Origin: Bacteroidota bacterium
GTDB lineage: Bacteria > Bacteroidota > Bacteroidia > Sphingobacteriales > Sphingobacteriaceae
Assembly: GCA_018266915.1 (NCBI GenBank)
Contig: JAFDZM010000030.1
Span: 62,001 to 126,000 of the forward strand
Length of the DNA: 64,000 bases
Direction: 5' to 3'
Shown: positions 1-64,000 of the stretch, piece by piece
How positions within the stretch are numbered: position 1 is the first letter of the stretch
How the letters are laid out: every line of letters starts with the position of its first letter
The notes under the pieces: model-generated
Seen by the model: only the letters and a program-made list of their open reading frames with translations
Told to the model about the DNA's origin: nothing
Databases searched by the model: none
Program-made: the position numbers and the translations under genes

Positions 1-75
1 GGTTAAAAATCCTATTTTTAGCGCCTTAATTTCTATACAAGAATATTAATCATTTGTGTTAAATAGAAACAAAAA

Positions 76-1386
76 ATGAAAGTTTTAAAATTTGGCGGTA
101 CATCGGTGGGAAGCCCTGAAAGGATGAAAAAACTGCTGGATATAATCGATGCTTCTGAAAGGCAGATCGTTGTTCTTTCGGCGGTGTCAGGCACTACGAA
201 TAGTTTGGTTGAAATTGGTCAGGCTTACCTGGCTGGTGATAAACCAAAAGCTGCTAACCTAATAAAGGCTTTAAAGGATAAATACGAAATATTTATAAAG
301 GAGCTTTTTACCAAACCCGAGTATCTGGAACAAGGCAAGGAGGTGATCGACTATCATTTTGACCTGCTAAGCAACCTGTCAAACGACCTGTTTACCAATA
401 TTGAGGATAAAATCATATTGGCCCAAGGCGAGCTTTTATCTACTACCCTATATCATGTTTACCTGAAAGAGATCGGTGTGCAATCGGTTTTACTACCCGC
501 GCTTGATTTTATGAAGATTGACGAGGATAATGAACCGATAGTAGATTATATTACCGAACATATTACACCTTTATTAAATAAGTACCCGGATAATAAGCTG
601 TTCATTACACAGGGATACATCTGCCGCAATAGTTTTGGCGAGATTGATAACCTGCGCCGTGGCGGCAGTGATTATACGGCTTCTTTGATCGGTGCAGCCA
701 TCCGCAGCGAGGAAGTACAAATATGGACCGACATTGATGGCATGCACAATAACGACCCCCGGATTGTTAAAGGCACCAAACCTATTGCACAACTTTCATT
801 TGATGAAGCTGCCGAACTGGCTTACTTCGGAGCTAAAATACTGCACCCCCAAAGCGTATTCCCGGCACAGAAATATAAAATACCCGTTCGCCTACTCAAT
901 ACGATGGACCCAAAAGCACCGGGCACATTGATAACTAACGACAGCGAAAAGAATAAAATAAAATCTATCGCTGCTAAGGATGGTATTACTGCTATCAAGA
1001 TACAATCAAGCCGGATGCTACTGGCGCATGGCTTTTTACGTCGCGTATTCGAGGTGTTTGAAAGATACAGAACGTCTATCGATATGATCACCACTTCAGA
1101 AGTGGCGGTTTCATTAACTATTGATGATACTACCTACCTGGAAGAGATCAAAAGTGAGTTACTATCTTTCGGCACAGTTGATATAGATCGGGATCAAACC
1201 ATTATTTGCGTAGTAGGCGATTTTGGGGCTGAGCAACATGGTTATGCTGTTCGCGTATTGGAAGCGTTGAAGCATATCCCCTTACGTATGATCTCCTACG
1301 GCGGCAGCGATCATAACTTATCCATATTGTTAAATACAACAGAAAAAACAGAGGCTTTACGCAGTCTGCACAATAGACTGTTTTGA
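76..1386 (+). CDS. lysC: Aspartate kinase (monofunctional)
   Basis: Phosphorylates L-aspartate, the first step towards lysine, threonine and methionine, in the cytoplasm. The N-terminal kinase motif KFGGTSVG lies at residues 5-12 and the aspartate-binding GGSDYTA at 196-202. The C-terminal third (about residues 300-436) has the spacing of two ACT domains, which in this family bind the feedback inhibitor. At 436 aa it has the length of a monofunctional enzyme, with no homoserine dehydrogenase part. The ATG follows an A-rich stretch without Shine-Dalgarno sequence, as usual in Bacteroidota. It lies 71 bases before lysA on the same strand, so both probably serve lysine/diaminopimelate supply. 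Confidence 0.95.
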   Translation: MKVLKFGGTSVGSPERMKKLLDIIDASERQIVVLSAVSGTTNSLVEIGQAYLAGDKPKAANLIKALKDKYEIFIKELFTKPEYLEQGKEVIDYHFDLLSNLSNDLFTNIEDKIILAQGELLSTTLYHVYLKEIGVQSVLLPALDFMKIDEDNEPIVDYITEHITPLLNKYPDNKLFITQGYICRNSFGEIDNLRRGGSDYTASLIGAAIRSEEVQIWTDIDGMHNNDPRIVKGTKPIAQLSFDEAAELAYFGAKILHPQSVFPAQKYKIPVRLLNTMDPKAPGTLITNDSEKNKIKSIAAKDGITAIKIQSSRMLLAHGFLRRVFEVFERYRTSIDMITTSEVAVSLTIDDTTYLEEIKSELLSFGTVDIDRDQTIICVVGDFGAEQHGYAVRVLEALKHIPLRMISYGGSDHNLSILLNTTEKTEALRSLHNRLF

Positions 1387-1453
1387 TTTCGGAAGTCGGA
1401 ATTTCGATTTCGGATTTAATTGAATTAGAATTTAGATTTTAGGATTTTACTAC
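1387..1453 (+). repeat. Degenerate tandem repeat with 7-nt period between lysC and lysA
   Basis: The spacer between lysC and lysA can be laid out in successive heptamers (ATTTCGG, AAGTCGG, AATTTCG, ATTTCGG and then drifting AT-rich units such as AGAATTT, AGATTTT, AGGATTT). It begins directly at the lysC stop. No promoter or terminator is evident in it. The period is the same as in the two cleaner heptamer arrays at 2430 and 5906. Confidence 0.5.
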
Positions 1454-1457
1454 TATA

Positions 1458-2639
1458 ATGTTCGATACCAATACCATAACACGATTTCAAGGTTTAGAAA
1501 CACCGTTTTACTATTACGATCTGGGCTTGCTCCGCAAAACGTTAGAGGCTTGCAAAATCGCTTCTGATAAATATGGCTTCCATGTGCATTATGCCATGAA
1601 GGCCAATTTTAATCCAAAGGTTATAGCAGCAATTCAATCATATGGTTTTGGAGCGGATTGTGTGAGTGGCAACGAGGTATCGACAGCCATTACTAACGGC
1701 TTTGATAAAAGTAAGGTGGTATTTGCTGGTGTCGGCAAATCCGATAAAGAGATCAACACAGCTTTAGATGCAGATATTTTCTGCTTCAATGTGGAATCGA
1801 TTCAGGAGCTATTCATTATTAATGAACTGGCGCAGGCTAAAAATAAGAAGGCCAAAGTTGCTATTCGCATCAATCCAAATGTTGATGCGCATACCCATCA
1901 CTTCATTACTACCGGGCTTGATGAGAATAAATTCGGTATCAACACCTGGCAATTGCATGATGTTGTGGATGCACTAAGAAAATGTGCCAGCCTGCAATTT
2001 ATTGGTATCCATTTCCATATCGGTTCACAGATAACAGACCTGGAAGTTTATAAAAACCTGTGCACCCGCATTAACGAGATGCAAGATTGGTTTGAAGATC
2101 ATGGCTTCCCGGTAAAAGTATTGAATACCGGTGGTGGCCTCGGTGTTGATTATCATAATCCTGACACTAATCCCATTGCCAACTTTGAAGGTTATTTTAA
2201 AGTATTTAAAGACTTCCTCAAAGTAAAACCCGGCCAGGAAGTGCATTTTGAACTAGGTCGTGCACTGGTAGCACAATGTTCATCACTGGTATCAAGAGTG
2301 CTTTATGTAAAGATTGGGCAGAAAAAGAACTTCCTGGTGCTGGATGCGGGGATGACCGAACTGATCCGTCCAATGTTGTATCAAGCCTATCAAAAAATAG
2401 AGAATTTGAGCAGACGGTCCGAAAGTGAGTCTCAAATCTTAAATCTCAAATCTCAAATCTTAAAATACGATGTTGTGGGGCCGATCTGCGAAAGCACTGA
2501 CTGTTTCCAGAAAGATGTCGAATTACCAGAATCATTCCGGGGAGATATTTTTGCTATCCGCACTGCAGGCGCTTATGGCGAGGTGATGTCATCGGGATAT
2601 AACTTGCGCGATAAGGTGCAGAACGTCTACTCTGAATAA
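1458..2639 (+). CDS. lysA: Diaminopimelate decarboxylase
   Basis: PLP-dependent decarboxylation of meso-diaminopimelate to L-lysine, the last step of the pathway. The N-terminal alanine-racemase-like barrel has the Schiff-base lysine in HYAMKANF (K48) and the phosphate-binding glycine run GGGLGVDY. The C-terminal active-site motif CESTDCF is present. Residues about 318-336, between the QAYQKI helix and YDVVGPICES, form an extra Ser/Gln/Leu-rich loop encoded by a heptamer tandem repeat (2430-2464). Most family members have a short loop there, so this looks like an in-frame repeat insertion in a surface loop. The gene ends 2 bases from a convergent lipoprotein gene. Confidence 0.95.
   Translation: MFDTNTITRFQGLETPFYYYDLGLLRKTLEACKIASDKYGFHVHYAMKANFNPKVIAAIQSYGFGADCVSGNEVSTAITNGFDKSKVVFAGVGKSDKEINTALDADIFCFNVESIQELFIINELAQAKNKKAKVAIRINPNVDAHTHHFITTGLDENKFGINTWQLHDVVDALRKCASLQFIGIHFHIGSQITDLEVYKNLCTRINEMQDWFEDHGFPVKVLNTGGGLGVDYHNPDTNPIANFEGYFKVFKDFLKVKPGQEVHFELGRALVAQCSSLVSRVLYVKIGQKKNFLVLDAGMTELIRPMLYQAYQKIENLSRRSESESQILNLKSQILKYDVVGPICESTDCFQKDVELPESFRGDIFAIRTAGAYGEVMSSGYNLRDKVQNVYSE
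2430..2464 (+). repeat. Five 7-nt tandem repeats inside the lysA coding sequence
   Basis: Five heptamers in a row, TCTCAAA, TCTTAAA, TCTCAAA, TCTCAAA, TCTTAAA, encode part of an added loop in LysA (residues 325-336). Because 7 is not a multiple of 3, loss or gain of one unit would shift the frame before the catalytic CESTDCF motif. Confidence 0.85.
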
Positions 2640-2641
2640 AA

Positions 2642-3421
2642 TCAGAATTTATACCCAAAGCGAATAAAAAAGTTATTCCCTGCTTCGGCTGTTGCAAAGT
2701 AATTTTTGAAGGTAATAAAGTAGCTGATCTTTGGAAAATAATTCCGAAAGAACCTGGCATCGAGGTTTTGATCATGATAATAGCTATCCTCAAGATCGTT
2801 ATAGCCCAAAGTAGTTCCTAAAAAGCCTCTTATGCCATGCTGAATACCTGTATTATTTCTGCTATGAAATAGCACTTCGGTAGTCAGACCTATTGTATAA
2901 AGATCAGTACGTGGGTCTACAAAGTAGCCTCCGCGCTGTAGCAATTCCTGGCGGTAACTGGCATAATCACCAAATTCATGACTATAGGCCATTTCAATTC
3001 CTATAAATCTGAAATCTACATTTCCATCGGTAACAAAAGCATTGGCCGAGAACCTTGCCCCTACTGCTCCAAAAAACTTATCCGAAAAATAGTTGGCATC
3101 TGTTTTACTTCCCGAATACTGGTAATCGCCAAACACACCAAATGCCCCATAAGCTACATTGAAGTTATCAAACCGGTGCCCCTCGCTAAGATTAACCTGG
3201 CCCGAGGTGAGAAAATCAGTATAGTTAATGCCTGTATAGTTATTTAAGCCGACAGATGCATAAGTCTGACTGCTTTTGGCATCAAATGATGACGGTTTGG
3301 GCTGATAGGCAATATCCTGGTGATACATCGCAGGTGCATAAACATGAGAGCATGCACTCAGCAACATCGAAGCAACGCATAAAAGGAGTAAAAGTTTAAG
3401 TCTCATCATCTCATTACGCAT
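2642..3421 (-). CDS. Predicted outer-membrane lipoprotein of unknown function
   Basis: I do not recognise the family. The N-terminus is a lipoprotein signal: basic start, a leucine-rich core and a lipobox LLSAC with the lipidated cysteine at residue 24 of the longest reading; starts at Met5 or Met6 (3409 or 3406) would give a more usual 18-19-residue signal. The remaining 235 residues are rich in aromatic and glycine residues in alternating pattern and end in FIRFGYKF, a terminal phenylalanine typical of beta-barrel proteins. It is therefore probably an outer-membrane protein, perhaps a barrel with a lipid anchor. It is convergent with lysA and divergent from araB. Confidence 0.6.
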   Translation of the reverse strand: MRNEMMRLKLLLLLCVASMLLSACSHVYAPAMYHQDIAYQPKPSSFDAKSSQTYASVGLNNYTGINYTDFLTSGQVNLSEGHRFDNFNVAYGAFGVFGDYQYSGSKTDANYFSDKFFGAVGARFSANAFVTDGNVDFRFIGIEMAYSHEFGDYASYRQELLQRGGYFVDPRTDLYTIGLTTEVLFHSRNNTGIQHGIRGFLGTTLGYNDLEDSYYHDQNLDARFFRNYFPKISYFITFKNYFATAEAGNNFFIRFGYKF

Positions 3422-3567
3422 CTAAAACGCAATATATAACAATTCGTTTTATTAACTTTTAAATTACTATTTAAAATGTTTATGTTTACGCCACTGAAAA
3501 ACAAGTGTTATTTTAACAATTATTATTTTTCGTTACCAATTTCAACTAGTTATATTTATAATTAATT

Positions 3568-5220
3568 ATGGATCAATTTGTTATCGGTGTCGACTATGGC
3601 ACTGATTCCGTGCGTTCGGTAATTGTTGATGCCAAAAACGGCAAGGAACTGGCCTCGTCGGTCTTCTATTACCCGCGCTGGCAGCAGGGGCTGTATTGTA
3701 ATGCTGCACAAAACCAGTTCCGTCAACACCCGCTGGATTATGTAGAAGGACTGGAGCAAACTATAAAAAACTGCATCAAAATAGCGGGAGGTGATTCGGT
3801 GGCATCAGCTATTAAAGCTATTTCGGTGGATACAACCGGCTCTACACCTGTTGCTGTTAACGAGGCAGGTGTTCCCCTGGCTTTAACATCAGGCTTTGAA
3901 AATAATCCCAATGCGATGTTCGTGTTATGGAAGGATCATACAGGCGTTAAAGAAGCCGGGGAGATCAATGAACATGCAACAAAATTCGCTATTAACTACC
4001 TGCAATATGTTGGCGGCATCTATTCATCAGAATGGTTCTGGGCGAAACTGCTGCGTACGTTAAGAGTTGACGAACAAGTCCGGGCAGCCTGCCACTCATG
4101 GGTAGAACATTGCGACTGGATATCATTTCTACTTACCGGCGGTGATCATATCAGCAAAATGAAACGTGGACGTTGTTCGGCGGGACATAAGGCTTTATGG
4201 GCGGCTGAATTTGATGGTTATCCACCTGATGAATTCTTTTCCTCACTCGATCCATTATTAAAAGGCTATACCTCCACCCTTTTAAAAGAAACTTATACAT
4301 CTGACCAGGCTGCCGGAAAACTTAGCGCTGAATGGGCAAAAAGATTAGGATTATCTACCGATGTCATTATTGGTGTAGGCGCCTTTGATGCACACATGGG
4401 TGCTGTAGGTGGCCAAATTGAGCCTTACCATTTAAGTAAAGTGATGGGCACCTCCACCTGTGATATGCTGGTTGCGTCAAAATCGGATTTGGAAGGCAAA
4501 CTGATCAAAGGCATTTGCGGGCAAGTAGATGGTTCGGTAATCCCTGGCATGATAGGTCTTGAGGCAGGTCAATCAGCATTTGGCGATACCTATGCCTGGT
4601 TTAGGAAGTTATTAGAATGGCCACTGCAATTCATTGATGATAAAGAACTGCAGGAAAGCATCTCAAACAAGATCATCCCCGAACTAAGCAAACAGGCTGC
4701 ATCATTGCCATTGGATGAAAATGCGGAACTGGCAGTAGACTGGCTGAACGGACGTCGGACGCCAGATGCCAATCAATTATTAAAAGGCGCTGTTAGTGGG
4801 CTGAGTTTAGGCAGCGATGCACCGCGTGTTTTCAGAGCATGGGCAGAGGCTACTTGTTTTGGCGCGAAAAGCATAGTCGACCGTTTTAACAGTGAAGGTG
4901 TACCTGTGAAAGGATTAATAGGCATCGGTGGAGTAGCAAAAAAATCGCCCTACATTATGCAAATGATGGCCGATGTGATGCAGATGCCCATCCGCATTCA
5001 TCAATTTGAACATACCTGTGCTTTAGGTGCTGCCATGTTTGCTGCAACTGCTGCAGGCATCTATCCAAATGTAGAAGAAGCGATGGCAGCTATGGGTGGT
5101 GGCTTTGACAAAGAATATTTTCCCGATCCGGCTAAAGCTGCATTATATCAAAAACGATACGAAAAGTATCACGTACTGGGCAAATTTATAGAACAGAACA
5201 CAATTAATAATCATGAGTAA
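3568..5220 (+). CDS. araB: Ribulokinase
   Basis: Phosphorylates L-ribulose to L-ribulose 5-phosphate using ATP, the second step of L-arabinose breakdown. The FGGY-kinase N-terminus GVDYGTDSVRS (residues 7-17) supplies the nucleotide-binding turn, and the second domain has the IGIGGVAKKSP motif of the ATPase fold. The 550-aa length is normal for AraB. It begins the operon araB-araD-araA, overlapping araD by 8 bases, which suggests translational coupling. The 146-base upstream region is AT-rich and contains TATATTTA near 3552, one base off the Bacteroidota -7 consensus. No arabinose regulator or transporter lies in this window. Confidence 0.95.
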   Translation: MDQFVIGVDYGTDSVRSVIVDAKNGKELASSVFYYPRWQQGLYCNAAQNQFRQHPLDYVEGLEQTIKNCIKIAGGDSVASAIKAISVDTTGSTPVAVNEAGVPLALTSGFENNPNAMFVLWKDHTGVKEAGEINEHATKFAINYLQYVGGIYSSEWFWAKLLRTLRVDEQVRAACHSWVEHCDWISFLLTGGDHISKMKRGRCSAGHKALWAAEFDGYPPDEFFSSLDPLLKGYTSTLLKETYTSDQAAGKLSAEWAKRLGLSTDVIIGVGAFDAHMGAVGGQIEPYHLSKVMGTSTCDMLVASKSDLEGKLIKGICGQVDGSVIPGMIGLEAGQSAFGDTYAWFRKLLEWPLQFIDDKELQESISNKIIPELSKQAASLPLDENAELAVDWLNGRRTPDANQLLKGAVSGLSLGSDAPRVFRAWAEATCFGAKSIVDRFNSEGVPVKGLIGIGGVAKKSPYIMQMMADVMQMPIRIHQFEHTCALGAAMFAATAAGIYPNVEEAMAAMGGGFDKEYFPDPAKAALYQKRYEKYHVLGKFIEQNTINNHE

Positions 5221-5908
5221 ATACCAGCATATACGTGAAGCTGCCTACCTCGCCAATATGAAATTGCCAAGATTGAACCTGGTGATTTTCACCTTCGGCA
5301 ATGTAAGCGAGGCGGATCGTGATTTAGGAGTTTTTGCCATAAAACCAAGCGGCGTACCTTACGAGGTGCTTTCACCAGCCAATATGGTGATTGTAGATTT
5401 TGATGGTAATATAGTGGAGGGCGATATGCGTCCTTCATCCGACACCAAGACCCATGCAGTTTTATATAAACATTGGGATATTGGCGGAATATGCCACACG
5501 CATTCAACTTATGCTACTTCGTGGGCTCAGGCGCTGCGTGATATTCCTATTTATGGCACTACTCATGCTGATCATAAAACGGTGGACATCCCTTGTGCTC
5601 AACCTATGCATGATGATATGATCAAGGGTGATTATGAATATCAAACCGGTTTCCAGATAATGGATTGCCTGAATGAACGCAAGCTTGATTATCACCAGGT
5701 TGAAATGATATTGGTAGGTAACCACGCCCCTTTCACCTGGGGTAAAAATGCCGATAAAGCAGTTTACAGCAGCGCCGTACTGGAATCGATTGCTCAAATG
5801 GCCCTGTTAACCGAACAAATCAACCCGGAATGCAAACGGATGAAAGATTCACTGATTAAAAAGCACTTCGAACGCAAACATGGACCGGATTCTTATTATG
5901 GTCAATAG
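5213..5908 (+). CDS. araD: L-ribulose-5-phosphate 4-epimerase
   Basis: Class II aldolase-fold enzyme that interconverts L-ribulose 5-phosphate and D-xylulose 5-phosphate, passing arabinose carbon to the pentose phosphate pathway. The zinc ligands are visible: H95 and H97 in CHTHSTYATSW, and a later histidine in GNHAPFTWG. The 231-aa length fits the family. The start overlaps the end of araB by 8 bases. The TAG stop is itself the first three bases of a TAGTCAT tandem repeat that fills most of the gap to araA. Confidence 0.95.
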   Translation: MSKYQHIREAAYLANMKLPRLNLVIFTFGNVSEADRDLGVFAIKPSGVPYEVLSPANMVIVDFDGNIVEGDMRPSSDTKTHAVLYKHWDIGGICHTHSTYATSWAQALRDIPIYGTTHADHKTVDIPCAQPMHDDMIKGDYEYQTGFQIMDCLNERKLDYHQVEMILVGNHAPFTWGKNADKAVYSSAVLESIAQMALLTEQINPECKRMKDSLIKKHFERKHGPDSYYGQ

Positions 5909-5950
5909 TCATTAGTCATTAGTCATTAGTCATTAGTCATTAGTCATTAG
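5906..5950 (+). repeat. TAGTCAT tandem array (7 nt, about 6.4 copies)
   Basis: Perfect direct repeats of the heptamer TAGTCAT starting in the araD stop codon and ending 29 bases before araA. There is no spacer between units, so this is a simple tandem repeat and not a CRISPR array. Copy number could vary between strains by replication slippage; it would change the araD-araA distance but no reading frame. Confidence 0.95.
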
Positions 5951-5979
5951 GAAAACTTAAATAGAACAACTATCAATAT

Positions 5980-7470
5980 ATGATGAATTTAAAAGATTTT
6001 GAAGTCTGGTTTGTAACTGGCAGCCAGAGTTTATACGGCGAAGAAACATTAAAACAAGTAGCTGAACATTCCCAGCAAATAGCCAAAGCGTTTGACTCGG
6101 CAAAGCAAATCCCCGTGCGGATAGTTTTTAAGCCGACGGTTAAGTCGCCTGAAGAAATATACAGCATTTGCCAGGAAGCTAACACGGTTAAAAATTGTAT
6201 CGGTATCATTGCCTGGATGCACACCTTCTCCCCTGCCAAAATGTGGATCGGCGGATTGAAGATATTGCAAAAACCACTACTTCACTTGCATACACAATTT
6301 AATCGTGATATTCCATGGGACAGCATCGACATGGATTTTATGAACCTTAATCAAAGCGCCCACGGCGACCGCGAGTTTGGTTTCATTATGTCGAGAATGC
6401 GTTTAGAACGCAAAGTAGTGGTTGGTCACTGGCAGGATAAAGAGGTGCTGGAGCAGATCAATACCTGGAGCCGTGCTGCAGCAGGCTGGAGCGATTGGCA
6501 GGGCGCCCGTTTTGTTCGCTTTGGCGATAATATGCGCTATGTAGCTGTTACCGATGGTGACAAAGTGGAAGCGGAATTAAAGTTCGGTTATTCAGTTAAT
6601 ACACATGGTGTAGGGGACTTGGTAAAAGTGATCAATGCTATAAGCGATAAAGAGATCGATACCTTAACAAGTGAATACGAAGAAAAATATGCCGTTGTTC
6701 CATCATTAAGAAAAGGCGGAGACCAATATAATGCCTTGCGTGATGCAGCGAAGATCGAGCTTGGCTTAACCGCATTTTTACAGGATGGAAATTATAAAGG
6801 CTTCACCGATACTTTTGAGGACTTGCATGGCATCGTGCAGCTTCCTGGTATCGCGTCTCAGCGATTAATGGGCAAAGGCTATGGATTTGGTGGCGAGGGT
6901 GACTGGAAAACTGCTGCACTGGTTCGTGCCATGAAAGTAATGGGCAGCGGATTAAAAGGCGGCAATGCCTTTATGGAAGATTACACCTACCATTTCGATC
7001 CAAACGATCCGCTGGTTTTAGGCTCACACATGCTGGAAATATGTGAATCAATAGCTGATGGTAAAGCAAAATGTGAGATCCATCCGCTTGGCATAGGCGG
7101 CAAAGCTGACCCGGTTCGATTGGTGTTTAACGTGGCGGCAGGGCCTGCACTGAATGCATCTATAGTAGACATGGGCAACCGTTTCCGTTTGCTGGTAAAT
7201 GAAGTAGAAGCTATTGCACCTACTCATGATCTTCCTAAATTACCTGTAGCACGTGTGTTATGGAAACCATATCCTGATATGAAAACCGGTTGTGCCGCAT
7301 GGATACTGGCAGGCGGAGCACATCATACTTGCTATAGCCAAAATCTTACTGCGGAGCACTTACAGGATTTTGCAGAAATGGCCGGTATCGAGTGTGTGCT
7401 GATCGGTAAAGAAACCAATCTGCGCCAATTGAAGAATGAGCTAAAATGGAGTGAGGTATATTACCGTTAA
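5980..7470 (+). CDS. araA: L-arabinose isomerase
   Basis: Converts L-arabinose to L-ribulose, first step of the pathway; a manganese-dependent cytosolic enzyme. The N-terminus contains [10 protein letters not shown], characteristic of AraA, and the barrel includes [15 protein letters not shown] with the first catalytic glutamate region and EDYTYHF with the second. The 496-aa length matches the family. Two adjacent ATG codons (5980 and 5983) are possible starts. It is the last gene of the araBDA operon, 29 bases beyond a TAGTCAT repeat array. Confidence 0.96.
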
Positions 7471-7560
7471 TTTCACCATTAATTGTTTTTAGCGGTGTTC
7501 AAGAAGGCTACGCCGTTTTAATGATTAATTGATTTCGTTGACTTATTTTCGCAAAAAATT

Positions 7561-7595
7561 ACTGGTTAACTAATCACCGATTAACTGATTTCTGA
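7561..7595. repeat. Copy of a dispersed GTTAACTAATC repeat
   Basis: The intergenic segment before the HAD gene contains ACTGGTTAACTAATCAC (7561-7577), identical to 58265-58281, followed by GATTAACTGATT. Related copies sit at 36826-36900 and 58202-58285. All lie in spacers just after or before genes. Confidence 0.6.
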
Positions 7596-7601
7596 TCTAC
7601 A

Positions 7602-8258
7602 ATGCACGCTTTTATTTTCGATTTGAACGGCACCATGATCAACGACATGGAATACCATACCCGTGGCTGGATGTATACACTGAACGATATTCTGGGTGGG
7701 AATTTTACCTGGGAAGAAGTGAAACCGCAGATGTATGGTAAAAACAAGGATGTATTGGTGCGTATGTTTGGTGCCGGTAAGTTTACTGATGAGGAAATGA
7801 ACCGCCTATCTATCGAAAAAGAAAGACGTTATCAGCAGGAGTTCCTACCTCATTTGCAATTATTACCAGGCTTGATGGAATTTCTGAAAAAGACCTATCA
7901 GGCCGGGGTACCGATGGCGATAGGTTCGGCGGCTATTCCTTTTAATATCGATTTTGTGCTGGACAACCTGAATATCAGGCATTACTTTAAAGCCATTGTG
8001 AGCGCTGATGATGTTGTATTCAGCAAACCTCACCCCGAAACATTTTTGAAAGCCGCACAATTGCTCAATGTCGAGCCGACGGAATGCCTTGTGTTTGAGG
8101 ATGTTCCTAAAGGTGTTGAAGCTGCACAAAATGCTGGGATGAATGCCGTAGTGTTGACGACAACCCATCAGGCAGAAGAATTTAAGACATTCGAAAACGT
8201 ACTGCATTTTGCCAATGACTTTACCGGCAACTTCTTTAGTTCTTTATTAAATAATTAA
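7602..8258 (+). CDS. HAD-family hydrolase, beta-phosphoglucomutase-like, with Asn at the second catalytic position
   Basis: HAD superfamily protein with an alpha-helical cap of the phosphoglucomutase type. Motif I is FDLNGT (D7-L8-N9-G10-T11): the nucleophile Asp is kept but the usual second Asp, the general acid/base, is Asn. Motif II is visible as AIGSAA, the motif III lysine in FSKPHPETF, and the motif IV acid in VFEDVPKGVEAA. At 218 aa the length is normal. It follows the arabinose operon after 131 bases, so it may act on a sugar phosphate, but the substrate is unknown. The D-to-N change could reduce phosphatase turnover or alter specificity. Confidence 0.85.
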   Translation: MHAFIFDLNGTMINDMEYHTRGWMYTLNDILGGNFTWEEVKPQMYGKNKDVLVRMFGAGKFTDEEMNRLSIEKERRYQQEFLPHLQLLPGLMEFLKKTYQAGVPMAIGSAAIPFNIDFVLDNLNIRHYFKAIVSADDVVFSKPHPETFLKAAQLLNVEPTECLVFEDVPKGVEAAQNAGMNAVVLTTTHQAEEFKTFENVLHFANDFTGNFFSSLLNN

Positions 8259-8308
8259 GATAAACCTGTTCGGGCGACAAATTCTTGCATTTATCAAAAT
8301 ATTATAGC

Positions 8309-8316
8309 TACCTTGC
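8309..8316 (+). promoter_or_regulatory. Possible -7 promoter box of the cold-shock gene
   Basis: TACCTTGC, 22 bases before the ATG, is close to the Bacteroidota -7 element TAnnTTTG, with TTG at 8285-8287 as a possible -33 element. The match is imperfect and the assignment tentative. Confidence 0.3.
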
Positions 8317-8337
8317 GCACTTTCAAAAAATATTATA

Positions 8338-8532
8338 ATGCAAAAACAAGGAACAGTTAAATTCTTTAATGAAACAAAAGGCTTTGGTTTCATCGTCCCT
8401 TCTGACGGTAGCCAGGATATCTTTGTTCATTCAACAGGTCTTATCGACGAGATCCGTGAAAACGATCAAGTTGAGTTCGAAGTACAAAACGGACGTAAAG
8501 GCTTAAATGCGGTAAATGTAAAGGTTATTTAA
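8338..8532 (+). CDS. Cold-shock domain protein (CspA family)
   Basis: Single-domain nucleic-acid-binding protein of 64 aa, acting as an RNA chaperone in the cytoplasm. RNP1 is KGFGFI (residues 14-19) and RNP2 is DIFVHS (27-32); the fold starts with GTVKFFNETKG, as in most members. A strong stem-loop with six T follows 30 bases after the stop, so the gene is a monocistronic unit. Many csp genes are controlled through their 5' leader; the 79-base upstream spacer is AT-rich but shows no clear fold. Confidence 0.95.
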   Translation: MQKQGTVKFFNETKGFGFIVPSDGSQDIFVHSTGLIDEIRENDQVEFEVQNGRKGLNAVNVKVI

Positions 8533-8562
8533 TCATAAGTGCCAAAACCAGTAATCGTATTG

Positions 8563-8588
8563 GTCCCGTTTTTCAACGGGACTTTTTT
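8563..8588 (+). terminator. Rho-independent terminator of the cold-shock gene
   Basis: Perfect 8-bp stem GTCCCGTT / AACGGGAC with a TTTC loop, followed by TTTTTT. Confidence 0.9.
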
Positions 8589-8657
8589 ATTTAATAGAAA
8601 AACACTATCTTTTCTTTGTTGTTAGATTCATAAGATTAACCTTTTAAACACACAAAA

Positions 8658-8990
8658 ATGAAAGATCAGGCAAAAGTAATAGTGGCACTTTTAGCAGGTG
8701 CAGCAGTAGGCGCTGCGGTAGCTTTACTATTGGCTCCAAGCAGTGGCTCTGAATTGAGAGAAGATATAGCAGATTATGTTGATGACATTGTTAGTTCAGC
8801 CCGCAACAAGGCTGAATCTGCCGCCAATAGGGTACGTGAATACGGCAACGATACCATCGAAAAGTCTAAATCAAAATTCAGGAGTGCGGTTAATGACCTG
8901 TCAAATTATAAAGACGGTGTAGTTGACAGCGTAAAATCAAAGGTAAAAAGTGGTGCAGATGAGCTAAATGATTCCGTTCAGGATGCTTAA
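8658..8990 (+). CDS. YtxH-domain protein
   Basis: Small 110-aa protein with one N-terminal membrane helix (about residues 7-26, VIVALLAGAAVGAAVALLLAP), the LLAPSSGSELRE signature after it that marks the YtxH family, and a long polar amphipathic helix (30-105) rich in Lys, Asp and Ser with repeated 11-residue-like spacing. Members are linked to general stress response and cell-envelope functions, but no precise activity is known. It is a single-gene unit closed by a terminator. Confidence 0.85.
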   Translation: MKDQAKVIVALLAGAAVGAAVALLLAPSSGSELREDIADYVDDIVSSARNKAESAANRVREYGNDTIEKSKSKFRSAVNDLSNYKDGVVDSVKSKVKSGADELNDSVQDA

Positions 8991-9013
8991 TAGTCATCGA
9001 TAGCCCATTTGAG

Positions 9014-9045
9014 AAAAATGCCCGCTTAACGGGCATTTTTCTTTT
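9014..9045 (+). terminator. Terminator after the YtxH gene
   Basis: AAAAATGCCCG / CGGGCATTTTT form an 11-bp stem with loop CTTAA, followed by CTTTT. The A run on the left would also allow some termination from the opposite strand. Confidence 0.9.
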
Positions 9046-9059
9046 GGACAATATTTGTA

Positions 9060-9087
9060 GAGACGCCCCGATAAATCAGGGCGTCTC
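9060..9087. repeat. Hairpin GAGACGCCC...GGGCGTCTC in the convergent spacer
   Basis: Perfect 9-bp inverted repeat with a 10-base loop, 11 bases after the end of the M1 peptidase gene (minus strand). There is no T run on either side, so it is more likely a short palindromic repeat than a terminator, although it could protect the 3' end of the peptidase transcript. Confidence 0.55.
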
Positions 9088-9098
9088 TCTTATATATG

Positions 9099-10976
9099 TT
9101 ATTTAGCGGTCCATTTATTGTTGCTTTCATCAGCATCCATAAATATACCATTATCCAATTCTACCGATTTGATTGCTTTGGTAGTTTTGATCATGATAGC
9201 GATCTGTTTTTGGTTCATTTCCCAAACAGCAGGTGTTTGATGGAAGCTTTCGATTTTACCGTCAGCATAGGTCACTTTAACATCGAAAGGGATAGCAAAT
9301 CCGCCCACGTTTTTCACGTCCGCTTTATAACCAGTCGCTGATTTAGTCACGTTTTCTAAAGCCAGATCATCATAATAATTGGTAAAAAACCAGTTATTAA
9401 AGAACCAGTTCAGGTTTCTGCCCGATCCGCTGTTCATCGAATTAAAATAATCCCATGGGATTGGGTGTTTGCCATGCCAGTTGTTCATGTATGTGTGTAA
9501 TGCTTTTTTGAACAGCTCATCGCCCAGCATATCTTTCAAAGCTAAATAGCTCAGTGATGGCTTGCCGTAAGCATTATTACCATAACCCTGGCGTACCTCA
9601 CTTGATGGTGTGATCACCGGCAAATCTTCAGCAGTTGATTTATCGTGAATCCAGTAATCAACGCGGAATTGTTTATAGAAATCCTCGGCATGCTTAACAT
9701 CGGTTTCAGTCTTGCCGATCAGCAATTCATAAGTGGTTGCCCAACCTTCGTCCATATAAGCATAACGGCTTTCGTTGATACCCATATAGAATGGGAAATA
9801 AGTATGGGCTATTTCGTGATCCTGTACCAGTTGAGCGAATTTCAAATCACCTGTGTGGCTATCATTTACCATCATTGGGTATTCCATATCAGCAAAACCC
9901 TGAAAAGCGGTCATTTTAGGGAATGGATACGGAACGCCCGGCCAGTTGTGAGAAAACCACCCTAAGGCGTTACGTCCGAATTGCACAGAATGATGAAAAT
10001 CCTGTGATTTATCTAAAAATGCAGCCTGCATGCTTGCACGTCGGTTAGCAGCATCGTCAACCAATACGCTGGCAGCATCCCAGTCATAATGATCGCTGAT
10101 ACCTACTGCCATGTCGCTAATATCGCTGGCTGTCCATGTCCATGTATTCCAATCCTTTTGGGCAGTTATATTTTTCTTAGCCAAATCCTCTTTAGTAGCT
10201 ACGTGAATAGTAGAATCGCTGGTGAAAGATTTCTCTAAACGCTCTTCATATTCAGGTTGCAATACTTGCTTAGGATTTTGCAGGGTACCAGTTGCCCAAA
10301 CAATAAAGTTCTTAGGTACAGTTACATTCAGTGTATAATCATTAAAGTCGTTATAAAATTCTTGTGCATCCAGGAACTCCAGTCTATCCCATCCATTATA
10401 ATCATCATAAACAGAAACACGCGGATAGAAATAAGCCAGGTAAAACGAAGTCGAATCGATTACGCCTTCCCTACCCGGCCCTTTAGCCAATTTATAGTGC
10501 CAAACAATATCCAGCTTTACGGAATCATGCGGCATCAAGGGTTTTGATAGTCCAATAGCCTGGTTTGTCGTGCGGGCTGTAACATTGTTCCAGTTTTTTG
10601 CTGTGCCGTTTACTTTAAAGGTATCAACCTGTATACCGTCTGTCAGGTAATCAACTGATGTGGATGAATATCGAGCTGCACCGGGACGATGAATATTCAT
10701 GATCAGTTTCATGTTCAGCCTGCTTAGCGTATCAGGACTATTGTTTACATAAGTGATATGTTCGGTGCCTTTAACATTTGGATTTGGCGGTGCAACTGAT
10801 ATACTTATATCATATCTTCCGAAGTTTTGCCAATAGTTTTTACCCGGACGCCCATCCGGCGATCTGGTGCCTTTTTGATATGCCAGCTTGATATCGCGCG
10901 GCATATAAAGTTCCTGTGAATTTGCCTGCAGAAAAATAATTGCAAGCACAACTGATAATAACGTAGTCTTTAACAT
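9099..10976 (-). CDS. M1-family zinc metallopeptidase (exported aminopeptidase)
   Basis: Secreted gluzincin peptidase of 625 aa. A Sec signal peptide (residues 1-20, cleavage after NSQ or near it) precedes a beta-sheet N-domain. The zinc site is complete: HEIAH at 387-391 and the third ligand E410, exactly 18 residues after the second histidine, in MDEGWATTYE. The substrate-binding motif is present in degenerate form (GFADMEYPMM, 360-369, in place of GxMEN), which is common in Bacteroidota M1 members. It likely removes N-terminal residues from peptides in the periplasm or outside. It is transcribed alone and is convergent with the YtxH gene. Confidence 0.92.
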   Translation of the reverse strand: MLKTTLLSVVLAIIFLQANSQELYMPRDIKLAYQKGTRSPDGRPGKNYWQNFGRYDISISVAPPNPNVKGTEHITYVNNSPDTLSRLNMKLIMNIHRPGAARYSSTSVDYLTDGIQVDTFKVNGTAKNWNNVTARTTNQAIGLSKPLMPHDSVKLDIVWHYKLAKGPGREGVIDSTSFYLAYFYPRVSVYDDYNGWDRLEFLDAQEFYNDFNDYTLNVTVPKNFIVWATGTLQNPKQVLQPEYEERLEKSFTSDSTIHVATKEDLAKKNITAQKDWNTWTWTASDISDMAVGISDHYDWDAASVLVDDAANRRASMQAAFLDKSQDFHHSVQFGRNALGWFSHNWPGVPYPFPKMTAFQGFADMEYPMMVNDSHTGDLKFAQLVQDHEIAHTYFPFYMGINESRYAYMDEGWATTYELLIGKTETDVKHAEDFYKQFRVDYWIHDKSTAEDLPVITPSSEVRQGYGNNAYGKPSLSYLALKDMLGDELFKKALHTYMNNWHGKHPIPWDYFNSMNSGSGRNLNWFFNNWFFTNYYDDLALENVTKSATGYKADVKNVGGFAIPFDVKVTYADGKIESFHQTPAVWEMNQKQIAIMIKTTKAIKSVELDNGIFMDADESNNKWTAK

Positions 10977-11132
10977 TTAAAAAAAATTTGAAGCAAAATA
11001 CGTATTAATCCCCTGGCCTTATGTGCCAAAATCAACTATTTGTGAGTATGGAACATATACGCAAACTAAAAACTTTGTAAATAAGTGGTTACAAAATTTG
11101 GATAAAACACAATAATTCACTTACTTTGACTT

Positions 11133-11200
11133 AGTTATTTTAATAGGGGTATTAAATAACTTTTCTGGAGCCAGATCGCAAGGTCTGGCTTCTCTTTTTT
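11133..11200 (+). ncRNA. Two-hairpin element with terminator-like end, possible small RNA
   Basis: First hairpin: AGTTATTTTAATA, loop GGGG, TATTAAATAACT (11133-11161). Second: AGCCAGA / TCTGGCT (11169-11190), followed by TCTCTTTTTT on the plus strand. No plus-strand gene ends nearby: both neighbouring genes are on the minus strand. It could be an orphan small RNA or, read on the minus strand, a terminator of the 184-aa protein gene, though the T run then lies on the wrong side. Confidence 0.4.
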
Positions 11201-11216
11201 AGAAAAATTCATAAAA

Positions 11217-11738
11217 TCACTTCTGATTTTCTGTCTTCTTATCCAGATATTCTGCTGATATTAAAGTAAATAAACGATCGTTGTCTACATTCTCATCAAA
11301 ACATTCGGTAAGCATTTGTTTGATATCTGAATTTCCCATATAACCGGCTATCATCTTCAACATTCTTAATGATGTCAGCTCGATGTTCTCGATAAGCTGC
11401 ATATACAATATCACATCCATATCGTTAATGATGGTCGATTTGCCGGAATTATTATTGAGATTGTAAGCTTCTTCAATTACTGATTTGATTACCTCGCAGC
11501 CTTCGTCTGATGGTTTTGCCTCAAGCATACTATATATCTCATCAATTCGTGCCTGTTGCTTTTGCACATCCTCCATATCTTCGCGAATGGCCAGCTTCAT
11601 GGTATTAAACGAAGCTATCTCCTTCAGTTTAGGCAGATTACGTTCAAGGTATCCTTTGGTACAATTCACCCTGTTTAGCTGGTGAATAAATAATTGTTTC
11701 AAATCGAGTTCTGTACGGGTTATATTGAGGGTTTCCAT
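11217..11738 (-). CDS. Hypothetical helical protein
   Basis: A soluble protein of about 173 aa if the ATG at 11738 is used; an upstream in-frame ATG at 11771 would add an odd hydrophobic piece, so I prefer the shorter form beginning METLNITRTEL. The sequence looks all-alpha, with a regular pattern of Leu/Ile and charged residues and no recognisable catalytic motif. It resembles in feel the four-helix ferritin-like or DUF892-type proteins (helices with EDMEDVQKQQ and DVILYMQLIE), but the evidence is too thin to assign. Its promoter region faces the ModE-like regulator gene. Confidence 0.55.
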   Translation of the reverse strand: METLNITRTELDLKQLFIHQLNRVNCTKGYLERNLPKLKEIASFNTMKLAIREDMEDVQKQQARIDEIYSMLEAKPSDEGCEVIKSVIEEAYNLNNNSGKSTIINDMDVILYMQLIENIELTSLRMLKMIAGYMGNSDIKQMLTECFDENVDNDRLFTLISAEYLDKKTENQK

Positions 11739-11874
11739 AGGGTAGAATTTTAATAAACACGTGATTAACAATAAAATCCTGACATTGTGTTTGATATCCT
11801 TTATTTACCAATCAATCTTTCATAAAATGAAACAATCTCTACTATAACTAAATACAACGATTACTCACTTGCAA

Positions 11875-11907
11875 AAACAATTTGATGTAATTGTTTATTT
11901 AATTTTG
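11875..11907 (+). promoter_or_regulatory. Palindrome and -7 box upstream of the ModE-like gene
   Basis: Perfect inverted repeat AAACAATT-TGATGT-AATTGTTT (11875-11896), directly followed by TAATTTTG (11900-11907), which matches the Bacteroidota -7 element TAnnTTTG. The ATG is only 8 bases further, so a transcript from this box would be nearly leaderless. The palindrome is placed for repression, perhaps autoregulation. Confidence 0.45.
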
Positions 11908-11915
11908 TTGAACCA

Positions 11916-12287
11916 ATGGCCAAATCGATAAAACATATTCTGAAAAAAGAGCTTGAAATAAAAGTCGGCGGCAAGTTATGGCTGGAATCTGAAGGCGAAC
12001 GCTTTTTCGGGCCGGGCCCATTAGAGCTTCTTGAAAAGATTGAAGAGACCGGTTCGATAAGTAATGCAGCAAAGGCAATGAATATGTCTTACAAAAAAGC
12101 CTGGGAGCTCATGAACCATCTGAATAGTCAAACCAGCTCCCCGGTAGTAGTGCCGCAAGCCGGTGGCGAAAAAGGCGGCGGGTCAACACTTACCCCCGAT
12201 GGCCTGGAGCTTATTAAATATTATAAGGCCTTACGTAAACGGTTCAAAACATTTTTGGAAAATGAATCTGACCGCTTGAAAATTTAA
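11916..12287 (+). CDS. ModE-like winged helix-turn-helix regulator (DNA-binding domain only)
   Basis: A 123-aa protein that matches the N-terminal DNA-binding domain of molybdate regulator ModE: GERFFGPGPLELLEKIEETGSIS then the helix-turn-helix SNAAKAMNMSYKKAWELMNHLN (about residues 46-67), and the wing GGEKGGGSTLTPDGLELI. The molybdate-binding TOBE domains of full ModE are absent, so it cannot sense molybdate in the classical way. Such short versions are usual in Bacteroidota and usually sit near molybdate transport or cofactor genes; none is seen here. A palindrome overlapping its probable promoter suggests autoregulation. Confidence 0.85.
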   Translation: MAKSIKHILKKELEIKVGGKLWLESEGERFFGPGPLELLEKIEETGSISNAAKAMNMSYKKAWELMNHLNSQTSSPVVVPQAGGEKGGGSTLTPDGLELIKYYKALRKRFKTFLENESDRLKI

Positions 12288-12500
12288 TCAAATTTCTGAA
12301 GCACTTTTCAGCATATCGTTATATATTTGAAAATATAACGAATAACACGCTGCATCACCTTATATAATTATTTTATTCTTTAAATAAAGTACATAATAAT
12401 TTGATTAACAAATTATTGTGAATTGTTTATATACTATAAGATTTACCTACCATACACTACCAAATTAAAAAACAGTTCAAAATATTTCAAAACCAACATT

Positions 12501-13091
12501 ATGAAACAAAATTTACGCTCAAAACATTTACCAAAATCAATTCTAACCGCTATTATTCTTTTTATCCTGACATCAGCTAATGTATTCGCTCAGCAAGCAA
12601 AGACAGACTCTATCAAAATGAACCCGGCAGCCGGGCCATCAACATTGGCTGCTAAAAGCTATCCCCGTGCAGTAGGCTATTTGAGTTTTATTGTACCTGT
12701 AGTAACTCTTGATAAAAATGCGACTACCTGGAATTTTAATGGAACCACTAAAATTGGTTTCCCGGTAGGCGTGAATATTTTATACAGCGACCATTTTGGC
12801 TTCAGTTATGAGTTTACCCCTACCATTACTGCAACAAGCGCAAGCAGTAAAGTGAGCAACCTATTATTCGACCCGGGAACAATGTTCCGTTTTGAGCATG
12901 GTTTTACCATCATCACCCGCCTGGCTTTTGAAACAGCGGGACGCTATGGCTTTACACCAGTATTTAACCAGGTTTATGCCAGAACTAAATATGTAAACTA
13001 CTTTATTGCGGGCTCACTTCCGGCACGTTTTGGCAACGGACAGCCGGCCTCTATCGGTTTTAACGTGCAGTTCGGATTTATCTTTAATTAA
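12501..13091 (+). CDS. Exported protein of unknown function, probable small outer-membrane barrel
   Basis: Starting at the ATG at 12501, the protein (196 aa) has a clear Sec signal peptide: basic N-terminus, hydrophobic AIILFILTSANVFA and cleavage before QQAKTDS. The mature part alternates hydrophobic and polar residues with many Gly, Tyr and Phe, and ends VQFGFIFN, as in small beta-barrel proteins. An upstream in-frame ATG (12423) would add 26 residues before the signal and is unlikely. No family is recognised. The gene overlaps the end of the convergent AlkB-like gene by 4 bases. Confidence 0.6.
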   Translation: MKQNLRSKHLPKSILTAIILFILTSANVFAQQAKTDSIKMNPAAGPSTLAAKSYPRAVGYLSFIVPVVTLDKNATTWNFNGTTKIGFPVGVNILYSDHFGFSYEFTPTITATSASSKVSNLLFDPGTMFRFEHGFTIITRLAFETAGRYGFTPVFNQVYARTKYVNYFIAGSLPARFGNGQPASIGFNVQFGFIFN

Positions 13092-13696
13092 TGGATCACC
13101 CTGAAGGTAAGATTTACCCTTGCCTTCAGCGGTTTGGTTGATTTGGGTATCTGGTGCACCCAATTATGTTGCAGGTCACCTTTCATGATCAGTAATGAAC
13201 CGTTTTCGAGATAGATGGAATATTTACGGTCGCGGTCCTGCTTATGACGGATATCAAAACGCCTCACTTGTCCAAAACTAACTGATGCAATGACCGGGTT
13301 AACGCCAAGTTCGTATTCATCATCACTATGCCATGCAACGGAGTCGTTGGCATCACGGTAGTAATTCAGCAAAACGCTATTGAATTTTGCTCCTGCGACG
13401 GGTTCTATTTTTTCCTTGATCTGGAATAATTCCCTTGTCCACGGAATTGGGTAATGTTTGGCGCCAGAATAAATGTATTCCTTATCCCTGTCACCATACC
13501 ATGCGGTAAGGCGCGGTGTTTTCACCAGCTTGCCATACATCTGTATATCTTCCTGTATCCATGGAATTGTATTGATGAAAGTGTCTAAAAATATCCGGCT
13601 TTCTGTCACATTAATAAATCCTGCATGATATTCCAGCAGATCAACAGGCAAGCTTGTGCTTTGCCCGGATGGTTCGAAAAAGCTTAGTTGTTCCAT
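13088..13696 (-). CDS. AlkB-like 2-oxoglutarate/Fe(II) dioxygenase
   Basis: DNA or RNA demethylase that oxidatively removes alkyl lesions such as 1-methyladenine. The iron ligands are H123 and D125 in WHSDDE and H181 in NWVHQIPK; the 2-oxoglutarate-binding arginine pair is R193 and R199 in RVNLTFR. The core NYYRDANDSVAWHSD matches AlkB/ALKBH2-type enzymes. The 202-aa length is typical. It is a single gene with no other DNA repair gene adjacent. Confidence 0.92.
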   Translation of the reverse strand: MEQLSFFEPSGQSTSLPVDLLEYHAGFINVTESRIFLDTFINTIPWIQEDIQMYGKLVKTPRLTAWYGDRDKEYIYSGAKHYPIPWTRELFQIKEKIEPVAGAKFNSVLLNYYRDANDSVAWHSDDEYELGVNPVIASVSFGQVRRFDIRHKQDRDRKYSIYLENGSLLIMKGDLQHNWVHQIPKSTKPLKARVNLTFRVIH

Positions 13697-13834
13697 AATA
13701 CAAATTTCGGGATTTGTACTTTTTATCCGGCAGATAATTCGGTAAGTGTTAATTTTTGTAAGGATTTTTTTTCAGCTTTGTGTCACTTGTGAAATAACCT
13801 CAGCAACCCAAAGACTTAAATTCAAGAAAACACT

Positions 13835-14374
13835 ATGAAAAAGAATTATCCTGCAAAAATGCTGGCAATTATCCTTATGACAATGATGCTGCCGGCTCTG
13901 CTAAAAGCCCAAACAGACAAATCTAAACGCCCAAGCCCCCCTGCAACTGCCACCGGAAAGATTGGCGATGCGACGGTTACTATCGACTATAGCAGCCCTT
14001 CCGTTAAAGGCAGAAAAATCTTCGGGGGACTTTTACCTTACGACAAACTTTGGAGAGCAGGCGCCAACGAAGCAACCATGTTTGAAACTGACAAAGACAT
14101 CGTAGTTGAAGGGAAAAAGTTACCGGCAGGTAAGTACAGTTTTTTTGCTACCCCAGGCGAAAAAGAATGGAAAATATTCTTTAATTCAGAAACAGGCCAA
14201 TGGGGTGATAAAAAAGACGGCAGCGCAAATATGGATCCTGCTAAAACTGTGTTGGAAATAACCGTTAAACCTAAAAAAACAAGCGAATTGAACGAAAAGC
14301 TTGAATATGCTGTAATGAAGAATGGCTTTGGTTTCCGATGGGAGTATACAGATGTGTTTGTAAGTGTGAAGTAA
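13835..14374 (+). CDS. DUF2911 exported protein
   Basis: Secreted or periplasmic 179-aa protein with a Sec signal (residues 1-25, ending LLKAQ). The core IDYSSPSVKGRKIFGGLLPYDKLWRAGANEAT is the hallmark of DUF2911, a family abundant in Bacteroidota with no known function. The domain looks all-beta, with KLPAGKYSFFATPG and WKIFFN strands. It is a monocistronic unit closed by a strong terminator. Confidence 0.9.
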   Translation: MKKNYPAKMLAIILMTMMLPALLKAQTDKSKRPSPPATATGKIGDATVTIDYSSPSVKGRKIFGGLLPYDKLWRAGANEATMFETDKDIVVEGKKLPAGKYSFFATPGEKEWKIFFNSETGQWGDKKDGSANMDPAKTVLEITVKPKKTSELNEKLEYAVMKNGFGFRWEYTDVFVSVK

Positions 14375-14398
14375 ATTCGGTCACATAAAAGACCTGTA

Positions 14399-14433
14399 AA
14401 CCTGCGAAGCTTTAGCACTTCGCAGGTTTTTTT
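14399..14433 (+). terminator. Terminator after the DUF2911 gene
   Basis: AACCTGCGAAG / CTTCGCAGGTT, an 11-bp perfect stem with an 8-base loop, running into seven T. Confidence 0.93.
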
Positions 14434-14535
14434 GTAGCATTTAGTAGCTTTTTCATCATAATTTACTGAATGAATAAAATTATACTACTTTTAGCGCTGG
14501 TGTGAATTGTTGACTGAAAATACTACTATATCTGA

Positions 14536-15036
14536 ATGTTTGAATTAGCCGAAAGTGCGCGTATACGTATTAATAGTTGGAAGAAAAGAAACGGAATACA
14601 TATTTTAAGGTTCTCTTTAGGTTTTATTTTTCTTTGGTTTGGCGTACTAAAGTTTTTTCATGGAGCCAGTCCGGCAGAGTTAGTAGCAGGCAGAACTATT
14701 AGTCATCTTACTTTCGGTTTACTTAAACCCTCAATATCCTTACCTCTGCTTGCTTTTTGGGAATGCACCATCGGTTTAGGCCTTATTACTGGTTCCTGGT
14801 TACGCCTAACCTTAATATTACTTTATTTTCAAATGGCCGGTACATTTCTACCATTGTTGTTTTTCCCTCATGAAACTTTTTCAGGATCAATCTTTATCCC
14901 AACTTTACTGGGCCAGTATATTATTAAAAATTGTGTTTTGATTTCAGCAGGCATTGTTTTAGGCGGCGATTTGCAAAGCAAGTCTAAAATAGAAATTACA
15001 GAACAAGAGTACCAGACGGAGGCCGCCGATATTTGA
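14536..15036 (+). CDS. DoxX-like integral membrane protein
   Basis: 166-aa protein with four predicted membrane helices (about residues 22-40, 62-82, 85-105, 120-142). The stretch RFSLGFIFLWFGVLKF resembles the first helix of DoxX/YkgB-type proteins, which are small quinone-linked or redox-related membrane proteins of uncertain role. The charged tail (145-166) is cytoplasmic by the positive-inside rule. It is convergent with the SDR gene, 19 bases apart, and has no obvious partner. Confidence 0.7.
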   Translation: MFELAESARIRINSWKKRNGIHILRFSLGFIFLWFGVLKFFHGASPAELVAGRTISHLTFGLLKPSISLPLLAFWECTIGLGLITGSWLRLTLILLYFQMAGTFLPLLFFPHETFSGSIFIPTLLGQYIIKNCVLISAGIVLGGDLQSKSKIEITEQEYQTEAADI

Positions 15037-15055
15037 CTCATGAATTAAGACACAG

Positions 15056-15871
15056 CTATTTCAGCAATGCATCTTTCTCTTTAGCAAAAGTGTTATAAAC
15101 AAGCTTATCCAACCATGCCGGAAAGAATTTGCTTAGTATAACGGTCGCTTTGCCCTGACCGGTCATTATTAGCGTTCGGGCGCGATCTTCAACGCCATCG
15201 ACAATAATCTTTGCCACTTCTTCAGCACTCATCATTTTATCTTCTTCCAGCGTACTTTCGCCTTGTTGTGTACCGTCTTTGGCCAAAGCCGTATTGCGAA
15301 TATTAGAAGCTGTGAATCCCGGACAGGCTGTCAATATATGTACACCTGTTTTAAGATTCTCTATTCGCAAGGCATCCAAAAAACCGTTCATTGCAAATTT
15401 CGAGGCGGAATATCCTGTACGTCCAGGCAATCCTTTGTAACCTGCGATGGATGACACCCCTACAATGCTGCCCTGAGTTTCTTGGATATGAGGCAATGCA
15501 TATTTAGTGCAGTAAACCGTTCCCCAAAAGTTAACGTCCATCAGGGTTTTCAAAACTTTCAGGTCGACATCTTTAAACAAGGCACGCATACTGATACCTG
15601 CATTGTTGACCAGCACATCAATCCTATTAAACGTTAGGATAGTTTGTTTGATCAGATAGCTGCAGTCCTCTTCATTCGATACATCACATTGTACGGCCAC
15701 TGCCTGTATGTTGTATTTGTTGATGAGACTTTCAGTTAGTTCGCATAGAGCAACATACTGACGGGCGGCTAAGACAAGATTGGCACCGAGACTGGCAAAC
15801 TCAATTGCCAATGCTTTGCCTATCCCTGATGATGCCCCGGTGATGATTACGACTTTATCATTCAATTTCAT
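15056..15871 (-). CDS. Short-chain dehydrogenase/reductase
   Basis: Classical SDR of 271 aa, with the cofactor-binding TGASSGIG (11-18), NNAG (89-92), and catalytic Y154 and K158 in YSASK. The C-terminal 50 residues extend into a membrane-prone tail, as in SDRs that act on lipids or ketoacyl substrates (for example KSFFPAWLDKLVYNTF). The substrate is unknown. It overlaps the glycosyltransferase gene by 14 bases and probably forms an operon recR-glycosyltransferase-SDR. Confidence 0.9.
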   Translation of the reverse strand: MKLNDKVVIITGASSGIGKALAIEFASLGANLVLAARQYVALCELTESLINKYNIQAVAVQCDVSNEEDCSYLIKQTILTFNRIDVLVNNAGISMRALFKDVDLKVLKTLMDVNFWGTVYCTKYALPHIQETQGSIVGVSSIAGYKGLPGRTGYSASKFAMNGFLDALRIENLKTGVHILTACPGFTASNIRNTALAKDGTQQGESTLEEDKMMSAEEVAKIIVDGVEDRARTLIMTGQGKATVILSKFFPAWLDKLVYNTFAKEKDALLK

Positions 15872-16694
15872 AAGACGATGATGGATACAGCTCGCCTATG
15901 TTTTTGATGTTCAGCACAGGCAGTTTAAACAAATATTTAGCTGCGAATATAAACATAGCACCATAAAAATGCCTGAAGTAATTCCAGCTAAATTTGTTAA
16001 CCGCTTTGCGTGGTAATTGAATGATATATGTTTTTGAGTAATAGTAATTCTTGAAGCCCTGCAGCCTGATGCGATACGACAGGTCGATGTTGTAGCCATA
16101 CATGGAAAAACGCTCATCGAACATACCTGTCTTTTCCAGTACCGACCGGCGCAGCATCATGCATGTATCGTTCAATACATCTATTTCCTTGTTTTCAAAC
16201 TCTTCCACCCAGTCAGCTTTTCTTTTCGAAACAGAATAAGTTTTAGGGAAATAAGAAGACAATCCGACAAACCTGATAAATGCGGCCCAAGCACCAGATA
16301 ATGTATGCTTTGAATGATGCAGGTAATCACCCTTAAAATCAACCATACGTACGCTTACGCCGCCCGCCAATGGATGCTGATCCATAAAGTCATTCATTTT
16401 GGCGAATGAATCGGCGCTGATAATGTTATCTGGATTGAGCAATAAAATATATTGGCCCCTTGTTTCGGGCAATATATTATTATAGGCTCTCGATAAACTT
16501 TCCTTTGTTGAATTAACAAACAATTTCACCTGTGGGAATTCGGTAGACACCATGTCTACTGAAAAATCTGTAGATGCATTATCAACCACAATAATCTCAT
16601 GCGGAATATTGTGCGCAGCCTTTTGCACTGAGGTCAGCGCGAGGCGAAGCCCATTACGGGAATTGTGATTAATCAGGATTACGGATAATTTCAT
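15858..16694 (-). CDS. Glycosyltransferase family 2
   Basis: GT-A fold glycosyltransferase of 278 aa. The N-terminus LSVILINHNSRNGLRLAL and VVDNASTDFS give the nucleotide-sugar binding half, LLLNPDN (about 88-94) replaces the usual DxD region, and GMFDERFSMYGYNIDLSYRI is the acceptor-domain motif found in rhamnosyl- and related transferases. There is a weak hydrophobic segment near the C-terminus (about 240-262) that could associate with the inner membrane. It likely builds a cell-surface polysaccharide or glycolipid; sugar and acceptor are unknown. Confidence 0.9.
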   Translation of the reverse strand: MKLSVILINHNSRNGLRLALTSVQKAAHNIPHEIIVVDNASTDFSVDMVSTEFPQVKLFVNSTKESLSRAYNNILPETRGQYILLLNPDNIISADSFAKMNDFMDQHPLAGGVSVRMVDFKGDYLHHSKHTLSGAWAAFIRFVGLSSYFPKTYSVSKRKADWVEEFENKEIDVLNDTCMMLRRSVLEKTGMFDERFSMYGYNIDLSYRIRLQGFKNYYYSKTYIIQLPRKAVNKFSWNYFRHFYGAMFIFAAKYLFKLPVLNIKNIGELYPSSSYEIE

Positions 16695-16700
16695 ACTTGC

Positions 16701-17318
16701 CTACTTCGATAGTGAACTTTCGTATGGAATACGTGTCGCGATGGATCTCCCGAGGGTGATCTCATCAACATACTCCAATTCACCACCAAAAGCTATGCCA
16801 CGAGCTATGGTAGAAAGGCTAATGTTGAAATCTTTTAAGCGTTTGTGTAAATAAAAAATGGTTGTGTCGCCTTCCATAGTGGCGCTCAAGGCAAAAATTA
16901 CTTCTTTAACCTCGTTTTCTTTAATCCTGGCCACTAAACTGTCGACTTGCAGGTCGGAAGGGCCAATTCCGTCAATTGGTGAGATCAAACCACCCAAAAC
17001 ATGGTACACTCCGTTATATTGATCAGTATTCTGTATAGCCATTACATCACGTGTATCCTCTACTACACAGATAGTTGCGTGATCGCGCTTGTGTGAGGAA
17101 CAAATTTCACACACCTCCTGGTCGGAAATATTATGACATACACGGCAGAATTTTATCTCATTTCGCAGTTTGACGATGCTGTCGCTAAATTTCGCCACAT
17201 CTGCTTTCTCTTGGTTAAGCAAATGCAGCACCAGGCGCAAAGCAGTTTTTTGCCCCACACCCGGCAACTTAGCAAACTCTGCCACTGCATTCTCCAGCAA
17301 CTTTGACGAAAAATTCAT
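16701..17318 (-). CDS. recR: Recombination mediator RecR
   Basis: Works with RecF and RecO to load RecA on single-stranded gaps. The N-terminal helix-hairpin-helix contains FAKLPGVGQKTALRL; the zinc finger cysteines are C58, C61, C70 and C73; the Toprim domain starts ICVVEDTRDVMAI, and the C-terminal Walker-B-like segment has IARGIAFGGELEYVD. Length 205 aa is normal. First gene of a minus-strand operon, 6 bases before the glycosyltransferase. Confidence 0.97.
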   Translation of the reverse strand: MNFSSKLLENAVAEFAKLPGVGQKTALRLVLHLLNQEKADVAKFSDSIVKLRNEIKFCRVCHNISDQEVCEICSSHKRDHATICVVEDTRDVMAIQNTDQYNGVYHVLGGLISPIDGIGPSDLQVDSLVARIKENEVKEVIFALSATMEGDTTIFYLHKRLKDFNISLSTIARGIAFGGELEYVDEITLGRSIATRIPYESSLSK

Positions 17319-17438
17319 TCTGCGAATTTAATTAAATTAGTCCGGAAGTCCGTGTAAGTCCGGCAGATGGGATTTGTTGAACTTTATACATATCTTGCCT
17401 TCAAATTATAATATTTATTTGCCCGACTAAAATCACCT

Positions 17439-18911
17439 ATGTCACCAGCGGTTTTATTATCCTTCATCATCGGTTATTTCCTTGTATTACTCGTCATATC
17501 ATGGCTGACGTCAAGAAAGTCCTCCGATAATGACACTTTCTTTGTGGCTAACCGTAACTCCAAATGGTACCTGGTGGCTTTTGGGATGATAGGAACCGCG
17601 CTAAGTGGCGTTACCTTCATATCTGTTCCGGGTAAAGTTGGCGCCCCAAGCGGGGATCAATTTGCCTATTTTCAATTTATACTGGGCAATGCGGCAGGCT
17701 TCATCATCATTGCTACTGTATTGCTACCGCTTTATTATAGATTAAAGCTTACTTCCATCTACGGTTATATCGAACAAGCTTTAGGGATATGGAGCTATAA
17801 GACGGCGGCAGGCATATTCCTTATCAGTCGTACTATAGGATCATCTTTCCGGCTTTATCTGGTGGTGATCGTATTACAGAAATTCATTTTTGATAGCTAT
17901 CATATTCCTTTTGCAGTAACAGTACTGATCTGCCTTGTGCTGATATGGTCATACACCTTTAAAGGCGGGTTAAAGACTATCATCATTACCGATAGCTTGC
18001 AAACTTTGTTCCTGGTATCATCGGTTTTCCTGTCGCTGTTCTTTATGTGCCGCAGTCTGCACATGAGTATTTTTGAAGCGGCGGATGCCATCAAAAACAG
18101 CAGCTACTCAAAAATTTTCTTTTTTAACGACTTCCTGAGCAGTCATTTTCATTTCAGTAAACAGTTTTTAGGTGGTGTGTTTATTACCATCGGCATGACG
18201 GGGCTTGATCAGGATCTGATGCAGAAAAACCTGAGCATGAGCCACATCAAAGAAGCGCAAAAAAATATGTTCAGCTTCACGACGGTGTTTGTGATCATCA
18301 ATATATTTTTCTTAAGCGTTGGTGCTTTACTTTATATCTATGCCGCAAAATATGGCGTCACTGTTACCAAAACAGATTACTTATATCCTACCATCGCTTT
18401 AAAATATCTGGGTGTTGTTCCGGCGGTGGTGTTTATGCTTGGATTAACAGCGGCTACTTTTGCAACAACGGATTCCGCTTTAACGGCATTAACCACTTCT
18501 TTTTGCGTCGACTTTTTAGGGTTCACAAAAAACAAGGATATCAACAGTTCCGAAATGGTAAAAACCCGTCACGGGGTGCACATTGCCTTTTCATTGTTGA
18601 TGCTACTTACTATTGTGGTGTTCAATGCAATCAATAATGATGCTGTGGTTAGCGCTATCTTTAAAGTAGCTTCCTATACTTATGGACCGCTATTAGGATT
18701 ATATTCATTTGGCCTCTTTATGAAAAGAAGACAGGTGGCTGATAAACTGGTTCCGTTTATTTGTGTTATATCCCCTATAGTGTGTTATTTCCTCAGCACC
18801 GATTCGGCAAAATTACTCGGCGGATATGTTTTCGACAATGAGCTCATCATTGTGAACGGATTAATTACTTTTGTCGGGTTATGGCTCACCTCATCACGCA
18901 AAAGCCAATAA
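17439..18911 (+). CDS. Sodium:solute symporter family protein
   Basis: SSS-family transporter of 490 aa with about 13 membrane helices. The first helices carry FFVANRNSKWYLVAFGMIGTALSGVTF, typical of this family, and the sodium-site region FATTDSALTALTTSF occurs in helix 8. Substrate cannot be read from sequence; relatives move sugars, sialic acid, or amino acids. It is followed after 36 bases by a LOG-family gene on the same strand. Confidence 0.9.
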   Translation: MSPAVLLSFIIGYFLVLLVISWLTSRKSSDNDTFFVANRNSKWYLVAFGMIGTALSGVTFISVPGKVGAPSGDQFAYFQFILGNAAGFIIIATVLLPLYYRLKLTSIYGYIEQALGIWSYKTAAGIFLISRTIGSSFRLYLVVIVLQKFIFDSYHIPFAVTVLICLVLIWSYTFKGGLKTIIITDSLQTLFLVSSVFLSLFFMCRSLHMSIFEAADAIKNSSYSKIFFFNDFLSSHFHFSKQFLGGVFITIGMTGLDQDLMQKNLSMSHIKEAQKNMFSFTTVFVIINIFFLSVGALLYIYAAKYGVTVTKTDYLYPTIALKYLGVVPAVVFMLGLTAATFATTDSALTALTTSFCVDFLGFTKNKDINSSEMVKTRHGVHIAFSLLMLLTIVVFNAINNDAVVSAIFKVASYTYGPLLGLYSFGLFMKRRQVADKLVPFICVISPIVCYFLSTDSAKLLGGYVFDNELIIVNGLITFVGLWLTSSRKSQ

Positions 18912-18947
18912 TGCAACATTTACACTACTGAATACGAATAACAGGAT

Positions 18948-19655
18948 ATGACTGGTGAAGATAAAATAAGACAGGCTTTTGAGAATAAGAACTGGCAGGA
19001 AATAAAAGTCACCGACTCGTGGCAGATATTCAAGATCATGGCCGAGTTTGTGGATGGGTTTGAGAAACTGGCTAAAATAGGTCCGTGTGTGTCCATTTTT
19101 GGCTCGGCACGCACACATAATGATAATAAATATTATAAGCTGGCTGAGGACACCGCGCGATTACTGACTGAACGTGGTTACGGTGTGATCTCGGGCGGCG
19201 GTCCGGGTGTAATGGAAGCAGCTAATAAAGGGGCTTACGAGGCCGGCGGTAAATCAGTGGGTTTAAATATAGAGCTGCCATTCGAGCAATTCCACAATAA
19301 ATACATTGACCGCGATAAGCTGTTAGAGTTCGATTACTTCTTTATCCGAAAGGTAATGTTTATGAAATACTCTCAAGGCTTTATCATCCTGCCTGGTGGG
19401 TTTGGTACAATGGATGAATCGTTTGAGGCGATCACCTTAATTCAAACCGGTAAAATCGCACGTTTCCCAATCGTTTTTGTAGGCCTCGATTACTGGGGTG
19501 GATTATTTAAATGGGTTGAAGAAACAATGCTTGCACGTGAACACAATATCAGTCCGGATGATTTAAACCTTTACCGCTTAGTGGACACTGCAGAAGAAGC
19601 GGCTGAGCATATCTTCCGTTTCTACGAGAAGTATGTATTGAAACCGAATTTCTAA
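18948..19655 (+). CDS. LOG-family protein (TIGR00730, Rossmann fold)
   Basis: Nucleoside 5'-monophosphate phosphoribohydrolase-like protein, formerly called lysine decarboxylase-like. The two family motifs are present: SGGGPGVMEAANKGA and PGGFGTMDESFE (the PGGxGTxxE motif that holds catalytic Arg/Glu). The 235-aa length is that of the longer bacterial LOG class, which has an N-terminal helical extension. Physiological substrate in bacteria is usually AMP or modified nucleotides. It ends 4 bases inside the convergent TlpA-like gene. Confidence 0.9.
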   Translation: MTGEDKIRQAFENKNWQEIKVTDSWQIFKIMAEFVDGFEKLAKIGPCVSIFGSARTHNDNKYYKLAEDTARLLTERGYGVISGGGPGVMEAANKGAYEAGGKSVGLNIELPFEQFHNKYIDRDKLLEFDYFFIRKVMFMKYSQGFIILPGGFGTMDESFEAITLIQTGKIARFPIVFVGLDYWGGLFKWVEETMLAREHNISPDDLNLYRLVDTAEEAAEHIFRFYEKYVLKPNF

Positions 19656-20773
19656 TCCTTATTGGGTTTATCTGCCAGTTCAATCATTGCTGTCATCTCG
19701 TCCAATACCTTATTTGGTGTGCCTGAGTTGCCGGTATAAGTAAACCGGATATTGCCAGTTTTATCAATGACAATCTTTGTCGGAATAGCAGTGATGTTAT
19801 ATAGCTGCCCTACTTTCGTGTATTTACTTCCTGAAAGCTTTTCGTCAAGCAGTACACGAAAATTGTAGTGGCTATCCTTTATAAACTTTCTGACATCTTC
19901 TGCATAATAATCGCCGTTCTCCCACAAATCAATAAAGAAAAACTTCACATCAGGGTTGTTCTTAAACTTCTTTACCGCTAACTGCATACCAGGAAAAGAG
20001 GTTTTACACGGCGTGCACCATGTGGCCCAAAAATCCAGAATCACGATCTTTCCTCTTAAATCAGTAAGCGAGACTTTCTTTCCATCCAGGTCTTTTAAAG
20101 AGAAAACAGGTGCGGGCTTTTTTATCATTTTCTGAGCAAGATCAGCTTTCAACTTAATCATCGACTTATAATGCTCACCTGGTATCGTATCTATATGGAT
20201 AGTGGTTTTAAATGTTGTCGCAGCCAATTGAGGCCATAGTGCGATATAATCCTTCTGATACTCGTCGCTGTTTTGGGGATATAGTAAAAATTCTTTTTTA
20301 TACAATTCGGCTCCCTGCTTAATATTCTTTACCACTTTTGCATAAGCAGTTCCAAAACCACTGGAATAAAAGTAGGCTTCTGAGGCATAAGCGCCTGCAA
20401 CCGGTTTTTTATCTTTAAAAACTGGATACAGGTAACCAGTATCGTTATTATTATCCACCTCTTCGCCCGAGCTGATCTTTACAAAGAAAGCCTTTGCATT
20501 TTTGTCTATAACGAACTCACCGGTTAACGAATTACCTGATTTCTTCAGACTAATATTTAACGTCTGGAACTTCTTGTAATCCATAAAATACACTGAAGCT
20601 TTGATTTCCTTTTTGTTATGCAGAAAAGCACTTGAAGGACTATAAGAAATAGTTATTCTTTCAGCTGCCTCAGGATATGGATCGGACAATTTAAGGCGTG
20701 TTATAGATTGGGCGCTTGCCAATTGTACGCACAGGAAACTATATATTGTAAGAAGTGATTTAAATTTTGTCAT
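19652..20773 (-). CDS. TlpA-like thioredoxin-domain protein, short paralog
   Basis: Exported 373-aa protein with a Sec signal (1-21, ending LASAQ). Residues about 22-190 form an N-terminal beta-rich domain shared with the neighbouring 650-aa protein (LKLSDPYPEA, VDNNNDTGYLYPVFKDKKPVAGAYASEA). The C-terminal thioredoxin domain starts at PAPVFSLKDLDGK and has the redox pair in WATWCTPCKTSFPG. Probably a periplasmic or outer-membrane-associated thiol-disulfide protein. It lacks the central TPR-like region of its paralog, so it looks like an internally shortened duplicate. Confidence 0.88.
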   Translation of the reverse strand: MTKFKSLLTIYSFLCVQLASAQSITRLKLSDPYPEAAERITISYSPSSAFLHNKKEIKASVYFMDYKKFQTLNISLKKSGNSLTGEFVIDKNAKAFFVKISSGEEVDNNNDTGYLYPVFKDKKPVAGAYASEAYFYSSGFGTAYAKVVKNIKQGAELYKKEFLLYPQNSDEYQKDYIALWPQLAATTFKTTIHIDTIPGEHYKSMIKLKADLAQKMIKKPAPVFSLKDLDGKKVSLTDLRGKIVILDFWATWCTPCKTSFPGMQLAVKKFKNNPDVKFFFIDLWENGDYYAEDVRKFIKDSHYNFRVLLDEKLSGSKYTKVGQLYNITAIPTKIVIDKTGNIRFTYTGNSGTPNKVLDEMTAMIELADKPNKD

Positions 20774-20853
20774 CAGTGACCGGTTTATGGCTAGTTGGTG
20801 CTTTTAAAACGAAAAAATTATATAAACATTATAAGCCATAAATTTCATAAAAA

Positions 20854-20876
20854 AAAGCGGCCTTATCAGCCGCTTT
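20854..20876 (-). terminator. Terminator of the long TlpA-like gene
   Basis: AAAGCGGC / GCCGCTTT stem with loop CTTATCA; on the minus strand it runs into a T tract (the A run at 20848-20856). It separates the two TlpA-like paralogs into different transcripts. Confidence 0.88.
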
Positions 20877-20897
20877 GTCTTCTCATGCTTGTTTTTA

Positions 20898-22850
20898 TTA
20901 CTTGCTTTTAATTCCGTTATTGTTTGGCACTACAGCAACAGCGTCGGGATTTTGGGCCATATCGATCATATCGGTTACCTCGTCCAATATTTTATCCGCC
21001 GAGCCTGAATAACCGATGTATTTGAAACGGATATTCCCATTTTTGTCGATAATAAACTTTGTTGGAATACCGCTTACTTCATATGCGGTCACAATTTTAG
21101 CTTGCTTTCCTTCAGCATTCTTTTCATCGATCAATACATGAAAAGTGTACTTGTTATCAGCGATGAATTTCTTCACGGCGTCTACATAATTATCACCGTT
21201 TTCCCAGGTGTCAACAAATAAAAATTTCACATTCGGATCATCTTTGTATTTGTTCACAGCCAGTTGCATACCAGGAAATGATGCTTTACAAGGCCCGCAC
21301 CAGGTAGCCCAAAAATCAACAACTACAGTTTTACCTTTCAGATCAGCAAGCGAAACCGCGTTGCCGTACAAATCTTTCAATGTAAAAGCTGGGGCAGGTT
21401 GATTGATCATTGTTTTTGCCAGGTCGCTCTTTGTCTTATCCTTAAATGATTTTTCTAAAGATGCCAGGTATTCGTCGTATCCCGTGTCATTGCCTTTTGC
21501 TTTGATATATTCTTTCTTTAACAACGCTTTCATTGATTCGGAGCCATGCCCATCTCTCACCATTTTTTCAGAAAAATCCTTTGCCTTTGCAGTTTGGCCT
21601 AAAGCCTCTAATATCTGCAGGTAATTATCCCCTACTTCGGGATCAACATTTTTACTATGATCTATTACCTGCTGTTCATATTGAAGTGCCTCGTCATACT
21701 TACCTTGTTTAAATAAAATATAAGCGTAGGTATCAGCATACAAATCATGAGAATATTCATAGTTCTTCTTCACCTGGCTGATAGAAGCATAAGGCTGAGC
21801 TTGCGGATTAGCGATAGCAGCCGTCATAATATCCAGCGATTGTTTAGACATCTTAGCGGCGTCATCCATTTTTTCGCCCTTCTTTGCCCATTCGTAAGCA
21901 ATGTTATTGAGGGTCATTGCCAGATTGGTCTTATTTTTTAATTGACTTTCATATTTGTGATAATTATCTAAATCTCCCTTTTGCAGGTATGCTGATGCCA
22001 GTTGCCACCTGAAATTATCTAACAAAGCATTCTTTTCCGAAGTGCTTTCCGGATATTTTTTTAAATAGGCCTGGTAAATCGAATCCTTTTTAGCAGGGTC
22101 TTTTTCTTTGAAAAATGCCGTACTCGCTTCATTTTTTACGAATGTGCCATTAGGAAATTTTGCCCGGATAACTGCATTTAATGAATCCTGCCCTTTTGTA
22201 TTTTTAGTCACCCTTAAAAGACTTGAAGCTAACATCAAATCGTCTTCATGATTGCTTTTTTCAAGGTTGTTGATCTTTGCATTTATTTCTGCTTTATGTT
22301 CTGGCTCCTTGCTGAGCATGCTGTAATAGCCAAATCCGTATTCTCTCTCACTTTCAGGATATAATGCAAATTCCCTTTTGTATAATTCCTCGGCTTTAGG
22401 CAAGTCATTTTTTATTTTTGCCATGTAGTTTCCCATTCCGCTGGATATTGTGAAAGCCTCGCTTGCATAAGCGCCTTTTACCGGTTTTTTATCTTTATAT
22501 ACCAGGTATATATACCCCCTATCATTGTTATTATCTACCCCACCCTCTGCCGCTATTTTTATAATAAATGCTTTGGCCGCCGAATTGACAGTAATTTCGC
22601 CCTTTAACAATTTCCCATCAGGCTTTAACTCAATATCATCAGCAGGATAGTTTTTATTATCAAGGTAAAACACGGTTCCGGCAATGTCTTTTTTACCGTC
22701 TGTAACCGTGCCTGCCGGATCATAAGTTAGGCTGATTTTTTCTCCTGCTAAAGGAAACTCATCAGATAGTTTTAAATGCTGCTCTTGAGCAAATACAGTT
22801 TGTGCAGCCACTAATGCGGGCAATACCAATAAGGGTTTAAGGATTTTCAT
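20898..22850 (-). CDS. TlpA-like thioredoxin-domain protein, long paralog with TPR-like region
   Basis: Exported 650-aa protein: Sec signal (1-21, ending VFAQ), N-terminal beta domain (22-150), a central helical region (about 160-480) with helix-turn-helix repeats that look like TPRs (for example YAYILFKQGKYDEALQYEQQVI), and a C-terminal TlpA thioredoxin domain with WATWCGPCKASFPG. Proteins of this architecture are numerous in Bacteroidota and are thought to reduce or isomerise disulfides in the cell envelope. Its start is divergent from the MFS gene, 277 bases away. Confidence 0.88.
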   Translation of the reverse strand: MKILKPLLVLPALVAAQTVFAQEQHLKLSDEFPLAGEKISLTYDPAGTVTDGKKDIAGTVFYLDNKNYPADDIELKPDGKLLKGEITVNSAAKAFIIKIAAEGGVDNNNDRGYIYLVYKDKKPVKGAYASEAFTISSGMGNYMAKIKNDLPKAEELYKREFALYPESEREYGFGYYSMLSKEPEHKAEINAKINNLEKSNHEDDLMLASSLLRVTKNTKGQDSLNAVIRAKFPNGTFVKNEASTAFFKEKDPAKKDSIYQAYLKKYPESTSEKNALLDNFRWQLASAYLQKGDLDNYHKYESQLKNKTNLAMTLNNIAYEWAKKGEKMDDAAKMSKQSLDIMTAAIANPQAQPYASISQVKKNYEYSHDLYADTYAYILFKQGKYDEALQYEQQVIDHSKNVDPEVGDNYLQILEALGQTAKAKDFSEKMVRDGHGSESMKALLKKEYIKAKGNDTGYDEYLASLEKSFKDKTKSDLAKTMINQPAPAFTLKDLYGNAVSLADLKGKTVVVDFWATWCGPCKASFPGMQLAVNKYKDDPNVKFLFVDTWENGDNYVDAVKKFIADNKYTFHVLIDEKNAEGKQAKIVTAYEVSGIPTKFIIDKNGNIRFKYIGYSGSADKILDEVTDMIDMAQNPDAVAVVPNNNGIKSK

Positions 22851-23127
22851 GGGGTAAATTTTAAAATAGTAACACCATTAGCAGGCAAAAACCAATGCCG
22901 CAATTCACAAGAATATTTCTCTGTCAATGTATCAAATGCTTAGGGTGATGCAATTTAATAACTAATTCAATTAAATATTAATACTTCTTCGTCAGTCTTT
23001 TAATATCTATGACGAGTTTTGTTTAAAACATTTTAACAGTTTTAATGCTATATTGGCAATGTTATTGCATTAATAATAACAGGGCTTTAAACATTCCAGT
23101 GATTGGGGATGTTGTTTATTACCCATT

Positions 23128-24351
23128 ATGAGTATACAACCTAAAACCAAAACATCAGCAGCGGTTGGATTTATTTTTGTCACCATCTTTATTGATGTGC
23201 TGGGTTTGGGCATTATTATTCCTGTTATTCCTAAACTGCTACAGCAACTGGGACATACTGACAATGCTGTTGCTTCCGAAATAAACGGCTGGCTCACGTT
23301 TACTTACGCTTTAATGCAGGTACTGTTTTCACCTTTCCTGGGTAACCTTAGCGACCGTTTTGGCAGGCGCCCGATATTATTGATCTCTCTTTTCGGATTT
23401 AGTATTGACTATCTCTTTATGGCATTCGCCCCATCTATTTTCTGGCTTTTTGTCGGGCGCACTATTGCGGGCATTACCGGCGCTACTATGGCCACTGGTA
23501 CAGCCTACATTGCTGATGTAAGTGAGGGCGATAAACGTTCGGCTAATTTTGGGTTGATTGGGGCAGCCTCTGGGTTGGGTTTCATTATTGGCATATCAGG
23601 CGGAGCATTTTTGGGCGAATTGAATATTAAATTCCCTTTCATTGCTGCTGCGGCTGCTGCAATGTTCAATGCGTTATGGGGATTGTTTGTATTGCCGGAA
23701 TCATTGGATGCTGAACATCGGCGTAAGTTTGAATGGAAACGTGCCAACCCAATTGGCTCGATACAAAACCTGAGCAAATATGCCTCATTAGCGGGGCTTG
23801 CAGTTGCGTTTACTCTGGTTTATATAGCACAAAAGGCAGTTGAGTATCAGTTGCCTTTTTATGTATATGAAAAATTCAACTGGTCTATGCACAGCGTGGG
23901 CATCCTCGGTATATTCATAGGCGTGTTGCTTATCAGCATACAAGGCGGATTGCTTCGTTTGCTCATTCCTAAATTCGGATTGAAGAATAATATTATATGG
24001 GGACTACTATCATATGGCTTGGGCTTAACGCTGATTGCTTTCGCCAGTTACGGCTGGCAGGTTTTTGTGTACATGATACCTTATTGTCTTGGCGGAGTAT
24101 CAGGACCGGCACTGCAAAGCATGATCACCAGTAAATTTGAGAAAAATGAGCAGGGTGAGTTACAGGGAGGATTAAACCTGCTTTCGAGCCTAAGTTTGAT
24201 ATTCGGACCAGTAATAATGGGCTACACTTTTAAAGCATTTGCGCATAAAGGCTCATCTATTTATTTTCCGGGTGCGCCTTACATACTCGGAGCCCTGTTA
24301 GTGTTTATCAGTACCATGATCGTTATAAAAAGTCTGAAAAAGCTTAACTAA
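23128..24351 (+). CDS. MFS transporter, TetA-like drug exporter subfamily
   Basis: 407-aa, 12-helix major facilitator protein. The cytoplasmic loop 2-3 motif GNLSDRFGRRPILL (motif A) is complete, and motif C of drug:H+ antiporters is recognisable in GLIGAASGLGFIIG of helix 5. The N-terminal DVLGLGIIIPVIPKLL is as in TetA(P/class A) proteins. Substrate is not predictable; resistance cannot be inferred. No regulator is adjacent. It overlaps the convergent DUF502 gene by 4 bases. Confidence 0.9.
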   Translation: MSIQPKTKTSAAVGFIFVTIFIDVLGLGIIIPVIPKLLQQLGHTDNAVASEINGWLTFTYALMQVLFSPFLGNLSDRFGRRPILLISLFGFSIDYLFMAFAPSIFWLFVGRTIAGITGATMATGTAYIADVSEGDKRSANFGLIGAASGLGFIIGISGGAFLGELNIKFPFIAAAAAAMFNALWGLFVLPESLDAEHRRKFEWKRANPIGSIQNLSKYASLAGLAVAFTLVYIAQKAVEYQLPFYVYEKFNWSMHSVGILGIFIGVLLISIQGGLLRLLIPKFGLKNNIIWGLLSYGLGLTLIAFASYGWQVFVYMIPYCLGGVSGPALQSMITSKFEKNEQGELQGGLNLLSSLSLIFGPVIMGYTFKAFAHKGSSIYFPGAPYILGALLVFISTMIVIKSLKKLN

Positions 24352-24941
24352 TCCAAACCGCTTACCCCACCGGAGATCACAAATTTCATCATATCAGCAG
24401 CACTTTTGTCTATTTGTTTTACTTTTTCCGCCGGAATGATTACGACTTGTCCTGCAAATGAGTAAGAGAACGGAAAATAAACTGCCACATCACCCGGCAA
24501 ACCTATTTTGGCCAAATCCTTTTGTACAAGAAATCCTATTTTCTTTAAACCAAACTCATTTAACTCGACCAATACCGGCTCATTAAATTTCTTTTCTTCG
24601 CCTACAAAAGCCTCCGTAAGGTCTTTAATAGATGAATACAGAAACTTAAAAAGTGGCAGTCGGTCTATCCACCGATTGAGCCATTGTTTGATTGGATCTG
24701 TGATGACGTTGGTTACCAGGATACCTACAATCAAAATAATGACCAGCACATTCAATATGCCTAATCCGGGTATATAAATCGGCTGGCCTTTGCTGTCCGT
24801 TAGGAAAATGCCGCTTAAGTTTAAGGATTCATCAATTTTTGCCACTCCCCAGAAAATCAGGAAGGCAGCAGCTCCGATGGGGATGACGACAATTAATCCT
24901 TTAACAAAATAATTCAGCAGGGCTCCGGCAATTCTTTTCAT
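24348..24941 (-). CDS. DUF502 membrane protein
   Basis: 197-aa integral membrane protein with two N-terminal helices (about 9-31 and 54-76) and a soluble C-terminal part. PLFKFLYSSIKDLTEAFVG and GDVAVYFPFSYSFAGQVVIIPAEKV are hallmarks of the DUF502 family, conserved in many bacteria and in plants (LCV/COV-like proteins) without known biochemical role. It is 15 bases after murF-alr on the same strand, so it is probably co-transcribed with a peptidoglycan gene. Confidence 0.88.
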   Translation of the reverse strand: MKRIAGALLNYFVKGLIVVIPIGAAAFLIFWGVAKIDESLNLSGIFLTDSKGQPIYIPGLGILNVLVIILIVGILVTNVITDPIKQWLNRWIDRLPLFKFLYSSIKDLTEAFVGEEKKFNEPVLVELNEFGLKKIGFLVQKDLAKIGLPGDVAVYFPFSYSFAGQVVIIPAEKVKQIDKSAADMMKFVISGGVSGLD

Positions 24942-24956
24942 GGCAGTAGTAAATTT

Positions 24957-27419
24957 CTACTCGTAAAAGTACACTCTTTTTACCCTTTGCGAAATATTGG
25001 TCAGTATTTCATAGGGAATGGTACCGATCTCACGAGCAAGCTCCTCGATGGTCAAGTGGTCATTAAAAACGATGACATCGTCACCTTCACGAACATCTAC
25101 ATTGCTTACATCCAGCATGGTCATATCCATTGATATATTACCTACCGTCGGCACCAACTTCCCTTTAATGAGCATCTTGCCTACTCCGTTACCAAATGCA
25201 CGCAGGTAGCCGTCGGCATAACCAATGCGAACGGTAGCGACTTTGCCATTATGGGTTAATTTTCCATTACGATTGTAACCTATTGTATCATTTGCGACAA
25301 CCTTTCGCACTTGTGATACACTGGTTTTTAAGGTTGCTATGGGTTGTAACACACCTGAACCAGCCGCAACAGAGGCATCAATGCCATACAAACCAATTCC
25401 CAGCCTCACCATATCAAAATGAGCTGAAGGCCAGCGAATGATTCCGCCTGTGTTTGAAATATGCTTGATCACCCTATAACCCAACGCCTTCTCGATCTTG
25501 GTAAAAGCTTTCTCAAAGCGTTTGATCTGCTTCTTGGTAAAGTCGTCATGTTCAGGCGCATCACTCGCCACGAAATGGGAGAAAACGGATTGTACTTTGA
25601 TAAACCTGTTTTCTTCAATCAGGTCGCAAAGCGTATCGATATCGTGTTCCTCAAAACCGAGACGGTGCATACCTGTATCGATCTTAAGATGCACGGGGTA
25701 ATTACTCAAGCCATGCGATAACGCATATTTTACAAACTCATCCAACAGGTTAAAGCTGAATATTTCTGGCTCTAACTTAAATTCAATCAGCTTATCAAAT
25801 GCAGATAACTCAGGGTTGAGAACCATTACAGGCAGTGTAATGCCCGCCTGCCTCAAGGCTACACCTTCATCAATATAAGCTACCGCGAGGTAATCCACCT
25901 TGTTATATTGAAGCATATTAGCTACTTCAAACGTTCCGCTGCCATAGGAAAACGCTTTGACCATTGCCATGATCTTCACGCCAGGCTTCAGTTTTGATTT
26001 GTAGAAGTTCAGGTTGTTCAGGAGTGCATTCAGGCTGACCTCCATTACCGTCTCGTGTGCCTTTAGACTTAATGCCGAACTGATACGTTCAAACTCAAAA
26101 CTTCTCGCTCCTTTTATCAGGATGGTTTCATTATCAAAATTCAGTTCATTCAGGTGCTGAAGCAAGGTATTGGTATCCGGATAGAAGTGTTTCTTTTCCA
26201 GCTTAAAATATTCTTTATGAGCAGATAGCGCCTCTCCTACACCAACAAACTTGTTTACCTTTCTGCTTTTAATCATATCGGCTACCTGTCTGTACAATAC
26301 ATTCTGCTCTAATCCCGATTGATAAATATCCGAAAGAATAAGCGTTCTTGTTGGATGCTGATTTTGCTGATTAAGAAAGTTCAAAGCAATCTCCAGCGAC
26401 TGCACATCAGAGTTGTAAGAATCATCGATCACTGAGCAATCATTAATACCATTTTTCAGTTCCAGGCGCATGCTTACCGGGCTCAACCGCTCTATTCTCT
26501 TATCAACCTCAACCGGATTATAGCCTATTGCCAGCATAGTTGCCCAGCAAACTATGGCATTTTCTATTGAGGCTTCGTCCATGAAAGGTATCAGGCATTC
26601 TATCTCCTTTCCCCTGTATTTGGCGCGTAAGTAATAGTTTCGGGATATAACCGTCTCCGCAAACACATACAGATCAGCCTGGTTAAACCGCCTGCTCCAG
26701 CTAAAGCAGTCCTTAACAGGAATATGCTTTTTATAATCTACCAGTTGATCATAATTATGGATCAGCAGTTTGCAATGCGCAAAAAGTTTCAGCTTTTCAA
26801 GTATTTTCTCTCTGCGATCTTTAAAACCTTCATCATGCGCCGGACCGATGTGGGTTAATACGCCTATTGATGGCTTAATGATAGCCTCCAGGCGCTCCAT
26901 CTCATTCACTGTAGAGATACCTGCCTCAAAAATCCCCAGGTTATCTTTATCATTGATCTGCCATACTGAAAGCGGCACACCTATCTGCGAGTTATAACTT
27001 TTGGGGTTACGAACAATCGTTCTATCAGAAACCAGCAATTGGTATAACCACTCCTTTACAATGGTTTTGCCGTTACTACCTGTAATGCCTATCACTTCTA
27101 AATTAAAGCGATTGCGGTGATATGCTGCCAATTTTTGCAAAGCATCCAGCACATTATCAACCAGCAGAAAATTCGCGCCGGGCATTTTGATCCCGGTTTG
27201 GTGTGTTACCACAAAATTGCGTACACCAGCTGCATAAGCTTCAGCAACAAACTCATGGCCGTTGCGGCGGCCGCTTAATGCAAAGAACAACCCTTCCGAG
27301 GCGTTGGTAATACGACGGCTGTCGGTCAGCAAAACGCTGATGGTGTCATCGGTTTCAATAACCCCGCCTGCATTAATGATCTGCTGAACTTCACGGATAG
27401 AATAATGGTTGCTAAGCAT
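24957..27419 (-). CDS. MurF-alanine racemase fusion (UDP-MurNAc-tripeptide:D-Ala-D-Ala ligase / alanine racemase)
   Basis: Bifunctional peptidoglycan precursor enzyme of 820 aa. Residues 1-450 are MurF: Mur N-domain, ATP loop GSNGKT (114-119), central domain with IGPAHDEGF, C-domain with IDDSYNSD. Residues 460-820 are alanine racemase: Schiff-base lysine K488 in MVKAFSYGSG, HIDTG-like KIDTGMHRLGF, substrate-side GYNRNGK near the catalytic tyrosine, and GNISMDM. The fusion couples production of D-Ala with its use and is a known arrangement in Bacteroidota. Single start at 27419; divergent from recX. Confidence 0.96.
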   Translation of the reverse strand: MLSNHYSIREVQQIINAGGVIETDDTISVLLTDSRRITNASEGLFFALSGRRNGHEFVAEAYAAGVRNFVVTHQTGIKMPGANFLLVDNVLDALQKLAAYHRNRFNLEVIGITGSNGKTIVKEWLYQLLVSDRTIVRNPKSYNSQIGVPLSVWQINDKDNLGIFEAGISTVNEMERLEAIIKPSIGVLTHIGPAHDEGFKDRREKILEKLKLFAHCKLLIHNYDQLVDYKKHIPVKDCFSWSRRFNQADLYVFAETVISRNYYLRAKYRGKEIECLIPFMDEASIENAIVCWATMLAIGYNPVEVDKRIERLSPVSMRLELKNGINDCSVIDDSYNSDVQSLEIALNFLNQQNQHPTRTLILSDIYQSGLEQNVLYRQVADMIKSRKVNKFVGVGEALSAHKEYFKLEKKHFYPDTNTLLQHLNELNFDNETILIKGARSFEFERISSALSLKAHETVMEVSLNALLNNLNFYKSKLKPGVKIMAMVKAFSYGSGTFEVANMLQYNKVDYLAVAYIDEGVALRQAGITLPVMVLNPELSAFDKLIEFKLEPEIFSFNLLDEFVKYALSHGLSNYPVHLKIDTGMHRLGFEEHDIDTLCDLIEENRFIKVQSVFSHFVASDAPEHDDFTKKQIKRFEKAFTKIEKALGYRVIKHISNTGGIIRWPSAHFDMVRLGIGLYGIDASVAAGSGVLQPIATLKTSVSQVRKVVANDTIGYNRNGKLTHNGKVATVRIGYADGYLRAFGNGVGKMLIKGKLVPTVGNISMDMTMLDVSNVDVREGDDVIVFNDHLTIEELAREIGTIPYEILTNISQRVKRVYFYE

Positions 27420-27475
27420 GCTACGAATTTGCTTATATTTCTGCCAATAGAAGAATTTTTAACGAATTTTGGCAT

Positions 27476-34359: not shown

Positions 34360-36825
34360 TTGTGCATTTTCAACTTTAAACCTTCTGTGTCACGATGGCT
34401 AAAAATCGGTCTTAGAATTTTGGCGGGACTTGTCCTGCTGTCCATTCTATTTGTCATCGGCGGTATGTTATATGTTACCTACAACAAGGGCCGCGTGCTC
34501 AAAATGGTGAGCACTGAGCTTAACCAAAAGTTGGATGGGCAGATCACCATCGGAGATATGAAGCCTCAATTATTTAAGCACTTTCCCAACATCTCGCTCG
34601 AGCTAAAAAGTGTAAGTATACGCGACAAGCGCTTTGCCGAGCACAAACATACCTTGCTGGATGCTAAAGAATTCTATGTATCGCTCAATGCCTTATCTAT
34701 GCTGACAGGCAAAGCAAGCATCAACCGTATCGATGTGGATAATGCCACTGCCGACTTATATACCGATAGCACCGGATATAGTAACCTGAGTGTTTTCAAA
34801 AAAGGCCAGAAGAAAAAAGAAAAGGAGACTGCGGGCAAAAGTGTTCCGCCCGAACTGCAGTTATTCAGCTTTACCAACTTGCATCTGAAGGTGGATGACC
34901 GTTCAAAAAGTAAACTATTTTACTTCGATGTAAAGAGTCTTAACGGACGCATGCAAAGTCCGGATACGGGTTGGCAGGCAACTTTTCATCTCGATGTGCT
35001 GGCAAAAAGCATATCCTTCAAAAAAAAGAACGGGAGCTTTATAGAGAACAAACCTATCAATGGAGATTTCGAGGCTACCGGGGGTGATGATGGCAAGATC
35101 ACGCTTAAATCGGATGCGTTAAACATCGGCCCGAATCAGTTTAAGTTAGACGCTGTTTTTGGTGCCAATAAACGCCCGGCTGACTTTAAAATACATCTTA
35201 CCTGCGATCAGATCACGTGGAGGCAGGCTTCGCAACTTGTAGCAGCCAATATTAAGCGAAAACTGGATCAATATAATGTGAGTGAACCGGTTGCAGTAAC
35301 TGCCCGGATCGAGGGTAGCTTTGCTGGTGGTAATCCGTTTCTCTATATCACCGCTAAAGTGCGTAACAGCAAAGTCTCTACACCAGTAACCGTATTTGAT
35401 AATTGTGGCTTCGATGGTATTTTTACCAATGAGTTTGAAAAAGGTAAAGGATTTACGGATGATAACTCGGTAATCCGTTTCATGCGGTTTTCAGGAAGCT
35501 ATAAGCAGATTCCTTTTAGTATCGATACCGGCAGCATCATCAATATTAATAGACCTATAGCAACCGGAGATTTAAGGGCAAATTTCCCCGTCGCTAATCT
35601 TAATGCAATTATGGGTAATAAAATAGCACGATTTACTAAAGGCCGGGTTGCAATATACCTGCGCTGCAAGGGTGATATAGTGAATTACCAATTGAACAAG
35701 CCTATTGTGAACGGCTATATTAATATTAAGAACGCCGATATTACCTACATACCCGAAAAGCTGAAGCTAACTAATAGCTCATTGTCTATGAATTTTACCA
35801 AAGACGATTTGATCCTGAGAAATATCCGCCTGCAAAGCGGGCATAGTATTATTACGATGGATGGGCGGGTAAAGAATTTCATGAACCTGTATTATACCGC
35901 ACCAGAAAAGATGCTACTTATTTGGGATATCCACAGTAAAGAGCTATATCTGGGCGAATTTTTAAGCTTTTTAGAAGGCGACGGTGCAAAACCATCCTCC
36001 AAATCAAAACCGGCAGTAAATAGCGGTAATGCGATCGATCAGTTGAGCAACGTATTAGAAAAGGGCTCAGCAGACATGCACCTGAAAGTAAACAGGATAT
36101 ACTACAATAAATTTCTTGCTACTGATGTTCATGCCGATTTGCTAACCTCAGAAGATGCAGTAGTAATCAAAAATGTGGGCTTAAAACATGCTGGCGGTTT
36201 GTTGAGAATGAACGGTTCTATCGAGCGCGGAGAAGATTTGAATAAATTAAAACTGAATACGGTCATCAGTCATGTTGATGTGAACGAGTTTTTCAAAGCA
36301 TTCGATAATTTTGGTTTGAGCGATTTTACTGCCGATAACCTCCGGGGTATCTTGTCGGCCAAAACAGCTATTACGGCAGGCATCACCGATGATGGTAAAC
36401 TGGTTAAAAACTCCATTAACGGAAATCTGGACGTTAATTTGCAACAGGGGCAGTTGCTCAATTTTAAACCCTTATATAGCATTGGCAAATTTGCTTTCCC
36501 TTTCCGCGATCTGAAAGATGTCCGCATACGTGAATTGAATGCCCATTTTGATGTGAATGGTGATATGTTCAAGATATATCCGTTAAAGTTCAGCTCGAGT
36601 GCTATCAATATGGATATATCCGGCGTTTATGGCATATCAAAAGGCACCAACCTGGCTATTGACGTTCCTCTCAGAAATCCCAAAAACGATACAACTATAA
36701 CCGACAAGGCCAAACTTGAAAAGATGCGCTATAAAGGAATTGTTCTACACCTTCATGCTAAAGCTGATTCCGCAGGAAAAATCAAAGTTGGACTGGGCAA
36801 TGACAGGAAAAAGGGTGACCAGTGA
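34360..36825 (+). CDS. AsmA-like inner-membrane protein
   Basis: 821-aa protein with one N-terminal membrane helix (about 17-43) and a long periplasmic part of repeated beta strands. The start of the periplasmic domain, VSTELNQKLDGQITIGDMKPQLFKHFPNISLEL, is the AsmA N-terminal pattern, and the C-terminal part (about 590-800) resembles the AsmA C-terminal region. AsmA/TamB-like proteins are thought to form lipid-transfer bridges in the envelope. Single gene. Confidence 0.88.
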   Translation: MCIFNFKPSVSRWLKIGLRILAGLVLLSILFVIGGMLYVTYNKGRVLKMVSTELNQKLDGQITIGDMKPQLFKHFPNISLELKSVSIRDKRFAEHKHTLLDAKEFYVSLNALSMLTGKASINRIDVDNATADLYTDSTGYSNLSVFKKGQKKKEKETAGKSVPPELQLFSFTNLHLKVDDRSKSKLFYFDVKSLNGRMQSPDTGWQATFHLDVLAKSISFKKKNGSFIENKPINGDFEATGGDDGKITLKSDALNIGPNQFKLDAVFGANKRPADFKIHLTCDQITWRQASQLVAANIKRKLDQYNVSEPVAVTARIEGSFAGGNPFLYITAKVRNSKVSTPVTVFDNCGFDGIFTNEFEKGKGFTDDNSVIRFMRFSGSYKQIPFSIDTGSIININRPIATGDLRANFPVANLNAIMGNKIARFTKGRVAIYLRCKGDIVNYQLNKPIVNGYINIKNADITYIPEKLKLTNSSLSMNFTKDDLILRNIRLQSGHSIITMDGRVKNFMNLYYTAPEKMLLIWDIHSKELYLGEFLSFLEGDGAKPSSKSKPAVNSGNAIDQLSNVLEKGSADMHLKVNRIYYNKFLATDVHADLLTSEDAVVIKNVGLKHAGGLLRMNGSIERGEDLNKLKLNTVISHVDVNEFFKAFDNFGLSDFTADNLRGILSAKTAITAGITDDGKLVKNSINGNLDVNLQQGQLLNFKPLYSIGKFAFPFRDLKDVRIRELNAHFDVNGDMFKIYPLKFSSSAINMDISGVYGISKGTNLAIDVPLRNPKNDTTITDKAKLEKMRYKGIVLHLHAKADSAGKIKVGLGNDRKKGDQ

Positions 36826-36900
36826 TCGGTTAACCAGTGACTAGTTAACCAGAATCATTTAATGGCCTGATAACTGTTTAACTGATTAACTAATCTCTAA
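36826..36900. repeat. Copy of a dispersed GTTAACTAATC repeat
   Basis: Two and a part copies of a 15-nt unit (CCAGTGATCGGTTAA, CCAGTGACTAGTTAA, CCAG) followed by ACTGTTTAACTGATTAACTAATC. Related to 58202-58285 and 7561-7595. It starts in the stop region of the AsmA-like gene. Confidence 0.65.
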
Positions 36901-37269
36901 CCCCTCACTTATTAAAATATTTTATAAAGTATAAATACTTCTTCCCTTTTTATTGAACAGAAGTTAAAATTTTTAAAAAACAAATATATCTATTAACTTG
37001 CTGCAACTATTAGTGCTGCCTGTACCTAAGTTATGAGTAACCCTTCGGAATATTACTCAGACATCTAGTTTTGAAAAATAGTAAGTTAAACCAATAGCCC
37101 GGCATAATCCCCTAAGAGATATCTCATTACAAGGTTATTTGGCTTCGTTTTAAAGATTATAAAAGATATATCCATCAGTTTGATCGATGCTGAAGGAGCA
37201 AAAAATAATACTACCGATCAGCTTAGTCTGATCAATAATTATAGTTTTTTATAAAGTTTAATTTGCTAA
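36826..37269. other. 444-base intergenic region
   Basis: No gene is visible. The first 75 bases hold a copy of the dispersed GTTAAC repeat. The rest is AT-rich. A short inverted repeat GATCAG-CTTAGT-CTGATC lies at 37216-37233, about 40 bases before the dehydrogenase gene, and could be an operator for the following operon. No convincing TAnnTTTG promoter box was found. Confidence 0.5.
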
Positions 37270-39090
37270 ATGGCCCTTACAAACGTAACCAGGAAGGCTG
37301 TAACCAATTTTTTACATTGGTTCAATTCACATTTAATAAAGTTTTTCGGCACAGGCATACTGCTTGCATTCCTGGGATTTTCATGGAACGGTGTGAACAG
37401 GAACCACCCGGCTGCTGTTGCCCCCGATAACGACGGGCTTTTCCTGCCAGATGGTTTCAAGGCTATTGTTGTCGTCGATAGTTTAAAGGGGCAAACCAGG
37501 CATATTGCAGTCAACTCAAATGGCGATATCTATGTAAAAGCCAGAAACCACTATTTAAATGGTGGCTACGGCAACATCGCCCTGAGAGACACTAATGGCG
37601 ACGGCAAAGCTGATATTATAACCCCATTCGGGAAGTACGATGGTCATACCTATGGAACAGCTATGCGTATTTATAAAGGCTACCTCTATTTCAGTTCGGA
37701 GCTGATGGTTTACCGCATGAAGCTGAAACGCGGGCAATTGGTTCCGGACAGTAAAATGGATACCATTGTCATCGATAGGCCCCCTTATCATGAACATCAG
37801 ACTAAGCCCATTGCCTTTGATAATAAAGGTCACATTTATGTGGGTTGGGGAGCAGGCTCTAACGCAGGCCAGGAAAGAAACCGTTTACCTGGTTCACCGG
37901 GCGTTGGAGATCCTAATTCGCCAGATAAAGGGAATCCCTGGCTAATAGATCATGGCGGTATATGGATGTTTGATGCAAATAAAACCAGTCAGCACCAGTC
38001 TGACGGTGTGCGTTACGCCACAGGTCTACGGAGTATTGTAGCGATGGATTGGGATCCAAAAAGCAAATCATTATATACTGTGGCTCACGGTCGCGATGAT
38101 TTCCGCATGATCTGGCCCGATCTGTATACCTCATGGCAAAGCGCTATGGAACCCGCTGAAGAGTTTTTTAAAGTAAACGAAGGCATGGACGGCGGCTGGC
38201 CTTACTATTATTACTCTGAGCTTAAAGGTAAAAAACTGCTTAATCCCGAGTTTGGCGGCGATGGAACTAAAGAAGGCAATGGCGCTAAACTAACGCAGCC
38301 TATTTTGGCCTTTCCTGCGCATTTTGCGCCGAATGATCTGCTTTTTTATCATGGTAAGCAATTCCCAGCCCGCTATAAAAATGGCGCTTTTGTGGCATTT
38401 CATGGTTCTACAGATCGTGCACCTTATCCACAGGCAGGTTTTCTTATTGCCTTTGTTCCTTTTAAGGATGGCAAGCCTTCGGGGCCGTGGGAGGTTTTTG
38501 CAGATGGTTTTGCCAGGATTGACCCCATTGTCAATGTAAGCAATGCCGTATACCGTCCTATGGGTCTGGCTGAAGGCCCGGATGGTTCATTATATGTAAG
38601 CGACACTGAGAAAGGAAGAATTTGGCGAATAAAGTTTACCGGTGATAAAAAAGCTTTTGGCACTGAGCAACTGGCTGCTATGGAAAACCGCAAAAAGACA
38701 GCCTCCAACATCAAAACACCGGATGAAATTAAGGATAACCTGTTTAAAGATCTACCTACCGCATCGGTAGTATACAATACTTACTGTATAGCCTGCCATC
38801 AAAGTGATGGCAGAGGTGACGGCAACCGCTTCCCCCCGATCGCACAATCAGAATGGGTAAATTATAACACGGATAGGCTGATCAACGTGGTACTAAACGG
38901 ACTTAAAGGACCGGTAACCGTAAAAGGACAATCTTACAATGAAGTAATGCCTGCACATGGCAGTTTCTTATCTGACGAACAGATAGCCCAGGTACTTACT
39001 TATATCAAATCGAACTTTAATAATCTACCAGAAGTTGTTACACCTGCGCAAGTAAATGCCGTGCGCAAAAAGACCGCCCCAAAACAATGA
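37270..39090 (+). CDS. Membrane-anchored sugar dehydrogenase-like beta-propeller fused to cytochrome c
   Basis: 606-aa protein. One N-terminal membrane helix (about residues 24-40, FFGTGILLAFLGFSW) anchors it facing the periplasm. Residues about 55-460 form a beta-propeller of the glucose/sorbosone dehydrogenase type (PDGFKAIVVVDSL, YATGLRSIVAMDWDP, GPDGSLYVSDTEKGRIWRI). The C-terminal domain is a c-type cytochrome with haem motif CIACH (C506, C509, H510) and a probable axial Met in EVMPAHG. It would oxidise a sugar or alcohol and pass electrons to the respiratory chain. First gene of the eight-gene operon to 45687; its stop overlaps the next start. Confidence 0.85.
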   Translation: MALTNVTRKAVTNFLHWFNSHLIKFFGTGILLAFLGFSWNGVNRNHPAAVAPDNDGLFLPDGFKAIVVVDSLKGQTRHIAVNSNGDIYVKARNHYLNGGYGNIALRDTNGDGKADIITPFGKYDGHTYGTAMRIYKGYLYFSSELMVYRMKLKRGQLVPDSKMDTIVIDRPPYHEHQTKPIAFDNKGHIYVGWGAGSNAGQERNRLPGSPGVGDPNSPDKGNPWLIDHGGIWMFDANKTSQHQSDGVRYATGLRSIVAMDWDPKSKSLYTVAHGRDDFRMIWPDLYTSWQSAMEPAEEFFKVNEGMDGGWPYYYYSELKGKKLLNPEFGGDGTKEGNGAKLTQPILAFPAHFAPNDLLFYHGKQFPARYKNGAFVAFHGSTDRAPYPQAGFLIAFVPFKDGKPSGPWEVFADGFARIDPIVNVSNAVYRPMGLAEGPDGSLYVSDTEKGRIWRIKFTGDKKAFGTEQLAAMENRKKTASNIKTPDEIKDNLFKDLPTASVVYNTYCIACHQSDGRGDGNRFPPIAQSEWVNYNTDRLINVVLNGLKGPVTVKGQSYNEVMPAHGSFLSDEQIAQVLTYIKSNFNNLPEVVTPAQVNAVRKKTAPKQ

Positions 39091-40007
39091 TCAGATCATT
39101 TTTAAACTCTACCTGCAAATACACACTGGCTGCAACTTTAGTATTAGCAGCCCTGAACTCTAATGCACAATCAACGGATTCACTTTTTAAGTCGAAAGAA
39201 TTCACTCCCCCTAAAAGCTTCACCATCGGTTGTGAGGGCCCGGGAGTAGACAAGTATGGCAATGTATACGCCGTGAATTTTGATCACGATGGCACCATTG
39301 GTAAAATGACACCCGATGGAAAAGCAAGCGTATTTATTGAACTACCGAAAGGAAGTACCGGAAACGGTATCCGTTTCGATAGCCACGGTAATATGCTGAT
39401 TGCCGATTACACCGGTCACAACATCATTAAGGTGAATATGACGACCAAAGAGCAAACTGTCTTTGCACATGAGCCCAGGATGAGTCAGCCGAATGATATT
39501 GCTATCGATAATAAAGACCGCCTGTATGCCAGCGATCCGAATTGGAAAGCAGGAACCGGCAAAATATGGCGCATCGACACGGATGGTAAAACAACCGTTT
39601 TAGATTCGATGGCGACAGTTAACGGGATAGATGTAAGTCCGGATAACCACACTTTGTATGTAAACGAAAAGCGCAAAATATGGGCCTATGATCTTTCACC
39701 AAAAGGAGAAATAAGCAACAAGCGGTTGGTTATCGAGTTTACCGATTTTGGTATGGACGGCCTGCGCTGCGATATAAAAGGCAACATATATCAGGCCCGC
39801 TACGGCAAGGGAACCATAGCCAAAGTATCCCCCGATGGCAAAATTCTACAAGAAATACATCTCATTGGCAAAAAGCCTACTAACGTTTGCTTTGGTGGCC
39901 CTGATGGCAAAACCATGTATACCACCTTACAGGATGTGGGTAACCTGGAAACCTTCAGAGTTGATGAACCGGGACGTGAATGGAAGATGGCTAAAAAACA
40001 GAAATAG
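39087..40007 (+). CDS. Exported SMP-30/gluconolactonase-family protein
   Basis: 306-aa six-bladed propeller with a Sec signal (1-28, ending LNSNAQ). Blade motifs typical of SMP-30 lactonases are GCEGPGVDKYGNVYAVNFD, NGIRFDSHGNMLIADYTGH and DSMATVNGIDVSPDNHTLYVNE, including the metal-binding Glu and Asn/Asp positions. It overlaps the dehydrogenase gene by 4 bases, so the pair probably oxidises a sugar to a lactone and then opens the lactone to the acid, both in the periplasm. Confidence 0.88.
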   Translation: MIRSFLNSTCKYTLAATLVLAALNSNAQSTDSLFKSKEFTPPKSFTIGCEGPGVDKYGNVYAVNFDHDGTIGKMTPDGKASVFIELPKGSTGNGIRFDSHGNMLIADYTGHNIIKVNMTTKEQTVFAHEPRMSQPNDIAIDNKDRLYASDPNWKAGTGKIWRIDTDGKTTVLDSMATVNGIDVSPDNHTLYVNEKRKIWAYDLSPKGEISNKRLVIEFTDFGMDGLRCDIKGNIYQARYGKGTIAKVSPDGKILQEIHLIGKKPTNVCFGGPDGKTMYTTLQDVGNLETFRVDEPGREWKMAKKQK

Positions 40008-40095
40008 AGATATCAACCTCATAAAAATCAAAAAAAGTTGATGTGAAGTAACGGTAAAGCCTGAGTTAAGGGTTTTGTTTATTGTAAATGATACT

Positions 40096-40536
40096 ATGAA
40101 AATCATAAAATTAATAACACCTGTTTTATTCGTCGTGCTCACCTTATCGGTTTGCGCGGCGTCTGCGCAGGTAAAGAAAAAGGTTGTCGCTAAGAAAAAG
40201 CCAGCTACTACCGTTACCAAAGCTCCACCACCGCCATTTGCTACTGACGCTGAAATTGCAGATGGAAAGGAAATGATCTCAAAGTCCGATTGTCTTGCTT
40301 GTCACAAAATAGAAGAAAAATTAGTAGGGCCTGCTTACACTTTAATAGCAGCCAAATATCCTCAGAATCAAAATTCATTGGATACGCTCACCAAAAAAAT
40401 CGTTACGGGTGGTAAAGGTGTATGGGGACAAGTTCCGATGGCACCACATCCTAATATTAGCCAGGCCGATGCCAATAAAATGATAAAATATATTCTTACC
40501 TTAAATACTAAGAATCCATCGACGAGTACAAAATAG
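40096..40536 (+). CDS. Exported monohaem cytochrome c
   Basis: From the ATG at 40096 the protein has 146 aa with a Sec signal ending SAQ; an ATG at 40075 would add 7 unlikely residues. A Lys/Pro/Ala linker (residues 25-45) is followed by a class I cytochrome domain with CLACH (C66, C69, H70) and axial Met in VPMAPHPNIS. It likely carries electrons from the dehydrogenase-cytochrome fusion two genes upstream to a terminal oxidase. Confidence 0.9.
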   Translation: MKIIKLITPVLFVVLTLSVCAASAQVKKKVVAKKKPATTVTKAPPPPFATDAEIADGKEMISKSDCLACHKIEEKLVGPAYTLIAAKYPQNQNSLDTLTKKIVTGGKGVWGQVPMAPHPNISQADANKMIKYILTLNTKNPSTSTK

Positions 40537-40594
40537 TTTATACCTCAAATAAGAAAAACAAAACACTTTATACGATCACTAAACTTAAAACAAC

Positions 40595-41056
40595 ATGGAA
40601 AAAAGAAGATCTGTTCTGAAAAAAATGCTGGCTTCAATTGCCGGGCTGTCAGTTCTCGGAATAAGCAAAGATGCCGTAGCAGCACCTGCCGATGAAAAAG
40701 TAGTGAACAATGTAACAACGTTCCAGGATGTGCCGCTATTTTCAGGCTCAACCAAATTGGGCAACCTTGTTTTCGTTGCCGGAAAAGGCGCCCATGTTGA
40801 ACCTTTTGAGATCAAAGCTCACACCGAGATCGTACTGAAAGAACTTGAAAAAGAACTAATAAAAGCAGGCTCTTCAATGGAGAAAGTGCTTAAAGTAAGC
40901 GTTTTCCTGAATGATATTGCCGATTATCAGGGCATGAACGAAGTTTACAAAGGCCGTTTCGGTAAAAACCCTCCTGTTCGTACCACAGTTGCAGTAGCCA
41001 AAGGCGGCGTACCGGGCAACTCACTGGTTGAAATGGATTGCATGGCTTATATTTAA
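40595..41056 (+). CDS. RidA-family deaminase with Tat signal
   Basis: 153-aa RidA (YjgF/UK114) protein that hydrolyses reactive enamines and imines released by PLP enzymes. The substrate-carboxylate arginine R129 is in PPVRTTVAVA, and the core VFVAGKGAHV and KVSVFLNDIADYQGMNEVY are typical. Unlike ordinary cytosolic RidA, it begins with a twin-arginine signal, KRRSVLKK then a hydrophobic stretch and AVAA, so it should be exported folded. It precedes a Tat-exported PLP enzyme by 12 bases, which suits a RidA partner. Confidence 0.9.
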   Translation: MEKRRSVLKKMLASIAGLSVLGISKDAVAAPADEKVVNNVTTFQDVPLFSGSTKLGNLVFVAGKGAHVEPFEIKAHTEIVLKELEKELIKAGSSMEKVLKVSVFLNDIADYQGMNEVYKGRFGKNPPVRTTVAVAKGGVPGNSLVEMDCMAYI

Positions 41057-41068
41057 CAGACCGATAAA

Positions 41069-42283
41069 ATGAAACGCAGAGACATATTAAAAGGCCTTAC
41101 CATTTTACCATTATCAACAGGTTTGGTAAGCAAGGCATCCGCTATAGGCCTTACCAATACCCCTCCTACTCCCAAAAAGCAAGAACGCGATCTTTTTAAA
41201 GAACTTGGCGTTACGCCGGTAATCAACGCATCGGTGACCATGACTTTTCTATCTGGCTCACTAATGCTGCCTGAAGTGCTGGAGGCAATCAATTCTACCT
41301 CGCACGACTTCGCCAACATGTATGAGCTACAAGACAAAGTAGGCGCAAAAATTGCCGAGATGCTTCATGTTGAATCAGCAATGGTTACTTCAGGTGCGGC
41401 ATGTGCTATTTTGTTGAGCACAGCAGCTGCCATTACCGGAACAGATCATGAGAAGATAAAACTACTGCCTAATCTACCAGGCCCACGCCCGGAAGTGATC
41501 ATGCAGAAATCGCACAGGTACCTGTTTGATCAGGCAGTGACCACAACCGGAGCTAAAATCATCGAGGTTGAGGGCAATGATGAGATGGATAAAGCTTTCA
41601 ATGAAAGAACGGTAATGGCTTTGTTCTTCAACGCTGCGGGAAAACACAGTGTTACTCATGAGGACTTTGTCGGGATAGCAAAAAAACACAACATCCCTAC
41701 TTTACTGGATGCTGCAGCCGATGTACCGCCCGTTGAAAACCTATTCAAATATCAGAAGATAGGTTTCGACCTGGTTACTTTTTCAGGTGGTAAAATGATT
41801 CGCGGACCGCAGAGTGCAGGTTTATTATTTGGTCGTAAAGATTTGATCACAGCTGCGAGGCTAAACCATAGTCCAAATGAAGCACCGATTGGTCGCCCGA
41901 TGAAGGTGAATAAGGAAGAAATGTTCGGCATGTATGCTGCATTGAAGGCTTATTTGGAAAGAGATCATAAAAAAGAATGGCAGGATTGGCTTGATCGCGC
42001 AAAACATATCGGCACACAACTGGAAGCGGTTCGGTCAGTAAAAACCGAAACAGTTGTTGATCCGGGACCAGCAAATGCGTTCCCAAGCCTTAAAGTAACC
42101 TGGGATGAAAGCAAGATCAAGATCAAACCTGAACAGGTTGTTGCTGCATTAAAGAATGGAACACCAAGTATTGTTGCTAATGGAGGCAAGGATCATCTCA
42201 CCGTCGGTGTAGTGCTTTTACGTCCTGACCAGGTGGATATCGTAGCCGGAAGGGTAAAATCCATATTGCAGCAGGCTGTATAA
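41069..42283 (+). CDS. SelA-like PLP-dependent enzyme with Tat signal
   Basis: 404-aa fold-type I PLP enzyme of the SelA/COG1921 group, whose non-selenium members include D-glucosaminate-6-phosphate ammonia-lyase-type enzymes. The Schiff-base lysine is K242 in TFSGGKMIRGPQSAG, the pyridine-binding Asp is D214 in LLDAAAD, and TSGAACAI is the phosphate loop. The N-terminus MKRRDILKGLTILPL...KASA is a twin-arginine signal, which would allow export with bound PLP. Placement between RidA and an amidohydrolase suggests a deaminating lyase acting on a deacylated amino acid or amino-sugar acid. Confidence 0.85.
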   Translation: MKRRDILKGLTILPLSTGLVSKASAIGLTNTPPTPKKQERDLFKELGVTPVINASVTMTFLSGSLMLPEVLEAINSTSHDFANMYELQDKVGAKIAEMLHVESAMVTSGAACAILLSTAAAITGTDHEKIKLLPNLPGPRPEVIMQKSHRYLFDQAVTTTGAKIIEVEGNDEMDKAFNERTVMALFFNAAGKHSVTHEDFVGIAKKHNIPTLLDAAADVPPVENLFKYQKIGFDLVTFSGGKMIRGPQSAGLLFGRKDLITAARLNHSPNEAPIGRPMKVNKEEMFGMYAALKAYLERDHKKEWQDWLDRAKHIGTQLEAVRSVKTETVVDPGPANAFPSLKVTWDESKIKIKPEQVVAALKNGTPSIVANGGKDHLTVGVVLLRPDQVDIVAGRVKSILQQAV

Positions 42284-42343
42284 ATTTACGGCCCTGCCAA
42301 TGGGCCAATTATAAACCTATTTATTGTAATTATTTGCTAAAAG

Positions 42344-43633
42344 ATGCAAAAGCGCTTCTTAATATTTATTCTGTTTTGTTTATTCAGCCGGTTATCTATT
42401 GCCCAGTCCTATGACATCGTGATCAAAAATGGGCATGTGATAGATCCTAAAAATAATATCGATGCGGTGATGGATGTCGCCATAAGCGATGGTAAAATAG
42501 CTGCTGTCTCAAAAGACATCGATGCTAAGCAAGCTACACAGGTAGTGGATGCCAAAGGCATGTACGTTGTACCGGGATTGATCGATATTCACACGCATGA
42601 TTTTTATGGCACCGAGCCAGATCACCAATATGAGAACGGTAATCTGGGCATTGCTCCTGACGGTTTTACTTTCAGAAACGGAGTAACAACCGTTGTGGAT
42701 GCTGGCAGCTCAGGCTGGAGGACTTTTCCAACTTTTAAATCACAAACTATTGACGCTTCAAAAACACGGGTATTAGCATTCCTGAACATCGTGGGCGAAG
42801 GTATGCGAAGCGGTTACGAGCAGAATGAGAACGACATGGATCCTAAGATGACCGCGCTGGTAGCCAAAAGATACAAGGACATTATTGTTGGTATTAAACT
42901 GGCACACTATGAAGGTCACGACTGGACACCAGCCGACCGCGCTGTTGAGGCCGGAACATTGGCAGGCGGAATTCCGGCGATGATCGACTTTGGAGGAAGC
43001 AACCCGCCGTTGTCTATCGAAGAGTTATTTTTAAAGCACCTCCGGCCCGGAGACATTTTTACCCATTGTTTCGGGCAATTGGGCAGCAGGGAATACATTG
43101 TAGATCTGCAAACCAACAAGGTAAAAACATTTGTGTATGAAGCCCGGAAGCGGGGGATCATTTTTGACGTGGGTTACGGAGGTATCAGCTTTGCCTATTC
43201 CCAGGCCATACCTGCTGCAAAAGAAGGATTTTTCCCCAATTCCATCAGCACAGATATTCATGTCGGCAGCATGAATGACGCCATGAAGGATATGCTTACC
43301 TGTATGACTAAATTTTTGGCTATAGGTATGCCTTTGCATGATGTTATAGAGGCCAGTACATCAAATCCTGCTAAGGAAATAAAACATGAGGAACTGGGGA
43401 ACCTATCTGTAAGCTCGGGTGCAGATGTGGCTATATTGGATATGGTTAAAGGTAAATTTGGCTTATTTGATTATACCGGTTACAAAGTAGAAACCGACAA
43501 AAAACTGCAATGTGAAATGACCATCAGGGCAGGTAAAATAGTATACGACCTGAACGGCATAGCCAACCCTATCTATCCGCCTAAAAAAGTAGCGCAGAGC
43601 AAACAGGACGCATCAAAGGGACAAACCCATTAA
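42344..43633 (+). CDS. Exported amidohydrolase (COG3964-like deacetylase)
   Basis: 429-aa amidohydrolase-superfamily enzyme with a Sec signal (1-21, ending LSIAQ). The metal site includes H83 and H85 in DIHTHDFYG, the probable carboxylated lysine in IVGIKLAHYEG, His in FTHCFGQ, and Asp in ISTDIHVG. Relatives deacylate N-acyl or O-acyl hydroxy/amino acids. Next to a SelA-like enzyme and RidA it most likely prepares the free amine for the PLP step. The C-terminal 25 residues are a basic, disordered-looking tail. Confidence 0.88.
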   Translation: MQKRFLIFILFCLFSRLSIAQSYDIVIKNGHVIDPKNNIDAVMDVAISDGKIAAVSKDIDAKQATQVVDAKGMYVVPGLIDIHTHDFYGTEPDHQYENGNLGIAPDGFTFRNGVTTVVDAGSSGWRTFPTFKSQTIDASKTRVLAFLNIVGEGMRSGYEQNENDMDPKMTALVAKRYKDIIVGIKLAHYEGHDWTPADRAVEAGTLAGGIPAMIDFGGSNPPLSIEELFLKHLRPGDIFTHCFGQLGSREYIVDLQTNKVKTFVYEARKRGIIFDVGYGGISFAYSQAIPAAKEGFFPNSISTDIHVGSMNDAMKDMLTCMTKFLAIGMPLHDVIEASTSNPAKEIKHEELGNLSVSSGADVAILDMVKGKFGLFDYTGYKVETDKKLQCEMTIRAGKIVYDLNGIANPIYPPKKVAQSKQDASKGQTH

Positions 43634-43643
43634 TTTAAAATCA

Positions 43644-44573
43644 ATGAAATATTATAAACTACTGCTTTTAGCATTAATTGTAAATATTGGAAGTCAGCTT
43701 AAGGTCAGTGCGCAAACTATTTCAAGGGATGAGCTGATCTTTTACACCTCCGAATGGAAAGGTGAACGCTTTGCCGACGGAAGGCCAAAAATTCCGGATG
43801 CGTTGATCGAAAGGGCGAAAAATATCAGCATAGAAGATGCCTGGACTGTTTTACGAAATGAAGGCTATTTTAATCAGTTTGAAAGTGGCTGGAAATTAGT
43901 GAACGATACCATTCCGGTTGTAGGCCGCGTGGTAACTGCCATGTATATGCCAAGCCGACCGGATGTAGAGAAGGCCATCAAGGAACGAGGCGCTAAACAA
44001 GGCAGGAAAGGCAATACCAATTCATGGCCGATAGATCAATTGGTTAAGGGCGATGTTTATGTAGCCGATGGCTTCGGGAAAATACGCGGTGGGACTTTGA
44101 TAGGTGACAACCTAGGCAACTCCATATTCAACAAATCCGGCAATGGGGTCATTTTTGAAGGCTCGGCGCGAGATTTACAGGGTCTAAGAGAAATAAAGGG
44201 ATTCAATGCTTTTGTGCGCGATTTTGATCCCTCCTATCTGGAAGAAATGGTATTAATGGGACTTAATACGCCTATTCGCATCGGTCATGCCATCGTATTA
44301 CCGGGCGATTTGGTAATAGCCCAAAAGGAGGGTGTGCTTTTTATTCCGGCGCATCTTGCTGAGAAAGTTGTTGCCATATCAGAGTTTGTTGCTTTGCGTG
44401 ATGATTTCAGTCATGCTATGCTTAAAGCAGGCACATTCTCGACCGGCGAAATTGACAGCGAGTGGAGCAACAAGATCAGGGAAGCCTTTTTAAAATGGCT
44501 GGATGAAAATCCGAAGAAAGGAAAAATGACCCGGTCACAATTGGATTCGTTTATGGAAAAACGTACCTGGTAA
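43644..44573 (+). CDS. Exported RraA-like protein (aldolase/decarboxylase fold)
   Basis: 309-aa protein of the RraA/4-hydroxy-4-methyl-2-oxoglutarate aldolase superfamily with a Sec signal ending KVSAQ. The active-site pattern is intact: GDVYVADGFG (137-145), GGTLIGDNLG (149-158) and EGSARDLQG with R176 and D177, the pair that in HMG aldolases binds pyruvate and metal. This argues for a retro-aldol or decarboxylase activity and not the RNase-E inhibitor role of E. coli RraA. An N-terminal extension (25-90) and a helical C-terminal tail are extra. Substrate is presumably the 2-oxo acid made by the preceding genes. Confidence 0.85.
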   Translation: MKYYKLLLLALIVNIGSQLKVSAQTISRDELIFYTSEWKGERFADGRPKIPDALIERAKNISIEDAWTVLRNEGYFNQFESGWKLVNDTIPVVGRVVTAMYMPSRPDVEKAIKERGAKQGRKGNTNSWPIDQLVKGDVYVADGFGKIRGGTLIGDNLGNSIFNKSGNGVIFEGSARDLQGLREIKGFNAFVRDFDPSYLEEMVLMGLNTPIRIGHAIVLPGDLVIAQKEGVLFIPAHLAEKVVAISEFVALRDDFSHAMLKAGTFSTGEIDSEWSNKIREAFLKWLDENPKKGKMTRSQLDSFMEKRTW

Positions 44574-44598
44574 CCAATCACAACCTAAATTTAAGCAA

Positions 44599-45687
44599 TT
44601 GAAAAACAGCAATATTTATAAAATCTTAGGCGGCATTGCTGCGCTGTGCCTGCTTTTGGCGCTATGGCGCACTGTTCAGTACGGCATTGCCCAAGCAGGG
44701 TACCTTATTATCGCATTCTTTATAATTCTCGCTATTGCTTGTCGTGGATCAGCAGTTCTCAAAGGCTTTTCATATACGCTGACCATTTTCTCAGCAGTAA
44801 CCACAGCATTATATTTTCCGCAATATTTTGTACAGGTGAATGGCTTTAAACTCGCTACACTAATCACACCGCTGCTGCAAATTATTATGTTTGGTATGGG
44901 TACCTCTATGGGTTTGAATGATTTTGCAGGTGTGATTAAAATGCCCAAAGGTGTATTTATTGGTGTGGGCAGCCATTTTATTATTATGCCACTGTTAGGT
45001 TTTACATTAGCTAAATTAAGTCACTTCCCTCCTGAAATTGCTGCTGGTATAATATTGGTGGGCTGCTCACCAAATGGGATGGCTTCGAATGTAATGTCCT
45101 ACCTGGCAAAGGCTAACCTGGCTTTATCAATCACCATAACTGCCGTTTCAACTTCGCTGGCTCCATTTATAACTCCTTTATTGATGAAGCTACTTGGCGG
45201 TGAATTTATCAAGATCGATGCAATGGCCATGATGTGGGATATCATCAAGATAGTGATCATTCCTATCGGCGCTGGCATTATTTTCAATAAGTATTTGCTC
45301 AAACGTGCTTCATGGCTGGAAAAATTGATGCCGCTGGTGTCCATGTTCGGTATAGCGTTCATCATCGTTATCATTACAGCTGCCGGCAGGGATAGCCTGC
45401 TTAATATTGGCGGAATGCTGGTTTTATTGGTGCTTGTTCATAACCTGCTTGGATACACATTCGGCTATTGGGCAGGGCGGTTATTCAAAATGTCTGAGCG
45501 CGATTGCCGTACCATGGCCATAGAAGTAGGTATGCAAAATGCAGGACTTGCATCTGGCTTAGCAAAAGCGATGGGAAAAATTGCAACTGTTGGCCTCGCT
45601 CCTGCCGTATTCGGCCCGATGATGAATACCACCGGATCATTACTCGCCAATTACTGGCACCGCAAACCACTCAGGGAAAAAGAATAA
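44599..45687 (+). CDS. BASS-family sodium symporter
   Basis: 362-aa bile acid:sodium symporter-like protein with about 10 helices plus a short extra N-terminal helical pair. Family motifs: IMFGMGTSMGLNDFAGV, GCSPNGMASNVMSYLAKANLALSIT (sodium-site unwound helix) and EVGMQNAGLASGLA. BASS members carry bile acids, pantothenate, or 2-oxo acids such as pyruvate. The start is TTG at 44599; no ATG lies in frame near it. Last gene of the operon before a strong terminator, fitting import of the operon's acidic product. Confidence 0.88.
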   Translation: MKNSNIYKILGGIAALCLLLALWRTVQYGIAQAGYLIIAFFIILAIACRGSAVLKGFSYTLTIFSAVTTALYFPQYFVQVNGFKLATLITPLLQIIMFGMGTSMGLNDFAGVIKMPKGVFIGVGSHFIIMPLLGFTLAKLSHFPPEIAAGIILVGCSPNGMASNVMSYLAKANLALSITITAVSTSLAPFITPLLMKLLGGEFIKIDAMAMMWDIIKIVIIPIGAGIIFNKYLLKRASWLEKLMPLVSMFGIAFIIVIITAAGRDSLLNIGGMLVLLVLVHNLLGYTFGYWAGRLFKMSERDCRTMAIEVGMQNAGLASGLAKAMGKIATVGLAPAVFGPMMNTTGSLLANYWHRKPLREKE

Positions 45688-45716
45688 ACCACTTTCAGTT
45701 TAAAGGTTTGTACGAA

Positions 45717-45755
45717 CAACAAAAGCTCCGGCATAAAAAACCGGAACTTTTGTTG
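45717..45755 (+). terminator. Terminator of the dehydrogenase-to-BASS operon
   Basis: CAACAAAAG and CTTTTGTTG plus inner TCCGG / CCGGA form a stem of about 14 pairs with one internal mismatch and an A-rich loop. It lies between convergent genes and may act on both. Confidence 0.85.
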
Positions 45756-45788
45756 AATATATGGATTAAAAAAAGCGCAGAATAACAA

Positions 45789-46643
45789 TTATAAGTCAGT
45801 TGAGCAGGTCACCTCACCCATCTCACGGATATTGCTATGCAGAGTATCCAGTCTTGTTAATACACGATTATAGGCATCGCCTCCCAATAGCAAATGTACA
45901 GGTGCATTCTCTTGTCCTGCTACTTTTATAATTGCTGCTGCTGCTTTTTCAGGGTCACCTGGCTGTTGGCCGTCTCTCTTCATATATTGTCTGCGGGCTT
46001 CTGTAATATCCTTATAGTCTTCAATTGTGTTTTGTGCAACTGCTATGGATTCACCATTCAGGAAATTGGTGCGAAATGCCCCAGGCGATACACAGGTTAC
46101 CTTAACTCCTAAATGTTTTACATCTTCTGCCAATACTTCGCTCAGCGTAATTACTGCAGATTTGGCCGCACAATAAATTGACCAGCCCATGCCCGGAGCA
46201 AAACCGCCTGAAGAAGATATATTGATGATATGCCCGGAGCGTTGGTCGCGTAAATAAGGCATCACATTTCTTACTACATTCAGGGTGGCAAATACGTTGA
46301 CGTCAAATGCCTGGCGGGTTTCGCCATCAGTTAGTTCTTCAATAGTTCCTCCGATGCCGTAACCTGCGTTGTTGATTACTATATCAATCCGGCCAAATTC
46401 TTCATAGGTATGCTGAAGTGCGAGCGACACGCTGCTCTCATTAGCCAGATCGACCTGCAATGGTAAAAAATTCTTTTCATCACGGTTTACGGCTTTGGCC
46501 AATGCTTCCTTATCACGGGAAGTAGCAGCCACAAAATGACCGGCGCAAAGCAACTGTTTCACAATACTTAGCCCGAAACCCTTTGATGCACCGGTGATGA
46601 ACCACACTTTTTTCTTACTGTCTGTTTCTGTCCTTGTCTTCAT
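45789..46643 (-). CDS. Short-chain dehydrogenase/reductase
   Basis: 284-aa SDR with the cofactor motif TGASKGFG (17-24), NNAGYGIGG, catalytic Ser in INISSSGG and Tyr/Lys in YCAAKSA. The sequence pattern, with VTCVSPGAFRTNFL and a C-terminal LGGDAYNRVLTRLD, is the common Bacteroidota oxidoreductase type whose expression is often controlled by a neighbouring AraC regulator, as found here 65 bases upstream. Substrate unknown. Confidence 0.92.
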   Translation of the reverse strand: MKTRTETDSKKKVWFITGASKGFGLSIVKQLLCAGHFVAATSRDKEALAKAVNRDEKNFLPLQVDLANESSVSLALQHTYEEFGRIDIVINNAGYGIGGTIEELTDGETRQAFDVNVFATLNVVRNVMPYLRDQRSGHIINISSSGGFAPGMGWSIYCAAKSAVITLSEVLAEDVKHLGVKVTCVSPGAFRTNFLNGESIAVAQNTIEDYKDITEARRQYMKRDGQQPGDPEKAAAAIIKVAGQENAPVHLLLGGDAYNRVLTRLDTLHSNIREMGEVTCSTDL

Positions 46644-46708
46644 AAGAACAAAATTAAATCAGAAGCAAGGGCAAAGCATTACATTATTCAAACCAATGGT
46701 TACAAAAT

Positions 46709-47608
46709 TCAAACATTCCTAAAAGAAGTAGGCGTTACCTGCGTTTGTTTTTTAAAAAAATTATTGAAGTGGGTGGGCTCCTCAAAGCCCAGGCAATAAC
46801 CAATCTCGGATATGTTCCAGTCGGTTTGCTTTAGCAAAACTTTTGCCTCTCGCAGCAGACGTTCGGCAATATGATCGGTAGTGGTTTTACCGGTTGTCTC
46901 ACGTATCGCTCTGTTTAAATGGTTTACATGGACGGAAAGCCGCTGCGCAAAATCATTTGCTGACCGCATAGTAAAGCGTTGCGATAGGGCTTCTATAGGA
47001 AACTGGCGTTCAAGCAATTCAGTAAACACAGAGGTTATTCTCGATTTAGCATCAATGTGTTTGTAGAGATTTTCTGATGGCTTGGTTTTGAGGGCGTAAT
47101 AGGCTAATTCGGCAATATAGTTCTTAATTAACTCATATTTGAAATCAAAGTCGGAGTTTAATTCATCAAGCATCTTCATAAATAGCGTAGCCACATAATC
47201 TTCCTGCTCTTCATTAAGTGCATAGATAGGCTTTCCTCCTATTGCAAAAACGGGCAAATCACTTAGCCCGCCCCTAAATCGCCCCGCAAAGAACTCATCC
47301 GTAAATATGCAAAAGAAGCCTGAACGATGATCCACAAGCGACTCAAAAGTATAAGGCACCTGGGGGTTGAAGAACATCAATGATGTGCCTTTCAGTTGGA
47401 TACTCCGGTCGGCATAATGCAATATCCCCTCGCCACGCGTCAAACTGATCTTGTAATAACTGCGGCGCCTGTAGGTCATTTGCTTACCCGTAGGTACCGT
47501 ATAGTTGTCCATTTTAAACACGTTAAAGTGCCCGATGTTCTGCTGGACATTATCCGGCATCCAGTCGAATTTGTTCTTGTAAAAATCCTCTATCGTCTCT
47601 ACTACCAT
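46709..47608 (-). CDS. AraC-family transcriptional regulator
   Basis: From the ATG at 47608 the protein has 299 aa, beginning MVVETIEDFYKNKFDW; an ATG at 47635 would add nine Cys/Phe-rich residues. The N-terminal part is a cupin-like effector domain and the C-terminal 100 residues hold two helix-turn-helices, the second being WNISEIGYCLGFEEPTHFNNFFKKQTQVTPTSFR. It probably controls the SDR gene just downstream. It diverges from the exported YhcH-like gene. Confidence 0.9.
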   Translation of the reverse strand: MVVETIEDFYKNKFDWMPDNVQQNIGHFNVFKMDNYTVPTGKQMTYRRRSYYKISLTRGEGILHYADRSIQLKGTSLMFFNPQVPYTFESLVDHRSGFFCIFTDEFFAGRFRGGLSDLPVFAIGGKPIYALNEEQEDYVATLFMKMLDELNSDFDFKYELIKNYIAELAYYALKTKPSENLYKHIDAKSRITSVFTELLERQFPIEALSQRFTMRSANDFAQRLSVHVNHLNRAIRETTGKTTTDHIAERLLREAKVLLKQTDWNISEIGYCLGFEEPTHFNNFFKKQTQVTPTSFRNV

Positions 47609-47709
47609 ACAAACAAAATTACAAAATTCAAACAAATAGACAAAAAACTATGTCATCTTAACGACATAATTTTTTTACACGTATATTGGCATTACCAATT
47701 TATTCATCT

Positions 47710-48315
47710 ATGAAAACCTTAAAAATTATTACTCTATTATTCTTGTTTTTTGCTGCAACAGCAGTCCACGCTCAACCTGATTCTGTTTCAAAAGTTAAAG
47801 CTGCCAATAAATGGGTAAAAAGCCACGAGTGGGCAAAAGACCTGAAAATAAAGCCTGATCCTTCTATCAATAGCGTAGAGTTTATGAAGCAATACGAGAG
47901 CAATAAAGCATTATGGGATAAGGTTTTTGCATTTTTAGGTGACAGTAAATTGGCTACAATGGCTCCGGGAAAATATCCGATTGACGGTGATAACGCTTAT
48001 GCCATGATCTCCGCAGGTCTGCCAAAAAAGTTAGGGGATGTAAAATGGGAATCGCACAAGAAATATATTGACCTTCATTATGTGATTTCCGGCAAAGTAA
48101 AAATAGGGATGGCCCCAGTCGCAAAAGCAACAGTTACAGAAGCTTACAGTGAAAGCCGGGACGCTACTAATTATAATGTTGACGGCAAATTTCTTACTGC
48201 CACACCAAAAGAATTCTTCTTATTCTTCCCGCAAGATGCTCACCGCCCGGACATCAAAGTAGATGGAGCCGATAGCTTGAAAAAGCTGGTGATTAAGATT
48301 AAGTATAAAGAATAG
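47710..48315 (+). CDS. YhcH/YjgK/YiaL-family protein with signal peptide
   Basis: From the ATG at 47710, 201 aa with a clear Sec signal MKTLKIITLLFLFFAATAVHA. The mature domain is a cupin of the YhcH (DUF386) family: GKYPIDGDNAYAMIS, ESHKKYIDLHYVISGKVKIG (metal His/Glu-rich strand) and FFLFFPQDAHRP with the last histidine. Cytosolic relatives such as NanQ assist anomer conversion of sialic acid and similar sugars. An exported form would act on sugars in the periplasm. Single gene. Confidence 0.88.
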   Translation: MKTLKIITLLFLFFAATAVHAQPDSVSKVKAANKWVKSHEWAKDLKIKPDPSINSVEFMKQYESNKALWDKVFAFLGDSKLATMAPGKYPIDGDNAYAMISAGLPKKLGDVKWESHKKYIDLHYVISGKVKIGMAPVAKATVTEAYSESRDATNYNVDGKFLTATPKEFFLFFPQDAHRPDIKVDGADSLKKLVIKIKYKE

Positions 48316-48437
48316 CCTGGCGTGAGGCGATAGGCGCATGGTGTGTCAATCTGCGGAATAGATTTCGTGGAATCCAACCTGGTTAAATATTTGTACTGAA
48401 GCACAAACCATTCGGGCTCTTTACAGTTTAACCATGT

Positions 48438-48989
48438 ATGGAAACTATCCGATTATCATCTTCGCTTACAGAAGCATTAAACCAGCAAATGACCAACGAG
48501 GCGGCTAACGCCCAGATATATCTTGCTTACGCCTCGTGGGCAACCGACAAAGGCTACGACGGAATTGCCAATTTCCTCTTTAGGCATGCCAATGAGGAGC
48601 GCAACCACATGATGAAAATTTTGGAATACATCCTGAAAAGAGGCGCTAAGGTGAAGGTTACTGAAATACCAGCCCCCGGTCCCGATCCGGTGAATGTAAA
48701 TGATTGCTTCGAGAAAATATTCAAATCAGAAGTAGACAACACAAAAAACATTTACAGCATTGTTGATATGAGCATGGAAGAAAGGGATTGGGCCACCTGG
48801 AACTTTATGCAATGGTTTGTAAAAGAACAAACTGAAGAAGAGACCCTGGCGCTCGATCTTCTATCCAAAATCAAAGTTGCCGGTGGTGCCAAAGCCAATG
48901 ATGATGCATTATATACCCTCGACCGTGATCTTGAAAAGACACCTGACAATGCTAAACTGGCACAGGATGTAAGCGTTGAAAATCCATAA
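48438..48989 (+). CDS. Ferritin
   Basis: Non-haem ferritin, 183 aa, four-helix bundle with di-iron ferroxidase ligands: E17-type in LNQQMTNEAANAQIYLAYASW, the ExxH pair in RHANEERNHMMKI, and the second-half glutamates in FVKEQTEEETLALDLLSKI. Stores iron as mineral in a 24-subunit shell. The C-terminus is about 15 residues longer than E. coli FtnA. Closed by a terminator 20 bases after the stop. Confidence 0.95.
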   Translation: METIRLSSSLTEALNQQMTNEAANAQIYLAYASWATDKGYDGIANFLFRHANEERNHMMKILEYILKRGAKVKVTEIPAPGPDPVNVNDCFEKIFKSEVDNTKNIYSIVDMSMEERDWATWNFMQWFVKEQTEEETLALDLLSKIKVAGGAKANDDALYTLDRDLEKTPDNAKLAQDVSVENP

Positions 48990-49010
48990 TCACTCTCCAA
49001 TCATAATGAT

Positions 49011-49044
49011 AAAGCCTGTCTGCAAATGCGGATGGGCTTTTTGT
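49011..49044 (+). terminator. Terminator after the ferritin gene
   Basis: AAAGCC-T-GTC / GAT-G-GGCTTT stem with a 10-base loop (one mismatch inside), then TTGTTT. Confidence 0.72.
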
Positions 49045-49110
49045 TTGATATATGAGTTTTTATTAGTTACCTGATATCCTTATATTTAGATAAACTTAAA
49101 ACGCACCGTC

Positions 49111-49635
49111 ATGATTACACCAAATCACCTTTCTATTCTTGGCATAATCCATACTGCTATCAGTATCCTTGCTCTACTGGTTGCATTCTGGGCCTTATTT
49201 CGTTCAGGTAGGATCGATCCTCTCACCGGGCCGGGGAAACGTTATATCTGGTTAACCATTATCACGTGTGTTACGGGCTTGCCAATTATGCGTTTCGGGC
49301 ATCCTACAGGCGGCCATTATCTTGCCATCATTATCCTCATATTATTACCTATCGGCATATTTGCCCGCCGGATGCGATTTCTCGGTAAGTTGGGCGAATA
49401 TGTCCAGGTGTTTGTTATGTCGACAACACTGTTTTTATCGTGCATACCTTTGATTATAGAATCCTTAACCCGGCTGCCGATCAGTCACCCGATAGCCTAC
49501 GGTCCCGATGATCCGTTATTGAAAAATGCGCTTACCGGTTTATTGGTCATTTATGCTATCGGAGTGATCTACCAACTCATCAGGGTCAGAACTAAACACA
49601 AAACACCACCCTCTCTTAATAAGGTTGTTAATTAA
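49111..49635 (+). CDS. Hypothetical five-helix membrane protein
   Basis: 174-aa hydrophobic protein with predicted membrane helices at about residues 8-28, 46-62, 68-86, 97-118 and 137-157, and short basic cytoplasmic ends. Conserved-looking polar points are FRSGRIDPLTGPGKRYI and RFGHPTGGHY between helices, the latter with His/Gly that could bind a metal or cofactor. Family not recognised. It stands alone between ferritin and a GNAT gene. Confidence 0.6.
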   Translation: MITPNHLSILGIIHTAISILALLVAFWALFRSGRIDPLTGPGKRYIWLTIITCVTGLPIMRFGHPTGGHYLAIIILILLPIGIFARRMRFLGKLGEYVQVFVMSTTLFLSCIPLIIESLTRLPISHPIAYGPDDPLLKNALTGLLVIYAIGVIYQLIRVRTKHKTPPSLNKVVN

Positions 49636-49721
49636 AAGCGCAATTGTTCGGTTTTTGTAAAGATTAGGATTGGGCGATAATACTCAACTGATATTGAATT
49701 GAATTTGAGTATTATCGCATT

Positions 49722-50321
49722 ATGAAAAGCCCATTCAACCACCTGGACAATTATGTTTTAGAAGATGATAAAGTTCTGTTGCGGCCATTAGTCGAGTCCG
49801 ATCTGCAATACCTGGTTCCATTTGCAATAAATGAGCCCGATACCTGGCGATTTTCGCAAACAAGCGCGCACAGCGAAAAAGGTATGCAAGCCTATGTGAG
49901 TACGGCGTTGACCAATAAAACAACAGGCAAAGAATACCCTTTTGTTGTATTCGATAAGATAAGTGGTGAATGCGCAGGCAGTACCCGTTTTTACGATATA
50001 CAGCCGCAAAACAATATGCTGCAACTGGGTTATACCTGGTATGGTGAAAAATTCAGAGGCACAGGATTAAACAAACATTGCAAGTTCTTACTACTACAAT
50101 TCGCTTTTGAAGACCTGAATATGTATCGTGTCGAATTCAGGGCCGATGCACGTAACGGGCGCAGTATTGCCGCTATGAAAAGCATTGGCTGTAAGCCTGA
50201 GGGCATTCTTCGCAGTCATATGTGGCTGGAAGATGGTACACGCCGCGACTCCATTGTTTTGAGTATTCTGAAAGAGGAATGGGAAAATGGTGTTAAGGAA
50301 AATTTGAGGAGGAGATTATAG
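49722..50321 (+). CDS. GNAT acetyltransferase (RimJ/RimL-like)
   Basis: 199-aa N-acetyltransferase. The acetyl-CoA binding region is MLQLGYTWYGEKFRGTGLNKHCKFLLLQFAFE, with the R-G-T-G-L-N variant of the Q/RxxGxG loop, followed by YRVEFRADARNGRSIAAMKSIGCKPEGILRSH, typical of the RimJ/RimL class that acetylates protein N-termini or small amines. Substrate unknown. Followed by an inverted-repeat element. Confidence 0.9.
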   Translation: MKSPFNHLDNYVLEDDKVLLRPLVESDLQYLVPFAINEPDTWRFSQTSAHSEKGMQAYVSTALTNKTTGKEYPFVVFDKISGECAGSTRFYDIQPQNNMLQLGYTWYGEKFRGTGLNKHCKFLLLQFAFEDLNMYRVEFRADARNGRSIAAMKSIGCKPEGILRSHMWLEDGTRRDSIVLSILKEEWENGVKENLRRRL

Positions 50322-50343
50322 TACCGGCATACCCTCTCTAATT

Positions 50344-50463
50344 TCATGCTGAATTTATTTCGGCAACCCATAGGACATTCACGCCTGCTTGGTCTTCAAT
50401 TTGTGGTGGCAGACTTGCCTATCTCACACCTTATGATGGGGTGCTGAAATAAATTCAGCATGA
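50344..50463. repeat. 120-bp element bounded by 22-bp inverted repeats
   Basis: Outer arms 50344-50365 and 50442-50463 are inverted copies of TCATGCTGAATTTATTTC plus four bases, with one mismatch in 22. The inner 76 bases have no coding capacity. It lies in the convergent spacer between the GNAT gene and the acyltransferase gene. Size and form suit a small palindromic repeat (MITE or BIME type), possibly also acting as a terminator. Confidence 0.7.
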
Positions 50464-50485
50464 CGTTTTTATTTAAACCTCACCC

Positions 50486-51598
50486 TTACAATTTTATAAA
50501 CACCTTATTCTTCGCAAGCCAATAGCACAAGCTCCATTCCAAAAACCAGGTTACCAGGGCCGAAAGTATAGCGGATATTTCGGGTGCGATGCCTGCCATA
50601 CTGGAAAATCCCCGCACAAAAATTGCCACAGCACCATTTACCCATTGATAGCCTACAGTTTCAAAAAACAGGTAGATAAATATTGCGTTCGCTCCTACAA
50701 CTACGGCTATCCAGGCGTATTTGGTGTACTTTTTCAAATCCACCAGCCAATACCAGACCGCCATCATCAAAAACACCCATCCGCCGGAAGCGAATGTGAA
50801 TGAACTTGTTGCGATACGTTTGATGATCGGCGTGACATTCAGCCAATCTAACCCGAAACCTAAAACCAAACCGGAAATTCCTGCAACTAATAAGTATTTG
50901 ACTTTTTGCTGATCTGAATGATTTGACACCAATAGTTTCCCTGCTAAAACGCCCCAGATTGTATGGGCCGCTGTCGGAATAATATTGATTGCCACCCAAC
51001 CGTCGTGATTTATTTTGCCCATCAGCACGGTATCCATATATGCACCAAAGTTGTGATACTCCACAAATGGCTGGTTAAATCCCGGCACTAAAATTAACCG
51101 GTATAATAACTCCGTAATGATTAACAGAATTACAGAAGCCGCGATCTGAAACTTGTACGATCTGTTAATAATGAGGTAAGCAATAATACTGGTAAACGAC
51201 AACTGCGTTAGCACATTCCACAACTCCCAAACCAATTTACCCGCATAAACACAATGTAAACCTGTACCCAGTAAAAATAGCTTTACCGAGCGTATGACAA
51301 TATGCCTGAAATTCTGCGACCAGGTTATTCCTTTCTCCTGCTTATGATAATAGGAAATATACATCCCCGTACCGGCAATGAGCATAAATGAAGGCTGCAA
51401 CAAATCCCAAAAATGCAATCCATGCCATGGATGATGAAAAAACTGGTTCAGGACGGCACCGGGTATACTGACCGGTTTAAGCTTTTTAAGCGACTCATAA
51501 ACCGAGCAACTTTCGGCAGCAAGCAGGATCATGATGATGCCGCGCATCACATCGATAGACAGTATTCTTCCGGGCTTTTGGGATATTACAGGTTCCAT
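50486..51598 (-). CDS. Membrane acyltransferase of the HGSNAT/COG4299 group
   Basis: 370-aa protein with about 10 membrane helices. The start RILSIDVMRGIIMILLA and the later HPWHGLHFWDLLQPSFMLIAGTGMYIS are characteristic of the COG4299/DUF5009 family related to heparan-alpha-glucosaminide N-acetyltransferase; the histidine in HHPWHG matches the position of the acetyl-carrying His in that group. It may acetylate amino sugars across the inner membrane. It lies next to a set of glycosidases, consistent with glycan use. Confidence 0.82.
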   Translation of the reverse strand: MEPVISQKPGRILSIDVMRGIIMILLAAESCSVYESLKKLKPVSIPGAVLNQFFHHPWHGLHFWDLLQPSFMLIAGTGMYISYYHKQEKGITWSQNFRHIVIRSVKLFLLGTGLHCVYAGKLVWELWNVLTQLSFTSIIAYLIINRSYKFQIAASVILLIITELLYRLILVPGFNQPFVEYHNFGAYMDTVLMGKINHDGWVAINIIPTAAHTIWGVLAGKLLVSNHSDQQKVKYLLVAGISGLVLGFGLDWLNVTPIIKRIATSSFTFASGGWVFLMMAVWYWLVDLKKYTKYAWIAVVVGANAIFIYLFFETVGYQWVNGAVAIFVRGFSSMAGIAPEISAILSALVTWFLEWSLCYWLAKNKVFIKL

Positions 51599-51665
51599 GC
51601 AAGAAAATTGGATGACGTTAGGTTAACTCCAATAAAGTTAATGCTTTGTCAGCGCTTATCCAATC

Positions 51666-52328
51666 TCACGCAAATGCGGCGTCACCAAAAAAGTCAGGCC
51701 GATGAAAGTCCGGCTTAGGAGCTATAATGTTTTTCCACGCCAGAAAATGGGGCTGGGTAAGGTCATCGCCGCATTTATAAAAATTTACCCGGCAATCTTT
51801 CGCTTTTAAAGTATTTAGCTGATGAAAACAAAAGACCTGTATAGGTATCACCAGCATCAGCGTCCAGTTTATGGTTGGATCAGGGTCGCCTTTTTTTTGC
51901 AGGATGCTTCGCTCGTATTTTATAGTTTCCAGCAACTCTGCAGGTAAGGAAGCCCTTGTTTCACCCGGTATCCCAAATCCGCCTAAACAGGTACCTAAGC
52001 GATTAAATTCCAGGTTATAATAAGCCCTGTCATTACCGAAAGCTATAAAAAACTCCACGCAACTATCTTTATAAACCGGGTCATTGGTATTACGGTAACG
52101 AGCAAGTACTTCGTGCTCCTCCACATCATATTTAATGCAGATGCAATCATTACCATGAGCAATCTTGAAAGAAACTTTTGGCAGATCGTAATATTCAGGG
52201 TACTCCGGCCAGGGTTGGATATTTATCTTATGACTTCTCTCCCTTTCCAGCAAGGTAATGATGCTCCCAACAGGCGTATTTTGATTAACACCCGGCAGTC
52301 GTGATATGTATAGGCTGTTTTCGACCAT
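51666..52328 (-). CDS. CBM9-like carbohydrate-binding protein
   Basis: From the ATG at 52328, 220 aa starting MVENSLYISRLPG; an ATG at 52400 would place the start inside the divergent promoter region. The fold pattern is that of carbohydrate-binding family 9-like domains: ISFKIAHGNDC-type strands, DPVYKDSCVEFFIAFGNDRAYYNLEFNRLGTC, and late NFYKCGDDLTQPHFLAW. No signal peptide is seen. It diverges from the GH35 gene across a 16-bp palindrome, so both are likely controlled together. Confidence 0.75.
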   Translation of the reverse strand: MVENSLYISRLPGVNQNTPVGSIITLLERERSHKINIQPWPEYPEYYDLPKVSFKIAHGNDCICIKYDVEEHEVLARYRNTNDPVYKDSCVEFFIAFGNDRAYYNLEFNRLGTCLGGFGIPGETRASLPAELLETIKYERSILQKKGDPDPTINWTLMLVIPIQVFCFHQLNTLKAKDCRVNFYKCGDDLTQPHFLAWKNIIAPKPDFHRPDFFGDAAFA

Positions 52329-52344
52329 AACTAAAAAACCGGGG

Positions 52345-52352
52345 CAAAAATA
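52345..52352 (-). promoter_or_regulatory. -7 promoter box of the CBM9-like gene
   Basis: On the minus strand TATTTTTG matches the Bacteroidota TAnnTTTG element, 16 bases before the ATG at 52328. The palindrome at 52371-52386 covers the place of the -33 element. Confidence 0.5.
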
Positions 52353-52370
52353 ACTTAGTAAAGTTATAAA

Positions 52371-52386
52371 ATGTGTGCGCACACAT
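52371..52386. promoter_or_regulatory. Perfect 16-bp palindromic operator candidate
   Basis: ATGTGTGCGCACACAT reads the same on both strands and sits between the divergent CBM9-like and GH35 genes. The form resembles LacI- or GntR-type operators with a central CG. No such regulator is encoded nearby. Confidence 0.65.
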
Positions 52387-52476
52387 AAATATATTTTCAA
52401 TATTTTCGCTTGCGACGGGCTTGGTGTATTTGATGCATTTCAACCACTTCCGTTTTTAATGTTTTTAACCTCCTCT

Positions 52477-54303
52477 ATGAAAAAAATAAAAGGCTTATAT
52501 CTGCCTCTCCTATTCGCCATCCTATTACTTTTTGCTGTTTCTTTCGTATCAGCCCAAACTTTAAAAAACACGTTCACATTTAGCAGAACTGAGTTTTTGC
52601 TTAATGGGAAACCCTTCCAAATTATCAGCGGCGAGATGCATCCTGCCCGGATACCTCGAGTGTATTGGCGCAACCGCATCCAGATGGCAAAGGCAATGGG
52701 GTGCAATACCATAGCTGCCTATGTGTTCTGGAATTATCACGAAAGCAAACCTGGTATATTTGATTTTAAGACGGATAACCATGATATAGGAGAATTCATC
52801 AAAATTTGCCAACAGGAAGGTATGTGGGTAATACTTCGTCCCGGGCCTTATGTGTGTGCCGAATGGGATTTCGGCGGCATACCACCCTACTTATTAAAAA
52901 TTCCGGATATCAAGATCCGCTGCATGGATCCGCGCTATATGGTTGCAGCCGAAAGGTATATGACGCATTTAGCAACAATCGTTAAGCCACTTCTATGTAC
53001 CAATGGCGGCCCGATCCTGATGGTGCAAGTTGAAAATGAGTATGGCAGCTATGGCAACGATAAAACCTATATGGAAACTGTGCGCAAAATATGGATCAAA
53101 AACGGTATCAATGTGCCATTCTATACTGCCGACGGTCCGACAGCCTTTATGCTTGAAGCCGGAAATGTGTACGGTGCGGTGATAGGTTTGGATAGCGGCA
53201 GCAGCGAGGCCGATTTTGACGAAGCCAAAAAGCATAATCCTAATGTGCCGGCTTTCAGCAGCGAAACTTACCCCGGTTGGCTGACACATTGGGGCGAAAA
53301 ATGGGCAAAACCAGATACTGCTGACTTGTTAAAAGAGGTAAAATTCTTATTGGATACCAAGCGGTCTTTCAACCTATACGTTATTCACGGGGGCACCAAC
53401 TTTGGCTTTACTGCAGGCGCAAATGCGTTTACACCGACCCAGTTTCAGCCCGACGTAACCAGCTATGACTACGATGCGCCTATAAATGAACAAGGACACC
53501 CAACTGCAAAATATTTTGCATTGCGCAGACTTATATCCAAATATGTAAAATACAAAATACCGGAAGTGCCAAAACCGGTGGAGACCATAACTATTCCGGA
53601 GATAAAAATGCAGGCTTACTCTACCGTTTGGGCCAATTTGCCGGTGCCGGTAAAGTCTGCTCAACCTAAGCCAATGGAAGCGCTGGATCAATCGGCAGGA
53701 TATATTTTATATAAAACCAAATTGATCGGCCATAAAAGCGGTAAGCTAACCATTACTGAACCTCATGATTATGCCACTGTGTTTTTGAATGGCAAATATG
53801 TTGGCAAAGTAGAGCGCGATAGCGGCAAATGGAGCATCAATCTGCCTAAGTCGGATGTGAAAGACCCGGTTCTGGAAATATTTGTTGAAGCAATGGGTCA
53901 CATCAACTTCGCACAATACATGATCGACCGCAAAGGCATTACCGACAGGGTAACCTTAAATGGTATGACGCTGATGGACTGGGATATTTACAAGCTACCG
54001 TTTGATAACCAATATATCTCAACCTTAAAGCCGTCTGCCATTAATCCTGATAGGAATGGCGCATTTTTTAAAGGAAGTTTTAGTCTTGATAAAGTAGCGG
54101 ATACTTACATCGATCTGAGCAAATACAAAAAAGGCGTGATATGGGTAAATGGTCATAACCTGGGGCGTTATTGGGACATCGGTCCGCAAAAACGGCTTTA
54201 TTGCCCTGCTCCATGGCTAAAAAAAGGCAAAAATGATGTACTGATATTCGACCTGCACCAAACCGAAGCAGCGTCTGTATCGGGCGAAAACACATTGGAA
54301 TAA
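52477..54303 (+). CDS. GH35 beta-galactosidase, exported
   Basis: From the ATG at 52477, 608 aa with a Sec signal (1-26, ending VSAQ); in-frame ATGs at 52375 and 52459 would put extra sequence ahead of the signal. The barrel begins FLLNGKPFQIISGEMHPARIPRVYW, a GH35 hallmark; the acid/base is E188 in VENEYGSYG and the nucleophile E263 in SSETYPGW. C-terminal jelly-roll domains end with GVIWVNGHNLGRYWDIGPQ. It releases terminal beta-galactose from glycans in the periplasm. Followed after 32 bases by a GH109-like gene. Confidence 0.93.
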   Translation: MKKIKGLYLPLLFAILLLFAVSFVSAQTLKNTFTFSRTEFLLNGKPFQIISGEMHPARIPRVYWRNRIQMAKAMGCNTIAAYVFWNYHESKPGIFDFKTDNHDIGEFIKICQQEGMWVILRPGPYVCAEWDFGGIPPYLLKIPDIKIRCMDPRYMVAAERYMTHLATIVKPLLCTNGGPILMVQVENEYGSYGNDKTYMETVRKIWIKNGINVPFYTADGPTAFMLEAGNVYGAVIGLDSGSSEADFDEAKKHNPNVPAFSSETYPGWLTHWGEKWAKPDTADLLKEVKFLLDTKRSFNLYVIHGGTNFGFTAGANAFTPTQFQPDVTSYDYDAPINEQGHPTAKYFALRRLISKYVKYKIPEVPKPVETITIPEIKMQAYSTVWANLPVPVKSAQPKPMEALDQSAGYILYKTKLIGHKSGKLTITEPHDYATVFLNGKYVGKVERDSGKWSINLPKSDVKDPVLEIFVEAMGHINFAQYMIDRKGITDRVTLNGMTLMDWDIYKLPFDNQYISTLKPSAINPDRNGAFFKGSFSLDKVADTYIDLSKYKKGVIWVNGHNLGRYWDIGPQKRLYCPAPWLKKGKNDVLIFDLHQTEAASVSGENTLE

Positions 54304-54335
54304 CCGTCGAACTATTATAAACCAAGCTATAAATT

Positions 54336-55682
54336 ATGGATCGCAGAGATTTTATTAAACAAAGCGCACTGGCAACAGCCGGATTAACAATCCTTCCCGC
54401 AGGTTCACTTTTTGCAGACACTACCAAAGTACGATTGGGCTATATCGGCGTTGGGCTTCGTGGCCGAAACCACATACAGGAAGGTTTGCTAAGAGATGAC
54501 GTAGAAATTGTAGCCATATGCGATACCCAGGAAAGTTCATTACAATACTGCCGTGAACAGTTTAAAAAAGCAGGCAAAAAACCGCCTGCTGAATATACTG
54601 GCGGTTTAGATGCTTACAAAGGCCTATTAGATCGTAAAGATATTGATGCCGTGATCATTGCTACACCGTGGCAGTTTCACCATCCACAGGCTATTGACGC
54701 TATGAAAGCCGGCAAATATGTAGGCTGTGAAGTTATAGCAGGATTATCTGTTGACGACCATTGGGATATAGTAAAAACATCCGAGCATACCGGTATTCCC
54801 TATATGACTTTGGAAAACGTCTGCTACCGCCGTGATGTAATGGCAGCTTTAAATATGGTTCGCAAAGGGATATTCGGCGAGATTATCCACCTGCAGGGCG
54901 GCTACCAGCACAACCTGCGTGAAGTTTTATTTAATGATGGTAAGCACTTTTATGATCATGGTGTGGAGTTCGGCCCTAATGCACTAAGCGAAGCCCAATG
55001 GCGTACTCAATTTAATATTGATCGTAATGCCGATATCTACCCTACCCACGGGGCCGGACCACTAATGCATTATGCCAACATCAACTATGGCAACCGCTTT
55101 ATGAACCTGGTTTCTTTCTCGTCAAAATCAAGAGGATTAAATACTTATATCGAAGAAAAATCACCGGGCCACCCAAATGCCAAGATCAATTTCAAAAACG
55201 GAGATGTTACCACTACTTTAATCAATTGCGCCAACGGGGAGACAGTAATGTTAAGCCACGATTGTCATTTACCCCGTCCATACTCATTAGGTTTTAGGGT
55301 ACAAGGCACCGAAGGTATTTGGATGGATTTGAATGAGTCGGTTTATATCAATTATAAAAGCCAGAAAGAAGACGAATGGGATCCATCCAAAAAATGGTTT
55401 GAACAATATGACCACCCGCTTTGGGCAAAATATGCTGACAAGGCATCTGGCGCAGGGCATGGAGGCATGGATTATTTTGTATTCAATGCCTTTGTAGAAG
55501 CTGTGAAGAGAAAAGGCCCTACTCCTATTGATGTGTACGATTCGGTTACCATGAGCGTAATAACACCGCTTTCTGAAAAATCAATAGCTACAGGAAACCA
55601 ACCACAGGAGTTCCCGGATTTCACCAAAGGAAAATGGAAAGACCGCAAATCGACTTTTGCTTTGGATGATAGCGGGCTTTAA
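54336..55682 (+). CDS. Gfo/Idh/MocA-family protein, GH109-like, Tat-exported
   Basis: 448-aa NAD(H)-dependent enzyme with a twin-arginine signal MDRRDFIKQSALATAG. The Rossmann domain has IGVGLRGRNHI, WQFHHPQAIDAMKAGKYVGCEV, and the C-domain carries YPTHGAGPLMHYANINYGNRF and GHGGMDYFVF, which are the marks of GH109 glycosidases (founding members are alpha-N-acetylgalactosaminidases that bind NAD as cofactor). Export by Tat suits a protein folded with its nucleotide. Operon with the GH35 gene. Confidence 0.82.
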   Translation: MDRRDFIKQSALATAGLTILPAGSLFADTTKVRLGYIGVGLRGRNHIQEGLLRDDVEIVAICDTQESSLQYCREQFKKAGKKPPAEYTGGLDAYKGLLDRKDIDAVIIATPWQFHHPQAIDAMKAGKYVGCEVIAGLSVDDHWDIVKTSEHTGIPYMTLENVCYRRDVMAALNMVRKGIFGEIIHLQGGYQHNLREVLFNDGKHFYDHGVEFGPNALSEAQWRTQFNIDRNADIYPTHGAGPLMHYANINYGNRFMNLVSFSSKSRGLNTYIEEKSPGHPNAKINFKNGDVTTTLINCANGETVMLSHDCHLPRPYSLGFRVQGTEGIWMDLNESVYINYKSQKEDEWDPSKKWFEQYDHPLWAKYADKASGAGHGGMDYFVFNAFVEAVKRKGPTPIDVYDSVTMSVITPLSEKSIATGNQPQEFPDFTKGKWKDRKSTFALDDSGL

Positions 55683-55683
55683 T

Positions 55684-57882
55684 TTATTCTATCACTAACC
55701 ATGTATAGCCCTCAGCAGGAATTTTCACCGTTAGTTTGATTTTGGAATTCTGATCTAAAGCATAAGCTTTCGGTTGACCGTTTTTAACGCTGACCTTTGC
55801 TACACTTTTGATCCCGGTATAATAGAGCGGCAATTCAATTGTTCGCTCTATTTTCTGTTTAAGCGGATTGTACAACATAGCCAATCCCTTTTCTTTTAAT
55901 TGTGGATTGACGTGTAATATACCGTCCCAATCCCTACCATCTGCTCTACGCATGTGAATAATATCAGAATTTAAAATATCTCTGTACTTTTTATACCACG
56001 CGATGGTATTGACCACCAACCGCTTGGTTTTTTCTGTATCATACAGCCGCGGACCACGATAGCAAGCCTGCACGCCCGATCCATAATATTGCATCATCAG
56101 CTTTTCGTATGCGTCAAGATGAGTGCTCAAAGGTTCAAGTGTTGCTGCCGCGCCCCCTCCTTGATACTCTGTTAGCGGAACGAAACCCCAGCCCATAGAA
56201 GGGGTCTTTTCCCAGGTACCATCAAAAATATTCTGTCGGTTTAGAATGATCTGTTCTTCGCGTGGCAATGAGAAATTTACCTCACGATACCCTAAGGCGA
56301 TTTTATTTGTACCATCCAGAAAATACCAATCCGGGGCATTTACATATACCCCACGCTCATTCAGCCAGCGGTATAAGCCTTTCTGCAATTCCATTTGCCG
56401 CCATTGCGAATCTTTCAATCCCTCATGACCAGGATGGATTGTCGAAGCACAAACATCACCCGGATACGGGCCATCATTTTCAAAAATATCGAAACCTGTG
56501 TTGGCAATAAAGTATTTAATATGAGCAAGATAAGCCAGTCCCCATTTACTACCGAGACAGGGCGCGTGGCCAAACATCGCATTCAAATCCGGCCTACCTG
56601 TCTTCGGGTCGATTACATCGTCCTCATCGCTAATCCTGCGACTGCTGAAAAGAGAGTATCCACCAATCAAAACACCTTTGTTATGCGCATAATCTGCCAA
56701 TGACTTAAACTTTGCAACATTCGTAGTTGAGGTGTCTTCCATATTCAATCCGCTGCCAAAGCTCAATATCAATCCTTCGTAACCTGTTGCTACGCATTGG
56801 TCAATACAGTTTTTCACTTTTTCAGGGTCTGAATTAACCAAATGCATAAATATGGGATTCTCTGTCGTCCAAGGGGCTATGGTTCGGTACATTTTCCTTT
56901 GCGCCAGGCCATTGCGTTCACGGTCATAGCTATCCAACAATAATTCGTTAGTCCTTATTGAATTAAATATCTCGCCCGGCTGTAGTTTAATGCCAATGCC
57001 AAAGCCCGGATAAACTTCAAGAAGACAAGGCGTCTGATATTCATAATTTACCTGCGAAGTGTAGGTTGAGTCTGCTTTCCAGTGCGTGGTTTGATCAGAC
57101 AGATCAGCCTTCATAGCATTGTTAAAAGCATAGTTGCTTTCAATGTAAATGCTATGCGGAATTTTCATTTGATCAACCTTACCCACTACTGCCGATTCTT
57201 CTTCTGGCGTTGCCAGTATTTCATTGACAGCATTGTCTATCCTAATGTTTTCTTTCGACCTATTTTCAACAGTCAACCATTTGCAAATGATTGGAATGCC
57301 ATCATAAATTTCGTAGTTCACTTTGACAACCAAATCCTTGGACTGATCCGGCCCTGAATAAATAAAAGTTAAAGTTTTCCCCGTCGGAAGTTGTTTATTT
57401 GAGGCCCATAAACGTGCATGCCATTTTACATAGGGCTGAATAGAAGACGAAACTATGAAACTCTTGTATTGGAAATCCTGCTCATGCGCTTTCAGATCAT
57501 TGACCCATTCTTTTAGGAGATAGGCTTTTTCTTTTTGTCCATACAATCCACCTATGTTTACCTGCTTTCCATTGATAATTAGCCTCGCTTCCGGTTCTAC
57601 GGCTCGCAACATTTGTTCACCATTGCTTAGGTTGACAAAATCCACACAGGCCACATTGGGTTGAATTCTGAAAGTTCGTTTGACTAGTCCGTTATATAAA
57701 ATGATCTCTTTTCCGTCCTCGCTTTTATAAACTCCGGCTTTTTGAATAGGTTTATTTACCAGCCAATCTATATTATTTAAGGAATGGCTGTCCTGGTTTA
57801 GTGTTGAAAGTTGGCTTATTTGTGTTTGAGCATTGCAAAATCCAACAGGCAATATTAGCAAAGCAAGGAGTAGTTTTTTCAT
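55684..57882 (-). CDS. Alpha-galactosidase-like glycosidase, exported
   Basis: From the ATG at 57882, 732 aa with a Sec signal ending GFCNAQ. The N-terminal 280 residues form a beta-sandwich like that before the barrel in clan GH-D/GH36 enzymes, then a TIM-barrel with FDIFENDGPYPGD (probable catalytic-acid region), NAPDWYFLDG and a C-terminal beta domain. The family match is approximate: it could be an alpha-galactosidase or another alpha-glycosidase. It is convergent with the GH109-like gene (1 base apart). Confidence 0.6.
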   Translation of the reverse strand: MKKLLLALLILPVGFCNAQTQISQLSTLNQDSHSLNNIDWLVNKPIQKAGVYKSEDGKEIILYNGLVKRTFRIQPNVACVDFVNLSNGEQMLRAVEPEARLIINGKQVNIGGLYGQKEKAYLLKEWVNDLKAHEQDFQYKSFIVSSSIQPYVKWHARLWASNKQLPTGKTLTFIYSGPDQSKDLVVKVNYEIYDGIPIICKWLTVENRSKENIRIDNAVNEILATPEEESAVVGKVDQMKIPHSIYIESNYAFNNAMKADLSDQTTHWKADSTYTSQVNYEYQTPCLLEVYPGFGIGIKLQPGEIFNSIRTNELLLDSYDRERNGLAQRKMYRTIAPWTTENPIFMHLVNSDPEKVKNCIDQCVATGYEGLILSFGSGLNMEDTSTTNVAKFKSLADYAHNKGVLIGGYSLFSSRRISDEDDVIDPKTGRPDLNAMFGHAPCLGSKWGLAYLAHIKYFIANTGFDIFENDGPYPGDVCASTIHPGHEGLKDSQWRQMELQKGLYRWLNERGVYVNAPDWYFLDGTNKIALGYREVNFSLPREEQIILNRQNIFDGTWEKTPSMGWGFVPLTEYQGGGAAATLEPLSTHLDAYEKLMMQYYGSGVQACYRGPRLYDTEKTKRLVVNTIAWYKKYRDILNSDIIHMRRADGRDWDGILHVNPQLKEKGLAMLYNPLKQKIERTIELPLYYTGIKSVAKVSVKNGQPKAYALDQNSKIKLTVKIPAEGYTWLVIE

Positions 57883-57976
57883 GATTCGGGGCAGACGATT
57901 ATTCATTTCAGCTCAAATTAATAATTGATAATTTAATTTGAAGCGGATTGTTACTTTTGCGGCAAATAAAACCAAT

Positions 57977-58201
57977 ATGGCATCAACCAAACTTACTATA
58001 AACAGCAACGGATCAGTAAAAATTGACGGCGACTTTGAAATTGTCGACGCGCAAGGCAATCAATATGGATTACAAGGCCGCACCATTGTTTCTATCTGCC
58101 GCTGCGGACTATCGGCCAACAAACCCTTCTGCGATGGCTCTCACAAAGGCCATTTTGAACACGATGCGCAGGCATTTGATTTACCGCCAAGAAAGGTTTA
58201 G
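57977..58201 (+). CDS. CDGSH iron-sulfur protein
   Basis: From the ATG at 57977, 74 aa. The 2Fe-2S motif is CRCGLSANKPFCDGSH: ligands C41, C43, C52 and H56. The redox-active cluster with one histidine ligand is typical of the mitoNEET family. Role in bacteria is not settled. It is an isolated gene before a dispersed repeat. Confidence 0.9.
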   Translation: MASTKLTINSNGSVKIDGDFEIVDAQGNQYGLQGRTIVSICRCGLSANKPFCDGSHKGHFEHDAQAFDLPPRKV

Positions 58202-58285
58202 TAATCAGTTAACCGGTGACTAGTTAATCAGTTGCCGGTATTATAACTACCTGGTCACTGATTAACTGGTTAACTAATCACTAAT
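58202..58285. repeat. Copy of a dispersed GTTAAC repeat with inverted halves
   Basis: Two related halves face each other: AGTTAACCGGTGACTAGTTA on the left and, inverted, AGTTAACCAGTTAATCAGTG on the right, so the segment can fold. It shares ACTGGTTAACTAATCAC with 7561-7577. It fills the spacer between CDGSH and GMC genes. Confidence 0.65.
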
Positions 58286-60000
58286 TACACATTTCCTTTC
58301 TTCAATTCCTCCACCGCATGATTTGCTGCACGGGCCGTTATAGCCATAAAGGTCAGTGAAGGATTCTGTGTGCTGGTAGATACCATGCAGGAACCATCTG
58401 TTACGAAGACATTTTTACATTCGTGCATTTGATTCCATCCGTTTAACAGTGATGTTTTTGGATCTTTGCCCATACGCACACCGCCCATTTCGTGGATATC
58501 CAATCCCGGGGCCTGGTTAGTATCGTGAGCTTTGATATTTTTGCATCCTGCTATAGTGAGCATTTCCTCTGCCTGTGCAGTAAAATCTTTCATGCTTTTT
58601 ATGTCGTTGTCATCATAAGCTACGCATGTTTTCAGCAACGGTATACCCCATGCGTCTTTTTCATCCTTGCTCAGACTTACATGATTGGTTTCCTTCGGTA
58701 TTGTCTCACCCTGCATCTGCACATAAACTACCCATGGGCCAGGCTCTGATATTGCTTCCTTGTAACTATTACCAATCTGCGGGCCGTCTGTAACATGCCC
58801 CCATCCGGCACGCATTACCGAATAAAAGGTCATATAGCCACGTAAAAAGTCCATCTCCTGCTTATATACATTCCTGAAATTCGGCATCATTATGGCACAC
58901 GGACGACGACCATAATAATAGGAATCAAGATAACCATCCATCGAGGCGCTTAATGTTCCTCTATAATTATGAAACGCCACAAACTTACCCAACAGGCCAT
59001 TATCATTACCCAAACCATTAGGAAAACGCGATGAGGTTGAATTCAACAAAACCAAATTGGTATTCATCGTGGCTGCATTCACAAAGATGATCTTCGCATA
59101 AAATTCTGTCGCTTCTTTAGTATGCGCATCAATCACACGCACGCCTGTTGCTTTGCCTTTCTTTTCATCATAAATAATGGAGTGCACTACAGAATCTGGC
59201 CTTATTGTCAGGTTACCAGTCCTTTCGGCCCAAGGCAATGTTGACGAATTAGAACTAAAATATCCACCAAAAGGGCAACCTCTTTCGCACAAACTGCGCG
59301 CCTGGCATTGTCCCCGGCCCTGCTGTTTGTGTATTTCGTTGGGCTTGGTCAAATGCGCACAACGACCGATAACTACATGCCGGTCTTTATAGTGCGCATT
59401 GATACGTTTGCTCATATCTTTTTCAACAGCGTTCATTTCCCAGGCAGGCAAAAACTCACCATCGGGCAAAGTTTCCAAACCGTCGTGATTACCCGCTATC
59501 CCGGCAAAACGTTCCACATGGCTATACCATGGCGCTATATCATCATAACGAATCGGCCAATCCACCGCAAAACCGTCCCTTCCGGGTCCCTCAAAATCAA
59601 ATTTGCTCCAGCGCTGAGTTTGCCTCGCCCATAGCAGAGACTTGCCGCCAACCTGGTAGCCACGTATCCAATCAAAAGGCTTCTCCTGTACGTAAGGATG
59701 CTCCTTATCCTTCACAAAAAAATGCTGGCTGGCTTCACTGAAGGCATAACAACGTTTTACTATCGGGTTCTCCTTCGAAACGGACAAAGGTTCATAAGTA
59801 CGGTGTGGAAAATCCCAGGGATTTTTTGTTGCTGTTGGGTAGTCTTTAAGATGGACGACATTCCGTCCTCTTTCAAGAACCAGCGTTTTTAAACCATGTT
59901 CGCAAAGTTCCTTGGCAGCCCATCCACCGCTAATGCCTGAGCCTATTACAATAGCGTCGAAGGTATTTTGTTCAGCCCCCTTTGAATTGATGTTGGCCAT
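58285..60000 (-). CDS. GMC-family FAD oxidoreductase
   Basis: 571-aa flavoprotein with dinucleotide motif IVIGSGISGGWAAKELCEHG (18-37), ERGRNV, and the GMC C-terminal signature GVRMGKDPKTSLL...TDGSCMVSTSTQNPSLTFMAITARAANH, including the catalytic His/Asn region. No signal peptide is seen. Bacteroidota GMC enzymes of this kind oxidise sugars at C3 and normally pair with a small gluconate dehydrogenase subunit 3-like gene; none lies here, nor a cytochrome. Confidence 0.9.
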   Translation of the reverse strand: MANINSKGAEQNTFDAIVIGSGISGGWAAKELCEHGLKTLVLERGRNVVHLKDYPTATKNPWDFPHRTYEPLSVSKENPIVKRCYAFSEASQHFFVKDKEHPYVQEKPFDWIRGYQVGGKSLLWARQTQRWSKFDFEGPGRDGFAVDWPIRYDDIAPWYSHVERFAGIAGNHDGLETLPDGEFLPAWEMNAVEKDMSKRINAHYKDRHVVIGRCAHLTKPNEIHKQQGRGQCQARSLCERGCPFGGYFSSNSSTLPWAERTGNLTIRPDSVVHSIIYDEKKGKATGVRVIDAHTKEATEFYAKIIFVNAATMNTNLVLLNSTSSRFPNGLGNDNGLLGKFVAFHNYRGTLSASMDGYLDSYYYGRRPCAIMMPNFRNVYKQEMDFLRGYMTFYSVMRAGWGHVTDGPQIGNSYKEAISEPGPWVVYVQMQGETIPKETNHVSLSKDEKDAWGIPLLKTCVAYDDNDIKSMKDFTAQAEEMLTIAGCKNIKAHDTNQAPGLDIHEMGGVRMGKDPKTSLLNGWNQMHECKNVFVTDGSCMVSTSTQNPSLTFMAITARAANHAVEELKKGNV

Positions 60001-60062
60001 ATTTTCTTATAATTGGTGGGTACAATTTAAGAGTTTAGGAATATAAATCAGAAAGAAATACA

Positions 60063-60092
60063 AAATCCCATGTTCGATTGACCATGGGATTT
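60063..60092 (-). terminator. Terminator of the S53 peptidase gene
   Basis: AAATCCCATG / CATGGGATTT, a perfect 10-bp stem with a 10-base loop; on the minus strand it is followed by TGTATTTC after a T run. Confidence 0.82.
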
Positions 60093-60141
60093 CTTGTAAA
60101 AAAATCGCAATAGTTTATTATCAATATTTTAATTCACTCTG

Positions 60142-61797
60142 TTAAGCATTCACAAGAGTATTATTTTGTGTAAAGATAGTCTTTAGCGCGTTGAGCAATG
60201 CCTTACCCTTTGGTGATCCCCATCCAGTAACAGCATCATAACCTTGCCCTGCGGTATAGCCGCCGCCAACGGATGATATATTATTGCCTACCGTTATATC
60301 CGTGCACACCGATGTGCCTAAAGCGCCGGCTTCCTGAAACTGCTGATAAAGCATTGGGGTTAAATACCCTACACGTTTGCCGTTATCAAGCGATGCATTA
60401 ACTCTGGCAATAATACCCGCCCACAATGGAGCCGCAGCGCTTGTACCGCCATTTGGAAACGTCTTACCATTGAGTACCATCAGGTACCCGGTTGCGCCGC
60501 TTGCATCTGCTGCAACATCCGGAACACACCGGCCAACAATTGCACCGGGGTTTACAGAGGGTATATTTACCTTTTGCCATGATGGCCTTGCAAAATATAC
60601 GCTTATACCACCCCCACCTGCACCAGATCCATCCTGTGGTTGCCGTACACCGCTACCTTGTTTCCATACAGTTTCAGTTACTTTGCCATTTTTTACTGCA
60701 ACAGCGGTTCCGCCAACGCCAAGAACATACGGACTTGATGCCGGGAAATCAACATGAGCATGGCCATCTCCTACACCATCATCGGAACCATCATCTCCTG
60801 ACGCTACACAAACTGTAATACCTAAAGATGCAGCAGCTTTTAAGCTTGTATTAACAGCATTTATAGCTGTTAATGACCACACCCCCGGTGCATCTTCCGC
60901 ATATCCCCAACTTATAGAAATAACATTGGGATTATTTTTCGTATCATGTATAGCAGCATCTATACAATCAACCCAACCTTGTTCACTAAATTTACTAAAG
61001 TAAACAACAATAGTAGATTTTGGACATACACCAGCTACCACTTCAATATCCAGCATTACTTCTCCTGCAGCATCATCCATTGTATTAGTGGGGGCATCTT
61101 CTACACTAATTGGTATAACAGTTGGTACGCCAACCTGGGCAGTTTTACAAAACAAAGCGAGGTCATCCGGGAAATACCCACCACCAAATTCCAGTATACC
61201 TATTGTTTGTCCGGAGCCATCACCCTCAGGGCAATCATATATTTCTGCAAGCTCTGCAGGATAAAACCACGACCGATGTTTTTTAGGTGTACTTGCCAAA
61301 GTAAGCGATAAATTTTCCGTATTATGGTGACGGCGCTTTTTTACGACAGGCCGGTTATCTAATCCAAAAACACCCTCGATTATCTTATCCAATTCCTTTG
61401 GAATATGAATACTGCCGGTGCGTCCCCGGTAATCACCTCTTTCTGCATTTTGATAATGAAATAGTTTTACCTGGAAAGCATTTTCTACATCTTCAATCGA
61501 CCCGCTTACCCTGATACTGTGTGATGCTGAATTTTCACTCATTGTTTCAAGCCCATATCCGGCTAAAACCTTTTTTGTCTTTTCCATATCATCAGCTGAG
61601 GCCCCGTATTTATCAGCAAACTCTTGCCTTGACAGATAGATACCCGGCTTCGCACCCGGCTCAGGAACTGATTGCTTTTGGCGAAGCTTTATTGTCAGCT
61701 CAATAATTTCATTAGGATTAGCCTTGCTAATCACTTTTGAACCGGGCATTACCATACGGTTACTTCCCGGCAGTAATACGTGTGTTGAGTTTTCCAT
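60142..61797 (-). CDS. S53 sedolisin-family serine-carboxyl peptidase
   Basis: 551-aa acid peptidase of the kumamolisin type. Residues 1-165 are the activation prodomain (YLSRQEFADKYGASADD, SVSGSIEDVENAF-type strands). In the catalytic domain E246 and D250 lie in AGEVMLDIEV, the oxyanion Asp D335 in ASGDDGSDDG and the nucleophile S453 in GGTSAAAP; the calcium site is YDAVTGWGSPKG near the C-terminus. No N-terminal signal peptide is visible, although such enzymes are normally secreted, so export must use another route or the enzyme stays inside. Confidence 0.92.
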   Translation of the reverse strand: MENSTHVLLPGSNRMVMPGSKVISKANPNEIIELTIKLRQKQSVPEPGAKPGIYLSRQEFADKYGASADDMEKTKKVLAGYGLETMSENSASHSIRVSGSIEDVENAFQVKLFHYQNAERGDYRGRTGSIHIPKELDKIIEGVFGLDNRPVVKKRRHHNTENLSLTLASTPKKHRSWFYPAELAEIYDCPEGDGSGQTIGILEFGGGYFPDDLALFCKTAQVGVPTVIPISVEDAPTNTMDDAAGEVMLDIEVVAGVCPKSTIVVYFSKFSEQGWVDCIDAAIHDTKNNPNVISISWGYAEDAPGVWSLTAINAVNTSLKAAASLGITVCVASGDDGSDDGVGDGHAHVDFPASSPYVLGVGGTAVAVKNGKVTETVWKQGSGVRQPQDGSGAGGGGISVYFARPSWQKVNIPSVNPGAIVGRCVPDVAADASGATGYLMVLNGKTFPNGGTSAAAPLWAGIIARVNASLDNGKRVGYLTPMLYQQFQEAGALGTSVCTDITVGNNISSVGGGYTAGQGYDAVTGWGSPKGKALLNALKTIFTQNNTLVNA

Positions 61798-61995
61798 AAT
61801 ATTTTTTGATTTTATTAGGCGTTTGGCAACTGATTGCTATTTCAGATACTTAAATAACTGTTTAACAATAACCTAAAATGGCTTCTTTTTATTATGAAAT
61901 TAAAGCTAAATACTACACCGGCAGTAAGTATTTGTACGGTATTTTATAGGTGTTTTCACGGTATTTATTGCAGTATTTGAAAATATCAAAAACAT

Positions 61996-62042
61996 TTTGA
62001 GTAACCAATCGATTTCTTATATATTTGTAACCGATCGGTTAC
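61996..62042 (+). promoter_or_regulatory. Promoter and palindromic operator of the ArsR-SRPBCC operon
   Basis: -33 element TTTG (61996-61999), 20-base spacer, -7 element TATATTTG (62020-62027). Overlapping its end is the perfect 16-bp palindrome GTAACCGATCGGTTAC (62027-62042), with a half-like copy GTAACCAATCG at 62001. The palindrome covers the start of transcription, so binding of the encoded ArsR-type repressor would block the promoter. Confidence 0.75.
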
Positions 62043-62059
62043 GAGTAAAGAATAAGAAA

Positions 62060-62377
62060 ATGAGACGAGACGTATTCCAGGCAATAGCAGACCCCACCAG
62101 GAGGGCTATCATTAATATGATTGCCAATCAACCAATGAATCTGAATGCAGTTGCCGAACGTTTTGATATCAGCAGACCCGCTATATCTAAACAAATAAAA
62201 ATCCTAACCCAGTGCGGACTTGTTACTATAAAACAACAGGGCCGTGAGCGTTACTGCGAAGCCAAATTGCAGAAGCTAAATGAAGTTTCTGAATGGGTAG
62301 AACAATACCGCAAATTCTGGAATCAGAAACTTGACGCTTTGGAAGACTTCCTGGCAAGGGATACAGATAATAAATAG
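62060..62377 (+). CDS. ArsR-family repressor of an SRPBCC operon
   Basis: From the ATG at 62060, 105 aa: MRRDVFQAIADPTRRAIINMI is the typical ArsR start, followed by the helix-turn-helix LNAVAERFDISRPAISKQIKILTQCGLV and a wing with KQQGRERYCEA. No metal-binding cysteine pair is present, so this is the metal-independent class. It leads an operon with two SRPBCC proteins and probably represses it through the palindrome in front. Confidence 0.93.
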   Translation: MRRDVFQAIADPTRRAIINMIANQPMNLNAVAERFDISRPAISKQIKILTQCGLVTIKQQGRERYCEAKLQKLNEVSEWVEQYRKFWNQKLDALEDFLARDTDNK

Positions 62378-62405
62378 TGAATAAACCAATTAAACATAAG
62401 AAATA

Positions 62406-62825
62406 ATGAAAAATGAACCAGTTGTAATTGAACGCACATTAAACGCACCTCTCGAAAGGGTTTGGAAGGCCATTTCCGACAAAGATCAAATGAAGCAATG
62501 GTATTTGAACTTAGCAGAATTTAAACCAGAGGTTGGGTTTGAATTCAGTTTTAAAGGAGGGCCTGAACAACTTTTGCATCTATGTAAAATAACAAAGATG
62601 GAATACGAAAAAGTATTACAATACACCTGGAGATTTGGAGCTTACGAAGGAGACTCATTGGTGACCTTTGAATTATTTCCGGAAGGAAGCAGCACCAAAC
62701 TTAGACTTACACATGAGGGTATCGAAACCTTCCCAGCTGATAAATTAGGTACAAAAGAAGAATTTGCTGAAGGCTGGGTGCATCTATTAGAATCATCATT
62801 AAAAGGCTATTTAGAAAAACAGTAA
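62406..62825 (+). CDS. SRPBCC (AHSA1-like) protein, first copy
   Basis: 139-aa protein with the START/AHSA1 helix-grip fold: VIERTLNAPLERVWKAISDKDQMKQWYLNL at the start, then beta strands and the long C-terminal helix EGWVHLLESSLKGYLEKQ. Such proteins bind hydrophobic ligands in a central cavity; no ligand can be assigned. It is a tandem duplicate of the next gene, with most of the N-terminal 45 residues alike. Confidence 0.88.
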   Translation: MKNEPVVIERTLNAPLERVWKAISDKDQMKQWYLNLAEFKPEVGFEFSFKGGPEQLLHLCKITKMEYEKVLQYTWRFGAYEGDSLVTFELFPEGSSTKLRLTHEGIETFPADKLGTKEEFAEGWVHLLESSLKGYLEKQ

Positions 62826-62862
62826 TCTGAATAGATTTATTATTAATAAAACGTACAAATAC

Positions 62863-63303
62863 ATGAAAAACGAACCATTTGTAATTGAGCGCACTTTGAA
62901 TGCCTCACCAGAAAGGGTTTGGAAAGCCATCACCGACAAGGACCAGATGAAAGAATGGTATTTTAACCTGGCTGAATTTGAACCTGAAGTAGACTTTGAA
63001 TTCACTTTCAATGGTGGTAGCGAAGAGAAAACCTATGTACATTTATGCAAAATAACCAAAGTAGAACCGGGTAAATTGCTGCAATATAGCTGGCGCTACC
63101 GCGACTATCCCGGTAATTCATTTGTAACCTGGGAGTTGTTTCCTGAAGGCGAAAAAACAATATTGAAACTGACCCACGAGGGCTTGGAAACTTTCCCAAC
63201 TGATAATAAAGATTTTGCAAGAAGGAGTTTTGAAGCCGGCTGGACTTACATTATCGGCACTTCGATTATTAACTACTTTGATAAACAAACAGAAACATTA
63301 TGA
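62863..63303 (+). CDS. SRPBCC (AHSA1-like) protein, second copy
   Basis: 146-aa paralog of the preceding protein: VIERTLNASPERVWKAITDKDQMKEWYFNLAEFEPE is nearly the same as in copy one, while the loop after GGSEEKTYVHLCKITK and the C-terminus differ. Both copies follow the ArsR repressor in one operon (37 bases between them), suggesting inducible ligand-binding or stress-related roles. Confidence 0.88.
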   Translation: MKNEPFVIERTLNASPERVWKAITDKDQMKEWYFNLAEFEPEVDFEFTFNGGSEEKTYVHLCKITKVEPGKLLQYSWRYRDYPGNSFVTWELFPEGEKTILKLTHEGLETFPTDNKDFARRSFEAGWTYIIGTSIINYFDKQTETL

Positions 63304-63408
63304 AAGTAATTTTGTCGCATCCTACCCTTTAATTTGCCGCGATCAAAACCCAAAGGATTGATTAAGTGTTTCTAATTTTACATTATAAACCATTTAATCG
63401 ATCCTTTT

Positions 63409-63807
63409 ATGTTTATAGATAAAAAAGCATTCAGCAGCTTCTCGGTGAATGACATCGATAAGGCAAAAGAGTTTTACCAGGGCATCTTGGGCCTTAATGC
63501 TAATCAAATAGAAATGGGCGGAGAATACCGCATGCTCGAATTGGATGTTACCGGCGGAACCAAAGTAATGATCTATCCAAAGCCAAATCATACACCCGCT
63601 ACATTTACCGTCTTGAATTTACCGGTTGATGATCTTGATAAAACTGTAGATGAACTAACCGCCAAAGGTGTAAAGTTTGAACATTATGACATGGGCGATA
63701 TGAAAACCGATGCAAAGGGCATTGTACGTGGGAATGGCCGGGGACCAGATATTGCCTGGTTTACCGATCCTGCTGGAAATATTATTTCGGTTCTGAAAAA
63801 TTCCTGA
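63409..63807 (+). CDS. VOC-superfamily (glyoxalase-like) protein
   Basis: 132-aa protein with paired beta-alpha-beta-beta-beta units: [36 protein letters not shown] and [23 protein letters not shown], ending [21 protein letters not shown], which carries a possible metal-binding Asp/Glu position. Members include glyoxalases, dioxygenases and antibiotic-binding proteins; a metal site cannot be confirmed. It is convergent with the NlpC/P60 gene with no spacer. Confidence 0.85.
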
Positions 63808-64000
63808 TCAGTAGAGGCGTTTTACGATGCGGAGTTTGTGTGTGTATCGTTTTTGATCTTCTGAATAAATACCCTGGTTATCGATCCGGTCAATTTTCAC
63901 GCGGCCAGATGCGTGTATAATCTGCTCATTATTCAGCATAATACCTACGTGTGTGATTTTGCCTTCAGCGTTATCAAAAAAGGCCAGATCACCTAACCGG
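63808..64000 (-). CDS. NlpC/P60 (C40) peptidase, C-terminal part only
   Basis: Read on the minus strand, the last 63 residues are visible, beginning RLGDLAFFDN and continuing ITHVGIMLNNEQIIHASGRVKID. The GDLAFF start and the HVGI histidine are the second half of the NlpC/P60 catalytic domain (the His of the Cys-His-polar triad). The N-terminus and catalytic Cys lie beyond the window. It likely cuts peptidoglycan peptide cross-bridges. Confidence 0.85.
   Translation of the reverse strand, partial: RLGDLAFFDNAEGKITHVGIMLNNEQIIHASGRVKIDRIDNQGIYSEDQKRYTHKLRIVKRLY

Follow-up and report, generated by a model that had tools for sequence, protein, structure and literature searches.

Gene content of the cluster

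Eight genes, all on the plus strand, form the cluster described here, which lies in the window, by which we mean the whole stretch of 64,000 nucleotides that was analysed. According to the ORF coordinates, the gaps between them are -4, 88, 58, 12, 60, 10, and 25 nucleotides (Table 1). The start of the small cytochrome c gene was placed at ATG 40096, the automatic ORF call beginning upstream at TTG 40075. The dehydrogenase-cytochrome protein carries an N-terminal membrane anchor, and its CxxCH motif is present in all 20 aligned sequences, the window copy included. The stretch with the hairpin that follows the last gene (45695-45775) folds at -20.6 kcal/mol, against a mean of -9.1 kcal/mol for shuffled sequences (z -4.3). 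The eight co-directional genes, the gap sizes, the single hairpin, and the export signals reported in a preliminary description of this DNA were all borne out when measured again.

Table 1. Features of the cluster, in positions of the window
Feature	Position	Strand	Match or signal
GSDH-type sugar dehydrogenase fused to cytochrome c	37270..39090	+	GSDH PF07995, E 2.9e-9; cytochrome c PF00034, E 3.4e-9
SMP-30/gluconolactonase-like (SGL) lactonase	39087..40007	+	PF08450, E 5.8e-41; Sec-like signal ending NA/QS
Small exported cytochrome c	40096..40536	+	PF00034, E 2.5e-10
RidA	40595..41056	+	PF01042, E 6e-19; RR signal MEKRRSVLKK
SelA/DgaE-like fold-type I PLP enzyme	41069..42283	+	TIGR01437, 194 bits; RR signal MKRRDILKG
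Amidohydrolase/deacetylase-family metallohydrolase (AMH)	42344..43633	+	NF006689, 451 bits (cut-off 371); Sec-like signal ending IA/QS
RraA-like exported protein	43644..44573	+	PF03737, E 1.1e-15; Sec-like signal ending SA/QT
BASS/SBF-family importer, PanS-like	44599..45687	+	PF01758, E 5.5e-41; TTG start
Terminator-like hairpin 3' of the BASS gene	45717..45755	+	Fold z -4.28

Relatives of SusC and SusD (one query each), KDG/KDGal kinase, and KDPG aldolase were searched for among the 31 ORFs at window positions 25000-60000, and none was found. The SusC/SusD pair that defines a polysaccharide utilisation locus was thus not seen among these ORFs; SusC/SusD are present in 27 of the 42 loci with a SelA-like gene (SelA loci).

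Export signals

Signals were scored with custom pattern rules applied to the N-termini. The RidA and SelA-like proteins of the window have a twin-arginine motif before the h-region and the genome encodes tatC (TatC E 7.7e-72), the features of predicted Tat substrates. In the SGL, cytochrome c, amidohydrolase, and RraA proteins a hydrophobic stretch is followed by A|Q, which fits the 'Q-rule' for signal peptidase I substrates of Bacteroidetes (PMC5837995, partial text).

The same patterns are found in homologues. An RR motif with a hydrophobic N-terminus is present in 33 of 36 RidA and 51 of 54 SelA homologues, against 40 of 951 unlabelled ORFs, and the three exceptional SelA proteins correspond to one ORF that was called too long and contains the motif, and to two genes truncated at the edge of their locus. 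The preliminary description had named signal-less orthologues within the same operon as evidence against the pathway; they were looked for and not found. In 395 genomes of the phylum, all 14 matches to the DgaE family (E <= 1e-20) belong to genes for which an RR signal was observed. Under a relaxed rule, [AGSCT]Q after the h-region, the signal is found in 63/67 amidohydrolases and 123/128 RraA proteins, versus 325/951 unlabelled ORFs and 5/40 BASS proteins, and less frequently in lactonases (9/19) and GSDH proteins (8/23); the stricter first form of the rule gave 35/67, 63/128, and 158/951 for amidohydrolases, RraA, and unlabelled ORFs.

The kinase and aldolase genes for 2-keto-3-deoxy acids that occur in some SelA clusters are signal-less. 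In the 18 regions L162-L179, the pattern is present in 14/14 RraA, 31/34 AMH, 7/8 SelA, and 13/16 long SelA proteins, and absent from 8/8 DGOK and 17/18 aldolases. Of the four signal-less SelA proteins, three come from genes truncated at the edge of the stretch and the fourth is an internal piece of 357 residues (L173). The boundary between signal-bearing and signal-less genes is clean.

Conservation and co-inheritance

Among 100 fetched loci (98 distinct), frequent adjacencies are SelA followed by AMH (30), RraA by BASS (27), AMH by RraA (26), and RidA by SelA (22). Runs of the form SusC-SusD-RidA-SelA-AMH-RraA-BASS are found in two Dyadobacter (L101, L121), a Mucilaginibacter MAG (L077), and a lichen Sphingobacteriaceae MAG (L070). 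The comparison across Bacteroidota that the preliminary description had suggested thus reveals a conserved association of SelA, RidA, AMH, and RraA genes. Within the family, 25 of 151 genomes have a SelA match (E <= 1e-30); AMH (E <= 1e-60) is found in all 25 and in 0 of the other 126, and RraA (E <= 1e-60) in 25/25 and 6/126. Together with the signal patterns, this co-inheritance supports the view that the genes make up one exported functional unit.

A set of 80 loci collected with RraA as the query widens the picture. SelA is present in 22, an RR-signalled enolase-superfamily enzyme of the galactonate/gluconate-dehydratase type in 30, and RR-signalled UxuA (mannonate dehydratase) in 6; at least one of the three occurs in 56 loci, 8 more have AMH only, and 16 have none. 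The three enzymes come from unrelated families, and each would be expected to make 2-keto-3-deoxy sugar acids. GH20 is encoded in 16/16 genomes whether the cluster is present or absent, and it therefore carries no GlcNAc-specific signal.

The PLP enzyme and its partners

The SelA-like protein has DGL, Cap15, and SelA as homologues, of which DGL and SelA belong to fold-type I. Cap15 and PvdN have been placed in the same class (PMC7497351, partial text). K242, at the PLP lysine position as in DGL, and D214 are kept in 37/37 aligned sequences. The closest structures to the predicted model (pLDDT 89) are Cap15 (8t7j, Z 39.9) and DGL (7lc0, Z 37.9 over 351 residues, rmsd 2.3), and the next entry has Z 26.5. 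The match to the DgaE model (E 3.4e-57) falls under the cut-off of 385.3 bits; this score, and a fold as close to Cap15 as to DGL, count against our best explanation. At the columns of the phosphate-binding R301, R332, and R346 of DGL, arginine is found in 1, 1, and 0 of the 37 sequences, as expected for a non-phosphorylated substrate. We propose that the protein is an ammonia lyase acting on a 2-amino-2-deoxy sugar acid.

The cluster might alternatively modify its substrate rather than degrade it, the SelA-like protein being an O2-dependent PLP oxidase or oxygenase. Cap15 is indeed the top structural match, and PvdN is a Tat-exported PLP enzyme that uses O2 (PMC7497351, PMC6085387, both partial texts). 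The two essential lysines of Cap15, K262 and K265 (PMC6411801, partial text), lie in an R-x-M-K-x-x-K motif that is present in DGL too and hence do not discriminate, and such an activity leaves the RidA, RraA, and BASS genes and the kinase/aldolase linkage unexplained, so we regard it as very improbable.

RidA is tied to the lyase candidate: a RidA-type gene is found in 34/42 SelA loci, and in 20/30 SelA/amidohydrolase loci versus 0/50 other loci. R129, which we take to be the conserved arginine of the RidA Arg105 type, and E146 are kept in 37/37 aligned sequences, the window copy included, and the score against TIGR00004 (63.5 bits) is under the cut-off of 106.25 of the archetypal subfamily. 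The protein is presumably an enamine/imine deaminase. His162 and His163 of DGL have histidine counterparts in 2 and 1 of the 37 SelA-like sequences, the window loop being NAAGKHS; in Rhizobium, a cytoplasmic homologue retains His-His and nevertheless lies beside a RidA gene, and thus the loss of the proton donor alone does not explain RidA.

The amidohydrolase keeps H83, H85, K185, H241, and D304 in 62/62 aligned sequences and H306 in 61/62, and is proposed as an N-deacylase. The dehydrogenase-cytochrome is proposed to oxidise the sugar at C1, with the small cytochrome c as its likely electron acceptor. This front end, part of the preliminary description, is present in the window but looks optional, as a sugar dehydrogenase or lactonase gene was seen within the fetched stretches of 26/42 SelA loci. 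On an acidobacterial Granulicella plasmid (L180), RraA, SelA, RidA, and AMH with signal-like N-termini, as well as a second PLP protein of 532 residues, also with a signal-like N-terminus, adjoin a BBE/FAD oxidase, a PF10282 lactonase, and GH35, which would fill the same front-end roles with members of other families. The two lactonases each weakly match the other's Pfam model, and their families may be distantly related β-propellers.

A deacylase, a PLP dehydratase, and RidA would also suffice to scavenge N-acyl D-amino acids or N-acyl β-hydroxy amino acids (e.g., N-acyl D-serine or D-threonine) instead of sugars, and OngC, which deaminates GlcN1A, is also active on D-serine and D-threonine (PMC9537276, partial text). 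The sugar-oxidising front ends of the SelA loci and Granulicella argue against this reading, as do the sharing of RraA with sugar-acid dehydratase loci, the KDG/KDGal-type kinases, the CBM9-like sugar-binding domains found in 13 of 66 scanned neighbours, and a haloarchaeal homologue among genes annotated GH20 and heparinase. We therefore consider amino-acid scavenging improbable.

Proposed fate of the 2-keto-3-deoxy acid

With the predicted RraA model (pLDDT 89.7) as query, the HMG/CHA aldolase 3noj ranks fourth in the Foldseek list, and D155, R176, and D177 align with D102, R123, and D124 of 3noj, which we take to be catalytic; the Arg-Asp pair already pointed out for this protein is thus in place. 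We propose it as a candidate pyruvate aldolase. It would not be safe to assume aldolase chemistry throughout the RraA family, since residue 155 is Ser/Ala in 55/64 proteins from dehydratase loci and Ser/Gln/Ala in 7/40 from SelA/AMH loci without a linked aldolase, where D-R-D is kept in 32/40. The BASS protein scores 242.8 bits against the PanS ketopantoate/pantoate model NF047939 (cut-off 400), and might import a 2-oxo acid.

The pathway could be the same up to the 2-keto-3-deoxy acid, which BASS would then bring into the cell intact for a KDG/KDGal kinase to phosphorylate and a cytosolic KDPG-type aldolase to cleave, RraA having another role (e.g., decarboxylase, epimerase, or binding). A PfkB kinase and a KDPG-aldolase-family gene lie 3' of BASS in L142, and DGOK with a KDPG/KHG aldolase is found inside SelA clusters in eight loci from eight genomes (two DGOK confirmed as PF05035, the other six called by similarity to one of these). 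The window genome has two KDPG/KHG aldolase-family genes outside the cluster, and all 32 SelA-positive genomes tested have at least one. In some relatives the 2-keto-3-deoxy acid thus seems to be processed inside the cell, and the periplasmic fate given in the preliminary description would not extend to them. Nevertheless, a KDG/KDGal-type kinase or aldolase gene was found neither near the window cluster nor, within the fetched stretches, in 41 of the 42 SelA loci from the first 100 loci. Most kinase-linked loci belong to one genus and so represent few independent events. Across the kinase-linked loci, RraA is altered at the aldolase positions (D-Y-L in five, with both Arg and Asp replaced next to kinase and aldolase, and A-R-D in one) or unseen in the stretch (L169, L172, L176). 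RraA is intact in 9/9 loci where a KDPG/KHG aldolase is linked and no KDG kinase was recognised, and hence RraA and the cytosolic aldolase are not simple alternatives. On balance, we find import of the intact acid unlikely for the window.

A model for periplasmic amino-sugar-acid catabolism

All together, the eight genes probably encode a catabolic pathway that works in the periplasm on N-acylated 2-amino-2-deoxy sugars or on the corresponding acids. The sugar would be oxidised at C1 by the membrane-anchored dehydrogenase-cytochrome, with electrons passing to the small cytochrome c, and the lactone would be opened by the SMP-30-like lactonase. The exported amidohydrolase would remove the acyl group, the Tat-exported PLP enzyme would eliminate water and ammonia, and the exported RidA would hydrolyse the enamine/imine to give a 2-keto-3-deoxy sugar acid, either KDG or one of its stereoisomers. 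In the window cluster, this acid is most likely cleaved by the RraA-like protein to pyruvate and an aldehyde, the BASS protein then importing the 2-oxo acid. We infer the reactions, the exact substrate, and above all these last two steps from gene content, signal patterns, conservation, co-inheritance, active-site residues, and linkage to 2-keto-3-deoxy-acid genes. The order of the proposed steps is chemically coherent, and an amino-sugar acid is supported as the substrate class, as first suggested.

More tentatively, and with some doubt on our part, the window may be the amino-sugar branch of a complete periplasmic, phosphate-free Entner-Doudoroff-type catabolism in many Bacteroidota and at least one acidobacterium. 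Outside the inner membrane, sugars would be oxidised and lactones opened, Tat-exported enzymes of three unrelated families (a SelA-like lyase with RidA, an enolase-superfamily dehydratase, and UxuA) would lead to 2-keto-3-deoxy sugar acids, and exported RraA would cleave these, with only small acids crossing the inner membrane.

The soil bacterium that carries the window thus appears to degrade amino-sugar acids on the outer side of the inner membrane, by means of a vitamin-B6 enzyme and helper proteins that usually occur inside cells, and many relatives share the gene set. If so, a pathway for carbon and nitrogen would for the most part run outside the cytoplasm, its PLP chemistry with a free enamine included, perhaps with no ATP spent on phosphorylation and with electrons passed directly to cytochromes. 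The model gives a testable function to SelA, RidA, RraA, UxuA, and galactonate dehydratase families that are usually annotated after cytoplasmic namesakes yet carry export signals in these Bacteroidota of soil and water. For oxidised amino sugars derived from chitin or other glycans, it also provides a route beyond the mainly gammaproteobacterial Ong pathway.

Comparison with known systems

The non-phosphorylative Entner-Doudoroff branch of archaea runs from sugar through lactone, sugar acid, and 2-keto-3-deoxy acid to pyruvate and an aldehyde, without phosphorylation. It is cytosolic and uses a DHDPS-type aldolase, whereas the window pathway would be periplasmic with an RraA-fold candidate aldolase. 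Cap15, which with DGL is the closest solved fold, acts on a β-hydroxy-α-amino acid, but it is an O2-dependent monooxygenase-decarboxylase of capuramycin synthesis. DGL (PMC9529869) is a homologous enzyme with the PLP lysine, and conversion of a 2-amino-2-deoxy sugar acid to a 2-keto-3-deoxy acid is expected for both; DGL takes a phosphorylated substrate following PTS uptake, whereas the window enzyme has an RR signal and lacks the three phosphate arginines and the histidine pair. Periplasmic PLP chemistry, described at first as very unusual, has a precedent in the Tat-exported PvdN of Pseudomonas, although that enzyme is biosynthetic (pyoverdine) and lies outside any catabolic set (PMC6085387, PMC7497351, partial texts).

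The literature matches listed include no earlier description of this periplasmic amino-sugar-acid pathway. The claim that no pathway of this design had been described does not hold for the logic of the pathway, which the cytoplasmic Ong pathway shares (PMC9537276, partial text); the cytoplasmic Ong and Dga pathways are already known to work in this way. The Ong pathway for oxidised chitin in Pseudoalteromonas and Vibrio comprises the deacetylase OngB, the PLP deaminase OngC, the RidA protein OngD, and KdgK (PMC9537276, partial text). In steps like those proposed for the window, an amidohydrolase deacetylates GlcNAc1A, a PLP enzyme yields KDG and ammonia, KDG is the hub, and a RidA is encoded, which in Ong is needed for growth; the window has its RidA gene in the cluster as well. 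The proteins themselves differ. OngB is a subtype V D-aminoacylase-like protein and OngC is of fold-type III, both are predicted to be cytoplasmic, and KdgK follows (PMC9537276, partial text). The window deacylase is of the NF006689/EF_0837 type and matches PpOngB over residues 18-87 only (E 8.3e-8), its PLP enzyme belongs with the SelA-like proteins and not with OngC, and all of these proteins carry export signals.

Gene cluster and export signals

The eight genes of the window cluster share one direction and, by family searches, encode a GSDH-cytochrome c protein, an SMP-30/gluconolactonase, a cytochrome c, a RidA, a SelA/DgaE-like PLP enzyme (SelA-like hereafter), an amidohydrolase/deacetylase, an RraA-like protein and a BASS importer. 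Computed gaps between the genes, and a strong hairpin behind the last one, agree with the preliminary description, as do the export signals that it had proposed: Tat-type KRR-x-x-L-K motifs open the RidA and PLP-enzyme sequences, and the amidohydrolase, RraA, lactonase and cytochrome c carry Sec-like signals ending at A-Q, which is consistent with the Bacteroidetes Q-rule (PMC5837995). TatC is encoded in the same genome. Among named relatives, Mucilaginibacter sp. BT774 comes closest by RraA (91% identity), in a comparison that may leave out the closest records to the window genome.

Coordinates of the cluster and of features in related loci
Feature	Region	Positions
Eight-gene cluster	window	37270-45687
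Terminal hairpin	window	45717-45755
Long SelA-like protein	L060	8669-10348
Long SelA-like protein	L062	424-2088
Long SelA-like protein	L142	3645-5276
Long SelA-like protein	L074	609-2258
Lactate-permease-family group	L061	2229-7258
Lactate-permease-family group	L063	10585-16202
RR-signalled 432-residue protein	L062	9346-10644

Conservation of the set

A hundred neighbourhoods (L046-L145) were fetched, 20 through the SelA-like protein and 80 through RraA alignment, the latter being the best 80 of 533 relatives (592 stretches matched); counts from these are frequencies among RraA neighbourhoods, not among species, and the SelA-fetched set is the less biased. Two pairs share contigs (L047/L070 and L048/L073), leaving 98 distinct loci. 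Loci end at 10-kb flanks or contig ends, so that counts are lower bounds where genes are absent. Genes were labelled by similarity to window proteins and a few extra queries, and 66 hand-picked unlabelled neighbours of the 214 computed were scanned.

A SelA-like gene is present in 42 of these 100 loci (the 20 and the best 80 of 533), accompanied by an amidohydrolase in 39, a RidA-type gene in 34, RraA in 32, SusC or SusD in 27, a sugar dehydrogenase or lactonase in 26 and BASS in 24. Within the 20 SelA-fetched loci, the amidohydrolase recurs in 18, RidA-type genes in 17, RraA in 11 and BASS in 9.

The signals are conserved as well. Under a pattern rule, N-termini with RR and a hydrophobic stretch occur in 51/54 SelA-like, 5/6 long SelA-like and 33/36 RidA proteins, versus 40/951 unlabelled ORFs. 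The preliminary description had named same-operon orthologues without signals as contrary evidence; the three SelA-like misses are two genes cut at the locus edge and one over-long ORF call containing the motif, and those of RidA are two proteins with R-K for R-R and one over-long call with the motif inside. A glutamine after the hydrophobic region is found in 63/67 amidohydrolases, 123/128 RraA and 9/19 lactonases, against 325/951 unlabelled ORFs and 5/40 BASS proteins; a stricter version of this rule gives 35/67, 63/128, 7/19, 158/951 and 1/40, respectively. When 395 genomes from the phylum are searched with the model of the DgaE family, 8 of them give hits (14 in all at E ≤ 1e-20), none of which scores above the family cut-off. 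As all 14 fall in genes with RR signals, no unexported SelA/DgaE-like member was found by sequence in these genomes.

Among 151 genomes of the window's family, the SelA-like gene (E ≤ 1e-30) is found in 25, and the amidohydrolase (E ≤ 1e-60) in exactly those 25 and in no other. RraA (E ≤ 1e-60) is present in each of the 25 and also in 6 genomes out of the 126 that lack the SelA-like gene. By genus, SelA-like genes occur in 6 of 25, and RraA in all 6 and in 2 of the other 19. The Fisher p of 3e-23 for SelA/RraA co-occurrence ignores phylogeny and overstates independence, since 13 of the 25 positive genomes belong to a single genus, in which a genome may carry as many as 12 scored SelA copies. 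Fourteen genomes carry 4-12 scored SelA-like copies, thirteen of one genus (G429, G470, G476, G482, G488, G493, G498, G503, G508, G513, G518, G523 and G533) plus G453, while 126 of the 151 have none; first-look SelA candidates in these multi-copy genomes reach 26, and amidohydrolases number 6-11 scored, with up to 42 candidates.

The SelA-like enzyme and RidA

The PLP lysine and aspartate are invariant in 37 SelA-like sequences, across which histidines 162/163 and the phosphate arginines of DGL, the lyase of the Dga pathway, are not retained. Loss of these arginines suggests an unphosphorylated substrate, as expected for a site outside the inner membrane. The fold does not separate a DGL-like lyase from an O2 user like the capuramycin enzyme Cap15. 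Among the best 80 of 533 RraA relatives, RidA-type genes occur in 20 of 30 loci with SelA or amidohydrolase versus none of the 50 others, as expected if the PLP enzyme alone releases an enamine. The H163A variant of DGL is reported to release enamine (PMC9529869). We do not invoke loss of the proton donor His163 to explain RidA, given counterexamples in two homologues: that of Rhizobium keeps His-His and has a RidA neighbour, and that of a haloarchaeon is without a His163 equivalent and without an obvious signal. In Rhizobium leguminosarum (plasmid pRLG202, L183), RidA adjoins the SelA-like gene, which has no obvious signal, within an ABC-transporter operon, apparently as a cytoplasmic relative of the exported pair.

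Some exported SelA-like proteins form a separate, longer class (~550 residues) with a C-terminal extension of ~120-150 residues, which matched no Pfam family in the two scanned (L060 and L062).

Nature of the product

RraA is shared with other exported enzymes. Its best 80 of 533 loci include 22 with SelA, 30 with enolase-superfamily proteins, 6 with UxuA-type mannonate dehydratases (one protein scanned) and 16 without SelA, dehydratases or amidohydrolase. Three scanned enolase-superfamily representatives match galactonate and gluconate/galactonate dehydratase models best, below cut-offs. RR and hydrophobic N-termini are found in 34/34 labelled enolase-superfamily proteins, and NRR in 12 of 13 UxuA N-termini, the thirteenth lying at a locus edge. 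The three families are unrelated. The established reactions of the galactonate/gluconate and mannonate dehydratases that they resemble yield 2-keto-3-deoxy sugar acids. The DGL family reaction also gives such an acid (PMC9529869). The operons are mirror arrangements: SusC-SusD-RidA-SelA-amidohydrolase-RraA-BASS in L101 and L121, and SusC-SusD-RraA-dehydratase-dehydratase-RraA-RraA-BASS in L087. BASS accompanies 21 of 30 SelA or amidohydrolase loci and 10 of 50 others (best 80 of 533); it was dropped as a SelA-specific sign because dehydratase loci also use it.

In six Spirosoma and Larkinella loci (L085, L092, L104, L117, L120, L123), exported RraA genes occur as tandem pairs that diverge from an enolase-superfamily dehydratase gene with an RR signal. 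Where the HMG aldolase has Asp102, one RraA of the pair carries Ser and its partner Ala; the two may form one joint enzyme.

Fate of the product

The preliminary description had pointed to an Arg-Asp pair in RraA. The pair, R176 and D177, is indeed kept, together with D155; the three are counterparts of D102, R123 and D124 of HMG/CHA aldolase, which we take to be catalytic. All three are kept in 32 of 40 RraA from SelA or amidohydrolase loci without a linked aldolase, and in none of the six kinase-linked loci showing RraA (five D-Y-L, one A-R-D), a pattern that reflects few independent events. This fits a division of labour in which cleavage would take place either outside, by RraA, or inside, by a kinase and an aldolase.

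Linked genes of the latter kind occur in L142, where BASS is directly followed by a PfkB kinase and by a KDPG/KHG aldolase that scores above the NF005499 cut-off; the best NCBIfam models of the kinase, a KHG/KDPG-aldolase-kinase fusion and KDG/KDGal kinase, are below cut-off. An aldolase-family search of 32 SelA-positive genomes gave 18 further regions (L162-L179). In eight (seven of the genomes belong to the many-copy genus, the eighth is G249 of another family), a relative of 2-keto-3-deoxy-galactonokinase (DGOK) adjoins the aldolase in SelA clusters; two scanned relatives match PF05035 at E 2.5e-58 and 5e-61. No signal pattern is present in 8/8 DGOK relatives and 17/18 aldolases, and one is present in 14/14 RraA, 31/34 amidohydrolases, 7/8 SelA-like and 13/16 long SelA-like proteins, the four SelA misses being three genes cut at stretch edges and one internal piece in L173. 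For this reason, a boundary between outside and inside work seems to be encoded in the gene cluster. The linkage is an independent pointer to a 2-keto-3-deoxy sugar acid product.

In L170, L171, L175, L177 and L178, an exported RraA with Tyr-Leu for the Arg-Asp pair shares the cluster with a DGOK relative; no RraA lies within the fetched stretches of L169, L172 and L176. Ten clusters (L162-L168, L173, L174, L179) combine RraA and/or BASS with the KDPG/KHG aldolase; if the fetched stretch extends far enough, they also include long SelA copies, a 2-hydroxyacid dehydrogenase and glycerate kinase. They recall the breakdown of aldaric acids to pyruvate and glycerate, possibly here for amino-sugar diacids.

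Taken together, we favor a periplasmic pathway for N-acyl amino-sugar acids, in which cleavage by RraA is probably the last step before BASS import. A broader proposal, a complete periplasmic phosphate-free Entner-Doudoroff-type catabolism with the window as its amino-sugar branch, is tentative. Alternatively, the intact 2-keto-3-deoxy acid would be imported by BASS and handled by a cytosolic kinase and aldolase, which we consider rather unlikely. No relatives of KDG/KDGal kinase, KDPG aldolase, SusC or SusD were found among the 31 ORFs of window positions 25000-60000. Nine loci combine an intact RraA with a KDPG/KHG aldolase and no recognised KDG kinase; they lower our confidence in both readings with RraA cleavage, raise that in import of the intact acid, and rule out RraA and linked aldolase as strict alternatives. 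In the dehydratase loci, residue 155 is Ser or Ala in 55/64 RraA, and it therefore does not serve to mark aldolase activity in general. Both these RraA and the nine loci speak against the division of labour outlined above.

Proposed sugar substrate

On a Granulicella (Acidobacteriota) plasmid (L180), signal-like N-termini are found on RraA, SelA, RidA, a second PLP protein of 532 residues and an amidohydrolase alike. Next to these five come a PF10282 lactonase, a BBE/FAD oxidase, whose annotated start reveals no obvious signal, and a GH35 beta-galactosidase. Judged by family, this lactonase and oxidase appear to take the places of the window lactonase and dehydrogenase. The two lactonase families themselves may be distantly related. 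The haloarchaeal homologue lies among genes annotated as D-aminoacylase, heparinase II/III and GH20. Both contexts fit amino-sugar acids. GH20 itself is uninformative as a sign of GlcNAc use, being present in 16/16 genomes, of which 7 have the SelA gene and 9 do not.

Elsewhere, a PQQ-type dehydrogenase, a cupin protein and an exported RraA lie in proximity (L119, L131, L134, and also L112 and L098), and all of these loci but L112 have an SGL-cupin protein in the vicinity; a glucose version of the route is possible there. In L061 and L063, with no BASS gene in the fetched stretch, a lactate-permease-family transporter adjoins RidA2, a GSDH-like protein and an amidohydrolase. The 432-residue protein of L062 adjoins SusCD and an amidohydrolase and has no Pfam match at E 0.001.

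Comparison with known systems

No earlier description of such a pathway was found among the best literature matches listed, from a collection with few subscription journals and no bioRxiv preprints; in the Rid family paper PMC4433059, the terms periplasm, signal peptide, amidohydrolase, selenium, glucosaminate and Bacteroidetes have 0 occurrences. A precedent for a working PLP enzyme exported by Tat is PvdN of Pseudomonas (PMC6085387, PMC7497351). DGL is the nearest characterised homologue of the window PLP enzyme from a sugar-acid pathway. By membership tests, the cluster belongs neither to Ong, the cytoplasmic oxidised-chitin pathway, nor to the curated DgaE family. Ong is nevertheless the nearest described pathway, with a deacetylase, a PLP deaminase, an essential RidA, KDG and KdgK, OngB and OngC being predicted cytoplasmic (PMC9537276). 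The steps agree, whereas the window deacetylase and PLP enzyme come from other families and the compartment differs; by analogy, the window cluster would follow the logic of Ong with different components at a different cellular site.
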